Below, in pieces: positions 1-64,000 of a stretch of DNA of 64,000 bases. The notes under the pieces are model-generated. The model did no database searches. It worked only from the letters and a program-made list of their open reading frames with translations, and was not told the DNA's origin. The DNA is from Slackia faecicanis (GTDB taxonomy: Bacteria > Actinomycetota > Coriobacteriia > Coriobacteriales > Eggerthellaceae), in assembly GCF_003725295.1 (NCBI RefSeq), contig NZ_QICB01000007.1, positions 1 through 64,000 of the forward strand, in the 5' to 3' direction. Made by a program: the position numbers and the translations under genes. How positions within the stretch are numbered: position 1 is the first letter of the stretch; the number at the start of each line of letters is the position of its first letter.

Positions 1-115
1 CGAGCGCGACCACGGAGGCGGGGATCGCCCGGTCCCATGCCGAACCCGGCAGCTAAGCCCGCCATCGCCCGACGTACTGCGGTGTAGTCCGCGGAAGGCA
101 GGGTCGTCGCGCTCG
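1..115 (+). rRNA. rrf: 5S ribosomal RNA
   Basis: The first ten bases are the exact reverse complement of bases 106-115, forming helix I. The interior carries the conserved 5S stretch around the cccatgccgaac and agctaagccc motifs. The length fits a 5S rRNA of about 115-118 nt, so the window probably begins at, or one or two bases inside, the 5' end. The 16S and 23S genes of the operon would lie upstream of the window. Confidence 0.93.
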
Positions 116-134
116 CGCGCGGCGCTTTCGCGCC

Positions 135-170
135 GGAAAGGGATCCTTCGGGATCCCTTTCCTTATATAC
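135..170 (+). terminator. Intrinsic terminator of the rRNA operon
   Basis: A perfect 12-bp stem (135-146 with 151-162) closed by a TTCG tetraloop follows the 5S gene by 20 bases. The tail is TTATATA-like, with the T tract partly supplied by the stem. Confidence 0.8.
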
Positions 171-290
171 AGGCATAATGCGCCCGGACGATTCCGTCGT
201 CTGGGCGTTCTTGCATCGGGCCGCGTGCAGGCTTGATACGCGGTCTGATTTTCATGCATCTTTCGCATCGCCTGCGTTAGACCGCTCAGC

Positions 291-320
291 GTCATGCGTC
301 ATGCGTCATGCGTCATGCGT
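291..320 (+). repeat. Tandem heptamer repeat (gtcatgc)x4
   Basis: Four complete copies of the 7-mer gtcatgc and a partial fifth run head to tail upstream of the DUF1653 gene. The repeat stays outside the coding region if the start at 405 is correct. A 7-bp unit can slip and would change the promoter-to-gene distance, but no function is shown. Confidence 0.75.
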
Positions 321-404
321 CGGTGGAGGATGGATACGTCGGGCCACCGCGTCCTCGCCGCGACGCGCGAGAAGCGTTTCCGCAAGATAGATAGGGGTTT
401 CGGC

Positions 405-884
405 ATGGAAGAGCAGCGAGCCATAGAGCCAGGGCTCTATCGTCATTTCAAGGGCAATCGGTACGAGGTCATCGGCACGGCGCTTCATTCGGAAACCGAG
501 GAAGAGCTCGTGGTATACCGCGCGCTCTATGGGTCGTACGGGCTCTGGGTGCGTCCTGCGGCGATGTTTCGAGAAAAGGTCGATAGGGCTAAGTATCCTG
601 ACGTGCAGCAGGAGTATCGCTTCGAGCGCATCGGCGACAGCCCGGTCGAAGCGCTTGGTTCGGCGTGTGAGGCCGACGACGGCGCCGAGGGCGCTTTCGC
701 CGAAGGCGAGCTTGTCGAGGCGAAGCGCCAGATCGATTCCTTGCTCCATAAGCTTCGCAAGACCGCAGAAACGCTCGAGGCGAAAAGCGAACCCGCGCGT
801 TACAAGTCGCAGATAACGCTTGCCCGTAGGCGCATCGAGGCGTTCGAGGTGGCGCGCACGCTCATCGACCGCGCCCAAAGATAG
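405..884 (+). CDS. DUF1653 domain protein
   Basis: This 159-aa protein has an N-terminal DUF1653 module (about residues 5-65) with the characteristic GLYRHFKGNRYEVIG opening, the LVVYRALYG segment and the LWVRPAAMF ending. DUF1653 is a small SH3-like fold of unknown role found alone in many bacteria. The C-terminal 70 residues are charged and predicted helical and are an addition to the usual single-domain form. I chose ATG 405 because the family's conserved N-terminus begins right after it; upstream in-frame codons run through the heptamer repeat. The ribosome site is weak (aggggt, 393-398). The gene stands alone between the rRNA terminator and a bidirectional terminator at 886. Confidence 0.85.
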   Translation: MEEQRAIEPGLYRHFKGNRYEVIGTALHSETEEELVVYRALYGSYGLWVRPAAMFREKVDRAKYPDVQQEYRFERIGDSPVEALGSACEADDGAEGAFAEGELVEAKRQIDSLLHKLRKTAETLEAKSEPARYKSQITLARRRIEAFEVARTLIDRAQR

Positions 885-885
885 A

Positions 886-922
886 AAATGCCGGTCCGCA
901 TCATGGCGGGCCGGCATTTTTC
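886..922. terminator. Bidirectional intrinsic terminator
   Basis: The stem aaaatgccggtccgc / gcgggccggcattttt has A/T runs on both sides and lies between the convergent DUF1653 gene and homoserine dehydrogenase gene. Confidence 0.85.
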
Positions 923-956
923 GTTTTCGATGGCGCCGAGGCGCGTTCGGGCGCGT

Positions 957-2279
957 CTAGTTGGCGAAGACGCCTTCGGTCCAGGCATCGATGTTCTCGA
1001 CGCGGATGATGGAGGAAACCTCGCGAATGCCGTCAAGCGCCTCGAGAGTCGCTTCGGCTTTGCGGATGTCCTTTTCGAGGGCTTCGTGCGTGACGTAGAT
1101 GAGCGTGCAGGTTTCGCCGTCCTCGCTTTCGGTCTGGCTGATGTGCGAGATGGAGATGCCGCACTCGGCGAAGGCGTTGGTGCATGCGGCAAGGGTGCCG
1201 AGCCTGTCTTCGACGGTCAGGCGCACGTAGTAGCGGGTTTTGAGCTCGTCGATGGGGCGGATGGGCATATTGCGGCCGAACGGCTCCTGCTCGGGCAACG
1301 GAGCGCCGCCCTTGGCGATGGGGTCGGCCAGGGCCATGATGTCGCCCACGACCGCGCTTGCGGTGGGGAAAGAGCCTGCGCCTGCGCCGTAGAGCATGGT
1401 TTCGCCCACAGCGTCGCCCACCACGAACACGGCGTTCATGGCACCGTCGACGCTAGCGAGCTGATGGCTGTTCGGAATCATCGTGGGATGCACGCGCACG
1501 TCGATGCCTGCATCGGTCTTGCGGGCGATGGCCAGAAGCTTGATGGTGTAGCCGAATTCGCGTGCCATTTCGATATCGGTGGCCGATACGTTGCGGATGC
1601 CCTGCATGAACACGTCGTCGGTGGTGACGCGCGTCTGGAAGCCGATCGACGAGAGGATGGCGATCTTGGAGGCGGCGTCGAAGCCGTCGACATCGGCGGT
1701 GGGGTCGGCTTCGGCATAGCCTGCTGCCTGCGCTGCGGAAAGGACTTCTTCGAACGAAAGGCCTTCATGCTGCATGCGTGAAAGGATGTAATTCGTGGTG
1801 CCGTTCATGATGCCGGCGATGGTGAGGATGTCGTTGCCCACCAGGTCGTGCTCGAGGGCGTGCACGACGGGGATGCCGCCTGCCGCCGCGGCTTCGCAGC
1901 GGATTTGCACGCCGCATTCGGCCGCGAGCGATGCGAGGTGCTCGACGTGGCGGCCCAGGAGGGCCTTGTTCGCCGACACGACATGCTTGCCGTTCTTGAA
2001 GGATTCTTCGAAGATCTCGGTTGCGGGATGCTCGCCTCCGACGAGTTCGATGACGATGTGGATGTCGGGATCGTTCACGACATCGTGCCAGTCGGGGGTG
2101 AAGACGCCCTCGGCGAGGCCGATGCGCTCCGCTTCCGCCTGGTCGCGGCTGCATGCGCGCTTGATGACCAGGTCGATGCCGTAGTGCTCGAGGTATTTGT
2201 CGTGGTGCTTCATGATGAGGCGGGCGACGCCGCCGCCGACGGTGCCGAGGCCGATGAGGCCGAGGTTCACGCTCTGCAT
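957..2279 (-). CDS. hom: Homoserine dehydrogenase
   Basis: The 440-aa enzyme reduces aspartate-semialdehyde to homoserine with NAD(P)H, in the branch leading to threonine, methionine and isoleucine. The N-terminus is a Rossmann domain with GLIGLGTVGGG near residues 6-16. SANKALL follows at about 103-109. The catalytic domain has GTTNYILSRM and the ADPTADVDGFDAASK signature. A C-terminal ACT domain (about residues 350-440, starting RYYVRLTVEDRLGTLAA) implies allosteric control, usually by threonine. The start is set by an aaggagt ribosome site seven bases upstream of ATG 2279; an upstream in-frame ATG at 2303 would include this site. It is monocistronic here, without adjacent thrB or thrC. Confidence 0.97.
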   Translation of the reverse strand: MQSVNLGLIGLGTVGGGVARLIMKHHDKYLEHYGIDLVIKRACSRDQAEAERIGLAEGVFTPDWHDVVNDPDIHIVIELVGGEHPATEIFEESFKNGKHVVSANKALLGRHVEHLASLAAECGVQIRCEAAAAGGIPVVHALEHDLVGNDILTIAGIMNGTTNYILSRMQHEGLSFEEVLSAAQAAGYAEADPTADVDGFDAASKIAILSSIGFQTRVTTDDVFMQGIRNVSATDIEMAREFGYTIKLLAIARKTDAGIDVRVHPTMIPNSHQLASVDGAMNAVFVVGDAVGETMLYGAGAGSFPTASAVVGDIMALADPIAKGGAPLPEQEPFGRNMPIRPIDELKTRYYVRLTVEDRLGTLAACTNAFAECGISISHISQTESEDGETCTLIYVTHEALEKDIRKAEATLEALDGIREVSSIIRVENIDAWTEGVFAN

Positions 2280-2433
2280 ACGCTTTACTCCTTCAATATG
2301 CATCGAAAAACGCGGGACGGGCCCGCGCATATTGTTGGGGGCATTGTAATGGATATGCGGGCCGGCGAGGGGCCTGATGCGCGAGAAGCGTGTAGTCGGC
2401 GAAGCGTTTTCGACGGAGGAGCCCTGAAACGAA

Positions 2434-2458
2434 AACAGGCCGCTTGAAGCGGCCTGTT
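2434..2458 (-). terminator. Original tRNA-Leu terminator, displaced by the element
   Basis: An 11-bp stem (2434-2444 with 2448-2458) is followed on the minus strand by TTTTCGTTTC. It lies just beyond the left att repeat, where the 3' end of the tRNA-Leu gene lay before insertion. It would now stop leftward transcription leaving the element. Confidence 0.8.
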
Positions 2459-2460
2459 CG

Positions 2461-2503
2461 AATTCGATGGTGCGGGTGAAAGGACTTGAACCTTCATGGG
2501 GTT
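2461..2503. repeat. attL (43-bp direct repeat, tRNA-Leu 3' fragment)
   Basis: This copy is identical to 5853-5895. From 2468 rightward it reads, on the minus strand, as the 3' portion of tRNA-Leu including the variable arm end, T arm, acceptor strand and CCA. It stops abruptly at 2503, so it is a displaced fragment and not a tRNA gene. Confidence 0.93.
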
Positions 2504-2541
2504 AAAAAATTAAATGACCTGGGGAAATATGAGGAAAACTT

Positions 2542-2613
2542 GTACCAGGCTTATGAATGAACGGGATAATTCGGAATAGAAGTCCCTAACAATTCGTACC
2601 AGATTCGTACCAG
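2542..2613 (+). promoter_or_regulatory. Left integrase arm-type sites
   Basis: Three copies of gtaccag start at 2542, 2596 and 2607; the last two are 11 bp apart. The same heptamer pair with the same 11-bp spacing recurs at the other end (5782 and 5793). Such paired short repeats flanking the core are what the N-terminal arm-binding domain of lambda-type integrases binds. The assignment is inferred from repetition and position. Confidence 0.65.
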
Positions 2614-2618
2614 GTTCG

Positions 2619-2657
2619 GGCGGTATGCACCAGATGGGCATACCGCCTTATTTTTTT
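2619..2657 (+). terminator. Intrinsic terminator inside left end of element
   Basis: A perfect 10-bp stem (2619-2628 with 2638-2647) is followed by TTATTTTTTT. It points rightward where no plus-strand gene precedes it in the integrated form. In the excised circle it would lie just downstream of the integrase gene and attP, so it probably ends the integrase transcript. Confidence 0.8.
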
Positions 2658-2738
2658 GTCGGGCTTAGGCCGCGCTCGAAGCTTGCATGGACGTTCACTG
2701 AAACTTGCGCTGAATGGCGATGATGAATTAAAGCTTCA

Positions 2739-3356
2739 TCATCGACGTAGTTTTACGGTCGTGTTGCATTCCTTGCAATATCCCATTCCAGGAGCGGAGG
2801 ATTTGAGGTCAAGGATTGCTCCGCATTGCGGGCAAGCCCCTATCCTTTCCCCATCCAATCCTTCCCTCTCTTTATTCTCAAGTTCTCCATCTAAATTATC
2901 GGTCGCCCTTGACCTATTGAATGGGTCGCCGTCGCCCCATTCAATTGCCCCGTTGGATTCCATTGAATGTTCCTTCGATTTTTCCAAATAGTCGCCCTTT
3001 GACCTATTTGGGCTAGGCGTTGCATTGCTGCTCGTGGGCAAAATCGCCTGGTAAATTTCTTCGCTGAGGCTGAAAACGGTTCCGCCGTTTGTCCCCTTCC
3101 GCGAATTGATTTTGATTAGGCCGAGTTCCTTCAGAGCTAAAGCGGCGTTACGTGCTGCCTTGTACCCAACCTCCATTTTTTCCGCAATGTGTCCGTATGA
3201 AAGGCATATTCGGTTGTTGTGCATGTAGGATTGGGCATACAGGAAATAGAACAGGTTCGTCGCTGTTGGCGATTTGGTGTTTGCGCATAACATTGGGGCT
3301 ACCAGGGCAACGGTGGAGGGGTGAAGCCTGCTCCACCCCTCGCTAGATCCGCCCAT
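2739..3356 (-). CDS. Winged-helix/zinc-ribbon element protein
   Basis: I do not recognise this 205-aa protein as a named family. Residues about 30-100 look like a winged-helix DNA-binding module of the kind found in small replication initiators (FYFLYAQSYMHNNRICLSYG, then helices with KMEVGYKAARNAALALKELG and a KINSRKG wing). The middle is hydrophilic and asparagine/serine-rich. The C-terminus is a four-cysteine zinc ribbon (CPQCG ... CKEC). A gaggag ribosome site precedes ATG 3356. It is the last gene of a leftward operon whose members overlap by one to fourteen bases. A role in replication or copy control of the excised element is inference; a transcription factor is the main alternative. 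Confidence 0.6.
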   Translation of the reverse strand: MGGSSEGWSRLHPSTVALVAPMLCANTKSPTATNLFYFLYAQSYMHNNRICLSYGHIAEKMEVGYKAARNAALALKELGLIKINSRKGTNGGTVFSLSEEIYQAILPTSSNATPSPNRSKGDYLEKSKEHSMESNGAIEWGDGDPFNRSRATDNLDGELENKEREGLDGERIGACPQCGAILDLKSSAPGMGYCKECNTTVKLRR

Positions 3357-3474
3357 AATGGACTCCTCGCTTTCGGCGTTTCGGATAGGTGTTAGAATCC
3401 CGATTCAGGGAGGCGCCCTCCGCCTTGCATTTTTCTACGGTATCGCAGGCGGGGGCTCCCTTCTTTTCATTCAT
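3343..3474 (-). CDS. 43-aa basic peptide, translationally coupled
   Basis: An open frame of 43 codons begins at ATG 3474 inside the last codons of the excisionase gene (ATGA-type overlap) and ends 14 bases into the next gene. The product is charged with a basic tail (PKRRKRG) and two cysteines, and resembles nothing I recognise. It bridges the only gap in an otherwise overlapping operon, which is why I list it. The ribosome site would be the gaggttgc run at the excisionase end. It may simply be a coupling ORF. Confidence 0.4.
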   Translation of the reverse strand: MNEKKGAPACDTVEKCKAEGASLNRDSNTYPKRRKRGVHYGRI

Positions 3475-3700
3475 CGCAACCTCCCTCGCGGATGAAACGC
3501 TCCAGTTCCTGAGGCGCAACGCGCCATGCTGACCCGATTTTCACACCCTTGATTCTCCCTTCTCGGCAAAGCGTCCGTACCGTCTTGTCACAGACGCAGA
3601 GCACTTCTGCCGCCTGCTTGGGCGTGAGAAGGGGCCTGATGCCCATGCGCCCGCTTTTCGCGCTTTCTAGGACGTGCTGCGTGTAATTGAGCCCTGCCAT
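3467..3700 (-). CDS. xis: Excisionase-family DNA-binding protein
   Basis: The 77-aa protein contains a MerR-like helix-turn-helix of the excisionase (HTH_17) family. LLTPKQAAEVLCVCDKTVRT forms the helix pair (about residues 24-43), followed by LCREGRIKGVKIGSAWRVAPQELERFI, the wing and closing helix. Such proteins bend attachment-site DNA and direct the integrase toward excision. Its ATG overlaps the preceding gene's stop codon (TAATG), so the two are translationally coupled. It is divergent from the repressor and integrase, as expected for a lytic-type operon controlled from the 3937-4104 intergenic region. Confidence 0.85.
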   Translation of the reverse strand: MAGLNYTQHVLESAKSGRMGIRPLLTPKQAAEVLCVCDKTVRTLCREGRIKGVKIGSAWRVAPQELERFIREGGCDE

Positions 3701-3936
3701 TATCTTTCCTCGCTTTCCCCATTCGAGAAGGAGGGGTCTTTGCTCAGGAGGAAATAGAGCCCCACCCCGATTAGGTTGGTATTTCCTCGCGGGGTCAGAT
3801 AGTCGGGGAATTCTTTCACAATCTTCAGGGCGGTCGGGCGAGATATGCCCATGAGCTCCTCGAATTGCCCCATGCTGAGCAGACCGGGCAGACCGTCGGG
3901 GTAGAGACGTGCGGCTACAGTTGTCGGGCTTTTCAT
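3700..3936 (-). CDS. Small HTH-like protein, first gene of the leftward operon
   Basis: This 78-aa product starts at ATG 3936, set by an agaagggagt ribosome site; an upstream in-frame start (3984) would bury that site. The middle segment (LLSMGQFEELMGISRPTALKIVKEF) reads like a helix-turn-helix, followed by a possible beta wing (YLTPRGNTNLIGVGLYFL). I do not recognise a specific family. As the first gene after the divergent promoter region, it could be an antirepressor, a Cro-like regulator or a second excision factor. Confidence 0.6.
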   Translation of the reverse strand: MKSPTTVAARLYPDGLPGLLSMGQFEELMGISRPTALKIVKEFPDYLTPRGNTNLIGVGLYFLLSKDPSFSNGESEER

Positions 3937-4060
3937 AAGACTCCCTTCTCTTGTGCTTCGCGCCTTCTCTCGGCGCTTACCCAATTATTCTCATAAATCG
4001 CGAAATTTGCAATTCAATACGATCTAAGAACACGTTTAAAGATAATAGTTGATATAGCCT

Positions 4061-4090
4061 TCAAATATCATAAAATATGAGGATATTTGA
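4061..4090. promoter_or_regulatory. Inverted repeat in the divergent control region
   Basis: A perfect 9-bp inverted repeat, tcaaatatc (4061-4069) and gatatttga (4082-4090), lies in the AT-rich 168-bp gap between the two divergent operons. It abuts the repressor gene's aaggagg ribosome site (4091-4097). It could be the repressor operator or an mRNA hairpin limiting repressor translation; the sequence alone does not decide. Confidence 0.55.
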
Positions 4091-4104
4091 AAGGAGGCAA
4101 TGAA

Positions 4105-4530
4105 ATGCCGAAATCTGAAGCAACCCTGCGTAATGAAATGCTGTTCGATTCCGAAATGCTTGGGATGAAGCTGAGGAGGGCGAGGCGCGACCTGGGATTG
4201 AGCACCACTGAAAGCGCGTCGGCGTATATTTTCGAAAAGACGGGCTACACGATTAGCAGTGATGCCGTGTACCGCATTGAGCGAGGAAAGCAGCCGCCCT
4301 CAACCCCTCAGTTCTTCGCGTTCTGCCTCGCGTATTTCGGGCGTCTGAATCGCGCGGTGGAAATCGACTCAATCATTGATGATTGCGCTTGCAAGGCGTG
4401 GCGCGAGAAGGATTATGCGACCGTTTACGGCGAGGCTAGCGAGCAGACGGGAGGGGATTCCGAGATTCCTGATTTATGCGTAGCTGGAGCGCCTATGCGC
4501 CCGCCTGTGGACGAGCCGTTGCCGTTCTAG
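4105..4530 (+). CDS. XRE-family repressor-like regulator
   Basis: The 141-aa protein has an N-terminal helix-turn-helix of the XRE/Cro-CI type (about residues 20-75: LRRARRDLGLSTTESASAYI, then SSDAVYRIERGKQPPSTPQF). It is therefore the probable lysogeny-type repressor. The C-terminal part is acidic with a proline tail (PPVDEPLPF) and no peptidase or LexA-like cleavage domain, so SOS self-cleavage is unlikely. ATG 4105 follows a consensus aaggagg by seven bases. The integrase start lies 18 bp downstream, suggesting a repressor-integrase operon. Confidence 0.78.
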   Translation: MPKSEATLRNEMLFDSEMLGMKLRRARRDLGLSTTESASAYIFEKTGYTISSDAVYRIERGKQPPSTPQFFAFCLAYFGRLNRAVEIDSIIDDCACKAWREKDYATVYGEASEQTGGDSEIPDLCVAGAPMRPPVDEPLPF

Positions 4531-4548
4531 CCCGTGCGAGGTTGTGCG

Positions 4549-5853
4549 ATGGTGAAGATTAGAGGGAAGGGGACAATCGTTCCTCTTGAGAAGCCTGAGC
4601 GCAGGTGCCAAAGGTGGCAATTGCGCGTTTCCGTAGGACGAGACCCGATTACTGGAAAATACAAGACCAAAACTCGCCGTTTCGAAGGAAGCAAAACCGA
4701 GGCCCAGATGGAGCTCAGGGCGTTCATAAACGAGCTTGAGAGCGGAATCAGGACGGATACGACCGAAATGACGTTCGAGGCGTATGCCGAGCAGTGGCTG
4801 CGGGCGCGTGAGGCGTCGGGGCGGATTGCGCGGGGAACGCTGCGCAAGGATCGGCAGCGCGTGTCTTACTTGCTTCCGCTTATCGGCGGCATCCGTCTTC
4901 TTGACCTGAATGCTGAGGTGATCGAGCGGGCCATGCTCCGCTTGCTTGTGGGGGGAGGCAGGGAAGGGAGGCCGTTGAGCGGAACCACCGCGAACGGCGC
5001 GTTCGTCACGCTCAAGCAGGTGCTTGACGATGCCGTGCGTAAGGACGTGATGCCTCGCAACCCGTGCGAGAGGGCTATACCGCCCAGGAAGGATACGGCC
5101 GAGAAGGCGGCGCTTGGGAAAGCGCAGGCTCGGCGCCTCGCCCTCCTTCTTACGGAGGGACTTCCAGACGCTCGCCGCATGGGTGCCTTGTTGGCGCTTT
5201 GCTGCGGTCTCAGGAGGGGAGAGGTTCTTGGGCTTAGGTGGCAGGATGTTGATTTCGAATCGAGGGTTCTGCGCGTGTCCCACTCCCTCTCTGCCGATGG
5301 AAGGGAGCTCAAGGAGCCCAAAAGCGCGGCGGGGAAGCGGGCTATACCCATCGACGGGCCGTTGCTTGAACGCCTCAGGGAGTGGCGTGGCGTTCAGGGA
5401 AGGTATCTGGTGCCGTTGGGGGTCATGCCCGATGGGGGATGCCCAGTAGTGACCAGTTCAGAAGGAGGGACGATACACCCAGAGAATTACGGGCGATGGT
5501 GGAGGGCATGGGCGGATGAAAATGGATACCCAACCTTGTCTTTTCATCAGTTGCGGCACACCTATGCCACCATGCTTGTTGCCCAGGGTACGGATCTTGT
5601 CACGGCAAAGGGCTTGATGGGGCATTCGGACGCTTCGATGCTGACGAACGTTTACGCCCATCAGGTTGATGAGAACAGAATCCAGGCCGCACGGGGCATA
5701 CAGGGAGAGCTTTTCCCTTCCATCGATTCGGTAATTGAGTTTCCAAGCGAGTCACAGAAAGAGGGATGCGGGGCGCGTTTTGTACCAGATTTGTACCAGA
5801 ATGCCCCAGATACGAAAACAGGCCACATGCAAAATGCAATGTGGCCTGCGTAA
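4549..5853 (+). CDS. int: Site-specific tyrosine recombinase (integrase)
   Basis: The 434-aa integrase has an arm-type/AP2-like N-terminal module (about residues 10-60, WQLRVSVGRDPITGKYKTKT), a core-binding SAM-like domain (about 75-180) and a catalytic domain with the full set of residues: Arg in CCGLRRGEVLGLRW, the HQLRHTYAT box (H-x-x-R), His in LMGHSD, and the nucleophile Tyr in TNVYAH. It catalyses integration and excision at the tRNA-Leu 43-bp core. ATG 4549 is chosen over an upstream GTG (4534); the ribosome site is weak. The last 25 codons overlap two arm-type repeats and the replacement tRNA terminator, and the stop codon ends on the first base of the att repeat. Confidence 0.95.
   Translation: MVKIRGKGTIVPLEKPERRCQRWQLRVSVGRDPITGKYKTKTRRFEGSKTEAQMELRAFINELESGIRTDTTEMTFEAYAEQWLRAREASGRIARGTLRKDRQRVSYLLPLIGGIRLLDLNAEVIERAMLRLLVGGGREGRPLSGTTANGAFVTLKQVLDDAVRKDVMPRNPCERAIPPRKDTAEKAALGKAQARRLALLLTEGLPDARRMGALLALCCGLRRGEVLGLRWQDVDFESRVLRVSHSLSADGRELKEPKSAAGKRAIPIDGPLLERLREWRGVQGRYLVPLGVMPDGGCPVVTSSEGGTIHPENYGRWWRAWADENGYPTLSFHQLRHTYATMLVAQGTDLVTAKGLMGHSDASMLTNVYAHQVDENRIQAARGIQGELFPSIDSVIEFPSESQKEGCGARFVPDLYQNAPDTKTGHMQNAMWPA
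5782..5799 (+). promoter_or_regulatory. Right integrase arm-type sites within int
   Basis: Two gtaccag copies (5782 and 5793) match the left-end pair (2596 and 2607) in sequence and 11-bp spacing. They encode part of the integrase tail (VPDLYQ), so the site and the protein share the same bases. Confidence 0.65.
5815..5848 (-). terminator. Replacement tRNA-Leu terminator embedded in int
   Basis: A 10-bp stem (5819-5828 with 5839-5848) is followed on the minus strand by TTTTCG. It lies 12 bp downstream of the tRNA-Leu CCA end and inside the last codons of the integrase. It mirrors the chromosomal terminator at 2434-2458 in position and in its outer bases (acgaaaacaggcc), but the stem sequence differs. 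Confidence 0.8.
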
Positions 5854-5895
5854 ATTCGATGGTGCGGGTGAAAGGACTTGAACCTTCATGGGGTT
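5853..5895. repeat. attR (43-bp direct repeat within tRNA-Leu)
   Basis: This copy is identical to 2461-2503. It supplies the 3' half of the functional tRNA-Leu gene, from the CCA (5860-5862) to the variable arm, so integration leaves the tRNA intact. Confidence 0.93.
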
Positions 5896-5946
5896 GCCCC
5901 CATACGGACCTGAACCGTACGCGTCTGCCAATTCCGCCACACCCGC
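5860..5946 (-). tRNA. leuT: tRNA-Leu (CAG anticodon)
   Basis: The minus strand folds into a class II tRNA of 87 nt including an encoded CCA. It has acceptor GCGGGTG paired with CACCCGC, a D arm with TGGCAGACGC, an anticodon stem TACGG/CCGTA around loop TTCAGGT (anticodon CAG), a long variable arm (TGGGGGCAACCCCA) and a T arm with GGTTCAAGTCC. The 3' part from 5895 downward belongs to the integrated element. The symbol is a placeholder; the CAG anticodon identifies a CUG-reading leucine tRNA. Confidence 0.96.
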
Positions 5947-5988
5947 GTGGCTTTGCAGCCTGCTTTCTTCTGTCGAAAGCGATTGGAA

Positions 5989-6017
5989 ATATTACAGGAG
6001 TATGCCGACATGCGCAA
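5989..6017 (-). promoter_or_regulatory. Promoter of tRNA-Leu
   Basis: On the minus strand, TTGCGC and TAATAT are separated by 17 bp, placing transcription start about 35 nt upstream of the tRNA 5' end. Confidence 0.65.
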
Positions 6018-6140
6018 GATGTTTTTGAAAATATTTTTCGATTTTCGAAAAATCGCATGCTGACGACAGCGGATGCGGCCGCTTCGGCCTTGTATCGTCG
6101 CGGGCGTGCGGGGCCTCTCGAAAAAAGAGCATCATGCTTC

Positions 6141-6168
6141 TTGCTACTATCGCACAGCGGTGTATGAT
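6141..6168 (+). promoter_or_regulatory. Promoter upstream of pyridoxamine kinase
   Basis: TTGCTA (6141-6146) and TATGAT (6163-6168) with a 16-bp spacer lie about 95 bp before the start codon. Confidence 0.55.
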
Positions 6169-6264
6169 AGCCCTCACGAAAGCGTCGAAGGAACCGCACG
6201 GCATAAGGCGATGCGGCGTCGGCGCCAAACGAACGAGATGGTATTCCATCGAGAGGAGAACCTC

Positions 6265-7149
6265 ATGGGTCAGGCGACCGAAGTCAAGCTCTACAAGCGC
6301 GAAGGCGCGTACATTCCCCGCGTTGCTGCCGTGCACGATCTGTGCGGCTACGGAAAGTGTTCCCTGGGTGTGGCCATTCCAGTGCTTTCTGCGGCGGGGT
6401 GCGATGTGTGCCCTGTTCCGACCGGCTTGTTCTCGAGCCATACGGCGTTTCCCGGCTGGTATATGCATGACACCACCGAAGTGCTTCCCGATTATCTGAA
6501 CGCCTGGAAGGGAATCGGCGTCGAAATAGACGCGGTGTATTCGGGCTTTCTTGGCGCGCCGGAGCAGGTCGACATCATCCGCGGCGTGTATGAGACCTAT
6601 CCCGACGCGCTGCGCGTGGTCGACCCTGTGATGGCCGACCATGGCAAGGTCTATCCCACCTATACGCCTGAATTGTGCGACGCCATGGCCGCCCTGGCGT
6701 CCGATGCGGATATCTTGACGCCGAATCTCACCGAGGCCGCCATCATCTTGGGCGAGCCGATCGGCGACGCCTGGGGCGGTGTGGATATCTCCGACGCCGA
6801 AGCGGGCCGAATCGTCGACGCTCTGTTGGCGAAGGGCGCGAAAAACGTGGTTCTCAAGGGCATCCAGCGCGGTGACGGCGTGATTCGCAATTTTGTGGCG
6901 GGTCAGGATTTCGACATGTTCGAGGCTTCGAACGAATTCGTTCCCTACATGCTGCATGGCACGGGCGACTTGTACTGCAGTGCTCTTCTGGCCGCCGTCA
7001 TGGCGGGCCGCACGATGGCCGAGGCTGTTCGTTTTGCGGGCGATTTGACGCACGACGCCATGCTCGTGTCCGCCCAGCAGCCTGATTTCCACGATCGCGG
7101 CGTGAGCTTCGAGCCCTTGCTGGGCCGCGTGGCGGCGCTTTTGGCATAA
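6265..7149 (+). CDS. pdxK: Pyridoxamine/pyridoxal kinase
   Basis: The 294-aa protein is a ribokinase-superfamily vitamin B6 kinase that phosphorylates pyridoxamine/pyridoxal for PLP salvage. The N-terminus has the class motif VAAVHDLCGYGKCSLGVAIP with CPVPTGLFSSHTAF. The middle holds YSGFLGAPEQ and the metal/ATP region VVDPVMADHGKVYPTY. The C-terminal anion-hole motif reads HGTGDLYCSALLAA, with Asp as the catalytic base. ATG 6265 follows a gagaggag ribosome site; longer upstream readings have none. It is followed by an intrinsic terminator and is probably monocistronic. Overlap with HMP kinase (ThiD) activity is possible in this family; I favour B6 because of the substrate-loop wording. Confidence 0.88.
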   Translation: MGQATEVKLYKREGAYIPRVAAVHDLCGYGKCSLGVAIPVLSAAGCDVCPVPTGLFSSHTAFPGWYMHDTTEVLPDYLNAWKGIGVEIDAVYSGFLGAPEQVDIIRGVYETYPDALRVVDPVMADHGKVYPTYTPELCDAMAALASDADILTPNLTEAAIILGEPIGDAWGGVDISDAEAGRIVDALLAKGAKNVVLKGIQRGDGVIRNFVAGQDFDMFEASNEFVPYMLHGTGDLYCSALLAAVMAGRTMAEAVRFAGDLTHDAMLVSAQQPDFHDRGVSFEPLLGRVAALLA

Positions 7150-7170
7150 GGTCGCGTCCGTTATACGGAA

Positions 7171-7207
7171 AAGGCCGTGCTCCACAGGGGCACGGCCTTG
7201 TTGTTTC
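7171..7207 (+). terminator. Intrinsic terminator after pyridoxamine kinase
   Basis: The stem aaggccgtgc / gcacggcctt (7171-7180, 7190-7199) is followed by gttgttt and lies between convergent genes. Confidence 0.8.
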
Positions 7208-7235
7208 GTGGACGGCGATGCGGTCGACGGATTGT

Positions 7236-7427
7236 TTAGTCCTCGTCGTCGAAGAAGGTGAAATCATCGTCTTCGTCGTCGGCGGGGCCGCGGTCTTTGA
7301 AGGTGCGACGCGTCTTCCATTCCATGATCAGGCAGGCGATGACGGAGATGACGAGTCCGCCGCCGATCAGCAGTCCGATGCCGGCGAACGTCTCGAAGAA
7401 GAAGTGGTACAGCGATCCGAAATCCAT
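7236..7427 (-). CDS. Small single-pass membrane protein with acidic tail
   Basis: This 63-aa protein has one transmembrane segment (about residues 15-36, GIGLLIGGGLVISVIACLIM), then a short basic patch (EWKTRRTFKDR) and a strongly acidic C-terminus (DDEDDDFTFFDDED). By the positive-inside rule the acidic tail is probably cytoplasmic. ATG 7427 has an aaagag ribosome site. I recognise no family. It is convergent with the kinase gene and separated from serS by 346 bp. Confidence 0.65.
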   Translation of the reverse strand: MDFGSLYHFFFETFAGIGLLIGGGLVISVIACLIMEWKTRRTFKDRGPADDEDDDFTFFDDED

Positions 7428-7773
7428 GGCGTCTCTTTCTTAGGGCGGCGCCTGCATCGCGCGCCGCATGCGGGAGGCGGCTTCGCGCCGCGGTTTCTGT
7501 CGGCATGATTTTAGACGAAAAGCGCGCCGCCGCAAACCGCACGGCGGAAAGACTCCGTTTCGACAGGGGCTTTTCACTTTGTGGTCGCGATGAATAGGAA
7601 AGAGCATCGTGCGCGTCGCCCGGCCCCCGGGGTATACTGGTTCGATATTCGCAAAGTGTCGCGGTCTGCGGGAGCGCAGGCGGCGGATGCGTCGCTTTTC
7701 GGCGGTATCTGCGCGCGACCTGCGGCGGCGCGGTGGTGCGTCGTAACCGATCGGCTTGATAAGGAGCAAAGAC
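7428..7773. other. Intergenic region between small membrane protein and serS
   Basis: No coding region is convincing. A TATACT box (7633-7638) could be the serS -10 element, but I see no matching -35 hexamer. I looked for a T-box leader and found neither the specifier hairpin nor the conserved T-box sequence. Confidence 0.4.
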
Positions 7774-9066
7774 ATGCTGGACATCCGCTACGTTCGCGAG
7801 AATCAAGAAGCCGTCGCCCAGGCAATGGCGAATCGCAACTTCCCGTGGGATGCTGCGAAATTCTCAGAGCTGGATGAAAGGCGTCGTGCGGCCATCGCCG
7901 AAGAGGAGGCGCTCCAGGCCCGCCGCAACAAGGCCTCCAAGGAAATCGGCGCGCTGATGGGCAAAGGCGAGAAAGAAGCCGCCGAAGCCGCGAAAGAAGA
8001 GGTGCGTTCGATCAACGAGAAGCTCGAGGCCGCAAGCGCCGAGCGCGAAGCCATCGACGCCGAAATGAACGACATCCTGGTGGGCAGCCCGAACATCCCG
8101 TGCGATGCCACGCCCGTCGGCAAGGACGAGACCGAGAACCCGGAGCGTCGTCGCTGGGGCACCCCGCGCGATTTCGCCGCCGAAGGCTTCGACCCCAAGG
8201 CCCACTGGGACTTGGGCACCGATCTTGACATCCTCGACTTCGATCGCGGCAACAAGCTTTCCGGCAGCCGCTTCACCGTGCTGGGCGGCGCAGGCGCCCG
8301 CCTCGAGCGCGCTTTGATCAACTACTTCATCGATACCCATGTGAGCCGCGGCTTCAAGGAATGGTGGCCGCCCGTGGTGGTGAAGCGCCAGACCATGTTC
8401 GGCACCGGCCAGCTGCCCAAGTTCGAAGACGACGCCTACCATGTGGGCGAGGACCAGTTCCTCATTCCCACGGCCGAGGTCACGCTGACCAACCTGCATG
8501 CCGACGAGGTGCTCGACGCCTCCGAGCTGCCGAAGCGCTACACCGCGTTCACGCCGTGCTTCCGCGAAGAGGCGGGCTCTGCCGGCCGCGACACGCGCGG
8601 CATCATCCGCCAGCATCAGTTCGATAAGGTGGAAATGGTCAAGTTCGCCACGCCCGAGACGTCCGACGAAGAGCTCGAGAGCATGACGGCCGAGGCGGAA
8701 TATCTGCTCCAGCAGCTCGAGCTTCCGTATCGCGTCATCAGCCTGTGCACGGGCGACCTGGGCTTTTCTGCCCGTCAGACCTATGACATCGAGGTCTGGC
8801 TGCCCAGCTACAACGATTACAAGGAAATTTCCAGCTGCTCGAACTGCGGCGATTTCCAGGCCCGTCGCGCGAACATCAAGTATCGCGACCCGGCCAACTT
8901 CAAGGGCTCCCGCTACGTCCACACGCTGAACGGCTCCGGTCTGCCGGCGGGTCGCACCATGGCGGCTATTCTCGAGAACTACCAGCAGCCCGACGGCACC
9001 ATCAAGGTTCCCGCCGTCCTCGTTCCCTACATGGGCGGCCTGGAGTACATCACGCCCGAGGCGTAA
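7774..9066 (+). CDS. serS: Serine--tRNA ligase
   Basis: The 430-aa class II synthetase charges tRNA-Ser (and tRNA-Sec where present). The N-terminal coiled-coil tRNA-binding arm spans about residues 1-110 ([11 protein letters not shown], heptad-rich to [13 protein letters not shown]). The catalytic core has motif 2 around [21 protein letters not shown], preceded by [12 protein letters not shown] (serine pocket), and motif 3 [22 protein letters not shown] 7774 is preceded by aaggag with correct spacing. Downstream genes start 38 bp later and may be cotranscribed. Confidence 0.98.
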
Positions 9067-9103
9067 GGCTTCTCGCCGATAAGGCGAAGTCGAGGAAGTA
9101 ATC

Positions 9104-10063
9104 ATGCGATGGGCGCTTCGGGCGTCCATCGTTTTATCGGGGCGCGCTTTGCGCGCATGCGGCAAGGAAGGTGCGGCGGTGCAAGAAGAAGAGCGCGAAA
9201 ACGGTTCGCTTCCGGCGCCGCCTCCGCCTTATGAGCAGGTGGCGTCATGCGAACAGTCCGAAAGCCGTGCGTCTGACGCGGGTTCCGACGAGCCGCTGCT
9301 CGAGCGCGGCTCCGTTTCGGCGTGTCCCGTCGCGAAGCGCGGGCGCGCGATCGCCGAAGGCGAGAAGCCGCAGGCGAACGGCGACGACGACCGCAGGGCG
9401 AAGCTGCATCGCGGCGCCGTCGCGGCCGCCGTGGCGTGCGCGGCGGCGCTCGCCGTCGCGGTCGGGGCGTTGGTCGTCGGCCTGAACGACCGCCCCGAAG
9501 TCGACGAAGACCGTGTGATCGATTCCCGTCCCGCCGCGGCGTCGGCGAAAGCCGAGCCTTCGGCCGAGGCGTCCGAGGTCGAAGCGGCCCTTTTCGATCA
9601 GCTTTCCGCCCTCGTCGCCGACGAGGACGCGGCGCTGACCGGCTATGTCGAACGCTTCATGGCCGCCTACGATGCCGCGATCGACCCCGAATCGTCGTAT
9701 CGATTCTGCGATCTGGGGATAACGCCTGAAGAGCTGGTCGACAAGCTGAAGGTCGGCCTTGCGTTCAGGATCGAAAGCGTCGACGTGTACGGCGGCAAGG
9801 CATGGGTCGAAGTGAGTGTTTCCTCGAAGAGCTTCTCCGAACAGGCGGACGCCTTCGCCGCGAAGGTCGCGGGAGCCGCGCTCGACCACGAAGACGCCGA
9901 AGCGTACAAGGCGTATTTGAAAGAGGCGCTGCTGGATTCCTTCGACGGCGTCAAGGTGCGTCCCGGCTCGGCGCTCGTGGTGGTCGACCGGGGCGAGGAC
10001 GGTTGGGGCTTTTCGTCCGACGACGTGGCCTCGCTGCTCGGCGCGGCATGGTACGGGCGATAG
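9104..10063 (+). CDS. Membrane-anchored protein of unknown function
   Basis: The 319-aa product has a long hydrophilic N-terminal part, one transmembrane segment near residues 104-128 (alanine/valine-rich, ending ALVVGLN), then an extracytoplasmic domain of about 190 residues. The outer part has a helical region (AFMA-like, VERFMAAYDAAIDPESS) and a compact segment with FRIESVDVYGGKAWVEVSVSS, reminiscent of secreted NTF2-like or DUF4878-type folds, but I do not assign one. ATG 9104 has an aggaag ribosome site; GTG 9179 after aaggaagg is a credible alternative. It leads a run of three genes that look cotranscribed after serS. Confidence 0.6.
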   Translation: MRWALRASIVLSGRALRACGKEGAAVQEEERENGSLPAPPPPYEQVASCEQSESRASDAGSDEPLLERGSVSACPVAKRGRAIAEGEKPQANGDDDRRAKLHRGAVAAAVACAAALAVAVGALVVGLNDRPEVDEDRVIDSRPAAASAKAEPSAEASEVEAALFDQLSALVADEDAALTGYVERFMAAYDAAIDPESSYRFCDLGITPEELVDKLKVGLAFRIESVDVYGGKAWVEVSVSSKSFSEQADAFAAKVAGAALDHEDAEAYKAYLKEALLDSFDGVKVRPGSALVVVDRGEDGWGFSSDDVASLLGAAWYGR

Positions 10064-10099
10064 CGGTCTGGGTATGCGAATGGAACGGGCGGAGTAGAT

Positions 10100-11161
10100 A
10101 TGACGTCATCGGACAAGCGTCCTTCGGTGAGAGATAAAAAGCGCGCCCAGGGGCGCCTCGCGCGCGAGGGCGAGGGCGCGGTCGCTTCCGGCATCGCTGA
10201 GCAGGGCGGCCTCGATCTGCCCGTCGTGCGGGAGGAATCGCCTCGTGCGGATGCGGCATGTGCGCCTGGCGTCGACCGGGACCCTTCGGGCGAGCAGGCT
10301 GCATCGTCGGGCTTTGCGCCGAAGCTTGCGAACCTGGCGTCGTTCGCGCGCAAGGGCGGCGACGCGTCCGGCTCCGATATCGCATCCGCCCCCTCGGCCC
10401 CGTTGCCGAAGGCGCCTCTCGGGGAAGAGCCTTCCGATTTCTTCGATTTGGGCGATTTCGACGACGCGGCTCCCGCGAAGCGCGGTATCCGTGCCCGCGC
10501 TGCCAAGAAGGGGCCGCATCGCGAATCCGACCGCACGCGCTCGAAAACCGAAGCGCCGCAGGCTTCTGCGGGCCTGCCGCCCGCGTTGGTGGATGATGCG
10601 GCGCCCGAATTTCCCGAAAGCCGCCGCAGCACGTCGCGCAAGGCGACCGAGCGCGAGAAGGCGATCGTGCGCGGCAGGAAACGCAAGGCGGCATGGGTCG
10701 TGGCGGCGTGCATCTTCCTTATTGCTGCGATCGTGAGCGGACTGCTGTTCTGGAATGCCTATCTGCGCTATGACGACGCCGCCGACATGCGGGGCGAATG
10801 GCAGGTGGCTGACGGGTCGATGACCGTGGTCATCGACGACTCTACGATCAAGATGCCCGATGCGCTCGAATATAGCTACGAGCTCGATATCTGGGAAAAG
10901 ACCATTTCGTTCGCGTTTGACGACTTGAGCGGCACGGGGTCGTACCGTTTCTCGTCGGACCGCCGCGGCCTGGTGATCGAAGAAGGCGAAGACGGCGCTG
11001 CGGGCGTCGTGGCCTTGATCAAGGTGTCCGACGACGAAGCGGCCGAGCCCCACCGGGGCCCCGCCGCGCCCGCCGCCGAGGAGCAGGCTCCTGCCGACGG
11101 CGCGCCCGAAGCGGGCGACGCCTCTTCGACAGAGGGGGAGGCCTCCGATGGAGCGGCGTAG
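10100..11161 (+). CDS. Membrane protein with long disordered N-terminus
   Basis: The 353-aa protein has about 200 residues of low-complexity Ala/Pro/charged sequence, then a basic stretch and one transmembrane helix (about residues 198-220, AAWVVAACIFLIAAIVSGLLFW). A small extracytoplasmic domain (about 230-310) carries DMRGEWQVADGSMTVVIDD and FDDLSGTGSYRFSSD; the strand pattern resembles DUF5640-like lipocalin folds, which is inference. The C-terminus is again disordered and acidic. It shares its topology with the preceding gene. Its stop overlaps the next gene by 14 bp. Confidence 0.6.
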   Translation: MTSSDKRPSVRDKKRAQGRLAREGEGAVASGIAEQGGLDLPVVREESPRADAACAPGVDRDPSGEQAASSGFAPKLANLASFARKGGDASGSDIASAPSAPLPKAPLGEEPSDFFDLGDFDDAAPAKRGIRARAAKKGPHRESDRTRSKTEAPQASAGLPPALVDDAAPEFPESRRSTSRKATEREKAIVRGRKRKAAWVVAACIFLIAAIVSGLLFWNAYLRYDDAADMRGEWQVADGSMTVVIDDSTIKMPDALEYSYELDIWEKTISFAFDDLSGTGSYRFSSDRRGLVIEEGEDGAAGVVALIKVSDDEAAEPHRGPAAPAAEEQAPADGAPEAGDASSTEGEASDGAA

Positions 11162-11639
11162 CGACATGCCGCAAGGCGGCATCGAGCGGGCGATTTCCAT
11201 CGAGCACATGACGGTGCGCCCCGACCGCGTGATCGCCGACGTGCGCGTGGGCGACGAGCGTTTCGCCTACACCACGCCGACGCTGATCGCGGAGGCCTTG
11301 GGCCGTTTTCCCCATTTGCTGCGCCATACGTGCATCAACGATAAGGGACCCACGTTTTCGGCGGTGGCGAACAGCACGGCGCTTCCGCATCTGCTGGAGC
11401 ATATGGTCATCGAAGAGCAGGTGCGCCTGGACGGCCGCGAAAGCGCGTCGTATGTGGGCAAGACGTCGTGGACCGACCGCCGCCGCCTGCGCGCCCGCGT
11501 CGAGGTGAGCTATGCGGACGACCTGGTGGCTCTTCAGGCGTTCAAGACCGCGCAGGAGTGGCTTGACGACGCGTTGTGCGACGCACGGCGATCAAGCGCG
11601 GCGCAACTGCGACGATACGCTGCCGATGCGGAAACGTAA
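11148..11639 (+). CDS. Protein resembling the N-domain of cyanophycin synthetase
   Basis: The 163-aa protein contains segments that recall the N-terminal domain of CphA-type ligases: FPHLLRHTCINDKG, LPHLLEHMVIEEQVR (compare the LxHVxEHVALELQ motif), VGKTSW, and VEVSYADDLVALQAFKTAQEWL. In CphA this domain is fused to ATP-grasp and Mur-ligase modules; here it is free-standing. A function in peptide or amino-acid polymer metabolism would be inference. The start at ATG 11148 follows gggggagg and overlaps the upstream gene. Confidence 0.55.
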   Translation: MERRSDMPQGGIERAISIEHMTVRPDRVIADVRVGDERFAYTTPTLIAEALGRFPHLLRHTCINDKGPTFSAVANSTALPHLLEHMVIEEQVRLDGRESASYVGKTSWTDRRRLRARVEVSYADDLVALQAFKTAQEWLDDALCDARRSSAAQLRRYAADAET

Positions 11640-11744
11640 CGTCAACGAAAGCCCTGCGCACGGTTGAATCTTTTATAATGGCCGACAAAGAAAGGCTGCG
11701 CTCGACGTCCGCACATGGCGTCCGGCGCGAGATAGGAGGCTGCA

Positions 11745-12434
11745 ATGGCTAAGAAATTCGGCGCATTCGTCATGGGCGGTTTGGTCGGTGCCGGCATCGC
11801 ACTGCTGTGCGCTCCGCGCAAGGGCGTCGAGACCAGGGCTCTCGTCGCCGACAAGGCTTCGACCGCATTCGGCCAGGTCCAGTCGCTCGGCGGCCAGGCG
11901 GCCGAGCGCGGCCAGGAATTCTATAGCGAAGCCGTCGCTTCCGGCCAGCGCGCTTACGACCAGGCCGTCGCTGCAGGCCAGACGGTGTATACCGACGTCA
12001 CGGCAATGGGCAGGCAGGCTTACGACGACGCCGCCCAGCGCGTGCAGGAAACCGCCCAGCGCGTCCAGAACACCGCAGAAACCGTGAAGCCCGCGTTCTC
12101 CGAGAAGAACGACGAGCTGCGCGCGAAGATCGACGCCGCCAGGGAGCGCATCGCGGCCCAGGTGGCCAAAAACGCCGAGGCCGCCCATGCCGTGGTGGCC
12201 GAGAAGGTTCCCGTGGCTGCCCAGAAGGTCAACGAAGTGGTCGACGCCGCCCAGCAGAAGGTGACGGCCGCTGCTGCGGCGATCGCCGGCTCCGAGGCCA
12301 AGGCGCCTGTTGCCGACGAGGCGGTCGAGGTTGCGGCCGAGCCCGTCGTGGAGGCGCAGGATGCAGAGCCTGTCGTCGAAGAAGCGGCAGAGAAGAAGGC
12401 CGAGCCCGCCCAGGCGGAAGCCAAGGCGGAATAG
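11745..12434 (+). CDS. YtxH-domain membrane-associated protein
   Basis: The 229-aa protein starts with the YtxH-type glycine-rich hydrophobic segment (KKFGAFVMGGLVGAGIALLCAPRKG, about residues 3-27), which anchors to the membrane. It continues as long amphipathic helices (about 30-150, rich in Ala/Gln/Val, with QRVQETAQRVQNTAE repeats) and ends in an acidic tail. YtxH family members are envelope-stress-associated and poorly understood. ATG 11745 follows taggagg. A TATAAT box (11674-11679) lies 66 bp upstream, without a clear -35. A terminator follows. Confidence 0.8.
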   Translation: MAKKFGAFVMGGLVGAGIALLCAPRKGVETRALVADKASTAFGQVQSLGGQAAERGQEFYSEAVASGQRAYDQAVAAGQTVYTDVTAMGRQAYDDAAQRVQETAQRVQNTAETVKPAFSEKNDELRAKIDAARERIAAQVAKNAEAAHAVVAEKVPVAAQKVNEVVDAAQQKVTAAAAAIAGSEAKAPVADEAVEVAAEPVVEAQDAEPVVEEAAEKKAEPAQAEAKAE

Positions 12435-12462
12435 CAGCGCGTCGGCGCGCACGGATAGATTC

Positions 12463-12489
12463 GAGGGCCGGCTCAGCCGGCCCTCCTTG
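12463..12489 (+). terminator. Intrinsic terminator
   Basis: A perfect 10-bp stem (12463-12472 with 12476-12485) and a 3-nt loop are followed by cttg. The U tract is short. Confidence 0.65.
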
Positions 12490-12504
12490 TGACGAGGGGT
12501 TTTC

Positions 12505-13656
12505 ATGGCGCGAAAGAAAATGGTCACCAGCAACGACATGCACAAGATGCGCGTGTTCGGCGGCAAACGCCGCACGAAGCGCATCGGCAGGGTGAAGTCG
12601 TGCGTTTTCCATCCGACCGAGAAGCGTTGCGTCGGGTTCATGGTGAAACGCCCCGACCTGCTGTGGATGTTCCATCGAAAAGACCTGTTCATCGCCCTTG
12701 ACGGCTTCGACTTGTCCGACGGCCGCATCGTGATCAAGGAAGAGGGCGAAACCACGGGTCCCGCCGCATGCCGCCGCATGGGCATCGATTGGGATTCGTG
12801 CGTCATCTGGGAGGGCATGCCCCTGATGACCGCCGACGGCACGGCGATCGGCTACGTCGGAAACATCTCGTTCTCGCTTAAAACGGGAGAAATCGAAAGC
12901 GTCGAGGCGTCCAACGGCGTCACGGCCAAATACCTGCTCGGCACGCTCGAAGTGCCCGCCGACCTGATCAAGGGCTTCAAGCGCGGCATGGGAGCGACGC
13001 TCGCGGTGAAAGAGGACACGCGCGAAGCGGGCCAGGCCGTCGAATTCAAGGGCGCCATCTTGGTGTCCGATTCGGTGTGGGAGCTTTCTCCCGAAGGCGG
13101 CTGGGCCGAGTCGGCGGGCGAGTTCACGGCCCGCGCCAAAGAGCGCGTCCATGAGGCGGCCGAAAAGGCCAAGCCGAAGGTGCAGGAAGTCACGCACGCG
13201 GCGGGCGAAGCCATCAACGAAGGCGCCTACGCCGTGGGCAAGCAGGTGGCGGCCAGCAAGGGCATGTTCTCGTCGTTCAAGGAAGAATACGACAAGGCGC
13301 GCCACGGAGAAGACGACGCGGCGCTCGACGCGGCCGACGATGCCGCCGAGGCATCCGTCGGTCAAGCCCCGGACGAAAACGGCGCTGACCGGTCCGAAGA
13401 CGCCAGGTCGGGCGTGTCGGGCATGTTCGCATCGTTTAAAGAGGAATACGACAAGGCCCGCCATGCCGGCGAAGACGACGAGGCCCGTGCTGCGGCAGAG
13501 GCCGCCGACGACGGTGTCGACGACGTCGAATCCGACGAGCGCGAGGAGGCGGCGCCTGCCAAGAAGAAGGACGAGCCCGCGAAGAAGTCGTCGGTTTCCG
13601 GCATGTTCGCGGCTTTCAAAGAGGAGTACGACAAGGCGCGCTATGACGATGAGTAG
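12505..13656 (+). CDS. PRC-barrel protein with three C-terminal FKEEYDKAR repeats
   Basis: The 383-aa protein has two tandem PRC-barrel-like segments (about residues 25-90 and 95-175; RIGRVKSCVFHPTEKRCVGF, then GTAIGYVGNISFSLKTGEIE). A helical Ala/Lys/Glu region follows (about 205-250), then three copies of a motif GMF-x-x-FKEEYDKAR at residues 253, 306 and 366, separated by acidic linkers; the last copy is at the very C-terminus. PRC barrels act in RNA maturation factors and envelope proteins. The repeated tail looks like a multivalent docking motif. ATG 12505 has a gaggggt ribosome site. YtxH-like helices in the neighbouring gene suggest a shared envelope role. Confidence 0.75.
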   Translation: MARKKMVTSNDMHKMRVFGGKRRTKRIGRVKSCVFHPTEKRCVGFMVKRPDLLWMFHRKDLFIALDGFDLSDGRIVIKEEGETTGPAACRRMGIDWDSCVIWEGMPLMTADGTAIGYVGNISFSLKTGEIESVEASNGVTAKYLLGTLEVPADLIKGFKRGMGATLAVKEDTREAGQAVEFKGAILVSDSVWELSPEGGWAESAGEFTARAKERVHEAAEKAKPKVQEVTHAAGEAINEGAYAVGKQVAASKGMFSSFKEEYDKARHGEDDAALDAADDAAEASVGQAPDENGADRSEDARSGVSGMFASFKEEYDKARHAGEDDEARAAAEAADDGVDDVESDEREEAAPAKKKDEPAKKSSVSGMFAAFKEEYDKARYDDE

Positions 13657-13691
13657 GCGTGTTCTGCAATTCGAATCGATCGGTGGGTTTC

Positions 13692-14561
13692 GTGGTGAAT
13701 GACACTGGCGCAACGGGAAAAATTCGTTCCGGAATAGAGCGGCTCGAAGAATACCGCGACGAGTTTTCGGAGCGTCGCGAGGAGCGCAGGGATGAATTCG
13801 AGGAGCGTTTCGAGGTCCCCGTTTCGACGAAGCCTGCGTTTTCGCGCCTCACTAAGGCCGACCTATTCAAGCTGGCGGGCCTGGCGGCGTTTTTCGTTTT
13901 GATGGCGATTGCCTGCGTGGCTATCGCCCCTATGATTGCCGAGTTGACCGAGCCGGGCGGTTTGGAACGCGTGGTCGAAGACGTGCAGAATGCCGGCGTG
14001 GGCGGCGTTTTCATGCTGCTGGGCTTCCAGTTCCTCCAGATCGTGGTTGCCTTCATCCCAGGCGAAGTGGTCCAGCTGGCAGCGGGCATGATGTACGGCC
14101 CGTGGGGCGGCGCGTTGATCGTGCTCGTGGGCTGCATCGTGTCGAGCGCGTTCATTTTCGTGGTGGTGCACAAGCTGGGCGCTCCGTTCGTGCATGCGAT
14201 GATTCCTGAAAAATGGATGGCCAAGCTGGAGAAATTCGAACAGAGCGAAAAGCTCGACGTCATGGTGTTCGTGCTGTTCCTGATTCCCGGCCTGCCCAAG
14301 GACGTGTTCACCTACCTGGTGCCGCTTACGCACATGCGCATGCGGGATTTCTTGTTCCTGGCCAACGTGGGCCGCATCCCCGGCATCCTTATTTCGACGT
14401 TCGGCGCGGCGGGCCTGATCCAGGGCGACTACACCCAGAGCATCATCCTGTTCGCGATCGCGGCCGCGATCGCCATCGTGGCTCTGGTGATGCACGAGAA
14501 GATCTTGCACGGCCTTGCGGGCATGAAGCGTGCGACGAAGAAGGAGGGTTCCGCCGAATAG
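13692..14561 (+). CDS. VTT/DedA-type membrane protein (TVP38/TMEM64 family)
   Basis: The 289-aa protein has a charged helical N-terminus (about residues 10-45) and then five or six membrane segments. It contains the VTT hallmark FIPGEVVQLAAGMMYGPWGGALIVLVGCIVSSAFIF, with the glycine-rich re-entrant helix, and the second conserved block FLIPGLPKDVFTYLVPLT. Members are lipid scramblases or undecaprenyl-phosphate/lipid flippases. The start is uncertain: GTG 13692 or GTG 13695 after a weak cggtggg, or GTG 13659. It follows the PRC gene by 35 bp. Confidence 0.82.
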   Translation: MVNDTGATGKIRSGIERLEEYRDEFSERREERRDEFEERFEVPVSTKPAFSRLTKADLFKLAGLAAFFVLMAIACVAIAPMIAELTEPGGLERVVEDVQNAGVGGVFMLLGFQFLQIVVAFIPGEVVQLAAGMMYGPWGGALIVLVGCIVSSAFIFVVVHKLGAPFVHAMIPEKWMAKLEKFEQSEKLDVMVFVLFLIPGLPKDVFTYLVPLTHMRMRDFLFLANVGRIPGILISTFGAAGLIQGDYTQSIILFAIAAAIAIVALVMHEKILHGLAGMKRATKKEGSAE

Positions 14562-14748
14562 GAGGCGAAGCGGTCGTTTCGCCGGGTTCGCAAAGGCCGC
14601 AGCGTGCGGTTTCATATGCTTTCGAAGGCACGTCGGGGTTTACGGCGTGCCTTTCTCGTGGGTTTCGTCTTCCGCGCTTCGCAACACCGTTCGTCCCGCG
14701 AGCGATGCGCGATAATGCGATTCGACCGAAGAAGAGAAGGAGGCGCGC

Positions 14749-15606
14749 ATGCGTTTCGTTTCGTGGAATGTGAACGGCCTGCGTGCCGTGGTGAAGAAGG
14801 GTTTCGAGGAGTCGATCGCAGGCCTCGATGCCGATATCGTGGCGCTGCAGGAGACGAAGCTGCAGGAAGGCCAGATAGACCTCGACCTTCCCGGATATCA
14901 TCAGTTCTGGAGCTACGCCGAGCGCAAGGGTTATTCCGGCACTGCGGTGTTTTGCCGCGAACAGCCGCTTCGTGCGCTGCATGGCCTGGGCGTGTCCGAG
15001 CTCGATGACGAGGGCCGTATCGTCGCGCTCGAGTTTCCGACGTTCTGGTTCGTCGACGTGTACGCGCCGAACGCCCAGAACGAGCTGGCCCGCATCGACC
15101 ACCGTATGGCATGGGACGATGCTTTCCGAAATTTCTGCAAGGGCCTCGAGGCGGGAACGGTTCCTGCCGGCGTGCCTATGCAGGAGCCGGCTATGGGCGA
15201 AGGCCATGTGTGCACCGCGGAGCTGTCGCGCACGTCAGGCCAAGAAAAGGCCGATCCCAAACCTGTTGTGATGTGTGGTGATTTCAACGTCGCCCACAAC
15301 GAAATCGACCTGAAGAACCCCGGTCCCAATCGCGGGAATGCGGGCTTTTCCGACGAAGAGCGCGAGAAGTTCACGAACCTGCTGGAAGCGGGTTTCGTGG
15401 ATACCTTCCGCATGCTCAACCCCGACCTCGCCGGTGCTTATTCCTGGTGGAGCTATCGCTTCAACGCGCGCAAGAACAATGCAGGGTGGCGTATCGACTA
15501 TTTCCTGGTGAGCGAAGGCCTTCGCGACGCGGTGAGCGGCGCCTCCATACACGCGGATGTCATGGGAAGCGACCATTGTCCCGTGTCGGTCGAGCTTGAC
15601 GTATAA
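14749..15606 (+). CDS. xth: Exodeoxyribonuclease III / AP endonuclease
   Basis: The 285-aa Mg-dependent enzyme cuts at abasic sites and removes 3' blocks in base excision repair. It shows the full EEP-fold signature: RFVSWNVNGLR at the start, LQETKL (metal Glu), YSGTAVF, DVYAPNAQ, CGDFNVAHNEIDLKNP (catalytic Asp/Asn), AYSWWSYRFNARKNNAGWRIDYFLVS, and the final GSDHCPVSVEL. Between residues about 145 and 180 it has a longer insertion than most homologues (VPMQEPAMGEGHVCTAELSR region), before the CGDFNV strand. ATG 14749 is preceded by aaggagg. Confidence 0.96.
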   Translation: MRFVSWNVNGLRAVVKKGFEESIAGLDADIVALQETKLQEGQIDLDLPGYHQFWSYAERKGYSGTAVFCREQPLRALHGLGVSELDDEGRIVALEFPTFWFVDVYAPNAQNELARIDHRMAWDDAFRNFCKGLEAGTVPAGVPMQEPAMGEGHVCTAELSRTSGQEKADPKPVVMCGDFNVAHNEIDLKNPGPNRGNAGFSDEEREKFTNLLEAGFVDTFRMLNPDLAGAYSWWSYRFNARKNNAGWRIDYFLVSEGLRDAVSGASIHADVMGSDHCPVSVELDV

Positions 15607-15645
15607 TCTGCGGATTGACTGCAATACGTTTTAGAAAGGCCCGTC

Positions 15646-15789
15646 GTGCAGACGAACATCGTCAAGAGAGAATGGTGTCAAGCGCTTAAGGCGCCGCTCA
15701 CTGCGGTGTGCATCGTCATAGCCGCCATCGTGCTGTTCGTCATATGGCTGGGTATCGTCGTCATCGTCGTGAAGGCCTTGATAGGGTAG
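15646..15789 (+). CDS. 47-aa membrane protein upstream of trkH
   Basis: An open frame from GTG 15646 encodes 47 residues: a short polar N-terminus (QTNIVKREWCQALKAP) and one strongly hydrophobic helix (about residues 21-43, VCIVIAAIVLFVIWLGIVVI), ending KALIG. A gaaagg ribosome site precedes it by seven bases, and its stop lies six bases before the TrkH ATG, so the two genes are almost certainly cotranslated. I recognise no family. Position and size suggest a small accessory subunit of the potassium transporter, similar in concept to KdpF. Confidence 0.65.
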   Translation: MQTNIVKREWCQALKAPLTAVCIVIAAIVLFVIWLGIVVIVVKALIG

Positions 15790-15795
15790 CGGGAC

Positions 15796-17319
15796 ATGTG
15801 GCAGAAATTCACCCTGTATGATTTTCGCGTCATCGCCCACTACCTCGGCGTTCTCGTGCTGTTTCTGGCGGTCGCCCAGTGCGTCCCCTTCGTCGTCGCG
15901 TGCCTTGTCGGCGAATGGTCGGCGGCGTCGCGTTACCTGCTGGGGGTCGGCATCGCGCTTATCGTGGGGTCGCTTTTGCGCATGTGCCTGGTGCAGCCGG
16001 GCAAGTTGTCGCCGAAGCACGCCTTGGCGGTGACCGGATTCGCGTGGCTCGTGCTTACGCTGCTCGGATCCGTTCCCATGGTGCTTTCCGGCCATTTCGG
16101 ATCGTATCTCGATGCGGTGTTCGAATGCATGAGCGCATGGACTACGACAGGGGCGTCGGTTGCGCAGGACATCAACCACATGGCGATTGCGGACAACATG
16201 TGGCGTTTCACCATGCAATGCATCGGAGGCCAAGGCGTCGTCGTTATCGCTCTTTCATTGGGCCTGTTCGGCCGCGCGGTCGATTCCTCGTTGTATTCGT
16301 CCGAAGGCCGAAGCGAGCACGTGATTCCCAACATCATGCAGACCGCCCGCTTCATCGTGCGTTTTTCGGCGGCTTTCATCATCATCGGCACTGTGATGCT
16401 TTCGCTGCTGTGCTTTTTCATCGGCATGGAGCCCTTGCGCGCGTTTTTCAACGGTCTGTGGCTGTCGGTGGCGTCGTTCAACACGGGCGGCATGGCATCG
16501 ATGAGCCCCGGCATCCTGTACTATCACAGCGGATTGATAGAGCTCGTGGTCATGGTCCTCATTCTGCTGGGTTCGATCAACTTCACGCTGCATAGCGAGG
16601 TATGGAAGGGCCGCATCGACCACTTTTTCAAAGACATCGAGATCCGTACGCTGGCTATCTGGCTTTCGATCGTGGTGGCGGCGTTCGTGGCGGCCCTGTG
16701 CACGGCGAACCTTTACGACGAGCTGCCCACGTTGTTGCGCCGCGGCGTGTTCACCGTGGTGGCGGCGTTTTCATCGACGGGATTCCAGACCATCAGCGTG
16801 AATCAGATGACCACGGTGGTTTCGAGCGGCGCGCTGCTCATCATCGTGTTCTGCATGGCCATCGGCGGATCGGCGGGTTCTACCACGGGCGGCATTAAGG
16901 TGATGCGCGTCGGTATTCTCGCTAAAGAATTGGTCGCGTACATCAAGGACCTCCTTGCGCCCGCGTCGGCGCGCCAGGTGGTCACCTACTACCATGTAGG
17001 CCGCCGTCCGCTCAACACCGATCTGGTGCGCGCGAACCTGGCGGTGTTCATGCTTTACGGCATCATGTTCCTCGTCACAACGATCGCCACCGTGGCGTAC
17101 GGCTATGACGCCGCGACGTCGCTGTTCGAATCGGTTTCCATGGTGTCCAATATCGGCATGTCGAGCGGCATCATCCAGCCTGGCATGCCCGACATGCTCA
17201 AGCTGCTTTATATCTTCGACATGTGGGCGGGACGTTTGGAATACGTCACGCTGATCGCCTTGTTGGTGTCGATCGTCGCGTCGTTCAGGCCGCGAAGGAG
17301 GAGTCGCCGTGTCCGCTAG
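15796..17319 (+). CDS. trkH: TrkH-family potassium uptake protein
   Basis: The 507-aa transporter has the four pore-loop repeats of the Trk/Ktr/HKT superfamily. The selectivity-filter segments are visible: AWTTTGASV, SFNTGGMAS, FSSTGFQTI and VSNIGMSSG, with the glycine in each repeat. It moves K+ across the cytoplasmic membrane and normally needs a TrkA/KtrA regulator, which is not encoded nearby. The N-terminus (DFRVIAHYLGVL) suits the longer TrkH type. The 3' end overlaps the next gene by 11 bp and the start follows the 47-aa protein by six bases, forming a four-gene operon with rsgA. Confidence 0.95.
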   Translation: MWQKFTLYDFRVIAHYLGVLVLFLAVAQCVPFVVACLVGEWSAASRYLLGVGIALIVGSLLRMCLVQPGKLSPKHALAVTGFAWLVLTLLGSVPMVLSGHFGSYLDAVFECMSAWTTTGASVAQDINHMAIADNMWRFTMQCIGGQGVVVIALSLGLFGRAVDSSLYSSEGRSEHVIPNIMQTARFIVRFSAAFIIIGTVMLSLLCFFIGMEPLRAFFNGLWLSVASFNTGGMASMSPGILYYHSGLIELVVMVLILLGSINFTLHSEVWKGRIDHFFKDIEIRTLAIWLSIVVAAFVAALCTANLYDELPTLLRRGVFTVVAAFSSTGFQTISVNQMTTVVSSGALLIIVFCMAIGGSAGSTTGGIKVMRVGILAKELVAYIKDLLAPASARQVVTYYHVGRRPLNTDLVRANLAVFMLYGIMFLVTTIATVAYGYDAATSLFESVSMVSNIGMSSGIIQPGMPDMLKLLYIFDMWAGRLEYVTLIALLVSIVASFRPRRRSRRVR

Positions 17320-18043
17320 GTTCAGCAAGGCCGCTTGCGCCTGGGCGCTCTCTGTCGCTTTCGTCTTGGCGCTGTGCGCTGCTCCTGCGGCCTGGGCGGC
17401 CGAAGGCGACGGGTCGTCGAAGGACGGTTCGGTGGTTTCGGCCGGCGCCGAGGCGTCGGCCGGCGCGCCGCCCGGTTCCGAGCGGGCGGGCGAGGCCGCG
17501 CAGGGCCCGCAAGGAGAAGGCGAACAGGAAGAGGCGCCGGCGCCCCTCGATGCCGTAGGCAACGAAATCAACGACGGCCAGGTTTCAGACACGTCGTTTC
17601 TCTACGATGCCGCCATCGCCGATCTTGCCGGCGCCGATTCGTATTACAACGGGCAGATGGTCCAGGTGCGCGGCGAGGCGGTGGGCGAGGCCATCCGCAT
17701 GGCGGGAGGCCCGTCCGACTTGGTGTGGGTGACGCTTGCCGACGTGGCGTCGAATTCGTCGGTGTCGGTGGTCATGCGCCAGGAAGACGCCGCCAAAATC
17801 GATACGTACGGCGCCTACGGCAAAACCGGTTCGTGGCTGCGCGTGCAAGGCGTGTTCGACCTGGCGTGCAGTGAACACGACGGTGAAAGCGACATTCATG
17901 CGACGTCGGTCGTCGTGGAAGACCAAGGGTTCGAGCATCCTGACGAATTCGACGTGCAGCTGTTCTTCCCGGGGCTTGCGGCCCTTGCAGTGGGCGCGTT
18001 TCTTATGGTGATGTTCTGGTACGTACGTGAAAGGTCGCGTTAA
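17309..18043 (+). CDS. Secreted, C-terminally anchored OB-fold-like protein
   Basis: The 244-aa protein has a signal peptide (CAWALSVAFVLALCAAPAAWA, cleavage after AWA about residue 30), a low-complexity linker, an extracytoplasmic domain of about 120 residues (YYNGQMVQVRGEAVGEAIRM ... GSWLRVQGVFDLACSEHDGE), and a C-terminal helix (about 220-239) with a basic cytoplasmic stop. The domain's strand order and the VQVRG/RVQGVF pair resemble an OB-fold, which is inference. Start GTG 17309 follows gaaggagg and lies inside the trkH tail. Its stop overlaps the rsgA start (TAATG). Confidence 0.65.
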   Translation: MSARFSKAACAWALSVAFVLALCAAPAAWAAEGDGSSKDGSVVSAGAEASAGAPPGSERAGEAAQGPQGEGEQEEAPAPLDAVGNEINDGQVSDTSFLYDAAIADLAGADSYYNGQMVQVRGEAVGEAIRMAGGPSDLVWVTLADVASNSSVSVVMRQEDAAKIDTYGAYGKTGSWLRVQGVFDLACSEHDGESDIHATSVVVEDQGFEHPDEFDVQLFFPGLAALAVGAFLMVMFWYVRERSR

Positions 18044-19011
18044 TGCGGGGAATCGTGGTGAAGCTCGACCGAGGCTATCCTCTGGTCGAAACGAAGAACG
18101 GCGCTCGCTATCGGTGCGAGCATGCCACGGCGTTGGTGAAGGGCGCCGACGTGCGCGCGGCGTGCGGCGATGCGGTGGAGATATCGGTCCCGTCGGGCCA
18201 TGACAAGGGCATAATCGAAGAGGTGCTGCCGCGTCGCAACGCCTTCGTGCGCAAAGACCCCACCGAGCGTATGGAGCAGCAGGTTTTGGCCGCAAACTTC
18301 GACAAGGTTTTCGTGGCCGAACCGTGTGCGAACCTCAACGTGCGCAGGCTCGAGCGCGAGCTGGTGCTGGCCCATGAAAGCGGTGCCGAGGTGTTGGTTC
18401 TGCTGACCAAGGCAGACCAGGCCGAAAGCGCCGAGGCTCTCGAACAGGTGCGCGGACTGGTTGAGCGCGTCGCGCAGGGCACGCGCGTGCTGGTTATTTC
18501 TTCTGAAGACCCCGAAAGCGTGGAGGCGGTGCGCGCCTGCATCGCCCCGGGCGAGATAGCCATTCTTTTGGGCAAAAGCGGCGTGGGCAAGTCGAGTTTG
18601 GTGAACCTGCTGGTGGGCGACGAGGTGCAGGCGACGGGCGCCGTGCGCGAAGGCGACGGCAAGGGCCGCCATACCACCGTGTCGCGCGAAATCGTGCGCA
18701 TACCGGGCGCCGGCTGCGTGATCGACATGCCGGGCATCCGCGGCCTCGCCCTGTGGGATTCCGACGCCGGCATCGACGTGGCGTTTTCCGACATCGAAGA
18801 GCTCGCGCAGCACTGCCGCTTCTCCGATTGCCGCCACGGCGCCGAACCCGGATGCGCGGTGCGCGCCGCCGTGGAAGACGGCAGCCTGCCGGCCGAGCGC
18901 TTCGAGAGTTACATCCGCCTGCGCGACGAGGTGCAGACGGCCAAAAAGCGCGTTGAAGAGGCCAAGCGCATCAAATCGCGCACCGGCCATCCCCGCCGCT
19001 GGAAAGGCTAG
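18043..19011 (+). CDS. rsgA: Ribosome small-subunit GTPase A
   Basis: The 322-aa circularly permuted GTPase assists late 30S maturation. It has an N-terminal OB domain (about residues 1-65), the G4 motif LLTKAD, then the P-loop GKSGVGKSSLVN, the switch segment GRHTTVSREI, G3 DMPGIRGL and a C-terminal zinc-binding region (HCRFSDCRHGAEPGCAV with Cys-His-Cys ligands). The G4-G1-G3 order confirms the permutation. Translation is coupled to the preceding gene through a TAATG overlap, an unusual operon partner for a ribosome-assembly factor. Confidence 0.95.
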   Translation: MRGIVVKLDRGYPLVETKNGARYRCEHATALVKGADVRAACGDAVEISVPSGHDKGIIEEVLPRRNAFVRKDPTERMEQQVLAANFDKVFVAEPCANLNVRRLERELVLAHESGAEVLVLLTKADQAESAEALEQVRGLVERVAQGTRVLVISSEDPESVEAVRACIAPGEIAILLGKSGVGKSSLVNLLVGDEVQATGAVREGDGKGRHTTVSREIVRIPGAGCVIDMPGIRGLALWDSDAGIDVAFSDIEELAQHCRFSDCRHGAEPGCAVRAAVEDGSLPAERFESYIRLRDEVQTAKKRVEEAKRIKSRTGHPRRWKG

Positions 19012-19020
19012 TGCTTAAAG

Positions 19021-19034
19021 TTACCCTATGGTAA
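19021..19034. promoter_or_regulatory. Inverted repeat upstream of metal exporter
   Basis: ttacc and ggtaa flank a 4-bp centre about 100 bp before the exporter gene. It resembles a MerR-type half-site arrangement but no -35/-10 pair can be placed on it with confidence. Confidence 0.35.
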
Positions 19035-19137
19035 TATCCAGTGCTTCCGAACGGAATAGAAGCCATGCGACCAGGCGACGCGTCTTGCACGAGGCGCATG
19101 TCGGCCGATGCGGCCGCGAAATCGAAAGAAGGTCTTG

Positions 19138-20082
19138 ATGGAAATACTCATGCATGCGCTCGAGCATGCGTTTCTCGATACGCTGAAGCTCATTCCCTTC
19201 CTGTTCGTGACCTACCTGGCCATGGAGGCCCTCGAGTATCACGCGGGCAAGGCGAGCGAGGCCGCCGTGCGCAAGGCTGGCAAGGCGGGCCCTGCGATCG
19301 GCGCGCTTCTGGGCGTGGTTCCGCAGTGCGGCTTTTCCGCCGCCGCGTCGACGCTCTATGCCGCGCGCGTGGTCACGCTGGGCACGCTGTTCGCGGTGTT
19401 TCTTTCCACGAGCGATGAGATGCTGCCGATCCTGATCGCGGAACAGGCGCCGATCGCCCTGATCGCGAAGGTGTTGGTCATCAAGATGGTCGTGGGCATG
19501 ATCGTCGGCTTCGCGGTGGACGCAGCGTTGCATCTCATGTGCCGCGACCGCGAGCGCCTGCGCATCCACGAGCTGTGCGAGCGCGACAAATGCCACTGCA
19601 ACGGCGATTGCGCCGCGTGCGAGAAAGAGCCCGAGCTGGCCTACGATTACGAGCACGACGGGGAGCACGAGCATGACCACGCGGGCGTGTCCATCGCGAA
19701 AAGCGCCCTGAAGCACACCGTTCAGGTGACGCTGTTCATTTTCTTGATTACCTTGCTGCTCGAGGTGGTCATGGACGCCGTGGGCGAAGACGTCATCGCG
19801 TCGTTCATGGCGGGCAACCCGGGCCTGTCGGTGGTCGCGGCGTCGGTGGTCGGCCTGATCCCCAACTGCGCGGCGTCGGTGGCGATCACCGAGCTGTACC
19901 TGGACGGCACGCTGGGCGCGGGCGCCATGATGGGCGGCTTGCTGGTCAGCGCGGGCGTCGGCCTGCTGGTGCTGCTGCGCACGAACCGCCCGATGCGCGA
20001 CAACCTGGCGATCGTGGCGGGCCTGTTGCTCGTCGGCATTGCCGTGGGCGGTGTCATGACGGCTTTCGGCGTGACGCTGTAG
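19138..20082 (+). CDS. Putative heavy-metal exporter with Cys/His-rich loop
   Basis: The 314-aa membrane protein belongs by its repeats to the putative 10-TM heavy-metal/arsenic exporter group (ArsP-2-like). Two homologous halves carry matching signatures, GVVPQCGFSAAASTLYAARVVTLG (about residues 60-83) and GLIPNCAASVAITELYLDGTLG (about 237-258). The loop between the halves (about 127-185) is rich in potential metal ligands: CHCNGDCAAC, then HDGEHEHDHAG. Substrates could be manganese, zinc or organoarsenical; the sequence does not decide. ATG 19138 is set by aagaagg; in-frame ATG 19108 lacks a ribosome site. Confidence 0.8.
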   Translation: MEILMHALEHAFLDTLKLIPFLFVTYLAMEALEYHAGKASEAAVRKAGKAGPAIGALLGVVPQCGFSAAASTLYAARVVTLGTLFAVFLSTSDEMLPILIAEQAPIALIAKVLVIKMVVGMIVGFAVDAALHLMCRDRERLRIHELCERDKCHCNGDCAACEKEPELAYDYEHDGEHEHDHAGVSIAKSALKHTVQVTLFIFLITLLLEVVMDAVGEDVIASFMAGNPGLSVVAASVVGLIPNCAASVAITELYLDGTLGAGAMMGGLLVSAGVGLLVLLRTNRPMRDNLAIVAGLLLVGIAVGGVMTAFGVTL

Positions 20083-20092
20083 GCGCGGCCGT

Positions 20093-20122
20093 TTGACGCT
20101 TCTTGCGCCGGCGCGGTACAAT
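20093..20122 (+). promoter_or_regulatory. Promoter of the HD-hydrolase transcript
   Basis: TTGACG (20093-20098) and TACAAT (20117-20122) are spaced by 18 bp. Transcription would start near 20129, giving a leader of about 170 nt. Confidence 0.6.
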
Positions 20123-20128
20123 CGCACT

Positions 20129-20241
20129 CGTTAAGCCTCCTTCATCACCGGGTGAAGGAAGAAAGGCGTCTGAACTCTGCCGTAGGTACGGCGCTTCTTC
20201 CGAGGCGCTATAAGGCTGGGTTCGGGCGCCTTTCGTCTTTT
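20129..20241 (+). ncRNA. Structured leader or small RNA with terminator
   Basis: Downstream of the promoter are three hairpins: ccttca/tgaagg, gccgta/tacggc, and a final stem aggcgc (20203-20208) with gcgcct (20226-20231) followed by ttcgtcttttc. The last is a plausible intrinsic terminator 60 bp before the start codon. The arrangement fits either an attenuator/riboswitch leader of the HD-hydrolase gene or an independent small RNA. I match it to no known riboswitch class. Confidence 0.4.
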
Positions 20242-20300
20242 CCGGACCCGATCGCCGCGCGGCGGGCGGGCGGAAGGAATACGACCGAAAGGATGCACCC

Positions 20301-20906
20301 ATGGCGACACTCGATGCAGGAATGACCCGCGAGGCGGCTTTCGCGCTGCTCGGCGAGCACAACAAGGACCCGTTCCATATCGAGCACGGCGAAACGGTCG
20401 AGCAGACCATGCGCTATTTCGCGCGCGAATTCGATCCCGAAAACGAGGAGTTCTGGGGCATTGTGGGCCTTCTGCACGACCTCGATTGGGAAGAGCATGA
20501 CGACGAGCCCGAGATGCATACGCTCTACGCTACGCCGCTGATCGAGGCCGCAGGCGGCACGCCCGAGCTGGTTCGCGCAATTCAGAGCCATACGTCCGAC
20601 TACAACACGGAGCTTCCTCGCCCCGAGCTGCAGATGGAGAAGATTCTGTTCGCCACCGAGGAACTGACGGGCCTGATCGGCGCCGCCGTGGTCATGCGCC
20701 CCTCGAAGAGCGTGATGGATTTCGAGGTGAAGTCGCTGAAGAAGAAGTTCAAGGACAAGCGCTTCGCCGCAGGCGTGAGCCGCGAGGTGATCCGCTCCGG
20801 CGCCGAGATGCTGGGCTGGGAGCTCGACGAGCTGTTCGATCGCACTATCAAGGCCATGCAGAGCTTCGCCCCCGACCGCGACACCTTCGTCGCCGCCGAG
20901 GCGTAA
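20301..20906 (+). CDS. HD-domain phosphohydrolase
   Basis: The 201-aa protein is a stand-alone HD hydrolase. Metal-binding residues are visible in PFHIEHGETVEQTM (first His), GLLHDLDWE (HD pair) and IQSHTSDYN, with a later Asp in the helical part. This subgroup is annotated as HDIG-type or predicted metal-dependent phosphohydrolase; the substrate is unknown (nucleotides in related proteins). ATG 20301 is preceded by gaaagga. It follows a structured leader with its own promoter. Confidence 0.85.
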   Translation: MATLDAGMTREAAFALLGEHNKDPFHIEHGETVEQTMRYFAREFDPENEEFWGIVGLLHDLDWEEHDDEPEMHTLYATPLIEAAGGTPELVRAIQSHTSDYNTELPRPELQMEKILFATEELTGLIGAAVVMRPSKSVMDFEVKSLKKKFKDKRFAAGVSREVIRSGAEMLGWELDELFDRTIKAMQSFAPDRDTFVAAEA

Positions 20907-20983
20907 GGGGATCCGCGGGCGCGCGGCGCGAAAAAGCGGCCGGCGTCGTGCGCGGGCCGCTCGTTCGACCATCGTATTATCGG

Positions 20984-21018
20984 GCCGGGCGCGTCTTTCG
21001 AGGCGCGCCCGGCTTTTC
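20984..21018. terminator. Intrinsic terminator between convergent genes
   Basis: The 10-bp stem gccgggcgcg / cgcgcccggc (20984-20993 with 21004-21013) is followed by ttttc. Confidence 0.8.
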
Positions 21019-21053
21019 GCTTCCATGCGGCCGCGGGCCGTTTCCCGCGCAGG

Positions 21054-21980
21054 CTATTCCTTCGACGCGGGCGGGTTCGGCTTGCTCGTGCTGCCCGGTT
21101 CGCGATGAGGGGCGTAGCCGCCTGTTATTTGGGAGGGCTTGTTCAACGACGAAGAAGCGCCCGCGTTGATGCTTTGCGCCATGCGGGCCTGGGCTTCGGC
21201 GCGCAGCTTGATGCGGTGCGCGGCCTTTTCGTGGTGCGGCAGCTGCGGTTCGGGGGAGGAGACGATCCTGCGGTCGACCGCGTTGCGCACGACCTTCTTG
21301 ACGGGGCGCGCCGCCACGTGGGCCACCTTCTTGACGGGTACGATCACCTTGTCGCTGTAGTCTTGGGCGGGCTTGGTGCGCCAGCCGAAGAACTCGGAGG
21401 CGTACCTGATCGCCATGACCAGCACGACACAGGTGATGGCCGCGTAATCGCCCAGCACGTCGTTTTGCTTCATGAGCGCGAAGGCGGTCGATCCGAAAAG
21501 CGACGCCGTGCCGTACAGCGTGCCCGCTTGAAACGCCACGGGCCGCTGCGCCATGAGGATGTCGCGGCTGATGCCGCCGCCTACGGCGGTGATCGTGCCC
21601 AAGATGATCGACGGAATGACGCCTAGGCCCGCCGACAGGCTCTTGCCCACCGACACCACGGCCCACAGGCCGACCGACAGGTTGTCCAGGAAGTCCATCA
21701 CCCAGTCGAAGGCGTCGGCGAGCTTGTGGAAGTAGAACACGAGGCCGCCTGCCACCGCGCATGCCAGAAGCAGGATGGGGTGCTGGAATGCGTAGATGCC
21801 GTAGTCTTGCAGCAGGATGTCGCGGATAATGCCGCCGCCGAGCCCGGTGACGCAGGCGAGCACCGTGGTGCCGAAGATGTCGTATTGCGCGCGCACGCCG
21901 GCGATGGCGCCCGCGAGCGCGCCGGTGATGGTGCCGGCGAATTCGATCCAGAAGGGTATGGCAAGAACGCTTTCGAGCAT
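21054..21980 (-). CDS. TRIC-type cation channel family protein
   Basis: The 308-aa protein contains two tandem three-helix repeats of the TRIC (UPF0126/YicG) family, about residues 8-195. The duplicated signature is GLGGGIIRDILLQDYG in repeat 1 and AVGGGISRDILMAQRPV in repeat 2. TRIC proteins form trimeric monovalent cation channels. The C-terminal 110 residues are a basic, disordered extension (KKVAHVAARPVKKVVRNAV onward), longer than usual. ATG 21980 is chosen because upstream in-frame sequence runs into a TATACT box; its ribosome site (cggag) is poor. Confidence 0.85.
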   Translation of the reverse strand: MLESVLAIPFWIEFAGTITGALAGAIAGVRAQYDIFGTTVLACVTGLGGGIIRDILLQDYGIYAFQHPILLLACAVAGGLVFYFHKLADAFDWVMDFLDNLSVGLWAVVSVGKSLSAGLGVIPSIILGTITAVGGGISRDILMAQRPVAFQAGTLYGTASLFGSTAFALMKQNDVLGDYAAITCVVLVMAIRYASEFFGWRTKPAQDYSDKVIVPVKKVAHVAARPVKKVVRNAVDRRIVSSPEPQLPHHEKAAHRIKLRAEAQARMAQSINAGASSSLNKPSQITGGYAPHREPGSTSKPNPPASKE

Positions 21981-22049
21981 GGCGGACGACGCTCCGGTTT
22001 CTTTCGAGAGAGGGGTTATGCCGCCGAAAGGCAGGCTTTTATAGTATAC

Positions 22050-22074
22050 GAGCACGCCGCTTGTCGGCGTGCTC
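22050..22074 (-). terminator. Hairpin after the phospholipase C-like gene
   Basis: A perfect 10-bp stem (22050-22059 with 22065-22074) lies 14 bp past the gene's stop. Its U tract is weak, and a TATACT box for the next gene starts immediately after it. Confidence 0.6.
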
Positions 22075-22088
22075 GCGATTCGGAGCGG

Positions 22089-23144
22089 TTAGATGTCAGA
22101 GCCGTCGGCCCGGTCGGCTTCGTCGTCGACCAGCTGTGCGGCAAGCTGGGCCGCGCCGTCTTGCTCGACGCGTACGAAGCTCGCGCCCGAAACCGCGTCG
22201 GCCTCTTCGACGGGCTCGCCGCTGAAGTCGACGCCGCCCGTCATGGCGCGGGCCTGCGCCAAATCGAACCCGTCGGTGAAAAACGCTTCGAGCGATCGTC
22301 CCGCGCGCGTCTGGGCCGCCTCGAAGATGTCCCAGAATCCGTCGGTGCGCTGCTCGCCTGTGAACGGATTTTCCCAGCCCTGGTGCAGGCGGTTGTCGAA
22401 ATCGCTCACGAGCGCGGGGTTGTCACGATGCGCCATGGACTTGTAGAACGAGTAATTGCGTTGCAGCATGCGCGTTTCGACCGTGTTGGCCACTGCATGC
22501 ATGACGTTGCGCGGCGAATAGAAGAGCTTCTGGACGGTGCGGAAATTCTTCACCGCCGCGGGGAACATGTCGACGGGCGGGAAGATGCGCAGCGCCTTCA
22601 TGCAGAAGAACGCGTACATCTTGCCGATGACGGCTAGTACTTCGTCGCTTCCGTGAAGCACTTCCACGTAGGGCTTGTAGTCGGCGATGGTGCATCCGAG
22701 CTTGGTATAGAGCACCATTTCGTCGAATTCGCGCTCGATTTCGGCATGCACTTCGTTGCCGTCTTTGCGCGTGAGGCCTTCGATGCCCGCGTCGCACAGG
22801 GCGAACTGCTGCTGATAGACCAGCGGGTGCATGGAGCTGTCCAGGGTGTAGTGGCAGAGAAAGCCCGCCGCGTAGGCGCGGCCCACCGGCACCTCGTCGG
22901 GTTCGAGCACTTCGAGGCTTTCCTTGACGGCGCATAGGAGCCGAGCGGGCTCGGCGCGGTGCATTTCGCTTCCCAGCAGGAAAAACGGCCTCATGCGAAG
23001 GGTGAGGACCAGGTAGAACAAGGGGTCGGGTCCCTGGTTGCCGAGCAGGAACGCGTCGCGTTCGTCTTGCGATGATCCGATCAGGTCGGAGTGCGCGGCG
23101 TAGACGTCCTTGCCGAAGAAATCATGGGTCATGATGGCTGGCAT
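22089..23144 (-). CDS. Zinc-dependent phospholipase C-like protein
   Basis: The 351-aa protein has the N-terminal features of the zinc-dependent phospholipase C/S1-P1 fold: PAIMTHDFFGKDVY (first ligand pair), LLGNQGPDPLFY, and the HYTLDSSMHPLVY block (His/Asp ligands), with the later EFDEM helix. No signal peptide is seen, so unlike secreted clostridial toxins it is probably cytoplasmic; this cytoplasmic group is common in anaerobes and of unknown substrate. The C-terminal 60 residues are acidic and disordered. ATG 23144 follows aaggaggc. Confidence 0.8.
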   Translation of the reverse strand: MPAIMTHDFFGKDVYAAHSDLIGSSQDERDAFLLGNQGPDPLFYLVLTLRMRPFFLLGSEMHRAEPARLLCAVKESLEVLEPDEVPVGRAYAAGFLCHYTLDSSMHPLVYQQQFALCDAGIEGLTRKDGNEVHAEIEREFDEMVLYTKLGCTIADYKPYVEVLHGSDEVLAVIGKMYAFFCMKALRIFPPVDMFPAAVKNFRTVQKLFYSPRNVMHAVANTVETRMLQRNYSFYKSMAHRDNPALVSDFDNRLHQGWENPFTGEQRTDGFWDIFEAAQTRAGRSLEAFFTDGFDLAQARAMTGGVDFSGEPVEEADAVSGASFVRVEQDGAAQLAAQLVDDEADRADGSDI

Positions 23145-23496
23145 GGCTGCCTCCTTAGGCATGTGCATGGTGCGCCGGTTCCGTTATTTTGCGCCGATTT
23201 GACGGGGCGCGGGCCGGAAACGGCATTCGTCTCGGGGCTCATGATATACAATTGCGCCGATGTTTCCTTCGTTGCCCCGCAAAGTCTACGGACATTTTGC
23301 AAGACGGCGTTTCCGCTGTTCGCATATGGTTCGTTCCGTCCGCCTGCGCGGGCGCGCGTTCGCGCGAAGGAAGCCGCGAAGCTCCCTTTTCCCGTCGTCG
23401 CGTGCCGCGCGGCTGCGGCAAAGGGGAGCCGATTCATGTATGGGCGGCATGGTCGCGTTCGCGCCGGCCCGTGTCTCGCGAGAAGGAAGAAGGTCC
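23145..23496. other. Divergent intergenic region
   Basis: This region lies between the phospholipase-like gene and the MFS gene. Apart from a TATACA-like box near 23244 on either strand I see no paired promoter hexamers, repeat or conserved RNA. Confidence 0.4.
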
Positions 23497-24717
23497 ATGG
23501 CAATCGGCAAACTTACGAAGCAGGAGAAGAGCTGGATCATGTACGACGTGGGCAATTCGGCCTTCGTCCTGTTGTCCACCGCGCTCATCCCCGTGTATTT
23601 CAGCTCCATCGCGACCGGCAGCGTGGTGGTGGCGTGGGGTTACGCCGAAACCATCGCGTCGCTCGTGATCGCGCTGACCATGCCCGTCCTGGGCAGCCTG
23701 GCCGATTTGCGCCACATGAAGAAGAAGTTCCTCGTGGGCACGGTGGGAACGGGCGCTTTGGCCTGCTGCGCGCTGGGTTTCGCCACCGATGCGCTGCCGT
23801 TTCTGCTGATCTACATCGTGGCGTCCATCATGCTGAATTCGTCGATGGTGTTCTATGACGCGCTGCTCGTGGACGCCACCACCGACGAGCGCTACGACGA
23901 AGTGTCCAGCCAGGGCTACGCCTGGGGCTACATCGGCAGCTGCATCCCGTTCATCGCGTGCCTCGCCGTGGTGCTCGGCGGCGGCGCGATCGGCATCGAT
24001 ATCGCGCTCGGCATGAAGATCGCCTTCTTCATCACGGCGGCGTGGTGGGTGGCTTTCACCATTCCCGTGTTCAAGAACGTGCACCAGACCCACTTCAAAG
24101 ACCGCTCCGCCCACGTGGTGCGCGATGCGTTTTCGGGCCTGCTGGGAACGGTCAAGCGCATGTGGCGCACCAAATCGCTGCGCTATTTCATGCTCGCGTA
24201 TTTCTTCTACATCGACGGCGTGCACACCATCATCAAGCTGTCCACGAGCTACGGCACCGATTTGGGCATCGACGCCACGCAGCTGGTGCTGGCGCTGCTG
24301 GTGACGCAGTTCGTGGCGTTTCCTTCGGCCATTATCTACGGCCGCTTGGGCGCCAAGGTGGGCACGAAGAAGATGCTGCTCGTGGGCGTGTTCGCTTATA
24401 TGTGCATCACGCTGTTCGGCGCGTTCTTCCTGAAAAGCGCCGTGGAATTCTGGATCCTGGCGGTCATGGTGGGCCTGTTCCAGGGCGGCATCCAGGCGCT
24501 TTCGCGCTCCGAGTTCGGCAAGCTCGTTCCCAAGGAGCACGCCAACGAATACTTCGGCTTCTTCGATATCTTCGGCAAGTACGCGGCCGTCATGGGAACG
24601 TTTTTGGTCAGTGTCATCACGCAGGTCACGGGCCAGTCGAACTGGGGCGTGTTCTCCCTGGTCGTGTTGTTCATCGTGGGCTTCGTCCTTCTGCGCAAGG
24701 TGCCCGACAACGCCTAG
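23497..24717 (+). CDS. MFS transporter of the UMF1 type
   Basis: The 406-aa protein shows 12 predicted membrane segments. The opening EKSWIMYDVGNSAFVLLSTALIPVYF is typical of the UMF1/Atg22-like branch of the major facilitator superfamily. The loop 2-3 motif is LGSLADLRHMKKKFLV, and the C-terminal half has GLFQGGIQALSRSEFGKLVP, also family-typical. Substrate is unknown; amino-acid efflux is suggested for relatives. ATG 23497 is set by agaaggaagaagg. Confidence 0.85.
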   Translation: MAIGKLTKQEKSWIMYDVGNSAFVLLSTALIPVYFSSIATGSVVVAWGYAETIASLVIALTMPVLGSLADLRHMKKKFLVGTVGTGALACCALGFATDALPFLLIYIVASIMLNSSMVFYDALLVDATTDERYDEVSSQGYAWGYIGSCIPFIACLAVVLGGGAIGIDIALGMKIAFFITAAWWVAFTIPVFKNVHQTHFKDRSAHVVRDAFSGLLGTVKRMWRTKSLRYFMLAYFFYIDGVHTIIKLSTSYGTDLGIDATQLVLALLVTQFVAFPSAIIYGRLGAKVGTKKMLLVGVFAYMCITLFGAFFLKSAVEFWILAVMVGLFQGGIQALSRSEFGKLVPKEHANEYFGFFDIFGKYAAVMGTFLVSVITQVTGQSNWGVFSLVVLFIVGFVLLRKVPDNA

Positions 24718-24782
24718 CGTCCGGCCCTTCGCGAAACGCGGCGCGCCGCTTTCGGCAGCGTGTCGCCGGCATATCCGTTACG

Positions 24783-24818
24783 AAACGGCAGCGATTGAAA
24801 GGTCGCTGCCGTTTTCGT
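24783..24818 (+). terminator. Intrinsic terminator
   Basis: The 12-bp stem aaacggcagcga / tcgctgccgttt is followed by tcgtta; it separates the MFS gene from the TM2 gene. Confidence 0.8.
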
Positions 24819-24875
24819 TATAGGATGGCACCGAACCAAGACGAAATGCGGGCGCTGAAACGGAAGGAGCGCGCC

Positions 24876-25700
24876 ATGGCAGACACCGATAAGAAAAACC
24901 TGTCGCCTGCCGACGAAATAGAAGAACTGAAACGGCAGATGGAAGCGATGCATGCCCGTCTGATGGAGCTGAGCGCCGTGATGGCGCAGGATGCGCAGGA
25001 CCAGCGTGTCGACGAAAGGGCCGTGGCGGACGAAGGCGTCCGCGCGCAGGAGCCCTCGGCCGCAGAAAGTCTGGCCGCTGATGCGGCCGCGCCGTCGGCC
25101 TTTGCGGCGGATGCCGCCGATGCGGCGGTCGTGATTGAGCCGGTGGCGGCCCCCGAGCCTGCGGCCCCGGCTTCCGAGGCGGCGCAGCCGTATGCGGCCT
25201 ACGTTCCGCCTTCGGCGCCTGCTTCTTATGCGGCTTCGCAGCCTGCAGATTCCGGCGCCCCCACGCCGCCGCCCGCCTACGATGCCTCGGCCGCGAACGC
25301 TTCGCACGCCGCGGCGTCGGGGGTCGAATACGGCCAGCCCACGGGCCAGCAGGCGTATCAAAGCAACGGCTACGCGGGAGGCTACGGCGCATCGGCCCAG
25401 ACGCCCTACAGTCCTTACGGCCAGTACTACCAGCAGCCCGTGGTGCGCACGAAAGACCACGTGGCCGCGGGCTTGCTCGGCATTTTCCTGGGCACGTTCG
25501 GCATCCATAAGTTCTATCTGGGCTACAACACGTCGGGCTTCATCATGCTGGGCGTGGCCATCCTGGGCGGCCTGCTTTCGCTGGGCCTGGCCACGGGCGT
25601 GGTGTGGCTGATCGGCTTGATCGAGGGCATCATTTACCTGGTGAAAGGCCAGGTTGAATTCGAGCAGGCCTACGTATTCGGCAAACGCGAGTGGTTCTAG
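24876..25700 (+). CDS. TM2-domain protein
   Basis: The 274-aa protein has a short coiled-coil segment (about residues 10-32, EIEELKRQMEAMHARLMEL), a long Ala/Pro/Tyr-rich disordered linker, and a C-terminal TM2 domain (about 200-260). The TM2 domain has two helices around GIFLGTFGIHKFYLGY and WLIGLIEGIIYL. TM2 proteins are small membrane proteins of unknown biochemical role. ATG 24876 has a cggaaggag ribosome site. It stands alone between two terminators. Confidence 0.85.
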   Translation: MADTDKKNLSPADEIEELKRQMEAMHARLMELSAVMAQDAQDQRVDERAVADEGVRAQEPSAAESLAADAAAPSAFAADAADAAVVIEPVAAPEPAAPASEAAQPYAAYVPPSAPASYAASQPADSGAPTPPPAYDASAANASHAAASGVEYGQPTGQQAYQSNGYAGGYGASAQTPYSPYGQYYQQPVVRTKDHVAAGLLGIFLGTFGIHKFYLGYNTSGFIMLGVAILGGLLSLGLATGVVWLIGLIEGIIYLVKGQVEFEQAYVFGKREWF

Positions 25701-25724
25701 CGCCTGCGCGCGACCTCGCGGCAC

Positions 25725-25762
25725 AAAAAGGGCCTGGCGCTTTTTCGCGTTGGGCCCTTTCG
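25725..25762. terminator. Bidirectional terminator
   Basis: aaagggcc (25727-25734) pairs with ggcccttt (25753-25760), with A and T runs on both sides, between the convergent TM2 gene and thiC. Confidence 0.75.
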
Positions 25763-25785
25763 TTCGTCATGGGGAAGGCCGGCGG

Positions 25786-27087
25786 CTACAGCAGGCTCAC
25801 GCCTTCGCCGTTCATGGCGCGGTTCATCGTGCGCACCGAGCACATGGCGCCGCACATGGTGCAGGTTCTGGGGTCGGCGGGCTTGGTCGACGCCACGTAG
25901 GCCTCGGCCTTTTCGCGGTCGATCGCCTCGTCGAACATCGCGGGCCAGTCGAGGCGCTGGCGCGCCGCGGCCATGCGGTCGTCCCAATCGCGCGCGCCGG
26001 GAATGCCCTTGGCGATGTCGGCGGCATGCGCGGCGATGCGGCTCGCGATCACGCCTTCTTTCACGTCCTCGACGCTGGGCAGGCGCAGGTGCTCGGCGGG
26101 CGTGACGTAGCACAGGAAGTCGGCGCCGCTGGCGGCAGCGACTGCGCCGCCGATGGCGGAGGTGATGTGGTCGTAGCCGGGGGCGATGTCGGTCACTAGG
26201 GGGCCGAGCACATAGAAGGGCGCGTTGTGGCACAGGCGCTTTTCGATCTGCATGTTGGCGGCGATTTCGCTCAGGGCCATGTGTCCCGGGCCCTCGATCA
26301 TCACCTGCACGTCGCGCTCCCAGGCGCGCGTGGTCAGAAGGCCCAGCTCGATCAACTCGCCCACTTGGCCTGCGTCGGTGGCGTCGGCCAGGCAGCCCGG
26401 GCGCAGCGCGTCGCCGAGCGAGATGGTGACGTCGTATTCGCGCAGGATCTCGAGCAACTCGTCGTAGTGCTCGAAGAACGGGTTCTCGTTGCCGGTCATT
26501 TCCATCCAGGCATAGATCAGGCTGCCGCCGCGGCTGACGATGTTCATCTTGCGGCCGCTGCGCTTGAAGCTGTCGATGGCCTTGCGGTTGAGGCCCGCGT
26601 GGATGGTGACGAAATCGACGCCCTCTTCGGCATGGGCGCGCACCACGTCCATGAAGTCGTCGGCGGTGATGTGCGCGAGGTCTTTTTCCAGGTAGCCCAC
26701 GGCGTCGTACATGGGAACGGTGCCGATCATCGCGGGCGATTTTTCGATCAGCGCGCGGCGGAAGTCGTGCGTCTTGCCGTAATTGGACAGGTCCATGATA
26801 GCTTCGGCGCCGAACTTGAGCGCCACGTCCACCTTCTGCATCTCGCAGTCGTAATCGCGCATGTCGCCCGAAATGCCCAGGTTGACGTTGATCTTGGTGC
26901 GCAGGCCTTCGCCCACGCCGCTCGCATGCAGGTTGCGATGGTTGCGGTTCGCGGGAATGGCCGCGGTTCCTGCGGCCACGCGTGCGCGCAGGACCTCGAC
27001 GTCGATGCCTTCGTCGTGCGCGACGGTTTTCATTTCAGGCGTGACGATGCCGGCCTTGGCGGCTTCCATTTGAGTCGAATAGGTCAT
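25786..27087 (-). CDS. thiC: Phosphomethylpyrimidine synthase
   Basis: The 433-aa radical-SAM enzyme converts 5-aminoimidazole ribotide to HMP-phosphate in thiamine synthesis. Family marks are [88 protein letters not shown] and the C-terminal cluster motif CTMCGAMCS, giving the CxxCx3-4C ligands of the [4Fe-4S] centre. Length matches the short clostridial/actinobacterial form. The ribosome site ataggag precedes ATG 27087. No TPP riboswitch is visible in the upstream 300 bp. No other thi genes are adjacent. Confidence 0.97.
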
Positions 27088-27416
27088 GCCTTGCTCCTAT
27101 CGTGTAAGCGCGGGTTCGGTTCGCCGCGCATGATGGCAATGCGACCAAGTATAGCGACGTGTCCGGCCGCGCTCGCGCGCACCTTCCTTTCTCGGCTAAA
27201 AAACAGGCGGCGACATGCTTCGTCTTGTCGCGCATGAGACGATTCCCGCTGTTTCCCGCGCTTTCATGGAGCCGCCCGGCGGCGTGGTGAAAGGCCGTTT
27301 GAACTGGGACGATGTTGCTCCGCGGCCGCGCGCGTCTTTGCGCTACACTGACAATCGTGACGCAAGAGCGTATCTATGCCACGTAGGGGAAATCCCAGAA
27401 AGGGACGGTGGTTATC
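27088..27416. other. Divergent intergenic region thiC / EF-G-like gene
   Basis: A minus-strand TATACT box (around 27152) and a plus-strand TACACT box (around 27345) could serve the two genes, both without good -35 partners. I looked for the conserved TPP-riboswitch sequences and did not find them. Confidence 0.4.
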
Positions 27417-29486
27417 ATGGCAGCTCCCGAGACCTTGCATGTCCGCAACATCGTGTTGGTCGGACAGGATGGTGCGGGCAAGACGTCATTGGCCGAGGCG
27501 ATGCTCTACATTTCCGGCCAGACTCCTCGCATGGGCACCACGCATGACGGAAAATCGTTCATGGATTACGATGCCGAGGAAATCAAGCGCAAGTTCACGA
27601 TGAGCACCTCGATCGCTCCTATCCCTTATAAAGACTACAAGATCAACTTGCTGGACACCTCGGGCCATCCCGACTTCATCGGCGACACGCTTGCCACCAT
27701 GCAGGCCGCCGAAATGGCCATGTTCGTCATCGACGCCGTGGCCGGTCCGCAGGTCATGACCGATAAGTTGTGGCGCGAAGCCGAAGGCATGCGTCTGTCG
27801 CGCTCGGTCTTCATCAACCACATCGACCGCGAAAACGCCAACTTCGACGTGATTATGGCCGCCCTGCACGCGCGCTTCGGCAGCCGCCTGGGCGCCGTCA
27901 CCATTCCCATGGGCGTCGACAAAGACTTCAAGGGCGTCATCGACGTGCTTCGCATGAAGGCCCGCTACTTCGAAGGCGAAACCGAGCGCGTCGAAGAAAT
28001 CCCCGCCGAATACGCCGCCGCGGCCGAGGCCGCCCGCGAGAAGCTGTGCGACCTGGTGGCCGAGGCCGACGAGGATCTCATGATGAAATATCTCGACGGC
28101 GACGAGCAGCTCACGCAGGAAGAGCTGGAATCGCTGTTCGATAAGGCCATCGCTCAGGAGCTGTTCATTCCCGTGTTCGTGGGCTCCACCATCATCAAGC
28201 AGGGCATCCAGGGCTTGATGGAAGATATCTGCACCTACTTCCCGCATCCTACGGCCCATGGCGCGTTCCGTCTGGCCGACGGCGGCGAAATTCGCGTGAC
28301 CAAGGGCGACCAGCAGGCCGCAGGCTTCGTGTTCAAGACGCTGTCCGACCCGTATGTGGGCCGCTTGAGCTTCGTCAAGGTGTTCTCGGGCACGTTCGCG
28401 CCGGGCGTCGAGCTGGTCAATGCGCGCACGCGCAAGAAGGAGCGCCTCGGCCACGTGTGCATCATGAAGGGCAAAGAGACCATCGACGTGAAGGGCGCCA
28501 TGGCGGGCGACATCATCGTCGTTCCCAAGCTCGCCGACACGCGCACGGGCGACACGCTGTCGCACACGGGCGATATCGCCATCGATCCGCTGCCGCTGCC
28601 CATTCCGCAGTATCCCGTGGCGATCGAGGCCGCCAATAAGAAGGAAGAGGACAAGCTGGGCACGTTCCTCGCCCGCGTGGCCGAAAACGACCCCACGGTG
28701 AGGATCGAGCGCCGCGAGGAAACGCATCAGACGGTGATCACCGCCATGGGCGAGGCCCAGGTGGAAACCATCCTGCATCGCCTGAAGGACCAGGCGGACG
28801 TCGAAGCCGTGCTGGTTCCCGTGCGCATACCGTATCGCGAGACCATCCGCGCGACGGCCGAGGCTCAGGGACGCCATAAGAAGCAGACGGGCGGCGCCGG
28901 CCAGTTCGGCGATTGCTGGCTGCGTCTCGAGCCCAATCCGGGCGCAGGCTACGAGTTCGTCGACGCCATCAAGGGCGGCGTCATTCCCGGCGGCCTGATT
29001 CCCGCGGTTGACAAGGGCGTGCAGGAGGCCATGACCGAGGGATTCTTGGCCGGGTATCCGATGGTCGACATCAAGTGCACCGTGTACGACGGCTCGTATC
29101 ATTCGGTCGACTCCAACGAAATGGCGTTCAAGACCGCCGCGCGCATCGGCTTCCGCGCCGCATGCGAGCAGGCCAAGCCCGTGCTGCTCGAGCCCATGGC
29201 CGATATGAGCATCGCGGTGGGCGAGGAATACGCCGGCGCCGTGATGGGCGATATCTCCACGCGTCGCGGCCGCATCATCGGCACCGACTCAAACGACGCG
29301 GGCGAGACCATCATTTTGGTGCGCGTGCCGTATGCCGAGGTGGTTACCTATACCAAGGATCTGCGCTCCATTTCGCGTGGCAGCGGAAGCTATTCGATCG
29401 AGCTTAACGGCTACGAGCAGGCCCCGCATGACGTGCAGGACCGCCTGGTCAAGGCTTACCAGGAGAAACGCGCCGCGGGCAACTAG
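27417..29486 (+). CDS. EF-G-like translational GTPase
   Basis: The 689-aa protein has the five-domain layout of elongation factor G: G domain (about residues 1-270, P-loop GQDGAGKTSL, G3 DTSGHPDF), domain II (about 290-375), III, IV (PYRETIRATAEAQGRHKKQTGGAGQFGDCW) and V (GDISTRRGRIIGTDS). It is the paralogue group annotated as EF-G-like protein, not the main FusA: G3 reads DTSGHPDF instead of DTPGHVDF, and the guanine-specificity motif is NHID instead of NKxD. Related paralogues act in ribosome recycling or protection, or have no assigned role. ATG 27417 is preceded by agaaaggga. No ribosomal-protein genes are nearby. Confidence 0.93.
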   Translation: MAAPETLHVRNIVLVGQDGAGKTSLAEAMLYISGQTPRMGTTHDGKSFMDYDAEEIKRKFTMSTSIAPIPYKDYKINLLDTSGHPDFIGDTLATMQAAEMAMFVIDAVAGPQVMTDKLWREAEGMRLSRSVFINHIDRENANFDVIMAALHARFGSRLGAVTIPMGVDKDFKGVIDVLRMKARYFEGETERVEEIPAEYAAAAEAAREKLCDLVAEADEDLMMKYLDGDEQLTQEELESLFDKAIAQELFIPVFVGSTIIKQGIQGLMEDICTYFPHPTAHGAFRLADGGEIRVTKGDQQAAGFVFKTLSDPYVGRLSFVKVFSGTFAPGVELVNARTRKKERLGHVCIMKGKETIDVKGAMAGDIIVVPKLADTRTGDTLSHTGDIAIDPLPLPIPQYPVAIEAANKKEEDKLGTFLARVAENDPTVRIERREETHQTVITAMGEAQVETILHRLKDQADVEAVLVPVRIPYRETIRATAEAQGRHKKQTGGAGQFGDCWLRLEPNPGAGYEFVDAIKGGVIPGGLIPAVDKGVQEAMTEGFLAGYPMVDIKCTVYDGSYHSVDSNEMAFKTAARIGFRAACEQAKPVLLEPMADMSIAVGEEYAGAVMGDISTRRGRIIGTDSNDAGETIILVRVPYAEVVTYTKDLRSISRGSGSYSIELNGYEQAPHDVQDRLVKAYQEKRAAGN

Positions 29487-29530
29487 GCTTCGTCGCCCCG
29501 CCGAAAGCCCGATCGAGGGCTCCGAACAAA

Positions 29531-29565
29531 AAAACGACCGCGCTTCGGCGCGGTCGTTTTCGTTT
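29531..29565 (+). terminator. Intrinsic terminator
   Basis: The stem aaaacgaccgcgc / gcgcggtcgtttt with a TTCG loop is followed by cgttt. Confidence 0.88.
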
Positions 29566-29711
29566 CGTTAGAGCGTTTTTGCGAAGCAGACAAGGCGATT
29601 CGCTTCGTGAAAACCGATATTTCGATGAAATGCGAAACGCGCTTCGCATTCGAGTTCGCAATCGCTTGCATTTTCGCGCATTGCGTATTCGGCGGATGCC
29701 GGCGCGCTCAT

Positions 29712-31625
29712 TTAGCGCTTGCCGCCCTTGCCGGAATAGCCGTTGCGGCCGCCGCGGCCAGGACGGAACTCGCCCTTGCCGTTTCCGCCGCCGTTACCCT
29801 TGCGGTTCTTGTCGTAGCCGCCCTTGCCGCCCTTGCCGTTCTTGGAGAACGAGCCGTTCTTCGAACCGTAGCCGCTCTTGTTGCTGCGCTGGTAGCCGTC
29901 GCGGTCGCTGCGGTTCTTGTCGTAGCCGCCCTTGCCGTTGTGCTTCTTGCCGGGCTTGCCGCCGCGACCGTCGGAGTACTGCTTGTCGGCGTACTTCTTG
30001 CCGCGACCGTTGCGGTCGTAGCCTTCGTCGTTGCGGCGGTCGTCGGAGCGGTCGTAGCGCCTGTCGCCGCGCTCGTAAGAGCCGCCCTTGCCCTTCTTGC
30101 CGTCGCGGCGCTCGTCACGGCCGCTCTTCTTGTCGCGTTTGTCGAAATCGCCGCGCTTCTTGTCGGCCTTTTTCGGGGCGTCGGGAATGTTCGGCATGTC
30201 GAACATGGCGTTGAAGGCCTCTTCGGCGGCTGCCTGGCGTTCGGCGAGCGTCGGCTTCTTCGGGCCCTTCGGGTGCTCGCGCTTCACGGGCACGTACTCT
30301 TCGCCGCGGGCCTCGGCCGCTTTCCTGCGCTTGTGGTCTTCGGCGCGCTCGATGTCGCGCTGGCGGGGCTTCTTGTTCTTGTTGCCCTTGCCCTTCTTGC
30401 CGTTGCGCTCGCGCTCCTTGCGTGCGGCCTTCTCGGCGGCCTCGGCTTCGGCTTTGGCGATCATGCGGGGGTCGGAGTCGGGCAGGGGCTCGAAGGCGTC
30501 CTTCGGAACCTTGAACTGCATGACTTCGATATCGGTGCCGATGAACTTCTGCACGCTGCGCAGCAGGTTCTTGGTGTCGGGGGTGCAGAACGACACGGCG
30601 AATCCGCCCGCGCCTGCGCGGCCGGTGCGGCCGATGCGGTGCACGTAGTCTTCGGGCATGATGGGCAGGTCGTAGTTCACGACGTAGTCGACCTCGGGCA
30701 CGTCGATGCCGCGGGCCAGGACGTCGGTGGCCACGATCACGTTCACACGGCCGTTGCGGAACGCGTCGAGCGCGCGGCTGCGCTGCGCCTGGCTGCGGTC
30801 GGCGTGGATGGCTTCGGTGGGAATGCCGATGCGCTGCAGGCGGCGGGTGCAGTTGTCCGCGCAGCCCTTGGTCTTGGTGAACACGATGACGCGCGAGCCG
30901 CCCTTTTCTTTAATAAGGGCGTTCAGCAGCTCGGGCTTCTGACGGCGCGTGGTGTTGATGACGTACTGGTCAACCTTGTCGGCGGTTTCGCCGCGCTGGG
31001 CGATCTCGACGATTTCGGGGTTGTTGAGCACCGAGAACATGGTCTGGTCCTGGCTGCGGTCGATCGTGGCCGAGAACAGCAGCGTCTGGCGCGTGTCGGG
31101 CGTGGCTTTCACGATCTGCTCGACCTGGGGCCAAAAGCCCATGTCGAGCAGGCGGTCGGCCTCGTCGAGCACGAGCACCTTCACTTCGCCCAGGTTCAGG
31201 GCGCCGCGCTCCATGAGGTCGATCAGGCGTCCGGGCGTGCCGATCGCCACGTCCAGGCCGCGCTCGAGCTTCTTGATCTGGCGGTCATAGGCCACGCCGC
31301 CCAGGAAGACGCCCACGAAATGGTGGGTGTGCTTGCCGATGGGCATGCAGGTATCGGCAATCTGGCTCGCCAGCTCGCGGGTCGGGGAGATGACCAGCAT
31401 GAAGGGGCCGCGTTCGCTTCCCTTGCGGTGGGGAAGGGTGTCCATGGAAGGCAGAGAGAACGCCGCGGTCTTGCCGGTGCCGGTCTTGGCGGCGGCGATT
31501 ACGTCGCGGCCTTCAAGGGCCAACGGAATGGCGCGTTCCTGAACGGGGGTGGGGTCGGTGTAGCCCAGGGCCTCGACGGCGGCGAGGGCGTTCTCGGACA
31601 GTCCGAGTTCGGCGAAAGTAGCTAT
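29712..31625 (-). CDS. DEAD-box ATP-dependent RNA helicase (probable ATA start)
   Basis: The 637-aa protein (counted from an ATA codon at 31625) has all helicase motifs: Q motif near GYTDPTPVQ, I AAKTGTGKT, Ia PTRELA, Ib TPGRL, II DEAD, III SAT, IV VIVFTKTK, V ATDVLARGID and VI HRIGRTGRAG. The C-terminal 230 residues are basic and low-complexity, ending in Gly/Lys/Asn/Arg repeats that probably bind RNA. No ATG, GTG or TTG lies at the conserved N-terminus. A consensus aaggag (31632-31637) sits six bases before ATA, giving (M)ATFAELGLSENAL. The nearest canonical in-frame start, TTG 31658, has no ribosome site. A minus-strand TATTAT box near 31910 would give a leader of more than 250 nt, as in cold-shock helicases. 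Confidence 0.9.
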   Translation of the reverse strand: MATFAELGLSENALAAVEALGYTDPTPVQERAIPLALEGRDVIAAAKTGTGKTAAFSLPSMDTLPHRKGSERGPFMLVISPTRELASQIADTCMPIGKHTHHFVGVFLGGVAYDRQIKKLERGLDVAIGTPGRLIDLMERGALNLGEVKVLVLDEADRLLDMGFWPQVEQIVKATPDTRQTLLFSATIDRSQDQTMFSVLNNPEIVEIAQRGETADKVDQYVINTTRRQKPELLNALIKEKGGSRVIVFTKTKGCADNCTRRLQRIGIPTEAIHADRSQAQRSRALDAFRNGRVNVIVATDVLARGIDVPEVDYVVNYDLPIMPEDYVHRIGRTGRAGAGGFAVSFCTPDTKNLLRSVQKFIGTDIEVMQFKVPKDAFEPLPDSDPRMIAKAEAEAAEKAARKERERNGKKGKGNKNKKPRQRDIERAEDHKRRKAAEARGEEYVPVKREHPKGPKKPTLAERQAAAEEAFNAMFDMPNIPDAPKKADKKRGDFDKRDKKSGRDERRDGKKGKGGSYERGDRRYDRSDDRRNDEGYDRNGRGKKYADKQYSDGRGGKPGKKHNGKGGYDKNRSDRDGYQRSNKSGYGSKNGSFSKNGKGGKGGYDKNRKGNGGGNGKGEFRPGRGGRNGYSGKGGKR

Positions 31626-32049
31626 GACAGTCTCCTTAAGTCGTGCTTCGAGCGACAAGCATGGCGGCGCGCCGCATCGAGACGCGCGCAGCAGCGCTCC
31701 GTGTGCACGGATGCTTCGTAAGGAGATTTCTGCAGACCGGATTCGCGCGCCGATGCGCGCATGGAAGATTCCGAAAGGCGAATCTCGCAATGAGGCGACG
31801 TCTCGAACGGAGCCTCGGACGAAATTCGCGCGTGCGTTTGTTGCACGCAAAGGCCGTCAAGGCTCATGGCGCAGCTGATGGCAATCGAAAAAGCTGCGAA
31901 TAATACAAAGTGGTAATTATGACGCTTTACGCGCGTTTTACATCGGGAACTTGCCCAGGATTCGAAAGCACACGCTTTGCACATGATCGAAACGGCATAA
32001 AAAGGGCCTTCCGTGCGGAAGGCCCTTTGGTCGGCGTATGCCGGATGCT
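31626..32049 (-). promoter_or_regulatory. Upstream region of the helicase gene
   Basis: No gene is convincing in this 424-bp gap. It contains the helicase ribosome site (31632-31637), a likely long 5' leader and a minus-strand -10-like TATTAT near 31910. A hairpin aaaagggccttccg / cggaaggcccttt (about 32000-32029) terminates the dimethylarginine hydrolase transcript. Confidence 0.5.
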
Positions 32050-32826
32050 TTAGAAGCGCAGGCTCAGGCAGGACAGGCCGCCGTCGACCTTGCGGTACTC
32101 GGAGGTGTCGACGACCAGGGTCTTGTAGCCCAGGTCCTGGACGGCCTTGAGGACGGTGGGATAGCCTTCGGCCACGATGACGGTGCCGTTGACCCAGATG
32201 CAGTTGGCGCCGTAGGCCTCTTCCTCGGGGACGACGATCTTGTTGTACTGGGCGAAGTCTTCCTTCTCGATGAACTCGCCGGAGACCAGCATGTTGTTGT
32301 CTTCGATGTAGTTCACGCCGGTCTTGAGGTGCAGGACCTCTTCCAGCGGAACCTCGGAGCCCTCGAGGCCCCAGCCTTCGAGGATCTCGAAGAACTGGCG
32401 GATGCCCTCTTCGTTGGTGCGGGCGGAGCGGCCGACGTAGAAGTGGTCGCCGACCATCATGACGTCGCCGCCGTCGAGGGTGCCGGGGGAGACGATGTGC
32501 TTCACATGCTCGTCGTCGAAGAAGCGGCGGACGACGGGCTCGATCTCGTTCTTCTCGCCGTTGCGGGAATCGGCGCCGGGGTTGGTGATGATGGCGCCGC
32601 AGCGGGTGATGACCGCGGGGTCTTCGACGAAGCAGCTGTCGGGGTACTCTTCAAGCGCGGGGAGCACGGTCACATCGACGCCGCACAGCTCGAGCGCATG
32701 CTCGTAGTCGTAGTGCTCTTCGATCGCGCGCTCATAGATGGGCTGGCCGAGCTCGGGCGCGCTGGTGATGCCGTTGCTCAGCGACTTGCCGGGGCGGCGG
32801 ATGATGACGTGGCTGAATTTGGTCAT
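32050..32826 (-). CDS. Dimethylarginine dimethylaminohydrolase (DDAH)
   Basis: The 258-aa pentein-fold hydrolase matches the bacterial DDAH type throughout: GITSAPELGQPIYERAIEEH, FPDS-type PDSCFVEDPAV (substrate-binding Asp/Glu), GTLDGGDVMMVGDHFYVG with the active-site His region, VLHLKTGVNYI, ANCIWVNGTVI and the C-terminal DGGLSCLSLRF with the nucleophilic Cys. DDAH converts N-methylated arginines to citrulline and methylamines; some relatives act on arginine or other guanidines. ATG 32826 is preceded by gagagga. It is divergent from an amidinotransferase gene, the other guanidino enzyme here. Confidence 0.9.
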   Translation of the reverse strand: MTKFSHVIIRRPGKSLSNGITSAPELGQPIYERAIEEHYDYEHALELCGVDVTVLPALEEYPDSCFVEDPAVITRCGAIITNPGADSRNGEKNEIEPVVRRFFDDEHVKHIVSPGTLDGGDVMMVGDHFYVGRSARTNEEGIRQFFEILEGWGLEGSEVPLEEVLHLKTGVNYIEDNNMLVSGEFIEKEDFAQYNKIVVPEEEAYGANCIWVNGTVIVAEGYPTVLKAVQDLGYKTLVVDTSEYRKVDGGLSCLSLRF

Positions 32827-33209
32827 GATGAGATTCCTCTCTTCTTGCTTAGAGCCCCTTGGAGCGGGGTTCCCCTTAACGAGCCATTGTAATACGACGA
32901 GCGAGCCGTGGGGACGGTGGACGGCGCGGTTTTCCATCTGTCATGAAAGCGTTGGCGATGAGATATGCGACATATGTCTAAATTGCATGAAATGGCGAAA
33001 AGATGCAAAACGCGGATTGTGGTGGAAAGGGGATGTCCACGCCCGGCGGCGTGGTATTGATAACCAATCGCATAGCCTTCCGCTCAGCATTCGTAATTGT
33101 CATTTTCAAAAAAAATTTTGAGAGCTTGAACAAAAATCTAAGTTCCTAATAACACCTGTTCAAAGCTTTAAAATACAAATTATTGAATAAAATATCCAGC
33201 AATGTTCTA

Positions 33210-33238
33210 TTACAAGCTGCCAAATTTGATGCTATGAT
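33210..33238 (+). promoter_or_regulatory. Promoter of the amidinotransferase gene
   Basis: TTACAA (33210-33215) and TATGAT (33233-33238) are separated by exactly 17 bp. Transcription would begin near 33245, leaving a leader of about 138 nt. Confidence 0.65.
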
Positions 33239-33260
33239 TCCACTCGTGAACACGGCAGTG

Positions 33261-33365
33261 GTCGGAGGAGTTGGCGCCGACGAATCCGACCCGACTGTCG
33301 CACTTAATCCCCCGTTACATATTGGTAAGAATATGCAACGGATAGTGGGAGATGGGGCATCTCCC
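33261..33365 (+). promoter_or_regulatory. Structured leader of the amidinotransferase mRNA
   Basis: Two hairpins are evident: gtcgga (33261-33266) with tccgac (33285-33290) enclosing an inner gttggc/gccgac stem, and a perfect 8-bp stem gggagatg / catctccc (33347-33354 with 33358-33365) ending just before the aaagga ribosome site. This layout could control translation. I could not match it to a guanidine or other known riboswitch consensus. Confidence 0.45.
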
Positions 33366-33382
33366 AGAAAGGATGAAGAGCA

Positions 33383-34531
33383 ATGGCTAAAATCGTTAAC
33401 TCCTGGAACGACTGGGATCCGCTGAAGCGCGTCATCGTCGGCCGCTGCGACAACTCCGTCATTCCTCCCGAGGAGCCCGCGACCTCCGAGAAGGTTCCCG
33501 TTGATTCCGAGATGCGCGGCATGTGGGGCCTCCGTCCCCTCGCCACCGTCGAGCGCGGCAACGAGTGCCTCGAGAACCTCGTGAAGGCCGTCGAGGACCG
33601 CGGCGTCGTCGTCGACCGTCCCACCCCGCTGCAGTGGAACCAGGCCATCGGCACCCCGGACTTCCGCAACGACTCCATGATGACCTGCATGCCTCCGCGT
33701 GACATCCTGCTCACCATCGGCAACGAGATCATGGCTTCCGCGAACTCCTTCCGCTGCCGCTACTTCGAGTATCTCGCCTACTGGCCGCTCATGAAGCAGT
33801 ACTTCGACGAGGATCCCGAGTTCCTCTGGACCCAGGCGCCCCGTCCCCGTCTGACCGACGCTTCCTACAAGCACAACTACTACGACGAGAAGATCACCCT
33901 CGAGGAGCGCCTCGTCCGTACCGCCAACAAGGACTTCGTCACCACCGAAGTCGAGCCCATGTGGGACGCCGCCGACGTCATGCGTATGGGCAAGGACCTG
34001 TTCATCCAGCATGGTCTGACCACCAACCGCACCGCTATGGAATGGTTCCAGCGCTACTATCCCGAACTGCGCGTCCATGCCATGAACTTCCCTGGCGACC
34101 CCTACCCGATCCACATCGACGCCACCTTCGTGCCGCTGCGTCCGGGCCTGATCATCAACAACCCGAACCGCCATCCCGCCGAGGGCCAGCTGGCCATCTT
34201 CGAGGCCAACGACTGGCAGGTCGTCGACGCCGCTCAGCCGGCGCACACCGAGCCTCCCGCGCTCTGCTACAGCTCCGTCTGGCTGTCCATGAACTGCCTG
34301 GTTCTCGATCCCTCCACGGTCATCGTCGAGGCCTCCGAGGTCAACCAGCAGGAGCAGATGGACAAGCTCGGCATGAACGTCATCCCCGTCGACCTGCGTG
34401 ACGCCTATCCCTTCGGTGGCGGCCTGCACTGCTCCACCGCGGACGTCTACCGCGAGGGCGGCTGCGAGGACTACTTCCCGAACCGCGTCAAGGACGACAC
34501 CCTCATCCACCCGGAGATGTGGAACGACTAA
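33383..34531 (+). CDS. Arginine:glycine-type amidinotransferase
   Basis: The 382-aa protein belongs to the AGAT/StrB amidinotransferase family of the pentein fold. Catalytic positions are readable: Asp in EPMWDAADVMRMGKDLF, His in PYPIHIDATFVPLRPG, and the nucleophilic Cys in PFGGGLHCSTADVYREG. NSWNDWDPLKRVIVG is the family's opening. These enzymes move the amidino group of arginine to glycine (giving guanidinoacetate and ornithine) or to an inosamine. The true acceptor is unknown. ATG 33383 follows aaagga. Codon choice is strongly biased toward C-ending codons, as in groEL, suggesting high expression. Confidence 0.9.
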   Translation: MAKIVNSWNDWDPLKRVIVGRCDNSVIPPEEPATSEKVPVDSEMRGMWGLRPLATVERGNECLENLVKAVEDRGVVVDRPTPLQWNQAIGTPDFRNDSMMTCMPPRDILLTIGNEIMASANSFRCRYFEYLAYWPLMKQYFDEDPEFLWTQAPRPRLTDASYKHNYYDEKITLEERLVRTANKDFVTTEVEPMWDAADVMRMGKDLFIQHGLTTNRTAMEWFQRYYPELRVHAMNFPGDPYPIHIDATFVPLRPGLIINNPNRHPAEGQLAIFEANDWQVVDAAQPAHTEPPALCYSSVWLSMNCLVLDPSTVIVEASEVNQQEQMDKLGMNVIPVDLRDAYPFGGGLHCSTADVYREGGCEDYFPNRVKDDTLIHPEMWND

Positions 34532-34585
34532 GTTCGAGTCTTCAAAAAAATATGCTAGCTGCGTAGCTAGCGCAGCTTAACAGCA

Positions 34586-34626
34586 GGGGTTCGGTTTGCC
34601 CAAAGGCGGGCCGAACCCCATTTGTT
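34586..34626 (+). terminator. Intrinsic terminator after amidinotransferase
   Basis: ggggttcgg pairs with ccgaacccc (34586-34594 with 34611-34619) and is followed by atttgttt. A second inverted repeat, gctagc/gctagc, precedes it at 34554-34571. Confidence 0.8.
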
Positions 34627-34794
34627 TCTAGCCCCTCGTATGTTTCGGAACGAGGTGTCGTTTTGTCCGACGGTGCAGATGGCGCGCATAAACATGGGAA
34701 AGGTATGCTGCCCTGTCCGGCAAGGCGAAACATCCAGGCACCTTCGATGGGTTGAGGGGTTGTTTTACCGGCTTGTTGGTTTTAAGGAGGACCA

Positions 34795-35934
34795 ATGGCT
34801 GAAGGAAAGAACACCAACGTCGCTCCCTCTCAAGGGGAAGGGAACGGCTATGAAATGAAGGTGGGCCTCGGCACTATCGCCATGCTCATCTCCGCAACCG
34901 GCATGGGTCTTGTGCCCCTGTTCAGCCGCTGGGCGACCCGTATCGACATGTTCGACGGCACCCAGGGTCTTGCAGGCAGCGACTCCATCGGCGCCCTGAT
35001 GGCCGTCGGCCGCATGGGCATGGGCGTGCTGTTCTTCATCATTCTGCTGTTCGCCACGCATAAGGTTGCGACGTTCAAGAAGATGAAGCTCAGCCCCGCA
35101 ATCGCCCTCGGCGGCTTGATGATCGGCATGTCTCTTGCCTGCTACGTTACGGCTACGCTGATGACCACGGTTGCGAACGCGGTTCTGTTCATCTACACCG
35201 GTCCCGTTATCTGCATCTTGCTTGCGCGCATCTTCCGCAAGGAGCCTATCTCTGCGCTTCAGTGGGTTTGCCTGGTCGCGGTGTTCGTCGGCATGATGTT
35301 CGGCAACAATCTGATCGGCTTCGGCGTCGGCGGCCAGACCTTCGGCGTCGATCTGAACCTGCAGACCTCTACGCCTGAGTTCCCGATGAAGGGCATCGGC
35401 GACATCTTCGGTCTGATGTCCGGCGTGTTCTACGGCGCCTCGATGTTCTTCAACGGCTATCGTAAAGATGCCGACACCACCGCGCGTGGCGTGTGGAACT
35501 TCATCTTTGCTACGCTCGGTGCTGTTGCCATCGTCATTCTGATGAATGTCTACGGCATCTCCGCAGGCCAGGAGAACTGGGTCACCTCCGTCGAGTTCAC
35601 CCCGTTCAACTGGGTCGGCGCTGTGCTGCTGTGGATCGTCTGCGGTCCTATCGCTTTGGGCTTCCTGCTCGTCGCGGGCCGCAACCTTCCGGCTGCCGAC
35701 TACGGCACCATCGCTTACTGGGAAGTTCCCGTTGCGATTTTGATCGGCCTGCTCGTCTTCGGCGAGGCCCTGACGGCCAACACCATCATCGGCGCGGTCC
35801 TGATCGTCGGCGGCGGTGCGATTCCGTCCATCAAGGGCATGATCGCCGGCCGTAAGCAGAAGCAGGAAGAGGAAGTTCGTGAAAACCTCTCCGCTCACCT
35901 CGAAGAGGAAGCGGAAAAAGAGGGCCTGAAGTAA
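34795..35934 (+). CDS. DMT-superfamily permease (EamA-like)
   Basis: The 379-aa membrane protein shows ten predicted helices in two repeated halves. The first starts GLGTIAMLISATGMGLVPLFSRWA; the second ends YGTIAYWEVPVAILIGLLVFGEALT, the typical EamA closing motif. It has an acidic, glutamate-rich cytoplasmic tail. Substrate is unknown; amino acids, amines and guanidine-like compounds are all carried in this superfamily. Its position after the amidinotransferase suggests transport of a guanidino compound or ornithine. The taaggagg ribosome site precedes ATG 34795; it is separated from the amidinotransferase by a terminator. Confidence 0.82.
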   Translation: MAEGKNTNVAPSQGEGNGYEMKVGLGTIAMLISATGMGLVPLFSRWATRIDMFDGTQGLAGSDSIGALMAVGRMGMGVLFFIILLFATHKVATFKKMKLSPAIALGGLMIGMSLACYVTATLMTTVANAVLFIYTGPVICILLARIFRKEPISALQWVCLVAVFVGMMFGNNLIGFGVGGQTFGVDLNLQTSTPEFPMKGIGDIFGLMSGVFYGASMFFNGYRKDADTTARGVWNFIFATLGAVAIVILMNVYGISAGQENWVTSVEFTPFNWVGAVLLWIVCGPIALGFLLVAGRNLPAADYGTIAYWEVPVAILIGLLVFGEALTANTIIGAVLIVGGGAIPSIKGMIAGRKQKQEEEVRENLSAHLEEEAEKEGLK

Positions 35935-35954
35935 GCTCTTCAGCCTGTGCCCCG

Positions 35955-35990
35955 AAAAGGCGGCCGGACCTGCGGTTCGACCGCCTTTTC
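35955..35990 (+). terminator. Intrinsic terminator
   Basis: aaaaggcgg pairs with ccgcctttt. A second 10-bp hairpin without a T tract (36001-36010 with 36020-36029) follows immediately. Confidence 0.8.
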
Positions 35991-36146
35991 AGCAAAATCC
36001 GCCTTGGACGGACGCTTCTCGTCCAAGGCGTCCTATCGGTTCTTTATGGCTTATAGGTAATTGTGCGCCCTTGCCTTCGAGTGCACGGATTGCATATATA
36101 GGAATGGCGGCATCGGGGCGTACTTCAAGGAGAGGAAGGTATCGCA

Positions 36147-36707
36147 ATGAAGATCACGAAGAATCTGGTCCACATTGCATCCGAGGTCGAGCTCGAGGCT
36201 GCGCTTGCCGAACAGGCGCTGAAGGCCGAATTCGACAAGGCGGGCCTGAAGGGCTTCCCTGCAGAGCTCGATATCGCGGAGCGTACCGAAGAGCACGTTC
36301 AGATGGCAAAACTCGATGACCTGCTCGGTTTCGCCTCTGCGTCGGGCATCGCTGCGGTGACTTATGATGTGACGTATTTCCCGCAGGCCGACGAAGCCGA
36401 GGTCGATCGTCAGGTTGCCCAGCTCGCCCGCGACCTTGAGATTTCTCCCGAGGTCATTCGCGAGGTCTGCGAGCAGCAGATTGCCGAGTATCTTGAGCTT
36501 GATGCGAAGCGCGATGCCGCCGTGCCCGTGCATAGCATCGTCGAGGCGTATGTGGGCGGTACGGCGTTCGCGTGGTATGGCATGAACGAGTATCCGCGTT
36601 TGCGTCGCGTCATTCTGCGCGAGCTCGCTCAGGGCGGCGCAAAGGCGAAGCGCGCCTTTGTCTTGCGCGCCAGCAAGGCTCAGATCGACCTGCTTGAAGA
36701 TTTCTAG
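36147..36707 (+). CDS. 186-aa cytoplasmic protein of unknown family
   Basis: I do not recognise this protein. It has no signal peptide or membrane segment and looks alpha-helical and acidic at the start (LVHIASEVELEAALAEQALKAE). The middle carries AVTYDVTYFPQADEAEVDRQ, and the C-terminal part has EAYVGGTAFAWYGMNEYPRL. ATG 36147 is preceded by aaggagaggaagg. It is monocistronic between two terminators, between the DMT permease and the MHS transporter, so a link with their substrates is possible but unproven. Confidence 0.7.
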   Translation: MKITKNLVHIASEVELEAALAEQALKAEFDKAGLKGFPAELDIAERTEEHVQMAKLDDLLGFASASGIAAVTYDVTYFPQADEAEVDRQVAQLARDLEISPEVIREVCEQQIAEYLELDAKRDAAVPVHSIVEAYVGGTAFAWYGMNEYPRLRRVILRELAQGGAKAKRAFVLRASKAQIDLLEDF

Positions 36708-36714
36708 GAGCATC

Positions 36715-36750
36715 GGGGCCGGCGTATGTCGGATGCGCCGGCCCCTCTTG
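36715..36750 (+). terminator. Intrinsic terminator
   Basis: A perfect 10-bp stem ggggccggcg / cgccggcccc (36715-36724 with 36736-36745) is followed by tcttg. Confidence 0.7.
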
Positions 36751-36997
36751 TTCGCGAGCGACGCGAGCCATTCCTGGCACGGTGCGCGAATCGCCGTGGT
36801 CGGGGGTTGTGTCGCGGCTCGTCGCTCGCTTAGTCACTGTTTCGTAACGGCAGCATGCCTGCCTTACCGCAGTGGCGACCACGGTATATATTTCGATATG
36901 CCGTCCATGGTTTCGCGGCCGACCAGTTCAAACGGTCCGCTTAGGGGGCTGCGCTTCTGAATTCGCCGGAAACGGGCCCCAAAGGAAGTGATTCTTT

Positions 36998-38353
36998 ATG
37001 ACGGACAAAACCGCCATGCCGCCTCAGTCCGAGGCGGTACAGAACCCGCCCCAGGAAGCCCAGAGCAAGACGCTCAAGCGCGTCGTCGTCTCGTCCTTCT
37101 TGGGCAATTTCATCGAATGGTTCGATTATGCGAGCTACTCCTACTTCGCAACGGTCATCGCTTTGGTGTTCATGCCTGGCGACAATCCTACGGTAGCGCT
37201 TCTCGAAACATTCGCCGTCTTTGCACTTTCATTTCTTATGCGCCCCATCGGCGCAGTGTTCTGGGGCAATATGGGCGACAAGAAGGGTCGCAAATGGGCC
37301 CTTACGGCCTCCATCCTTCTGATGAGCGGTGCTACGTTCCTGATCGGCTGCCTGCCCACTTACGCGATGGTCGGTCTTCTGGCCCCCGTGCTCTTGCTCC
37401 TCCTCCGTATGGTTCAGAGCTTCTCCGCTTCGGGCGAGTATGCCGGCGCGGCGACGTTTTTGGCCGAGTACGCTCCCGCTAATAAACGCGGCCTGTACTG
37501 CTCTGTCGTTCCCGCCTCCACGGCCACGGGTCTCCTGTGCGGTTCTATGTTCGCAACCGTCATGTATGCGGTATGCGGTCATGACTCCGCTTTCGTGACC
37601 GATTGGGGCTGGCGTATCCCGTTCCTGCTTGCCGGTCCTTTGGGCCTGGTCACGCACTATATGCGCGAGCATCTGAGCGATTCTCCCGTGTACGCCAAGA
37701 TGCAGTCCGACTTGGAGAACAAGAAGGGCCCCGCGGTCAAGGCTCCGTTCCGTACGCTCATGAAGAAGTACCCCCGCGTCTTGATCATCAGCTTCGGCGC
37801 CTGCATGCTCAACGCCGTCGGTTTCTATGCGGTCCTTACCTATTTGCCGAATTACCTGATCGATACGGTGCAGTACGACTCTGCGAAGGCCTCTATGATC
37901 ACGACGATTTGTCTGGTGGTCTATATCGCGTTCATCTTCTTCTCGGGCCATATCTCCGACAAGTTCGGACGCAAGAAGATGCTGATCACCGCTTGCGTGG
38001 GCTTCGTTGTGCTGACGATTCCTGCATTCTATTTGCTCAGCTCGAAGGATTTCATGGTCATCTTGCTCGTCGAATTGGCCATGTGTTTCCTGCTGACGAT
38101 CAACGACGGCACGCTGTCGAGCTACTTGACGGAAACGTTCCCGACCGATGTTCGCTATTCGGGCTTCGCCTTGAGCTTCAACATGGCCAATGCTTTGTTC
38201 GGAGGCTCCGCTTCGTTCATTTCGATTGCTTTGATTGAGGCCACGGGCAATGCGATCGCTCCTGCGTGGTACATGGTCGGCATATCGGCCGTCGCGCTTG
38301 TTGCAATGATTCTTTCGCACGAGCATTCGGGCAAAGATCTTTCCGAGATCTAA
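36998..38353 (+). CDS. MHS-family MFS transporter (ProP-like)
   Basis: The 451-aa transporter has the metabolite:H+ symporter signature: SSFLGNFIEWFDYASYSYFA near residue 32, MRPIGAVFWGNMGDKKGRKWAL (loop 2-3), and LLRMVQSFSASGEYAGAATFLAEYAP. Twelve helices are predicted. MHS members carry organic acids, betaines, proline and similar solutes with protons. Substrate here is unknown. ATG 36998 is preceded by aaaggaag. The TetR gene 317 bp downstream on the same strand is a candidate regulator. Confidence 0.88.
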   Translation: MTDKTAMPPQSEAVQNPPQEAQSKTLKRVVVSSFLGNFIEWFDYASYSYFATVIALVFMPGDNPTVALLETFAVFALSFLMRPIGAVFWGNMGDKKGRKWALTASILLMSGATFLIGCLPTYAMVGLLAPVLLLLLRMVQSFSASGEYAGAATFLAEYAPANKRGLYCSVVPASTATGLLCGSMFATVMYAVCGHDSAFVTDWGWRIPFLLAGPLGLVTHYMREHLSDSPVYAKMQSDLENKKGPAVKAPFRTLMKKYPRVLIISFGACMLNAVGFYAVLTYLPNYLIDTVQYDSAKASMITTICLVVYIAFIFFSGHISDKFGRKKMLITACVGFVVLTIPAFYLLSSKDFMVILLVELAMCFLLTINDGTLSSYLTETFPTDVRYSGFALSFNMANALFGGSASFISIALIEATGNAIAPAWYMVGISAVALVAMILSHEHSGKDLSEI

Positions 38354-38669
38354 GCTCATGTATCGGCTTTTCTCCGCATGGCCTCGCGCAAGGGTGTCGC
38401 ACGGGTCGCCATGAAGACGGTTTGGAAAGCTTGTCGATCCATCGGGTTGACGGCATGGGGAACATCGTCGATGTTCTAAAATGTTCAAGAATTTTGAAAT
38501 GCAGCGTCTGCGGTCGGCGTGGACGCTGCATTTTTTCTGCGCACCGGTCTTTCCCGCCTTAGAGACGCACGTCGCATTTCTGATGCTTCGGTAGAGGTGT
38601 GCCCATTCCCAGCGTCGATGGAATATTCGAGGTGCTTTTGGCGCTTCTTGAGTACTAGAAGGTGTCGCT
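38354..38669 (+). other. Intergenic region MHS transporter / TetR gene
   Basis: It contains a strong intrinsic terminator (38497-38536) with a 12-bp stem aaatgcagcgtc / gacgctgcattt and a T6 tail. Downstream of it only the TetR gene's gaaggtg ribosome site is recognisable; no TetR-type operator palindrome stands out. Confidence 0.55.
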
Positions 38670-39305
38670 ATGGTTGTTAAGAAAACGGCGCAGGAGCCGA
38701 AGTCCGTCAAAGCGCAGATCACGCGTGCTTCTTTGATTGTGGCCGCGGCCGCGATCATGCAGGAAGACGGTCCGAGCGCGGTGACGTATCGCAATGTCGC
38801 CAAGCGTGCGAATACCGCTGCGTCTTCTACCGGATACTATTTCGATTCTATTTCGGACCTGCTTTACGAGGCGGGCGATTACAACATGCGCTCGTGGGCT
38901 CGTCGAGCCGAGTCCGTGGCCGATGCGGCCGAGGAGATGGAGGTCGAGGCTTGCCGCGATCGCGTGGTCGAGCTGTTCCTTTCGGCCTGTATGCCCGCTG
39001 AGGCGGGAACGGCCGCTCCTCACTACATGCAGCTCCTGGCGGCATCGGAATCGGCGGCTGTCACTAAGGCGTATCGAGCGGGTCGCGCTCGCTTGGACTC
39101 TGCTGTAGAGCGCATCATCGAGCGTGTGGGGCTGAAGGACGTCACCCCGCGCTTTGTTATAGCGTTGGTCGACGGAGCGGCCGTATCGGCCGTTTCCGAA
39201 GGCGAGTCGGCGCACGAACGCGCTCGCGCTCTACTTGCCGAATGGGTGTATCCTGTCATGCGTCGCGACGGTCTGATCGCGCAGGAGGATGTTCCTCAGG
39301 CGTAA
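38670..39305 (+). CDS. TetR-family transcriptional regulator
   Basis: The 211-aa protein has an N-terminal TetR helix-turn-helix (about residues 15-62: ITRASLIVAAAAIMQEDGPS, then TYRNVAKRANTAASSTGYYF, then SISDLLYEAGDY). The C-terminal ligand domain is alpha-helical and variable (about 70-205). The ligand cannot be read from sequence. It is probably autoregulated and may control the MHS transporter upstream. It ends with a very strong terminator. Confidence 0.88.
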   Translation: MVVKKTAQEPKSVKAQITRASLIVAAAAIMQEDGPSAVTYRNVAKRANTAASSTGYYFDSISDLLYEAGDYNMRSWARRAESVADAAEEMEVEACRDRVVELFLSACMPAEAGTAAPHYMQLLAASESAAVTKAYRAGRARLDSAVERIIERVGLKDVTPRFVIALVDGAAVSAVSEGESAHERARALLAEWVYPVMRRDGLIAQEDVPQA

Positions 39306-39345
39306 GGCCCTTTCGCTTTGTTTGTCGAAGTTGCTATTTTCATCT

Positions 39346-39388
39346 ACGGCCCCTTTCGGTTCTCGAAATCCGAAAGGGGCCGTTTTTT
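39346..39388 (+). terminator. Strong intrinsic terminator
   Basis: A perfect 14-bp stem (39346-39359 with 39370-39383) is followed by a T6 run. Confidence 0.9.
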
Positions 39389-39724
39389 GTTCGAGGGGCT
39401 TCAAGAGGCTATCGCGGCTACCTGCGATTCGACGGGCGTCTGCAGGACTTGTCGTGTATGCGGGCATCCCTCGGCTTTGGCCGGCATGCGGACTTGGCCC
39501 GAAAGGGTTCGAATCGAAGGGGCGGCGCCCGCGTCTGTCGATTGAGGCGAAAGGGCGCGAATGAAGCCCCGCTGAGATGGCTGGCCGCTTCGGCAACGAA
39601 TCCTTCCGACGGCGGCTCGCGAATGCCGTCCCGCATGCGAAAGGCCCCTTGGGCATTCGGTTCGTCCAAGGGGCCTTTCATCGTCCGGAAGGGAGGTCCG
39701 TCGATTGCGGGGTATGCGTTGATG
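39389..39724. other. Non-coding gap before the ABC transporter operon
   Basis: No gene is supported. Near its right end a 13-bp stem aaaggccccttgg / ccaaggggccttt (39640-39652 with 39666-39678) is the likely terminator of the leftward ABC transporter operon. Confidence 0.55.
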
Positions 39725-40471
39725 CTAGGCGATGTTGCCGATGAAGGCGCGCGTGCGTTCGGATTTCGGGTTGTTGAACACCTCGTCGGGTGCGCCGCGC
39801 TCGATCACCTTGCCGTCTTCCATGAAGATCACGTGGTCGGCCACGTCGCGAGCGAAGCCCATCTCGTGGGTGACAACCATCATTGTCATGCCTTCTTTGG
39901 CCAGCTGGCGCATGACGTCCAGGACGCCGCGCACCAGTTCGGGGTCGAGGGCGCTCGTGGCTTCGTCGAACAGCATCACATGCGGATTCATGGCCAAGGC
40001 GCGGGCGATGGCGACGCGTTGCTGCTGGCCGCCCGACAGGCCGTCGGGGTAGTGGTCCAGGCGTTCGCCCAAGCCGACGCGTTCGAGCTGCTCGATGGCG
40101 ATCCGCTCTGCCTCTTCCTTCGACCGCTTGAGCACCTTCTGCTGGGCGATCATGACGTTCTTTTTGGCGGTGAGGTGGGGGAACAGGTTGAAGTTCTGAA
40201 ACACCATGCCGACGTTTTTGCGCACTTCGTTGATGTTGGTCTTCTTGTCGGTGATCTCTGTGTCCTCGAAGTAGATGTGGCCGCTGGTGGGCTCTTCGAG
40301 GCGGTTCACGCAGCGCAGCATGGTGGACTTGCCAGAGCCCGACGGACCCAGGATGACGACCACTTCGCCTTTGTAGACATCCAGGTCGATGCCTTTGAGA
40401 ATTTCCACGTCGCCGTAGCTTTTATGCAGGTCGCGAATGCGGATGATGGATTTCGTCGTATCGATGGTCAT
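39725..40471 (-). CDS. Polar amino-acid ABC transporter ATPase
   Basis: The 248-aa ATPase is of the GlnQ/HisP type. It shows Walker [10 protein letters not shown] (about residues 42-50), the Q-loop [10 protein letters not shown], the signature [15 protein letters not shown], Walker [12 protein letters not shown] and the switch His in VVTHEMGFA. It energises uptake of a polar amino acid through the permease encoded just upstream (10-bp gap). ATG 40471 is preceded by ggagg. Arginine, glutamine, histidine or glutamate are equally possible substrates. Confidence 0.95.
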
Positions 40472-40481
40472 CGGGAGCCTC

Positions 40482-41876
40482 CTACAGATCTGCCGTCTTG
40501 ATGGCGAGTTCGTCTTTCGCAGCGTTCAGGTCGGGGCTCCAGCCCTGCTTCGTGACCGATTTCGGCTCTTTGTCGGCGGGCTTTTTCTTGAGGGCGACCT
40601 TATGGGTGCCGGTGCGGTCTTCCATGGCGCGGGTGATGCGGCTCATGGGCAGCGTGACGATCAGGTAGAAGCCTGCGGCCACAATGTACGGGGTGATGTT
40701 GCCCGTCGCGGCGGTGATCGTCTTGGCGTACATGACCGTTTCCATGATGCCAACGGCGGCCAGCAGCGAGGTGTCCTTATACAGCAGGATGAGCTCGTTG
40801 GTCATGGTGGGGATGACGCGGCGGAAGGCCTGCGGCGCGATGACGTGAATCATGGTCTGCACGCCGTTCATGCCCAGCGATCGGGCCGCCTCGAACTGGC
40901 CCTTGCTGATGGACTGGATGCCTGCGCGGAAGATCTCGCACAGATACGCGCTCGAGTTCAGAGCCATGACGCAGCAGCCCAGGGCGAAGTTGTTGATGTT
41001 GAGGCCCAGCAGCGGCAGGCCGAAGAATGCGATGTAGATCTGGAGGAACATAGGCGTGCCGCGCACGATGTTGACGTAGGTGCCCGCCACGGCGCGCAGG
41101 ATGCGGAAGCGGGCCATGCGCATCAGGGCGAGCACGAAGCCCACGGGGATGGCGGCGGGGAAGGCGATGACCACGATGCCGAGCGCTGCCAGCCAGCCGT
41201 TGAACACGCTCGGGATGCTGGTCACGATGATCGCGGGGTCGAAGAACAGGTGCAGGAACTTGTTGGAATTCCAGGCCTGGACCCAGCCTTGGCCATTGAG
41301 CCACGCGGCGATTCCTTCGGCGACGCTGACGCCGGAAACCGTGATGGTGCCGCCGAGGGGGCCGAGCTCGTTCACGGTTCCATCGGCGGCTTCGGTGGTG
41401 GCCGCCACTTGGAATTCCCCGCCGTCGGCGGGAAAGACCACATTGTAGATTTCCACGAGGAACGAAACGCCTGCGGGGGCCGCTTCGGGCATGTCGATGA
41501 CGATGGTTCCGTCGCCCGGCGCGCTGGCCTGGGCGTTCAGTTCGACACGGTCGAGGCCGGAAAGGCCGGTGACCTTCACTTTGTCGGCGCTCAGCTCGAC
41601 GCCGTCGGCGAAGGCGAGCGTGATGCGGGACAGGCTTTCGTCTTCGGCGGAATGGGCGCGCCAGGTGACGCGGGTGGGGGTGGCTCCGAGGATGCGGTTT
41701 CCTCCGTCCTCGTTCGGCGAGGCGGTGCAGGCCTCTACTTCGAGCGCATGCGCCTGGGCGGGCGCGGTGGAGGTCAGCGCGAGGCCGAGGAGGAGGGTTG
41801 CGATCGCGCATGCGGCGATGCATGCGGCTTTCGCGAGCACGTGCTTTCGACGCGACGGCGAAGCGAAGGTGTCCAT
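40482..41876 (-). CDS. Amino-acid ABC permease with N-terminal extracytoplasmic domain
   Basis: The 464-aa protein joins two parts. Residues about 1-45 are a signal/anchor ([22 protein letters not shown]). About 46-185 form a secreted, probably beta-sandwich domain ([37 protein letters not shown]). About 215-430 are a HisM/GlnP permease domain with the EAA loop [35 protein letters not shown]. GlnP-type permeases normally lack this first domain or carry a fused binding protein instead. The C-terminal tail is basic. ATG 41876 has an agaaagg ribosome site. Confidence 0.88.
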
Positions 41877-41923
41877 GACGATGCCTTTCTAACGGGAGTC
41901 CACAGTATCGCGTACGGGCGCAA

Positions 41924-41967
41924 GGCGTCCTTGTCGGGCACGGAGGCATGTGTCCGACAAGGACGCC
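41924..41967 (-). promoter_or_regulatory. Stable hairpin between binding-protein and permease genes
   Basis: An 18-bp near-perfect stem (41924-41941 with 41950-41967) separates the binding-protein gene from the permease gene, without a T tract. Such hairpins commonly protect the upstream mRNA from 3' decay, raising binding-protein output relative to the membrane parts. Confidence 0.7.
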
Positions 41968-42010
41968 GCTGCCAGGCAGGCGAGGCGGCAGCGGCTCGTC
42001 CGATCGGGTC

Positions 42011-42820
42011 CTAGTTGCCGAACCACTTCTGATTGAGTTCGGCGATGGTGCCGTCGGCCTCGAGGGCGGCGATGGCATCGTTGATGGCGGCGGTGAGGTT
42101 CGGGTTCTCTTTGCTCACGGCGATGCCGTATTGCTCGCCGGTGGGGATTTCTTTGACAACCTGGCAGTCGGAGTAGGCGATCTTGATGTAGTAATCGGCG
42201 ACGGGCTTGTCCAAGACGGCAGCTGCGACCTGGCCGGATTGCAGGGCGGCGAAGACGGCGGGGTACTCGTCGAAGGCGACGATTTCCTGGGCGTCGGAGA
42301 GGTTTTCCTTGGACCAAGTGAGGCCGGTGGTGCCGGTTTCGGCGCCGATGCGTTTGCCCGCGAGCTGCGATTCGTCGGTGATGTCAGAGCCGTTCAGCAC
42401 CACGATGCACTGGTTGGTGTCGCAGAACGGGGTGGAGAAGTCCACTTCTTCCTCGCGCTCGGGAGTGATGGTGAAGCCGGAGACGCCGACGTCGGCGGTT
42501 CCGCCCGCTACCAGGGCGGGAATGATGGTGTCGAACTTCATGGTGGGCAGGTAGTTGCATTCGAGGCCGAGCTGTTCGGCGATAGCCTTCATGAGGTCGA
42601 CTTCGAAGCCTTCGACATTGCCGTTATTGAGGTTTTCGAACGGCGGGAAGTCGAGGGAGGCGGCAACGGTGAGCTTGCCGTCTTCGACGAGGGCGTAGCT
42701 GCCGTCGGCCGCAGGCTCGACGGTATCGGACGAACCGCCTCCGGAGCAGGAGGCGAGCAGCGGAAGCGCACAGAGGGCGGCGACCGCCAGGGCGAGGAAG
42801 AGGGCTCTTTTCTTCATCAT
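42011..42820 (-). CDS. Amino-acid ABC transporter substrate-binding lipoprotein
   Basis: The 269-aa periplasmic-binding-type protein has a lipoprotein signal peptide with lipobox LLASC (Cys at about residue 25). Cluster 3 solute-binding features follow: KLTVAASLDFPPFENLNNG, VEGFEVDLMKAIAEQLG, DVGVSGFTITPEREEEVDFS, and the hinge and second lobe to LNQKWFGN. It delivers a polar amino acid to the permease. It is the first gene of the leftward operon, with a long leader and a promoter near 43.1 kb. Confidence 0.95.
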   Translation of the reverse strand: MMKKRALFLALAVAALCALPLLASCSGGGSSDTVEPAADGSYALVEDGKLTVAASLDFPPFENLNNGNVEGFEVDLMKAIAEQLGLECNYLPTMKFDTIIPALVAGGTADVGVSGFTITPEREEEVDFSTPFCDTNQCIVVLNGSDITDESQLAGKRIGAETGTTGLTWSKENLSDAQEIVAFDEYPAVFAALQSGQVAAAVLDKPVADYYIKIAYSDCQVVKEIPTGEQYGIAVSKENPNLTAAINDAIAALEADGTIAELNQKWFGN

Positions 42821-43073
42821 GCGTGGTCCTTTCTGCGGGGGCTATGCCGAAGCGGCTTCGTGCCGCGGTCGGTCGAAGGAGGACGCCCGAGCTTTTTCCG
42901 GGCGTCCGGTATGCGAAAGCCCCGTCTTCTTGGAGGTGGGGCGGCGGCTTTCGGCTGTAGGGGTGGGATACGTTCGCGGGGGAGCGGCGGCTCTTTCCAC
43001 GCAAGCGGTATATTTTCGTAAGTTTTGGGATAATGCACAAGTAATAAACGATTGATGAACAGGTGATATGCTC

Positions 43074-43102
43074 TTATCAAGATACATGTTTTGTGCAGTC
43101 AA
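43074..43102 (-). promoter_or_regulatory. Promoter of the ABC transporter operon
   Basis: On the minus strand TTGACT (43102-43097) and TGATAA (43079-43074) are separated by 17 bp. The 5' leader would be about 250 nt. Confidence 0.6.
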
Positions 43103-43719
43103 TCAAAAATATGTTGGGGGCATTATTGCATAGGGCGCTTTATTTTGAAAGAGTATTTTCGAGAAAAAAGAGTAAATAAAGCTTTTTATGCGGCAATCAT
43201 GCATTGAAATGAGCGCTTTTGGGTGACGAAAGCATATTTTATCGGGTAAGCGGTCAATAATATGCAAAAAAATGTCCAGTAAAACGCTGACGCGCGCCCA
43301 TCGTGTAAAAGCATGCATGTGCAGACGAAACGGGGTTTCGCGCATATATGTCGCGCGCGAGGGCGGAACTGCGCGCCGAAGCTTCGTATTGCATCTTGCG
43401 CGCGAGAGCGTCGAAGGGCGCGCCCGCGCCGCTTTGCGCCGGTCGCTGCAGCGCGGTCGGCGGGCCCGTTCGCACTCGCACGCCGTCGGGCCGCTGCGGG
43501 TTCGGCCGCATGCGAGCGCTGCGAGTCGCGGGCCTGTGCTGTCGCGCGAACGGATCGCCGCCCGATCGCTTTGCTCGGCGCGTCCCGCGAGCGTGCGCGT
43601 CGCATTCGCGCGCGCCGTGAAGCATGCCGCCTGCCGCGCCCGTCGTGCGGGCGAAACGCGCGGAATGTGACGCAAGCGTAACGATTGAAAAGAAACCGCT
43701 CGAAACACCGTTATTTCTC

Positions 43720-43747
43720 TTGCATCCGCGCCGAGCGATGGTAGTAT
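43720..43747 (+). promoter_or_regulatory. Promoter of groES-groEL
   Basis: TTGCAT (43720-43725) and TAGTAT (43742-43747), 16 bp apart, lie immediately upstream of the CIRCE element. Confidence 0.55.
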
Positions 43748-43756
43748 AGCCATCAG

Positions 43757-43783
43757 TTAGCACTCGAAGGCATACAGTGCTAG
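43757..43783 (+). promoter_or_regulatory. CIRCE operator (HrcA site)
   Basis: TTAGCACTC, a 9-bp spacer and CAGTGCTAG match the CIRCE inverted repeat, with two mismatches in the right arm. A further half-site ctagcactc (43780-43788) overlaps the right arm. HrcA repression of groESL under non-stress conditions is the established role. Confidence 0.88.
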
Positions 43784-43833
43784 CACTCACGAAGCCCCGC
43801 TATCAAAGGGAAGCTAGAGAGAGGATAACGATC

Positions 43834-44124
43834 ATGAATCTCAAGCCTTTGGGCGATCGCGTCATCATCAAGCGCGACGAAGCTGAAGAGACCACCGCTT
43901 CCGGTCTGTACATCGCCTCCGCTGCCAAAGAAAAGCCGCAGAGCGGCGTCGTTCTGGCCGTGGGCGAGGGCAAGCATGACAAGGACGGCAACCTGGTTCC
44001 CGTTCCCGTCAAGGTGGGCGATCGCGTGCTGTACGGCAAGTTCGGCGGCACCGAGGTCACGGTCGATGACGAAGAGGTCATCATCCTGCGTTCCGACGAC
44101 CTGTACGGCGTCTACACCGACTAA
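43834..44124 (+). CDS. groES: Co-chaperonin GroES
   Basis: The 96-aa co-chaperonin caps the GroEL chamber. It shows the family opening LKPLGDRVIIKRDEAEETTASGLYI, with the mobile loop around residues 16-32, followed by KPQSGVVLAVGEG and the ending LYGKFGGTEVTVDDEEVIILRSDDLYGVY. ATG 43834 is preceded by gagagagga; upstream in-frame codons include the CIRCE right arm and are not used. It forms a bicistron with groEL, 75 bp apart. Confidence 0.98.
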   Translation: MNLKPLGDRVIIKRDEAEETTASGLYIASAAKEKPQSGVVLAVGEGKHDKDGNLVPVPVKVGDRVLYGKFGGTEVTVDDEEVIILRSDDLYGVYTD

Positions 44125-44193
44125 GTCCCGCATTCTCGCCATTTCCGCGGCGGACGGCCCATGCATAGTCCGCCGCATCACACGAAGGAGTGA

Positions 44194-45843
<1,650 letters not shown>

Positions 45844-46342
45844 GCCCCTGCGGGTTTGCAGATTCGGCCTAACGCCTCGCATATGCTTACGAAAGGAGTC
45901 GCGCTTCGGCGCGGCTCCTTTTTTTGCGTGAGCCCGCTTCGGCTTCGGGTGCTTCCGTATGCATGGGCATGCTTTGCGGTTCGGGGAACCGCCGCGCCGA
46001 CGTCTTCATCGTGCGCCGCATTCCGCCCATCGCGGCAGGGTATGCAGATCGACCCGGCCGCGTTTGCTGCGGTTGGGATTTTGTGCGTTTGCGTTCTGCG
46101 GGGGGGGGTAAGAAGCGCCGCAAGAAACGTCCCACCCACCCATCGAACGCTTGCTTGTCCGAGGGGCGGGCGGGACGCTTTTCGATCGGCGTGCCGCGCT
46201 GCGAAATGGGGCGGTATCGGGCTTTTACGACGATGGCCCCCCTGCGAATCGACGCAGGGGGGGCCATCGTGATGTCGGGGTGTTGTCTGTCGCGCGGCAC
46301 GCGGGGCCTGCTCCCTTGCGCGCGAAACGTGGAAGCGGGCGC
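45844..46342. other. Intergenic region with terminator, G9 tract and long dyad
   Basis: It holds the groEL terminator (45892-45925; stem aaaggag... closed by TTCG, then T7), a run of nine G (46100-46108), and a perfect 15-bp dyad cgatggccccc... around 46231-46269 containing C6 and G7 runs. No coding region is supported; several GC-rich open frames have no ribosome site or family match. Confidence 0.6.
45892..45925 (+). terminator. Terminator of groES-groEL
   Basis: The stem aaaggagtcgcgc / gcgcggctccttt with a TTCG loop continues into a T7 tract. Confidence 0.9.
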
Positions 46343-46714
46343 TTAGTCTTTGGCGCCTGTGATGCCGCCGACGATCGAGCTCACGATGCTGATGACGATG
46401 CTCGCCACGAAGGCGCTGCCGAAGCTCGAGATTTCGAACCCGATGTCGAACAGGCCGTTGGCCATCCAGGAGGCCACATAGAGCACGAAGGTGTTCACTA
46501 CCAGGTAGAAGATGCCCAGGGTGAGCACCGAGACCGGAAGGCTCAACACCTGCAGGATGGGCTTGAGCGAAATGTCGAGCAGGGAAAGGAACAGCGCGAG
46601 CACGGCCACGCATGCCCAGGTTTCGGTGGTGGGAGCCACCTCGATGCCGGGCACGAGCCAGACGGCCGCGGCCACGGCGACGGCGGTCACGAGGCAACGG
46701 AGGATGAAGTTCAT
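46343..46714 (-). CDS. YvlD/holin-4-type membrane protein
   Basis: The 123-aa protein has four predicted membrane helices and the family phrase FLSLLDISLKPILQVLSLPVSVLTLGIFYLVVNTFVLYVASW (about residues 40-80), typical of the phage-holin-4/YvlD superfamily. In most bacteria these are envelope-stress-linked membrane proteins rather than holins, and no phage genes are nearby. ATG 46714 is preceded by gaaaggag. Confidence 0.85.
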   Translation of the reverse strand: MNFILRCLVTAVAVAAAVWLVPGIEVAPTTETWACVAVLALFLSLLDISLKPILQVLSLPVSVLTLGIFYLVVNTFVLYVASWMANGLFDIGFEISSFGSAFVASIVISIVSSIVGGITGAKD

Positions 46715-46869
46715 GAGTGCGCTCCTTTCAGGTACGCGGTTTCGTGCCGGCGCCGCGCACGGGCGCCGGCCAGGGCTTTTCGGCACGTGCCCGCCTGTTT
46801 GCGGCGCGTCGTGTCGCGGCATGGGTTCCGCAGCCCCTCGTTACGCTCAGGGTAGCGCATCGCTCGGCG

Positions 46870-48570
46870 CTATGTCTGCTTCGATTCCGTTTCGTTGCGC
46901 GAATCGACGACCGAGATGCACTGGCGGAACTTGCGCGCGTGCACGGTCTTTTTGAACAGGGGCTTTGCGGCCTCGTCGACGAGCAGTTCCCTGAGGCAGG
47001 CGGTTTCCACCGCGTCTCCCTCGGCGGCGATGCGCTTGACGGAGTCTTTGACCACCTGGTGCAGCGTTCCGAGCATCGAATGCACGGGCGCGGGGATCGA
47101 GGCGCCGGAATCGCGGTACGCCTGCACGATCGTCCTGATGCTCGCAAGCGACGCGTCGAATGCGGTCACCGCATCGGGGCAGGTCAAAAACGGCTTGAGG
47201 GCTTTGTAGACGGGTTTTGCCGCCTTGCTGGCCTCCTTCTCGTCGACCGTATGCTCGGCGTTGTCGGCCTGTACCGTTTCGAGGAATGCGTTCAGGTTCT
47301 CGCCGAGGCGCTTTCTGGAAACGGTCCAGTCCACGATGCGGTCCGCGTTCGCCGATCCGTCGTTCTTGCCGCCGCGCTCGCTCGCGGCGCGCTTCGGCTC
47401 GCCGGCGTTGTTCGAGGGCGCCTTGCCATGCTGCGCAGGGTTTTCGGCTGCGGGCTCGCCCTGGGACGCGCGTGCGTTCTCGCGCGCGCCGTCGGCCTCG
47501 TGGGCGCTTTCGGCCGTCTGCATTGCGCCCTCGGTCGCCTTGGCGTTCTCGGCCGGCTGAGCCGCCCCGCGGTTCTTCGAACGCTTTCCGCGCCTGTTGC
47601 GTTTCGCGCCTTCGCCCGATGCGCCATCGCTTGCGCGGCTTGCGCCCGCGTCGTGCGCGTCGACGTTTTCGGAGCTCGCGGTCGCGGACTGCTCGCCATG
47701 CGTCGTCTCGCGGCGTTCGGCGTCTTCTTGCGTCTCTTCCGCGTTCTTGCGCGGCGCCGTCGCGCCGCGCTCGTCATCAAGGCGGAGCTCGTCCTGCGTG
47801 CCGGCGTGCTCGTCATGCGCGATATCGCCCTCGCGCGCGTCCTGGTTCGCTTGCGCGTTCGAGCGGCCCTTGCCGCCGCGTTTGCCGCGCCGGCGCTTCT
47901 TCTTGCGCGGCTCGGCGCCATCGTTCTCTTTTTCGGGTTTCAAGGCCACGTGTGCGCCTGCGAACGTCTCGGGCTCTTCCCCGTCGCTTTCGCAGCCTGC
48001 CGGCGCGTCGACGATGCGTTCGTCGGGCAGCCCGCTCAGCGCGCAGGGGCCCAGGCCGTGGATGCGCAGATGCTCTTCGTGGTCGACGATCATGAGATTC
48101 GCCACGCGGTCGTCGGTGCGGTAGCCGTTGATGTGGTGGATCTCGTGCTCGGTATCGCCTTTGCGGAAATCGAGCCAGGCCATGGCCACCAGCATGGAGC
48201 GGTAGACGCGCTTCTTGTGGATGCGCCCGTCCTTGCCGCGCCCGCGGGAGTCTTCGGGCTTGTACATGATCTGGTAGCGGCCGTTCGCCAGGGTCATCTT
48301 CACGGGGTTGCCGTCGACGTGCTTGACGTTGCCTTTGTCGGACACCAGAAACGGCGTCATGCCGCAATAGATCTGGCGCCACTGCTCGGGCGTGGCCGAC
48401 TCCAGGTAATCCACGGCGTCTTTGGCGCGCTTGAGCCTGCCCGAGCCGTTGACGCGCCAGCCGCTGGGGTGCAGCGAGATGCGGTCGTCGTCGCGGACGA
48501 ACTCGACGGGGCGAAAGCCCTTGCAGTACAGCCAGATGATTTCGAAAAACGTGCGAATCGGGGAAGACAC
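46870..48570 (-). CDS. HNH-motif protein with long disordered centre
   Basis: The 566-aa protein starts at GTG 48570 after aaaggag. Residues about 1-170 form a domain with an HNH signature, EIHHINGYRTDDRVANLMIVDHEEHLRIH, and an AP2-like YRSMLVAMAWLDF lead-in. A ~220-residue Glu/Ala/Arg/Lys low-complexity region follows (KPEKENDGAEPRKKKRRRGK onward). About 410-566 is helical (DWTVSRKRLGENLNAFLET ... VDEAAKPLFKKTVHARKF). HNH domains cut or nick nucleic acids in homing, restriction and repair. The reading frame stays open far upstream of the start, but that segment is the complement of the methyltransferase gene and is not used. Confidence 0.75.
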   Translation of the reverse strand: MSSPIRTFFEIIWLYCKGFRPVEFVRDDDRISLHPSGWRVNGSGRLKRAKDAVDYLESATPEQWRQIYCGMTPFLVSDKGNVKHVDGNPVKMTLANGRYQIMYKPEDSRGRGKDGRIHKKRVYRSMLVAMAWLDFRKGDTEHEIHHINGYRTDDRVANLMIVDHEEHLRIHGLGPCALSGLPDERIVDAPAGCESDGEEPETFAGAHVALKPEKENDGAEPRKKKRRRGKRGGKGRSNAQANQDAREGDIAHDEHAGTQDELRLDDERGATAPRKNAEETQEDAERRETTHGEQSATASSENVDAHDAGASRASDGASGEGAKRNRRGKRSKNRGAAQPAENAKATEGAMQTAESAHEADGARENARASQGEPAAENPAQHGKAPSNNAGEPKRAASERGGKNDGSANADRIVDWTVSRKRLGENLNAFLETVQADNAEHTVDEKEASKAAKPVYKALKPFLTCPDAVTAFDASLASIRTIVQAYRDSGASIPAPVHSMLGTLHQVVKDSVKRIAAEGDAVETACLRELLVDEAAKPLFKKTVHARKFRQCISVVDSRNETESKQT

Positions 48571-48738
48571 CGATTCTCCTTTCGCGAGGTTGTGCGGAAA
48601 AACATCTATTGTACCGCCCCAGTGTGGCGGGGTCGTGGGTTTTCCGGGCCTGTTTCGCCTGCCGCTTGCCGCGCTGCCGTCTGTGCAGGTTGCGAACGAC
48701 GGACGGGGCCGGCGCGTTTCGGGCTTTCGGACGCTACA

Positions 48739-50100
48739 ATGGACGGCATGGAAAAAAAGAAACGACATTACCCAGGAAACGGCGTCAAGCAGCAGAAAGG
48801 CCGCGCGCGGACGGGCATGCCCGCAGCGGCTCGCGGCCAGCGCGTGCGCATGACCGAAGACGTCGCCCGCCGCGCCGAGGCCTCGAAGAACGCGAGCGCC
48901 CATAGCGCCCGCCGCGACGGGTTGTTCTGCCCGATCGACGGCCGCTGCGGCGGCTGCGAGCTGCTGCGCACGCCGTATCGCAAGCAGCTCAAGGAAAAGC
49001 AGGAGCGCATGGAGGCGCTGTTCGCCGACCTTTTGGGCGACGAAGCCGCGGTAAGCCCTATCGCGGGCATGCAGGATCCGCGCTATTACCGCAACAAGGT
49101 GGTTTCGCCGTACGTGGCGGTGTACGACCGCCGCGCGCGCAAGCGCCGCATTCTGTGCGGCATGTACGAGCGCGGAACGCACCGCGTGATCGATTCGCGC
49201 GAATGCTTGATCGAAAACCCCGAGGCCAAGCGCATCATTCTGACGGTGCGCGAGCTCATGGGCAATTTCGGCATGACGCCGTACGACGAAGACGCCGACA
49301 CGGGCTTTTTGCGCCATGTGCAGGTGCGCGTGGGTCATACGTCGGGCGAGGTCATGGTGACGCTGGTCACGCGCGAGGAAGATTTCCCCGCGTCGCGCTC
49401 GTTCGTGCGCGCGCTGAAGAAGGCGCATCCGTCGATCACCACGGTGGTGCAAAACGTCAACACGCGCAAGACCAACGTGATCATGGGCGATAAGGAACGC
49501 ACGCTGTACGGCCCCGGGTTCATCCTTGATTCGCTGTGCGGCCTGACGTTCCGCATTTCGTCGAAATCGTTCTATCAGGTGAATTCCGACCAGACCGAGG
49601 TGCTGTACACGCGCGCGATCGAAATGGCTGGCCTGGCGGGCGACGAAACGGTGATGGACGCGTACTGCGGCACGGGCACGATCGGCCTGGTGGCGGCACG
49701 CGGCGTGAACGGCGGCCCCGGCGCCGCGCGCGTGATCGGCGTGGAGGAGCGCCCCGACGCCGTGGCCGACGCGCGCAACAACGCGCGCCACAACGGCATC
49801 GACGCCGAATTCGTGGCGGCCGACGCCGGCGCGTTCATGCGCGATCTGGCCGCGCGCGGCGAAAGCCTCGACGTGCTGCTCATGGATCCGCCGCGCAGCG
49901 GTTCGACGCCCGATTTCCTCAAGGCGGCCTGCACGCTCGCGCCGCGCCGCATCGTCTATATTTCCTGCAATCCCGAAACGCAGGCGCGTGACGCCTCGTA
50001 TCTGGTGGAGCACGGCTACCGCATCGTGGAAATGCAGCCCGTGGACATGTTCCCGCATACGCCGCACGTCGAAAACATCCTGGCGTTCGAGCGCGCGTAG
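48739..50100 (+). CDS. rlmD: 23S rRNA (uracil-5-)-methyltransferase, RlmD/RumA type
   Basis: The 453-aa SAM-dependent enzyme methylates uridine C5 in 23S rRNA or tRNA. It has an N-terminal basic extension, an Fe-S cysteine set (FCPIDGRCGGCELL, with a later Cys in SRECLIEN), the NKVVSPYVAV substrate region, the SAM site MDAYCGTGTIGLVAA, DPPRSGSTPDF, and the catalytic Cys motif VYISCNPETQARD. Start is ATG 48739 or ATG 48748; no ribosome site is seen. A TACAAT box covers 48735-48740, so leaderless translation from 48748 is possible. RlmC and TrmA-like specificities cannot be excluded. Confidence 0.88.
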   Translation: MDGMEKKKRHYPGNGVKQQKGRARTGMPAAARGQRVRMTEDVARRAEASKNASAHSARRDGLFCPIDGRCGGCELLRTPYRKQLKEKQERMEALFADLLGDEAAVSPIAGMQDPRYYRNKVVSPYVAVYDRRARKRRILCGMYERGTHRVIDSRECLIENPEAKRIILTVRELMGNFGMTPYDEDADTGFLRHVQVRVGHTSGEVMVTLVTREEDFPASRSFVRALKKAHPSITTVVQNVNTRKTNVIMGDKERTLYGPGFILDSLCGLTFRISSKSFYQVNSDQTEVLYTRAIEMAGLAGDETVMDAYCGTGTIGLVAARGVNGGPGAARVIGVEERPDAVADARNNARHNGIDAEFVAADAGAFMRDLAARGESLDVLLMDPPRSGSTPDFLKAACTLAPRRIVYISCNPETQARDASYLVEHGYRIVEMQPVDMFPHTPHVENILAFERA

Positions 50101-50141
50101 GCATGCCGGTTTTCGGATAGGTGAAGGAAGGGGTTTCAGCC

Positions 50142-51119
50142 ATGGCCGAACATCTCAGCGCCGCGATCGGCGCGACGCCTTTGATCAAGCTCGAAAAGCT
50201 CAGCGCCGAAGTGGGCGCGAATGTCTTCGTGAAATACGAGGCGGCTAATCCCGGCGGTTCGATCAAGGACCGCGCGGCGAAAAACATGATCGACGCGGCC
50301 GAGGCGCGCGGCACCATCGCCCCCGGCAAGAGCGTTCTCGTGGAGCCGACCAGCGGAAACACGGGCATCGGCATTGCCATGATCGGCGCCGCCCGCGGCT
50401 ACGACGTTGTGCTCACCATGCCCGAATCCATGAGCAAGGAACGCCGAGCGCTTCTTGCCGCCTACGGCGCGAAGCTCGTGCTGACGCCTGCGGCCGAAGG
50501 CATGGTGGGCGCCGTGGCCGAGGCCGAGCGCATCGAGCGCGAAACCCCCGGCGCATGGATCGTGGGCCAGTTCACGAACCCCGACAATCCGGCGGCCCAC
50601 GAAAAGACGACCGGCCCCGAAATCAAGGCGGCTTTGGGCGGAGCGAACCCCGATTACATCGTGGCGGCTGCAGGAACGGGCGGCACGGTTTCGGGTGTTG
50701 CGCATTTCTTCAACGGCCACGGCACGCAGAGCAAAAACGGCCTGGCCGCTCTGACGGGCGAGCGCGTGTTCGTCTATGCGGTGGAACCCGACGAAAGCCC
50801 CTTGATCACGCAGGCCCTTGCGGGCGAAGATCCCACGCCCGCCGCGCATGGCATTCAGGGCATCGGGGCGAATTTCATTCCCGAAACGCTCGACCTGGAT
50901 GCCCTCGACGGCGCGATCCGCGTGAGCACCGACGAGGCCTACGACCAGGCCCGCTTCATGGCGACGCAGGAGGCGTTGCTGGTGGGCATTTCCAGCGGCG
51001 CCAACATCGCCGCCGTGCGCAAGCTGGTGCAGCAACACCCCGAGGCGAAGGGTTCGACCATCGTGACGTTCGCGGTGGATACCGGCGAGAGGTATCTTTC
51101 CACGCCGTTGTTCGCGTAG
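50142..51119 (+). CDS. cysK: Cysteine synthase A
   Basis: The 325-aa PLP enzyme makes cysteine from O-acetylserine and sulfide. The PLP lysine lies in NPGGSIKDRAA, the substrate loop is EPTSGNTGIGIAMIGAARGY, the phosphate-binding glycine loop is GTGGTVSGVAHFF, and the C-terminal SSGANIAAVRKL completes the fold. ATG 50142 is preceded by gaaggaagggg. It follows rlmD by 41 bp and ends with a terminator at 51153. Confidence 0.95.
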   Translation: MAEHLSAAIGATPLIKLEKLSAEVGANVFVKYEAANPGGSIKDRAAKNMIDAAEARGTIAPGKSVLVEPTSGNTGIGIAMIGAARGYDVVLTMPESMSKERRALLAAYGAKLVLTPAAEGMVGAVAEAERIERETPGAWIVGQFTNPDNPAAHEKTTGPEIKAALGGANPDYIVAAAGTGGTVSGVAHFFNGHGTQSKNGLAALTGERVFVYAVEPDESPLITQALAGEDPTPAAHGIQGIGANFIPETLDLDALDGAIRVSTDEAYDQARFMATQEALLVGISSGANIAAVRKLVQQHPEAKGSTIVTFAVDTGERYLSTPLFA

Positions 51120-51152
51120 CCCGATCGCGCCCGACGCATCGCACGATCATGC

Positions 51153-51187
51153 CGCAGGCCGCTCGATTCGGGCGGCCTGCGTTGTTA
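51153..51187 (+). terminator. Intrinsic terminator after cysK
   Basis: The 10-bp stem cgcaggccgc / gcggcctgcg (51153-51162 with 51172-51181) is followed by ttgtt. Confidence 0.7.
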
Positions 51188-51357
51188 TGCGGCACCCACG
51201 AGGCTGTCGATGCCGCAATTCGGAAATAACACGCTATAAGAAACTCAAAATCCCTTGGTGGATTAGAGTAAATAGATTACAAAGTTGTTATTAGCTAGCT
51301 ACATATAAAAAAGATTGCTGATTCAAATAATAAAGAAAGTATCGAAAGGTAATTAAT

Positions 51358-52008
51358 ATGGCTGACATGGCAGAAGATATGAAAATCGACGTGATTCTTG
51401 CAAGTGGAAGCCCCCGCCGCAGCGAGCTTTTGGCGCGCGAAGGCGTGCCGTTCACGGTGCGCGTGTCCCAGGCGGACGAAACGCTCGACGCCGACCTGCT
51501 CAGCCAGCCCGAAGAGGCCGCGAAAAAACTTGCCGAGCGCAAGGCCCGCGCCGTGGTGGAAGACGTGCTCAACGAAGGCTACGAAGGCATGGCCATGGTG
51601 GTCGGCGCCGACACCATGGTGGTGGCCGACAGCACGATCTACGGCAAGCCGGTCGACGAGGCCGACGCCCATCGCATTCTGGATGAGCTGTCGGGCAGGG
51701 CGCACCAGGTCATCACCGGCGTGTCGGTATGGCTGGTGGGCGCGCCCGCGGGCGAGCAGGACATCTCGCTGGCGTTTCGTTCGTTCGCGGAAACGAGCCA
51801 CGTGCTGTTCAAGGCGCTCGACGACGAGCTGATCGAGCGCTATATCGCTACGGGCGAGCCGATGGACAAGGCGGGCGCCTACGGCGTGCAGGGCCTCGGC
51901 GGCGAAATGCTCGTCGAGCGCGTTTCGGGCGATTTCGACAACGTGGTCGGCCTGCCGGTGAAGCGCCTGATCGCGGAATTCGCCGAATTCTTCGAGGCGG
52001 CGAAATAG
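51358..52008 (+). CDS. maf: Maf-like nucleotide pyrophosphatase
   Basis: The 216-aa protein hydrolyses non-canonical or methylated nucleoside triphosphates (dTTP/UTP or m7GTP). Maf signatures are ILASGSPRRSELL, SQADET, LAERKARAV, VVGADTMVV, the GKPVDEADAHRILDELSGRAHQVITGV block, and GAYGVQGLGG. ATG 51358 follows gaaagg in an AT-rich promoter region (51190-51350). It is followed by tilS after one base. Confidence 0.95.
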   Translation: MADMAEDMKIDVILASGSPRRSELLAREGVPFTVRVSQADETLDADLLSQPEEAAKKLAERKARAVVEDVLNEGYEGMAMVVGADTMVVADSTIYGKPVDEADAHRILDELSGRAHQVITGVSVWLVGAPAGEQDISLAFRSFAETSHVLFKALDDELIERYIATGEPMDKAGAYGVQGLGGEMLVERVSGDFDNVVGLPVKRLIAEFAEFFEAAK

Positions 52009-52009
52009 T

Positions 52010-53122
52010 ATGGCGCACGCAACCGAAGCTCCGACGCGCCGCGCGCAGGACGTTTTCTCCTGCGTCGAGCGCACCATGGCCGAGCGCGCCATGGCCACGC
52101 GCGACAATGTCGTGCTGCTCATGGTGAGCGGCGGATCCGACAGCACCGCGCTTGCGTATCTGGCCGCCGACCTGGTGGCGGCGGGGCGTCTGGGCGGGCT
52201 TGCCATGCTGCACGTCAACCACCGCCTGCGCGGGGCCGCATCCGACGGCGATGCCGCTTTTGTTTCCATGCTGGCCGAAAGCCTGGGCATTCCGCTGTTC
52301 GTGTGCGATGTGGACGTGGCGCAGCTTGTGCGCTCGACGGGCGGCAACATGGAGGCCATCGCGCGCGCCGAGCGGTACCGCGCCGCGCGCGAGGCGCTTG
52401 AAAGCACCTGCCGTTACATGGGTTTTCCCTTCGAGGCCGGGCGAATTTTCACGGCGCATACGGCCGACGACCGCGTCGAGAACTTCTACATGCGCTCGAT
52501 CGTGGGCACGGGCCCTGGCGGATTCCGCTCGATGGAGCACAGCGCGCTCATCGAAGGGTGCCGCGTATGCCGCCCCTTGCTCGAAACGGGCCGCGACGAT
52601 TTGCGCGCATTCATCGAGACGCGCCCCGAGGCGGTGCGTGACGAAGCGGGCGCGCTGTGGCGCGAGGATGCCACGAACGCCGACACCGACCGTTTCCGCG
52701 CGTTCGTGCGCCACGAAATAGTCCCGCGGGCGAAGGAGCGCAATCCGCGCCTGCTTGAAACCCTGACGCGCACGATGAATCTCATCGCCGACGAAGACGA
52801 CATGCTGACGGCGCAGGCGCGCGAGCTGGTGCTGCGTTGCGTCACGCCGCTCGGCCCGTCGCCCGCCGAAGGCTTTCTCGCGGCGCCCGAGCTGGCCGAA
52901 GCGCCTGCGCCTCTTGTCCGCCGCGCAATCGATCGCGTGCTCACGCTGGCGCTCGGGGCGGATGCGCGCATCGAAAGCGCGTCGATCGAGGCATGCATCG
53001 CGGGCCTGGGCGCAAGCGGATATGTGACGAATATCCAGGGCGACCTGGCCGTTTCGTACAACAAACAGGGCTTGCGCATCGAGCCCATGAGCGCGTTTCG
53101 TGCCCGCCGCAAAAAGGCGTAG
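52010..53122 (+). CDS. tilS: tRNA(Ile)-lysidine synthetase
   Basis: The 370-aa N-type ATP pyrophosphatase changes C34 of tRNA-Ile(CAU) to lysidine. The PP-loop is LLMVSGGSDSTAL, with HVNHRLRGAASDGD, GNMEAIARAERY, TAHTADDRVENFYMR and the PLLETGRDDLRAF segment. It is the shorter actinobacterial form. Its ATG lies one base after the maf stop, so translation is probably coupled. Confidence 0.93.
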   Translation: MAHATEAPTRRAQDVFSCVERTMAERAMATRDNVVLLMVSGGSDSTALAYLAADLVAAGRLGGLAMLHVNHRLRGAASDGDAAFVSMLAESLGIPLFVCDVDVAQLVRSTGGNMEAIARAERYRAAREALESTCRYMGFPFEAGRIFTAHTADDRVENFYMRSIVGTGPGGFRSMEHSALIEGCRVCRPLLETGRDDLRAFIETRPEAVRDEAGALWREDATNADTDRFRAFVRHEIVPRAKERNPRLLETLTRTMNLIADEDDMLTAQARELVLRCVTPLGPSPAEGFLAAPELAEAPAPLVRRAIDRVLTLALGADARIESASIEACIAGLGASGYVTNIQGDLAVSYNKQGLRIEPMSAFRARRKKA

Positions 53123-53219
53123 CGCGCGGGGCAATCTAGTTTCTTTACGTTGAAAGCGGCGGTCCTTGCACCGCCGCGCGCGGTTTCCGTAATATCCGAA
53201 ACGGAAAAGAGAACGAGGC

Positions 53220-53243
53220 GCGACCCGGGCTTGCTCGGGTCGC
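53220..53243 (+). promoter_or_regulatory. Hairpin before the MBL-fold gene
   Basis: gcgacccg pairs with cgggtcgc (53220-53227 with 53236-53243), ending 17 bp before the start codon. A second hairpin, gcggcggt / accgccgc, lies at 53156-53177. Neither has a T tract. They may form a leader structure or a weak terminator for tilS. Confidence 0.4.
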
Positions 53244-53260
53244 GGGCAAGCGAGGTCGGT

Positions 53261-54298
53261 ATGGCTGATTGCGAACAGGAGGCGAGCCTGCGCGCGGGCG
53301 AGCGATGGCAGCAGATCCATCGCGCTCCGAACGTCTACGCGGTGCAGGTTCCTTTCACGAATATCTCGACGTCCGAAACGAACGTCTACGTGGTGGAAGA
53401 CGAAGGCGAGGTGCTCGTGGTGGACACGGGCGCTCCGACCGACGAAGGATCCGCGGTCCTGGCACGCGCGTTCGACGAGATAGGCGTCGACCCCGCCTGC
53501 GCGTCGTTTTTCCTGACGCATCTGCATATGGACCATGCGGGCCTTGTCGACCGGCTGGTTCCGCAGGATGCGCCGCTGTATGTGAACCGCGTCGACTTCG
53601 ACCTGATGCTCGACGCGAACGACCCGGTTTTCTGGAGCCGCGTCGAGCGCCGCGTGATGGCCGAAGGCGTGCCGCCCGAGCGGGCGCGCCTGTATTGCCG
53701 CGAAGGCCGCTACGGCACGGGCATCGACAGCTTCAAGGCCGAAGGCCGCAACCTGCGCTTCGTCGAAGACGGCGACGCGATCGCCGTGGGGCGCCATGTC
53801 CTGCGCGTGGTTTCCACGGCGGGGCACACGCCCGGCCACCAGTCGCTTTTCCACGAAGAATCGGGCCTGTTCTTCGTGGGCGACCATATTCTGTTCGTGA
53901 TATCGCCCGGCCTCGGCTTCAGGCCCGATTCGGCCGATTCGGTGGCGGTGTATCTGGGCAACGTGGCCAAGATGTTCGATATGCCCATCAGCCGCCTGCT
54001 GGTTTCCCACGGCGATTTGCGCGACGGGTGGCGCGAACGCGCGCAATGGCTGCTCGACCACCATGCCAGGCGCCTGCAGCGCGCGGTGGATTTCGTGCGC
54101 GAGCACCCGGGCGCCATAGGGGCCGAGGTCATTCGCGGCCTCAAATGGAACGTCCCTTACGAATGGGAGGACATTTCCACCGCGCAGAAATGGTGCATCC
54201 TGGAAAGCGGCATGCTGATCTTGGAGCATCAGGTGCGCGAGGGCCTGATCATGCGCGAGTGCGACGAGCAGGGCATCTATCGCTACTACGCGGCATAG
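53261..54298 (+). CDS. Metallo-beta-lactamase-fold hydrolase
   Basis: The 345-aa protein has the MBL metal motif THLHMDHAG (HxHxDH), the later His of STAGHTPGHQSL and Asp in FFVGDHILF, and a final His in LLVSHGD. The N-terminal part reads FTNISTSETNVYVVEDEGEVLVVDTG, as in glyoxalase II-like and lactonase-like groups. A C-terminal winged-helix-like segment (about 255-320) is typical of LACTB2-like enzymes. Substrate is unknown; thioesters or lactones are likely. ATG 53261 follows gaggtcgg, and a strong terminator follows. Confidence 0.85.
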   Translation: MADCEQEASLRAGERWQQIHRAPNVYAVQVPFTNISTSETNVYVVEDEGEVLVVDTGAPTDEGSAVLARAFDEIGVDPACASFFLTHLHMDHAGLVDRLVPQDAPLYVNRVDFDLMLDANDPVFWSRVERRVMAEGVPPERARLYCREGRYGTGIDSFKAEGRNLRFVEDGDAIAVGRHVLRVVSTAGHTPGHQSLFHEESGLFFVGDHILFVISPGLGFRPDSADSVAVYLGNVAKMFDMPISRLLVSHGDLRDGWRERAQWLLDHHARRLQRAVDFVREHPGAIGAEVIRGLKWNVPYEWEDISTAQKWCILESGMLILEHQVREGLIMRECDEQGIYRYYAA

Positions 54299-54309
54299 CG
54301 TCCGTTTCG

Positions 54310-54345
54310 AAACGGCAGAGGGCTTCGGCGCCTCTGCCGTTTTTT
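54310..54345 (+). terminator. Intrinsic terminator after the MBL-fold gene
   Basis: The 12-bp stem aaacggcagagg / cctctgccgttt continues into T6. Confidence 0.9.
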
Positions 54346-54432
54346 CATGCGCGGGCCAGGGCGGACGTCGGTCTTGGCGCGGCTGCAGAGGCGTCGGTCG
54401 TGTCGCGGCCGTATAGAGGCCGGCTTCAGGAT

Positions 54433-54470
54433 AGAAAAAGACCCCGGAAAGCGTTGCCTTCCGGGGTCTT
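54433..54470 (-). terminator. Terminator of the NSS symporter gene
   Basis: The stem aagaccccggaa / ttccggggtctt is followed on the minus strand by TTTTTC. Confidence 0.85.
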
Positions 54471-54556
54471 CGACATGCTATGCGCTGCGTGTCGCGTCGC
54501 CGATGCGGTCGCGCGCAGCAACGCATGTGCGAGGCGCGCGGCCGCGGGACGCTTCG

Positions 54557-55972
54557 TTAACCGAACCAGATCTGGAACTTCGGCACGTAGCCCATGATGA
54601 AGATGATGACCATCAGCACGGGGATGCAGTACTTGATCCAGAAGAAGCTCCATGCGGGGAACTTCATGCCGGAGCCTGCGTCGGCCTCGGCCTTGAAGTT
54701 CTTCCAGCCCCAGCCGTAGCGGCTCGTGCAGAACAGCACGTACAGCAGGCCGCCCAGCGGCAGGATGTTGTTCGACACGATGAAGTCTTCGAGGCCCTGG
54801 ATGTCGCCGATGCCGGGAATCTGGAAGCCGCTCCACACGTTCATGCCCAGGATGCAGGGCAGCGACAAGATGACGATCGCCACGGCGTTGATGGCCACGG
54901 CCTTCTTGCGCGAGATACCCCACTGGTCCATGGCGAAGGCGATGATGTTCTCGAACACGCCGATGACGGTGGACAGCGCCGCGAAGCTCATGAAGATGAA
55001 GAACAGCGTTCCCCACAGCTGGCCGAGCCACATCTGGTTGAACACGCTGGGCAGCGTGACGAACACCAGGTTGGGGCCGGAGTCGGGGCTGACGCCGAAC
55101 GAGAAGCAGGCGGGGAAGATGATCAGGCCCGCGAGCAGCGAGATCAGGGTGGACAGGCCCGCGACCGAGATGGCCTCGCCCGTCAGGCGGCGGTCACGGC
55201 CGATGTAGCTGCCGAAGATGGCCATGCCCGATGCGCCGATGGACAGCGTGAAGAACGCCTGTCCCATGGCCGCGTACACGGCGTCGCCGAAGGTGCCCAT
55301 CTGTTCGGCCACGGTGTCGCCCGCGAACAGGCGCGAGAAGTCGGGCAGCAGGTAGAAGGCGATGCCTTCGCCGGAGTTGGGCAGCAGCAGGCTGTTGACG
55401 GCAAGGATGAGGATGGCCACGAACAGGCAGGCCATCATGACCTTGGTGATTCGCTCGACGCCTTTCTGCAGGCCCATGCCGCAGATGCCGAAGCCGATCA
55501 GGCAGATGAGCAGCAGCCAACCGAACATCTGCAGCGGATCGGCCTGCAGGGCGGCGAACACGCTGCCCGTGTTGTCAGGCGCCACGCCGTTAAGCTGGCC
55601 GGTGCCCATCTTGAACGCGTAGGCCACCATCCAGCCGGCCACCGTGGTGTAGAACATCATGAGGATGTAGTTGCCGGCGATGGCGAACCATTTGTACAGG
55701 TGCCATTTCGTGTCTTTAGGCTCGAGGATGTTGAAGCTTCGCGCGCAGCTTTTCTGCGACGCGCGGCCGACCGAGAATTCCATGACCAGGATGGGCAGGC
55801 CCAGGATGGCCAGGAAGAGCAGGTACAGCAGCACGAACGCGGCGCCGCCGTATTCGCCGGTGACGTAGGGGAAGCGCCAGACGTTTCCGAGGCCGATGGC
55901 GCAGCCGGCCGAGATGAGGATGAATCCGATGCGCGATGCGAATTTCTCGCGCGACGGTTGCGGTTCGCTCAT
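54557..55972 (-). CDS. Sodium-dependent NSS-family amino-acid transporter
   Basis: The 471-aa symporter has the LeuT-fold signature FILISAGCAIGLGNVWRFPYVTGEYGGAAFVLLYLL (TM1 with the Na+/substrate site) and, later, GQAFFTLSIGASGMAIFGSY (TM6-7) and FMSFAALSTVIGVFENI (TM8). Twelve helices are predicted. Bacterial NSS proteins import tryptophan, tyrosine, leucine or other amino acids with sodium. ATG 55972 is chosen at SEPQPSREKF, with a gcgag ribosome site; the upstream in-frame ATG at 55993 lacks one. Confidence 0.94.
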   Translation of the reverse strand: MSEPQPSREKFASRIGFILISAGCAIGLGNVWRFPYVTGEYGGAAFVLLYLLFLAILGLPILVMEFSVGRASQKSCARSFNILEPKDTKWHLYKWFAIAGNYILMMFYTTVAGWMVAYAFKMGTGQLNGVAPDNTGSVFAALQADPLQMFGWLLLICLIGFGICGMGLQKGVERITKVMMACLFVAILILAVNSLLLPNSGEGIAFYLLPDFSRLFAGDTVAEQMGTFGDAVYAAMGQAFFTLSIGASGMAIFGSYIGRDRRLTGEAISVAGLSTLISLLAGLIIFPACFSFGVSPDSGPNLVFVTLPSVFNQMWLGQLWGTLFFIFMSFAALSTVIGVFENIIAFAMDQWGISRKKAVAINAVAIVILSLPCILGMNVWSGFQIPGIGDIQGLEDFIVSNNILPLGGLLYVLFCTSRYGWGWKNFKAEADAGSGMKFPAWSFFWIKYCIPVLMVIIFIMGYVPKFQIWFG

Positions 55973-56243
55973 GGTAGCTCGCTTTCTTCGCACGCGCCGC
56001 AGACGGGCGCGTCTCTTTCACGTGGTCGGCACATTATAGTGGAAAAGCGCCGCAGGTCGGCATGGGGAATGACGAAGCGGTAGACGGTACGGCATGCGAT
56101 AGCCGCTCGTGGGCGTTCTTTGGCGAATGGCGGCCGTCCGTGCAGCTTCGGGTGCGGTTACGCTACATCGTGATAAAGTGTCGCTGAAAGCGTATGCTTA
56201 TGCATCCGCATCGAAATCCGTTTTCAGCAAGGAGGCTTTCGGC

Positions 56244-56516
56244 ATGGATAAAGCCATCATCACCGTGGTCGGCCAGGACACCGTGGGCATCATCGCTCGC
56301 GTTTGCACGTACTTGTCCGATAGCAATGTCAACGTTTTGGATATTTCCCAGACCATCATCGACGGGTTCTTCAACATGATGATGATCGTGGACGTCACCG
56401 ATGCCGGCAAAGACTTCGGCGCCATGGTCGGCGACCTCGAGGCGCTCGGCGAAGAAATCGGCGTACGCATCCGCTGCCAGAAGGAAGAGATTTTCACGAA
56501 GATGCACAGGGTCTAG
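56244..56516 (+). CDS. ACT-domain protein (UPF0237)
   Basis: The 90-aa protein is a single ACT domain (IITVVGQDTVGIIARVCTYLSDSNVNVLDISQTI, then FFNMMMIVDV). UPF0237 members are small ligand-sensing proteins. It is followed 250 bp downstream by a UPF0210 gene, a conserved neighbour pair in many bacteria. The caaggagg ribosome site fixes ATG 56244. Confidence 0.92.
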   Translation: MDKAIITVVGQDTVGIIARVCTYLSDSNVNVLDISQTIIDGFFNMMMIVDVTDAGKDFGAMVGDLEALGEEIGVRIRCQKEEIFTKMHRV

Positions 56517-56766
56517 GAGTTCCGTCGGTTTGACGGCCGACGGAGCCGCTCGTCCGGCTGCGGAGGAGCGGGGCGGGGCATTCGACGCTCCGAGTCCTTG
56601 TCGCGTGTCGAAGTGCGCTTCCTCGGCCTTTCTCGCCGACTGCCCTCGCCGCGCCCGCCCTCGCCCGCGTTGCGGCGGCTTATGGGCTCGCCTGTCTCGT
56701 CATGCTTCGGCGACTCGAGCGATTGCGGGTGTTTGGAATGTTCCCATCGAATGAAAGGCATGGTTC

Positions 56767-58131
56767 ATGCTGAATATCATGGAGGTCCATGAGACCAATC
56801 AGATGATCGAGCAGGAAAAGCTCGACGTGCGCACCATCACCATGGGCATCAGCCTGCTCGACTGCGCGTGCGACGATGTGGACGAGCTATGCGACAATAT
56901 ATATAAGAAGATCGTCTCGTACGCCAAAGACCTCGTTCCCACGGGGCAGGCGATCGAGCGCGAATACGGCATTCCCATCGTGAACAAGCGCATTTCCGTG
57001 ACGCCTATCGCGCTGGTAGGCGCCCGCGCATGCAAGACCACGGACGATTTCGTCAAAGTGATACACGCGCTCGATAGGGCGGCGGCCGAGGTGGGCGTGA
57101 ACTTCCTGGGCGGATATTCGGCCCTCGTGAGCAAATCGATGACGCCGGCCGAAGAGCTGCTTATCCGCTCGATTCCTCAGGCGCTCGCCGAAACCGAGCG
57201 CGTCTGCGCCAGCGTGAACGTCGGCTCCACGAAAACGGGCATCAACATGGATGCCGTGAAGCTGATGGGCGAAGTGGTGCGCCAGACTGCCGAGGCCACG
57301 GCCGATAACGACAGCCTCGGCTGCGCGAAGCTCGTGGTGTTCTGCAACGCCCCCGACGACAACCCGTTCATGGCCGGCGCCTTCCACGGCGTCACCGAGG
57401 GCGATGCCGTGGTCAACGTGGGCGTTTCCGGCCCCGGCGTGGTGAAAAGCGCGCTCGAGGCCGCGCGCGGCAAAGACTTCGAGGTGCTGTGCGAGACCAT
57501 CAAGAAAACCGCGTTCAAGATCACGCGCGTCGGCCAGCTGGTGGCTCAGGAAGCAAGCCGCAGGCTGGGCGTGCCGTTCGGCATCATCGACCTGTCGCTT
57601 GCCCCGACGCCCGCGGTGGGCGATTCGGTGGGCGAGATTCTCGAGGAAATCGGCCTGGAACAGGTGGGCGCGCCCGGCACCACGGCGGCGCTCGCCATGC
57701 TCAACGACCAGGTGAAGAAGGGCGGCGTCATGGCGTCGAGCTATGTCGGCGGCCTGTCGGGCGCGTTCATTCCCGTGTCCGAGGATAAGAATATGATCGA
57801 CGCGGCGGCCAACGGTTGCCTGACCATCGAGAAGCTCGAGGCCATGACCTGCGTCTGCAGCGTGGGCCTGGATATGATCGCCATTCCCGGCGACACCACG
57901 GCTTCCACCATTGCGGGCATCATCGCCGACGAGGCGGCGATCGGCATGGTGAACCAGAAGACCACGGCCGTGCGCGTGATCCCCGTGATCGGCAAGGGCG
58001 TCGGCGAAACGGCCGAGTTCGGCGGCCTGCTGGGATACGCCCCCATCATGCCAGTGAACACGAAGAGCTGCGAGGCGTTCGTCAGCCGCGGCGGCCGCAT
58101 TCCCGCGCCGATCCATTCGTTCAAGAATTAA
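56767..58131 (+). CDS. UPF0210 / DUF711 family protein
   Basis: The 454-aa protein matches the UPF0210 (DUF711, PFL-like fold) family: [97 protein letters not shown], and [35 protein letters not shown]. Function is unknown; the conserved ACT partner upstream suggests amino-acid-sensing regulation of an enzyme. ATG 56767 follows gaaagg. A terminator lies at 58165-58202. Confidence 0.93.
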
Positions 58132-58164
58132 GCCGTTCGGCGCATCGGCGCCGCGCGCGGTTTC

Positions 58165-58202
58165 AAACGCCGTCGGGCCAGCGGGCTCGGCGGCGTTTTT
58201 TC
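58165..58202 (+). terminator. Intrinsic terminator after UPF0210 gene
   Basis: aaacgccg pairs with cggcgttt and is followed by T6. Confidence 0.8.
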
Positions 58203-58402
58203 GTTGCAGGGCGAAGCCGCGGGGAAGAGGTCGAGGCGCGCTTGTGCCGTTCTTCGCGTTTTGCCCGCCCGGCCGCGCGGGCGCCCTTTCGCGCCGGCCT
58301 ATAATCGTGGACATTGTCCGACGCCCTCGCACGGAGGCGGCGCTTGCGGGCCCGTCGCGCGGGCCGCGTTTCGGTCGGACCGGTCAAAGCAAGGAGACGA
58401 AC

Positions 58403-59284
58403 GTGTCGTATGTTGAAATAACCAGTCTGGACGATCCTCGGCTCGATGCCTATGCGCGCCTGACCGAGGCCCAGCTGCGCAATAAGCTCGAGCCCGAGAA
58501 GGGCATCTTCATCGCCGAGAGCATCAAGGTGATCGATCGCGCGCTCGCGGGCGGCATGCAGCCCGTTTCGGTGCTGATGACGCCCGAATGGAAAGAGGCC
58601 GCGGCTTCGACGATCGAGGCGATCGAGCGTGCGGGCGCACAGCTTGGGCTCGATGTGCCGGTGTTCGTGGCGCCCGAGGCCGAGCTGAAGAAGCTGACCG
58701 GCTTCGCGTTGACGCGCGGCATCTTGTGCGCCATGCGCCGCCCCGCGCTGCTGAGCGTCGAGGAACTGCTGGCGGGCATCGACGAGGCCCGCGCCGCAGC
58801 GGAAAACGATGACGGCCGCCGCCGTATCGCCGTGCTGGAAGGCATCGTCGACCACACCAACGTCGGCGCCATCTTCCGCTCGGCCGCTGCGCTGGGCATC
58901 GATGCCGTGCTCGTCACGCCGACGTGCTGCGACCCGCTGTATCGCCGCGCCGTGCGCGTGTCCATGGGCACGGTGTTTCAGGTGCCGTGGACGCGCATCG
59001 GCGAAACCGTGCGCGATTGGCCCGCGGCGGGTCTGGAAACGCTGGGCAGGCTCGGCTACAAAACGGCGGCCATGGCGCTTTCGGACGATTCGGTTCCGCT
59101 GGGTGACGAAACGCTTGCCGCATGCGACAAGCTGGCGCTCGTGTTCGGCACCGAAGGCGACGGGCTGTCGCATCGCACGATCGAAGGGTGCGATTTCACG
59201 GTGCGCATCCCGATGATGCACGGCGTCGACAGCCTTAACGTGGCGGCCGCATCGGCGGTCACGTTCTGGGAGCTGTGTCGTTAG
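58403..59284 (+). CDS. TrmH/SpoU-family RNA 2'-O-methyltransferase
   Basis: The 293-aa SPOUT enzyme has the substrate-binding N-domain (IFIAESIKVIDRAL, about residues 30-100) and the knotted SAM domain: motif 1 LEGIVDHTNVGAIFRSAAALGID, motif 2 LALVFGTEGDGLSHRTI, and motif 3 VRIPMMHGVDSLNVAAASAV. Target may be tRNA G18 or a 23S ribose. GTG 58403 follows aaggag with ideal spacing; an upstream in-frame reading has no ribosome site. A TATAAT box lies at 58300-58305 without a clear -35. Confidence 0.92.
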   Translation: MSYVEITSLDDPRLDAYARLTEAQLRNKLEPEKGIFIAESIKVIDRALAGGMQPVSVLMTPEWKEAAASTIEAIERAGAQLGLDVPVFVAPEAELKKLTGFALTRGILCAMRRPALLSVEELLAGIDEARAAAENDDGRRRIAVLEGIVDHTNVGAIFRSAAALGIDAVLVTPTCCDPLYRRAVRVSMGTVFQVPWTRIGETVRDWPAAGLETLGRLGYKTAAMALSDDSVPLGDETLAACDKLALVFGTEGDGLSHRTIEGCDFTVRIPMMHGVDSLNVAAASAVTFWELCR

Positions 59285-59529
59285 CGGCATCGGCACGCGG
59301 CGCGGTTCGCGGGGGCGAATCGGGCGGAAGGATGCTTTTTCGACGGTCCGTCGGCGTTCGAGCCGGCGGACCGTCTTGCGTTCGAGGGGCTTGGGCGGGC
59401 CGCCGCTGCGAGCGGTCGGCTTCGCCGGGCGAAAGGAGTTACGCTGCGTTTTGCCTCGTTTTGATGAATTTCAAGGCGCCGCAAATTCCAGGAAAACTTT
59501 TTCCGGTGGGGGAGAAAGTTTTAAACACA

Positions 59530-59810
59530 AGATGCTGTGGAATCCACCAAGTTTTCAACATTCTTTGAGTAATAAGTGTAAAACAAGGTCTTAAGTTACT
59601 TTTCGATACTTGAATATATGGAAGAAAAACCCAAGGTGACACCAGGTGTTGTTGAAAACCCCTGCGTTATCAAGGTATGTGGAAGAAACTATTAACAAGA
59701 ATGTTGAAAAGTGTGTCTTGTTGAAAAAGTTATCAACAGTGAAAAAGCTTGCAGTTTTCAATAAAAAATTTAAAAAGTATTAGTAACTAAGTATTTATTT
59801 AATACTAATA
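59530..59810. other. Origin-like block: DnaA-box cluster with AT-rich unwinding region
   Basis: In this GC-rich genome the 280-bp segment is strikingly AT-rich and carries many DnaA-box-like nonamers in both orientations: ttttcaaca (59552), tgttgaaaa (59650, 59702, 59719), tgtggaaga (59678) and ttatcaaca (59730), plus weaker forms at 59536, 59667 and 59755. They are followed by a nearly GC-free tract (59760-59810) like a DNA unwinding element. This is the usual anatomy of oriC. No dnaA, dnaN or rpmH gene is adjacent, so a displaced chromosomal origin, one half of a bipartite origin, or a DnaA-titration site are all possible. Confidence 0.6.
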
Positions 59811-59890
59811 AGGTCGGCACGGTAGACTGAAAGGGAGCCGCCGAACAGCGCAATGGCGTGCTCGCATACGGCGTCGTGCGGCTGCGGCGT

Positions 59891-59957
59891 CATTCATGTT
59901 GGATGGAATCCAAGAAGCAATAAGAAACAGGGTTACTGATAGTAACCAACATGAATG
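59891..59957 (+). promoter_or_regulatory. Nested inverted repeats in the carbonic anhydrase leader
   Basis: cattcatgttgg (59891-59902) is the exact complement of ccaacatgaatg (59946-59957). A perfect ggttact/agtaacc hairpin (59931-59937 with 59941-59947) overlaps the latter by two bases, so the two structures compete. The ribosome site ggagg follows directly. The arrangement suggests leader-based translational control. Confidence 0.5.
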
Positions 59958-59968
59958 GAGGAACCGAA

Positions 59969-60496
59969 ATGATCATCGAGTTCAAGGGAATGCGTCCCGA
60001 CATCGATAAGGCGGCCTACATCGCGGAGAATGCGACCATCAGCGGCGACGTGACGCTCGGCGAGAACAGCTCCGTATGGTTCAACGCCGTCATGCGCGCC
60101 GAGGTGGCCCCCATCACCGTGGGCGCTCTGAGCAACGTGCAGGACCACGTGATGCTTCATGCCGATTACGATTGCCCCGTCACGATCGGCGACCGTGTTT
60201 CGATCGGCCACAGCGCCATCGTGCACGGCGCCACGATCGAAGACCGCGTGATCGTGGGTATGGGCGCCATCGTGATGAACGGCGCCGTCATCGGCGAAGG
60301 TTCCATCATCGCCGCGGGCGCGCTGGTGAAGGAGGGCATGGTCGTTCCGCCCTATTCGCTGGTGGCAGGCGTTCCCGGCGTGGTGAAGAAGACCTTCGAG
60401 CCCGGCCAGCGTCCGCAGGAGCACAACGACGAGGTGTACACCGACGACGCCTTCGCCTACGCCGCGGCCCCGCATTACCCGGTTCCCGTGAAATAG
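59969..60496 (+). CDS. Gamma-class carbonic anhydrase-like protein
   Basis: The 175-aa left-handed beta-helix protein has hexapeptide repeats throughout (for example ENATISGDVTLGENSSVWFN and VSIGHSAIVHGATIEDRVIVGMGAIVMNGAVIGEGSIIAAGALV). The metal-ligand histidines are visible in HVMLH and IGHSAIVHG, and the catalytic-loop context is SSVWFNAVMRAE. Family members hydrate CO2 or are inactive acyl-type homologues (YrdA/PaaY). ATG 59969 follows atggagga. A terminator follows at 60525-60547. Confidence 0.9.
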   Translation: MIIEFKGMRPDIDKAAYIAENATISGDVTLGENSSVWFNAVMRAEVAPITVGALSNVQDHVMLHADYDCPVTIGDRVSIGHSAIVHGATIEDRVIVGMGAIVMNGAVIGEGSIIAAGALVKEGMVVPPYSLVAGVPGVVKKTFEPGQRPQEHNDEVYTDDAFAYAAAPHYPVPVK

Positions 60497-60524
60497 CGCA
60501 TATCCAAGAATGTATGAGAAGAAG

Positions 60525-60547
60525 GCGGCCTGTAGGCCGCTTTCTTT
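60525..60547 (+). terminator. Terminator after carbonic anhydrase gene
   Basis: gcggcc tgta ggccgc is followed by tttcttt. Confidence 0.88.
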
Positions 60548-60731
60548 GCGCATATGCGGACGGCGTGCGTTTTGGGGCGAGCGGTAGAGCCTTTTGAGAG
60601 GCGCGATTTATTACCTGGATGGGATGAAATCGGGACTTATAAATATATCCTCGCGAAAGCTTCTTTGCTACCATGAGAGCATGGTTTGCAGATATCGGCT
60701 GTTTGATGTTTTGCTCTGATTTAATTTGTTG
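60548..60731 (+). other. Upstream part of the cas9/tracrRNA region
   Basis: Between the carbonic anhydrase terminator and the tracrRNA 3' end lies a 184-bp AT-rich stretch with a TATAAATATAT run (60638-60648), which may hold the cas9 promoter. It also has a small ccatg/catgg hairpin (60671-60684). No coding region or CRISPR repeat is seen. Confidence 0.4.
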
Positions 60732-60847
60732 AAAAAAGAAAGAACCCTTTCGGGTTCTTCGATTCCCATCTAAATGGGGCTGCTATATGCAGCGGGTGAG
60801 GCAGAGCCTTTATTTTGACTCGCAGCGTCACTCTGGGTAAGAGCAAC
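60732..60847 (-). ncRNA. tracrRNA of the type II CRISPR-Cas system
   Basis: Read on the minus strand, about 116 nt show every tracrRNA element. The 36-nt anti-repeat (60847-60812) ends in gcgagtcaaaat and leads into aaaataaaggctctgcc, very like the aaaataaggctagtccg nexus lead-in of the Streptococcus pyogenes tracrRNA. The nexus stem is ggc tct gcc (60808-60800). Hairpin 1 is gctgc-atata-gcagc (60793-60779), hairpin 2 cccat-ttag-atggg (60778-60765). The terminator is aagaaccc-gaaa-gggttctt (60759-60740) followed by TCTTTTTT. A promoter lies just upstream. It pairs with the crRNA repeat and guides RNase III processing and Cas9 loading. Confidence 0.85.
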
Positions 60848-60853
60848 GAGGGC

Positions 60854-60882
60854 ATAGTATCAAATGGGAGGGAGTGCTTCAA
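60854..60882 (-). promoter_or_regulatory. tracrRNA promoter, overlapping the cas9 ribosome site
   Basis: On the minus strand TTGAAG (60882-60877) and TACTAT (60859-60854) are separated by exactly 17 bp. Start would be near 60847, the first base of the anti-repeat. The -35 box ends two bases before the cas9 start codon and the spacer contains the cas9 ribosome site. Confidence 0.72.
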
Positions 60883-60883
60883 G

Positions 60884-63800
60884 GTGAATCTGAGGAACGT
60901 CGGTGATTACTATATCGGACTCGATATCGGCACGAACTCCGTCGGATGGGCCGTTGTCGATGAAGACGGCGATCTGTGTAAATTCAAAGGCAAGAATACG
61001 TGGGGGAGTCGTTTGTTCGATCAGGCGAAAACCGCCGCCGACACGAGGATGTCGCGCACGCTTCGTCGTCGTTACGGCCGCCGCAAGCAGCGAATCCAGG
61101 ACCTGCGCGCATTTCTCTATCCCGACATCGAAAAGGTCGATCCTGATTTCTTCTGCCGCATGGCTCAGTCGGCCCTTGTGAAGGATGATCGCGACTTTGC
61201 AAGTAAGTTCACCTTTTTCGTAGGTGACGAATACGACGATGCCGATTTCTATTCTCGCGAAGGCGGATATCCGACAATCTACCACCTCCGACATGCTCTG
61301 GTAACTTCGAGCGAGAAGGTGGATATACGCCTTGTGTACCTCGCCCTTCATCACATGATGAAGTATCGAGGCAATTTTTTGGTTGAGGGGGAGATGTCTG
61401 CGGCAGACGCCGATGCTGGTGCTGCTGTCGAGAATTTCCTTTCTGCGTTTGAGTTGTATTTCGAGGAAAAGGGAGTCGACTATCTTCGTCAGGACACCGA
61501 CGCAAGCGCTTTGATACTTGCGCTAGGCGACACTTCCAAAGTGAGGGCGGTGCGTCGAGATGATTTCGCTGCGGCCCTCGGGCTGCCGAAATCGGAGGCT
61601 GCTGCAGCGAAGGAGATAGCGAAGGCGGCATTCGGTTATAAGGCGAATTTCTCAAAGATCATTCCTCTAGACGAGGCGAGCGATGCGTCGTTCGCGCTTA
61701 GTGACGAGGCAAAGTCACAGAGCTTCGAGGACGAGGTGTTGCCCGAGGAGTATGCCGACCTTTACGCTTCGCTCAAGGAGTTGCACGGTGCCTATTTGCT
61801 TTCGGGTATTTTGTCCGACGCCCAGGGCGAAACTCTTTCCGCGGCAATGGTTCGTCGTTGGGAGGATCATCGTGCCGACCTGAAGAAGCTGAAGAGTCTT
61901 GTGCGACGCTATTGCCCCAAGGACGATCAGGGGGTCAATCGAATCTACAACTTGATATTCAGGGGCGCCCGCTATGCCGATGGCACGTATAAGAAAAAGA
62001 AAGATGCGAAGGGGTATACGTCCTACATTCTAGGAAGCGTCTCCCGCGATGATTTCTATGCGGAGCTAAAGAAGCAGATTGCTCCGTTTGCGGATTCTTT
62101 CGTTGATGACGATGCTCGATTCTGGGATGAGTCCCTGCAAAAGATGGAGGACGGAACGTTCCTGCGAAAACTCAGGACCAGCGAGAACGGCGCGATCCCC
62201 CATCAGCTCCATTTGGAGGAGATGCGAGCTGTTATCGATAATCAAAAAGCGTATTATCCTACCCTCGCCGAACACGGGGAAGAGATTTGCCAGCTACTCG
62301 CGTTTCGTCTGCCTTATTATGTGGGCCCCTTGGGTAAGGAAAGCAATCCGAATCGCAAGAAGCCGTTCGGGTGGGCCGTCCGCAAGCCGGGAAAAGAGTC
62401 CGAGCCCGTGCGCCCTTGGAACTTCGATGACGTCATCGATAGGGACGCGTGTGCGGAGGCGTTCATTACGAATTTGACTGGTGAGTGCAGCTACTACCTC
62501 GGTAAGAAGGTCATTCCTAAAAACTCTCTTCTGTACAGCGAATTTTGCGTTCGTCAGGAACTTAACGTATGCAAACATGATGCCGACGGCGAGCGGTTTG
62601 TCCGCATGGATGTCGAAACGGTGCAGGCGATCTACGATGATGTATTCAAGAAGAAAACTCGCGTGAAGGTCGCGGATGTCGAGGAGTACCTGAAGAGCCG
62701 TTTCGGGTCTCACTATAAGATCAAGGGCACTCAGCGTGAAACGGAGTTTGCGTCTTCGTTGCGCTCGTATGTCGATTTCGCTTGCATTCTTGAGCGCCCC
62801 ATTGAAACGTTTGAGGACTACGAGATGGTTGAAAACCTTATCTTGTGGGTTACGGTGTTCGAGGACAAGGACATACTCAAGCGGCGCGTCAACACGACGT
62901 ATGGCCCTGTCGAGTGCGGTGGAAACGGTGCTCTTTCGCGTGCTCAGGTGAAGCGTATTTGTAAGCTGCGTTATACGGGCTGGTCCAATTTGTCCCGGGA
63001 ATTCCTCGAGGAGTTGAGGGTTGATTATCAGGGTCGCAGCACCTGCATTATGGACGTGCTGCGCGATAGCGATCGATCGACCCCCATGAACCTGATGGAG
63101 ATTCTTGCCGACGAAAGGTTCGGTTTCAAACCGCTTCTCGATGCAAGGAACCAGGAGTTTTTGCACAATAGGTCAAATGACTTGCTGGATGACATTCCTG
63201 GGTCTCCCGCAATTAAACGCGGCATCAATCAGAGCCTGAAAATCGTCGATGAAATCGTTTCGATCGTCGGTCATGCGCCTGCGAAGATTTGCGTAGAGAT
63301 GGCTCGCGAGGAAGTGGGCAAGACAAAGGGCAAGCGCACTACGACTCGTTATAAGCAAATAGAAAACCTGTATGCCGCCATTACGAAAGACATGGCTCTA
63401 TACGAGGGGCAGAAGGACCTCAAGAGCGAACTGTCTAGGCATAAAGACGGATTGGATAGCAAGCGTCTCTATCTGTATTTTCTCCAACGTGGAAAGTGTG
63501 CATATAGCGGCGAGCCGCTGGATATAGCGAACTTGTCCCTTTATCACATCGACCACATTGTGCCTCAATCGGTCGTGAAGGACGATTCCATCGACAACAT
63601 GGTGCTGGTGAAGCAGTCCGAAAACGAACGCAAGCTTGACGAGTATCCGCTGCCTGCCGCCATGCGCAGCCGTTGTTTCGCTCGATGGGCCAGTTGGCAT
63701 GATGCGAAGCTGATGAGTGATAAAAAATTCAATGCTCTGACGACCGACAGGGTGACCGATCGCCAGGCGAAGGGATTCATCAACAGGCAGCTTGTTGAAA

Positions 63801-64000
63801 CGCGTCAGATTTCGAAGCACGTCGTTACATTGTTGCAATCGATTTATCCCGACTCGACGATCGAAACGGTCAAGGCGGAGCTTTCCCATAATCTTCGAGT
63901 GCAGTATGGGTTCTATAAGGTGCGTGCCGTGAACGATTGGCATCATGCTCATGATGCCTACTTGGCATGTCAGCTCAGCAGATTCGTGGCGACTCGTTTT
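60884..64000 (+). CDS. cas9: Cas9 endonuclease, type II CRISPR (3' end beyond window)
   Basis: The frame is open from GTG 60884 to the window edge, giving 1,039 residues. RuvC-I reads YYIGLDIGTNSVGWAV with Asp14. The Arg-rich bridge helix is about residues 55-74 (RMSRTLRRRYGRRKQRIQDL). The REC lobe spans about 75-790. RuvC-II is ICVEMAREE with Glu805. The HNH domain has YHIDHIVPQS with His891, followed by DDSIDNMVLV. RuvC-III is WHHAHDAYL with His1021 and Asp1024. The spacing resembles S. pyogenes Cas9 (762, 840, 983), so the full protein is probably about 1,350-1,400 aa, with the PAM-interacting part outside the window. A ggagggag ribosome site lies nine bases before GTG. No catalytic residue is missing in the visible part. 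Confidence 0.97.
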   Translation, partial: MNLRNVGDYYIGLDIGTNSVGWAVVDEDGDLCKFKGKNTWGSRLFDQAKTAADTRMSRTLRRRYGRRKQRIQDLRAFLYPDIEKVDPDFFCRMAQSALVKDDRDFASKFTFFVGDEYDDADFYSREGGYPTIYHLRHALVTSSEKVDIRLVYLALHHMMKYRGNFLVEGEMSAADADAGAAVENFLSAFELYFEEKGVDYLRQDTDASALILALGDTSKVRAVRRDDFAAALGLPKSEAAAAKEIAKAAFGYKANFSKIIPLDEASDASFALSDEAKSQSFEDEVLPEEYADLYASLKELHGAYLLSGILSDAQGETLSAAMVRRWEDHRADLKKLKSLVRRYCPKDDQGVNRIYNLIFRGARYADGTYKKKKDAKGYTSYILGSVSRDDFYAELKKQIAPFADSFVDDDARFWDESLQKMEDGTFLRKLRTSENGAIPHQLHLEEMRAVIDNQKAYYPTLAEHGEEICQLLAFRLPYYVGPLGKESNPNRKKPFGWAVRKPGKESEPVRPWNFDDVIDRDACAEAFITNLTGECSYYLGKKVIPKNSLLYSEFCVRQELNVCKHDADGERFVRMDVETVQAIYDDVFKKKTRVKVADVEEYLKSRFGSHYKIKGTQRETEFASSLRSYVDFACILERPIETFEDYEMVENLILWVTVFEDKDILKRRVNTTYGPVECGGNGALSRAQVKRICKLRYTGWSNLSREFLEELRVDYQGRSTCIMDVLRDSDRSTPMNLMEILADERFGFKPLLDARNQEFLHNRSNDLLDDIPGSPAIKRGINQSLKIVDEIVSIVGHAPAKICVEMAREEVGKTKGKRTTTRYKQIENLYAAITKDMALYEGQKDLKSELSRHKDGLDSKRLYLYFLQRGKCAYSGEPLDIANLSLYHIDHIVPQSVVKDDSIDNMVLVKQSENERKLDEYPLPAAMRSRCFARWASWHDAKLMSDKKFNALTTDRVTDRQAKGFINRQLVETRQISKHVVTLLQSIYPDSTIETVKAELSHNLRVQYGFYKVRAVNDWHHAHDAYLACQLSRFVATRF

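Follow-up and report, generated by a model that had tools for sequence, protein, structure and literature searches.

The DNA between a spoU gene and a hexapeptide-repeat gene of Slackia faecicanis carries a rigidly spaced group of DnaA boxes that is probably an oriC-derived, distal DnaA-binding locus, modulating the timing of initiation and having arisen once, in one clade of the gut bacterium Slackia. The window, that is, the whole stretch of 64,000 nucleotides that was analyzed, has a GC content of 62%, and the parts of the locus are arranged within it as follows.

58244 to 59284, + strand: SpoU rRNA methylase gene (PF00588, E 1.2e-31; homologous part from about 58388)
59502 to 59509, + strand: left-flank motif TCCGGTGG, recognized in alignments and largely kept in the decayed G009 copy too
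59518 to 59746, + strand: conserved DnaA-box element, non-coding, 229 bp, of equal length in five species
59550 to 59584, + strand: 35-bp oriC-type module, 30/35 matches to the family oriC consensus (profile R2, E 3.6e-5)
59552 to 59560, + strand: DnaA box TTTTCAACA, exact, invariant in five species and kept in G009
59650 to 59658, - strand: DnaA box TTTTCAACA, exact, invariant in five species and kept in G009
59678 to 59686, - strand: DnaA box TCTTCCACA, one mismatch, invariant in five species
59702 to 59710, - strand: DnaA box TTTTCAACA, exact, replaced by TTTTCCACA in G008 and G010
59719 to 59727, - strand: DnaA box TTTTCAACA, exact in 4/5 species, back to back with the box at 59730
59730 to 59738, + strand: DnaA box TTATCAACA, exact, invariant in five species
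59755 to 59809, no strand assigned: AT-rich tract of DUE-like composition; the composition, not the sequence, is conserved
59969 to 60496, + strand: hexapeptide-repeat protein gene (PF00132, E 8.7e-17), which we take to be of the gamma-carbonic-anhydrase type

The clustering of the boxes is far beyond what composition would produce. Five of the six exact TTWTCMACA boxes in the window fall within 187 bp (59552-59738), and one-mismatch boxes occur around them at 59519(+), 59678(-) and 59755(+). A whole-genome pattern count found 44 exact boxes in the 1,995,252 bp of this Slackia genome compared with 17 copies of the reversed control pattern, indicating that the box itself is enriched. Across the genome, a span of 187 bp with five such sites is expected about 5e-10 times, and in 5000 dinucleotide shuffles of the element five boxes never occurred (maximum 2, mean 0.08). 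Genome-wide there are two box clusters: the distal element has 5 boxes in 187 bp, and the spacer between rpmH and dnaA has 7 in 636 bp. The best 50 bp of the adjoining AT tract, at about 59755-59811, are 90% AT, the highest AT content of any 50 bp in the window. An earlier, sequence-only reading had recognized the anatomy of oriC here, with clustered DnaA-box-like nonamers in both orientations beside a 50-bp tract nearly free of G and C, and with a SpoU methyltransferase and a carbonic anhydrase gene as neighbors. This description was borne out: five exact and three one-mismatch boxes were located next to an AT-rich tract that is extreme for the window, the neighbors match PF00588 and PF00132, and the element additionally bears a copy of the oriC module of the family. 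Just 5' of the hexapeptide gene, a 12-bp perfect inverted repeat, CATTCATGTTGG/CCAACATGAATG (window 59891-59957), surrounds a second palindrome, GGTTACTgaTAGTAACC, and is perhaps an operator.

The element is under strong constraint. In the alignment of five species it has zero indels and a mean column identity of 91%, with invariant columns making up 52 of the 54 box positions versus 116 of 175 in the rest of the element. Even the box at 59702, which alternates between TTTTCAACA and TTTTCCACA among the five, is an exact box in both forms. Between this genome and that of a congener, G005, the identity of the element is 83% (0.83), compared with 0.40 at the fourfold-degenerate sites of spoU and 0.46 at those of dnaA. 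Conservation of a protein was ruled out by stops in all six frames in each of the five species. The 80 bp that follow the element are 68-80% AT in all five, and their sequence itself is not conserved. In the same pair of genomes, the dnaA-proximal oriC is locally 74% identical over 143 bp. This region between rpmH and dnaA aligns only in gapped pieces, so that the distal element has been preserved better than oriC itself, which suggests that the element probably helps to control the start of DNA copying.

The main origin lies elsewhere. An ordinary, box-rich oriC is present in this genome between rpmH and dnaA, on a contig (C8) other than that of the element. In G005, a near-complete, element-bearing assembly of two large contigs, the cumulative GC skew, read from sampled 20-kb stretches of this one relative, reaches its lowest point at C2:67,360, less than 3 kb from dnaA (C2:64,565), and has a second switch near C1:0.82 Mb. 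The element of G005, at C1:72.9 kb, lies within a long, uniformly positive skew with no change at the site; joining the contigs according to the sign of the skew places it about 314 kb from dnaA, or 15% of the chromosome, inside one replichore. The contig of the window is collinear with this region of G005 over about 96 kb, and no change of skew sign was found at the element on it either. The skew minimum at dnaA and the uniform skew at the element indicate that it is neither the main origin nor part of a bipartite origin around dnaA. A bipartite oriC is defined by two box clusters in the intergenic regions on either side of dnaA (PMC5295017), a position far from that of the element. The sequence-only reading had proposed a true origin displaced from dnaA or one half of a bipartite origin and had named a switch in cumulative skew as support for an origin; in G005 that switch falls at dnaA, and neither proposal is supported.

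The relationship to oriC is apparent in a 35-bp module, roughly AGTTTTCMACAATTTTTGAATAAAAAGTGGAAAAC, which was present at oriC in all Slackia and Eggerthellaceae genomes inspected by eye and consists of a box, a 14-bp AT-rich center and an inverted degenerate box. Chance was rejected as the explanation for weak matches of profile R1 in other genera, most of which proved to be the dnaA-linked oriC module. Profile R2 was built solely from dnaA-linked copies of the module. At a threshold of E<=0.01 it matches 108 of 138 genomes of the family, and all of its best 30 loci adjoin dnaA, rpmH or dnaN. Two loci in this genome pass the threshold, namely oriC (E 1.3e-12) and the element (E 3.6e-5). Among the copies of the element elsewhere, R2 gives 2.3e-5 in G007 and 8.4e-4 in G005, with weak values in G010 (0.097) and G008 (0.38), and the module scores of all five copies exceed 1000 of 1000 shuffles. 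When the boxes were fixed and the center was shuffled, the copy in this genome was equaled by 3 of 5000 shuffles but that of G005 by 265 of 5000, a marginal value, which makes descent of the element from an ancestral copy of oriC likely rather than certain. The common module could also reflect convergence on a favorable layout for a DnaA oligomer. The element thus shares the 35-bp module, the box types and the AT-rich surroundings with the oriC of the Eggerthellaceae. In contrast, it is not at dnaA, shows no skew switch, and has no exact copy of the conserved GAATAAAA center or of the GGAAAA flank.

Several observations concern the origin at dnaA. A palindromic module of 35-55 bp (L003:18176-18227; dnaA-linked loci L194-L223) marks oriC in most Eggerthellaceae and could serve for annotating oriC across the family. 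At dnaA, the first module box reads CTTTC, not TTTTC, in the five species whose element is intact (L003, L168-L172). In G009, where half of the element is lost, the first box of the dnaA module is intact, a possible compensation seen in one case only. Two genomes of another genus (L034 and L037) carry oriC between dnaA and an upstream, divergently oriented dnaN. A search of titles and abstracts in an incomplete literature collection found no paper on the origins of Slackia or Eggerthella.

The element is restricted to one part of the genus. A profile search of genomes that are mostly draft or metagenome assemblies found it intact in five Slackia species and decayed in G009, a sixth that retains the left half and two of the boxes. 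Since the right half has been lost there, at least one lineage can dispense with the element. The six element-bearing Slackia form one clade in a DnaA tree (SH-aLRT 97). By the SpoU protein, the nearest named relatives are Slackia. The element was not found in the other six Slackia genomes or the rest of the family, nor beside spoU across the Coriobacteriia outside the Slackia clade. Among 398 genomes of the class there was no similar element apart from one borderline match in G056 (E 7.5e-5), which contains no exact box. A plasmid or phage origin that had moved into the chromosome was rejected as a source, as there was no match in plasmids, phages or IMG/VR. In most members the element is flanked by spoU and the hexapeptide-repeat gene. 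Downstream of it in G010 there is an antiporter gene and no hexapeptide gene, and in G008 the element is beside an HNH-domain gene on a 3.2-kb contig, possibly misbinned, with spoU adjoining rpoB. Given these differing neighbors, the element does not seem to be tied to them.

Other features were noted in the course of these comparisons. A Cas9 gene (PF16592, PF13395, PF22702) begins within window 60815-64000, in a stretch of about 7.8 kb that continues to about C7:68300 and is missing at the collinear place in G005. It therefore seems that a CRISPR-Cas9 locus was inserted immediately 3' of the hexapeptide gene. Further groups of DnaA boxes are found in other Slackia. G004, which has no copy of the element, contains another distal cluster, four boxes of the same orientation within about 200 bp and far from dnaA (L163:4451-4652). 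Groups of boxes lie directly upstream of dnaB in G002 and, judged by position, in G003 (L165:3940-3965, L162:3713-3811), and the pair in G002 weakly matches the oriC module. In G003 a pair also precedes a ribonucleotide reductase gene, named by eye as nrdD-like (L166:4829-4863).

Distal DnaA-box clusters of the Streptomyces and Bacillus type are characterized by binding of DnaA and by early or excess initiation on deletion. The element resembles these clusters in being a significant group of boxes outside oriC in non-coding DNA, and Streptomyces is also an actinobacterium. The Slackia block differs in being rigid over 229 bp, in containing the oriC module and in being better conserved than oriC. 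Distal clusters were described in Streptomyces coelicolor (Smulczyk-Krawczyszyn 2006) and as DBCs in Bacillus subtilis (Okumura 2012), both cited in a review which states that chromosomal clusters repress untimely initiation in both groups (PMC5742627). On the Bacillus clusters, another review takes a more cautious view (PMC5295017).

Like the Escherichia coli locus datA, characterized by about five boxes in non-coding DNA away from oriC, the element is non-coding and has five to seven boxes, and its relative distance from oriC is similar (about 467 kb of 4.64 Mb for datA and about 314 kb of 2.11 Mb for the element). In datA, an IHF-binding site lies between the boxes, and the locus promotes the hydrolysis of DnaA-ATP or titrates DnaA. 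No match to the IHF consensus WATCAANNNNTTR, which is that of E. coli and may not fit the proteins of Slackia, was found in the element, and one-mismatch sites are not conserved. The order of the boxes also differs, and the two loci are not homologous. Strong selection on spacing is known for datA as well (PMC4585315). DARS1 and DARS2 are likewise non-coding groups of DnaA boxes at fixed spacing. The core of DARS1 is a convergent pair, box I-II, with 14 bp from start to start; it is absent from the element, whose close pair is back to back at 11 bp. The three-box core of DARS is also absent, the boxes being at +160, -174 and -186 in DARS1 and at -59702, -59719 and +59730 in the element. With neither the DARS1 core nor a conserved IHF site, membership of either class was rejected; the element would at most work like them.

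A mechanism can be proposed on these grounds. The seven DnaA boxes at fixed spacing would allow DnaA to assemble into an ordered oligomer on the element, and this oligomer may sequester DnaA or alter its nucleotide state. The locus, about 15% of the chromosome away, would be duplicated soon after oriC fires, lowering DnaA after each initiation and preventing premature re-initiation. As with datA, early replication of the site would make its effect increase soon after initiation. A DnaA sink, the third proposal of the sequence-only reading, is compatible with all of the findings, and a sink, a reactivation site and a conditional origin would look alike at the level of sequence.

DnaA might instead act at the element as a transcription factor, controlling the gene of the gamma-carbonic-anhydrase type or spoU. 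The position upstream of the hexapeptide gene in most members and the box pairs upstream of dnaB and nrdD in other Slackia are consistent with such a role. It is nonetheless unlikely, as the gene lies at varying distances (about 220 bp here versus 462 bp in G005), no hexapeptide gene is downstream in G010, the G008 element is beside an HNH gene and apart from spoU, and 229 bp at fixed spacing exceeds what a promoter operator needs.

A secondary or conditional origin, at which DnaA would assemble, open the adjoining AT-rich tract and occasionally load replisomes, is also improbable. The oriC module, the boxes in both orientations, a rigid spacing like that of a minimal oriC, the AT tract in all five species and a conservation above that of the dnaA-proximal oriC all argue for it. 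However, the skew does not inflect at the element, either in G005 or on the contig of the window, the sequence of the AT tract is not conserved, and half of the element is lost in G009. There is a small chance that, in one Slackia clade, oriC was copied to this place by transposition and that the copy now serves as a second, conditional origin dependent on DnaA, with selection on it exceeding that on the main origin; if so, this would be a bacterium with two functional chromosomal origins.

It is equally doubtful that the element is a non-coding RNA or a site for another DNA-binding protein with a motif like the DnaA box. The indel-free conservation would suit either, and folding of the minus strand is somewhat stronger than that of shuffles (z -2.4). 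However, the covariation term is unfavorable, with double changes in only 2 of 55 predicted pairs, and two DnaA boxes make up the long hairpin, which is broken where one box becomes the alternative box. An RNA gene was rejected on this lack of real covariation together with the absence of an Rfam match in the element. Against another protein, the same box variants and the module occur at the oriC beside dnaA. Finally, its conservation above that of the dnaA-proximal region notwithstanding, the element is very unlikely to be the true, displaced oriC, since the skew minimum of G005 is near dnaA, uniform skew surrounds the element about 314 kb from there, and every element-bearing species has the oriC module at dnaA.

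Overall, a distal DnaA-binding locus that modulates the timing of initiation is the preferred interpretation. To our knowledge, the only well-studied distal DnaA-box loci are those of E. coli, with those of Bacillus and Streptomyces known in less detail. Having arisen once in a small clade, with a tighter constraint than that of oriC and a decay that has begun in one species, the oriC-like Slackia element would make the gain and loss of a replication-control locus testable in close relatives.

Follow-up and report, generated by a model that had tools for sequence, protein, structure and literature searches.

Autorepression by tracr-L is the best-known form of control in type II-A CRISPR-Cas systems. 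In S. pyogenes, it depends on a second, upstream tracrRNA promoter which, together with Pcas, occupies a long spacer (Workman et al., 2021, as summarized in PMC11417352). For Group B Streptococcus, a distal promoter at the 3´ end of tracrRNA, P2cas, has been proven to drive cas9 (PMC12216829, and earlier its ref. 17). P2cas is the sole cas promoter in CC-17 strains, and its authors suggest that it is newly evolved (PMC12216829); the word antisense is absent from the text of that paper. In the Group B Streptococcus strain NEM316, dRNA-seq detected an RNA of ~100 nt antisense to the tracrRNA 3´ end (PMC4448216). Papers on the type II-A systems of S. mutans, lactobacilli, and L. salivarius give the ends of tracrRNA; the passages searched yielded no cas9 start, and the word antisense is absent from all three. 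Here we describe a locus from Slackia faecicanis (family Eggerthellaceae) in which tracrRNA and cas9 are packed far more tightly than in Group B Streptococcus, and consider where its cas9 mRNA may start and what an antisense leader would mean.

The tracrRNA promoter doubles as the cas9 ribosome-binding region

The window, the whole stretch of 64,000 nt that was analyzed, belongs to contig C7 of a 2.0-Mb genome. In it, cas9 begins with a GTG at 60884-60886 on the plus strand and runs past the window end at 64000 (L013:485-4606), encoding a type II-A protein of 1374 aa. With DNA taken past the window end, the order cas9-cas1-cas2-csn2-array documents a complete type II-A locus, and every profile match in the cas operon (TIGR01865, cas1_NMENI, TIGR01573, and TIGR01866, the type II-A Csn2) is above cut-off. 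In addition to TIGR01865, Cas9 has the Pfam domains Cas9_REC, Cas9_PI, RuvC, and HNH. The CRISPR array, which lies outside the window (L013 from 6523), has 16 copies of GTTTTGGTGCAGCGTCATTCTGGGTAACAGCACAAC, and this repeat is complementary to the tracrRNA anti-repeat, as a type II-A system requires, with the best match at -71 to -38 from cas9. The upstream neighbor, at 59951-60496 on the plus strand, encodes a hexapeptide-repeat protein; downstream of it, at 60525-60547, lies a hairpin that resembles a terminator. Elsewhere in the same genome, a 1012-aa frame (L012; G000:C6:5417-6235) gives a distant second match to the nuclease part of Cas9, at an E value of about 1e-4.

The tracrRNA is encoded on the minus strand at 60733-60847 and is ~115 nt long, with a start that we infer from its -10 sequence. 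Its anti-repeat (60812-60847, minus strand) reads on the plus strand as a degenerate CRISPR repeat. An earlier note on this DNA had pointed to a repeat-like 36-mer at this place, which proved correct: aligned with the array repeat, the 36-mer agrees at 30 of 34 positions, no other stretch of the window gives such a match (24/36 ungapped, against 20/36 for the runner-up), and the duplex of repeat and anti-repeat has a predicted energy of -47 kcal/mol. At its other end, the tracrRNA terminates in a stem-loop and U-tract (60733-60760, minus strand; 9-bp stem at 60760-60739). An Rfam scan of 58000-64000 returned two chance-level matches and no family for this tracrRNA.

The tracrRNA promoter (60854-60882, minus strand) consists of TTGAAG (60882-60877), a 17-bp spacer, and TACTAT (60859-60854), which is preceded by TGA and thus part of an extended -10, TGATACTAT, at 60862-60854. 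At 13.4 bits, it is the best minus-strand site in 60700-61600, followed by sites of 12.5 bits (inside cas9 codons) and 6.4 bits. It is missing from a consensus promoter scan because 8 of its 12 hexamer bases match, below the threshold of 9/12. A strong-looking minus-strand site at 61281 was treated as chance, since it lies in the codons of the conserved Cas9 motif PTIYHLR. The tracrRNA promoter occupies the 36-nt gap that precedes the cas9 GTG, its -35 ending one base short of the start codon, and the cas9 Shine-Dalgarno sequence, GGGAGGGAG (60866-60874, plus strand), sits within the promoter spacer; a purine-rich Shine-Dalgarno sequence is likewise placed in relatives. The core promoter of tracrRNA doubles as the cas9 ribosome-binding region, with the two genes head to head. 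The earlier note had described the overlap of promoter and ribosome site, and all of its coordinates hold. In the open-access literature, we found no description of a Shine-Dalgarno sequence packed into a promoter in this manner, and no test of pairing between a cas9 leader and tracrRNA.

In the closest relative, G001 (Cas9 90% identical over the part in the window), the block from the tracrRNA terminator through its promoter to cas9 is kept almost unchanged. The DNA beyond the terminator is unrelated, and the neighbor there is PurH-like rather than a hexapeptide-repeat protein. Similarity between the two Slackia-like genomes ends at 60733 of the window and at its counterpart in G001, upstream of the cas9 at 1971 of L014. 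Because similarity stops there and the upstream genes differ, we take the tracrRNA terminator to be the left edge of an exchanged module.

The packing extends well beyond these two genomes. Across 33 coriobacterial loci, the extended -10, in its plus-strand reading, is conserved at A0 (33/33), T4 (32/33), A5 (33/33), C7 (31/33), and A8 (32/33), and the strict minus-strand motif TGnTAnnnT is seen 29 times at the tracrRNA promoter against 2.3 expected. The tracrRNA start is 35-42 nt from the cas9 start in 28 of the 33 loci, 48 nt in one, and 87-142 nt in four; a tracrRNA terminator, by the same rule as used here, was likewise found in 28/33. Erysipelotrichia and Bacilli show the same packing, and their start codon is often directly preceded by GTCAA, which on the opposite strand is the -35 sequence TTGAC. 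When we counted type II-A loci with a recognizable anti-repeat, leaving out those where the anti-repeat pattern failed, the anti-repeat was ≤100 nt from the cas9 start in 79 of 110. Compact loci of Coriobacteriia, Erysipelotrichia, Bacilli, and Lactobacillales share the gene order, the ~36-nt gap, an extended -10 tracrRNA promoter, and a Shine-Dalgarno sequence in the promoter spacer. The overlap of promoter and ribosome site is real, old, and common, and not peculiar to this locus.

Four coriobacterial loci (L032, L034, L042, and L068) have about 50-105 extra nt between the tracrRNA promoter and cas9. In three of these four (L032, L042, and L068), the spacer carries TGATAnnCT on the plus strand, which is likely to be a local cas9 promoter.

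Candidate start sites for cas9 transcription

Given that the 36-nt gap has no space for a second promoter, cas9 transcription should start beyond or inside tracrRNA; the earlier note had set a start upstream of 60732 as its condition. Candidate -10 sequences for a start at 60848-60875 are poor and not conserved. We suggest that cas9 is transcribed from a P2cas-like promoter past the tracrRNA 3´ end, around 60640-60732, which would give the mRNA a leader of about 150-240 nt containing the exact complement of tracrRNA. Judging from promoter motifs, we consider an antisense cas9 leader that originates beyond tracrRNA to be somewhat probable for the Slackia locus, and among compact type II-A loci such a leader is probably the norm.

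We probed for plus-strand promoters with the strict extended -10 motif TGnTAnnnT, comparing counts with 1000 shuffles, after near-identical sequences had been removed from the locus sets. In 33 non-redundant compact Firmicutes loci, the interval 160-70 nt before the anti-repeat contains 25 such sites against a shuffle mean of 7.65, and none of the 1000 shuffles reaches 25, although shuffle counts of this kind overstate independence, as the loci are related by descent. The enriched site falls just past the tracrRNA 3´ end. On the opposite strand, 4 sites were seen against 4.9, and the gap of the same 33 loci showed no excess (6 against 5.1). Because the interval had been chosen after viewing 13 loci, the count was repeated on an independent Lactobacillales set, where 12 sites were found against 2.58 (0/1000 shuffles), distributed over 10 of 11 loci; the minus-strand control gave 1 against 1.8. 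The signal beyond tracrRNA is weak in Coriobacteria (6 against 2.4, reached by 39/1000 shuffles), and full -35/-10 scoring revealed no enrichment there, while plus-strand TGnTAnnnT in the coriobacterial gap numbered 0 against 2.7 expected.

In most compact Firmicutes loci, an extended -10 stands out clearly on the plus strand beyond tracrRNA; the Slackia locus itself differs in offering only weak candidates. An extended -10, TGCTACCAT, at 60666-60674 on the plus strand (7.4 bits) would direct a start near 60681 and a leader complementary to tracrRNA over its whole length; it has no good -35 and is absent from G001. The alternative TGATTTAAT at 60717-60725 (plus strand, 6.8 bits) is weak and would place the start near 60732, and a further weak site is found at 60646-60651 (8.5 bits). 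The weakness of these distal candidates, none of them common to G001, counts against a distal start, as do coriobacterial loci such as L024 and L065, in which a gene of divergent orientation lies some 25 nt away from where tracrRNA ends and leaves little room for a distal promoter.

By eye, L028 and L046 share an ACCTGC...GCAGGT inverted repeat about 20-60 nt past the tracrRNA end, followed by CTAGAATT. The combination resembles an operator accompanied by a -10.

Other starts deserve consideration. The cas9 mRNA could arise from a promoter within the tracrRNA gene, on the plus strand at 60815-60843, where TTGACT (60815-60820) is separated by 17 bp from TAAGAG (60838-60843; 6.8 bits in all). 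The start would be near 60850, giving a leader of ~34 nt with no tracrRNA overlap. TTGACT matches 5/6, is correctly spaced, and is conserved, but its sequence is already accounted for by anti-repeat pairing and the bulge, and TAAGAG is without the final T that is essential to a -10. In the majority of relatives, this place reads TGGTAT or GGTAAT, with no A at position 2. Coriobacterial plus-strand scores between the anti-repeat and the start modestly exceed shuffles (z 0.8), yet 10 bits is reached in just 1 of 33 loci, and, as noted above, strict extended -10 sites are absent where 2.7 are expected. We regard this promoter as unlikely, though it deserves more weight than the two arrangements that follow. 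Transcription could simply read through from the upstream gene with no dedicated cas9 promoter, and this leader, too, would run antisense to tracrRNA. The upstream gene points the same way as cas9 at this locus and in 17 of the 31 coriobacterial loci scored, but it is followed by the hairpin noted above, the neighbors differ between the Slackia genome (G000) and G001, and the orientation is opposite in 14/31. As this distribution (17 plus, 14 minus) is near random, read-through is not a general route in Coriobacteria, and we think it improbable at this locus. Least credible to us is a bidirectional promoter with overlapping -10s, in which TAGTAT on the plus strand (60855-60860) mirrors TACTAT on the minus strand and cas9 starts near 60867. 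The 7-mer ATAGTAT does provide a -10-like hexamer on either strand in both G000 and G001, and bacterial bidirectional promoters of the overlapping -10 type are already known (PMC12825309 and PMC10268837). However, the plus side has neither a -35 nor a TG extension, and an mRNA starting near 60867 would lose part of the Shine-Dalgarno sequence. A symmetrical bidirectional -10 was rejected from base frequencies among relatives: the T that TAnnnT on both strands would require at the mirrored -12 position is present in just 3/33.

Possible consequences of an antisense cas9 leader

If cas9 is transcribed from beyond tracrRNA, its leader and tracrRNA may pair in the cell, and pairing or polymerase collision could lower tracrRNA, or RNase III could trim the leader. 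Full-length pairing, over ~115 nt with a leader from beyond 60732, would cover the nexus and hairpins of tracrRNA and remove the bulge. From the architecture of guide RNAs, Cas9 loading should fail without a free nexus, hairpins, and bulge. For this reason, the earlier idea that the 36-mer in the leader might be bound by Cas9 is unlikely to be right. A plausible route of effect, if there is any, is titration by the antisense leader or cutting by RNase III, and polymerase collision is plausible as well. The duplex would stop ~19 nt upstream of the Shine-Dalgarno sequence, with the start codon farther downstream still, and an RNase III-trimmed cas9 mRNA should therefore stay translatable. In predicted leader folds, accessibility of the Shine-Dalgarno sequence was 0.42-0.59 in every form, with tracrRNA bound or free, and no consistent masking or unmasking was seen. 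The most likely outcome is a modest mutual interference of both transcripts with no dedicated feedback switch; feedback via leader:tracrRNA pairing, as proposed in the earlier note, is a hypothesis drawn from the arrangement of the DNA.

It is also conceivable that the overlap has no regulatory meaning. In this explanation, which concerns function and not the start site, the layout came about as a mobile module was compacted, and any antisense pairing is noise that is tolerated. We consider the chances of this to be about even. Immunity works in Group B Streptococcus strains that rely on P2cas alone (PMC12216829), the Shine-Dalgarno sequence lies outside the duplex and has a similar predicted accessibility whether or not tracrRNA is bound, and the left edge of the module coincides with the tracrRNA terminator, as expected of a compact exchanged unit. 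On the other hand, the 36-39-nt gap is strikingly constant in two phyla, which could mean coupling, although minimal packing also explains it. A bolder proposal is that most type II-A loci have in the cas9 leader an inbuilt antisense partner for tracrRNA, and that RNase III cutting or titration acts as a physiological control by which Cas9 synthesis is tied to the pool of free tracrRNA. The tracr-L circuit of S. pyogenes would then have replaced this control later, where a spacer had been gained. We think this rather doubtful.

These considerations have implications beyond Slackia. The compact layout, found in the majority of type II-A loci compared, leaves no space for a tracr-L circuit. If cas9 is made from beyond tracrRNA, the Cas9 mRNA and the Cas9 cofactor would be complementary through much of type II-A, which raises a testable and neglected question: do cas9 mRNA and tracrRNA regulate each other, or does the cell simply put up with their complementarity? 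There is also a practical side, since removing the DNA upstream of tracrRNA when native loci are cloned may delete the cas9 promoter.

Comparison with described type II-A systems

In S. pyogenes, as in Slackia, tracrRNA lies upstream of cas9 on the opposite strand, and regulation there is tied to tracrRNA, as the earlier note proposed for this locus. A second tracrRNA promoter of the tracr-L type was not found in the Slackia locus, where the 36-nt gap holds one minus-strand promoter and has no space for Pcas either. The fold-back expected of a tracr-L was no better than in shuffles, but this comparison has little power, as even the positive control from Group B Streptococcus did scarcely better.

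Group B Streptococcus provides the closer parallel. The distance from anti-repeat to cas9 is ~250 nt there (L078), against 72 in Slackia, and the spacer fits P1cas and the tracr-L promoter, with CovR control. The NEM316 antisense RNA resembles the proposed Slackia leader in being a plus-strand transcript complementary to tracrRNA, but it was seen as an RNA of ~100 nt rather than as a cas9 leader. Because the plus-strand extended -10 is enriched past tracrRNA in compact Firmicutes loci, our motif counts suggest that a promoter beyond tracrRNA is widespread, and that P2cas is not newly evolved. With its cas9 promoter beyond tracrRNA, Group B Streptococcus sets a precedent, and the layout is known in kind. 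From P2cas, the cas9 mRNA traverses the tracrRNA gene in antisense, as we propose for the Slackia locus; a cas9 message antisense to tracrRNA thus exists in Group B Streptococcus and is compatible with working immunity.
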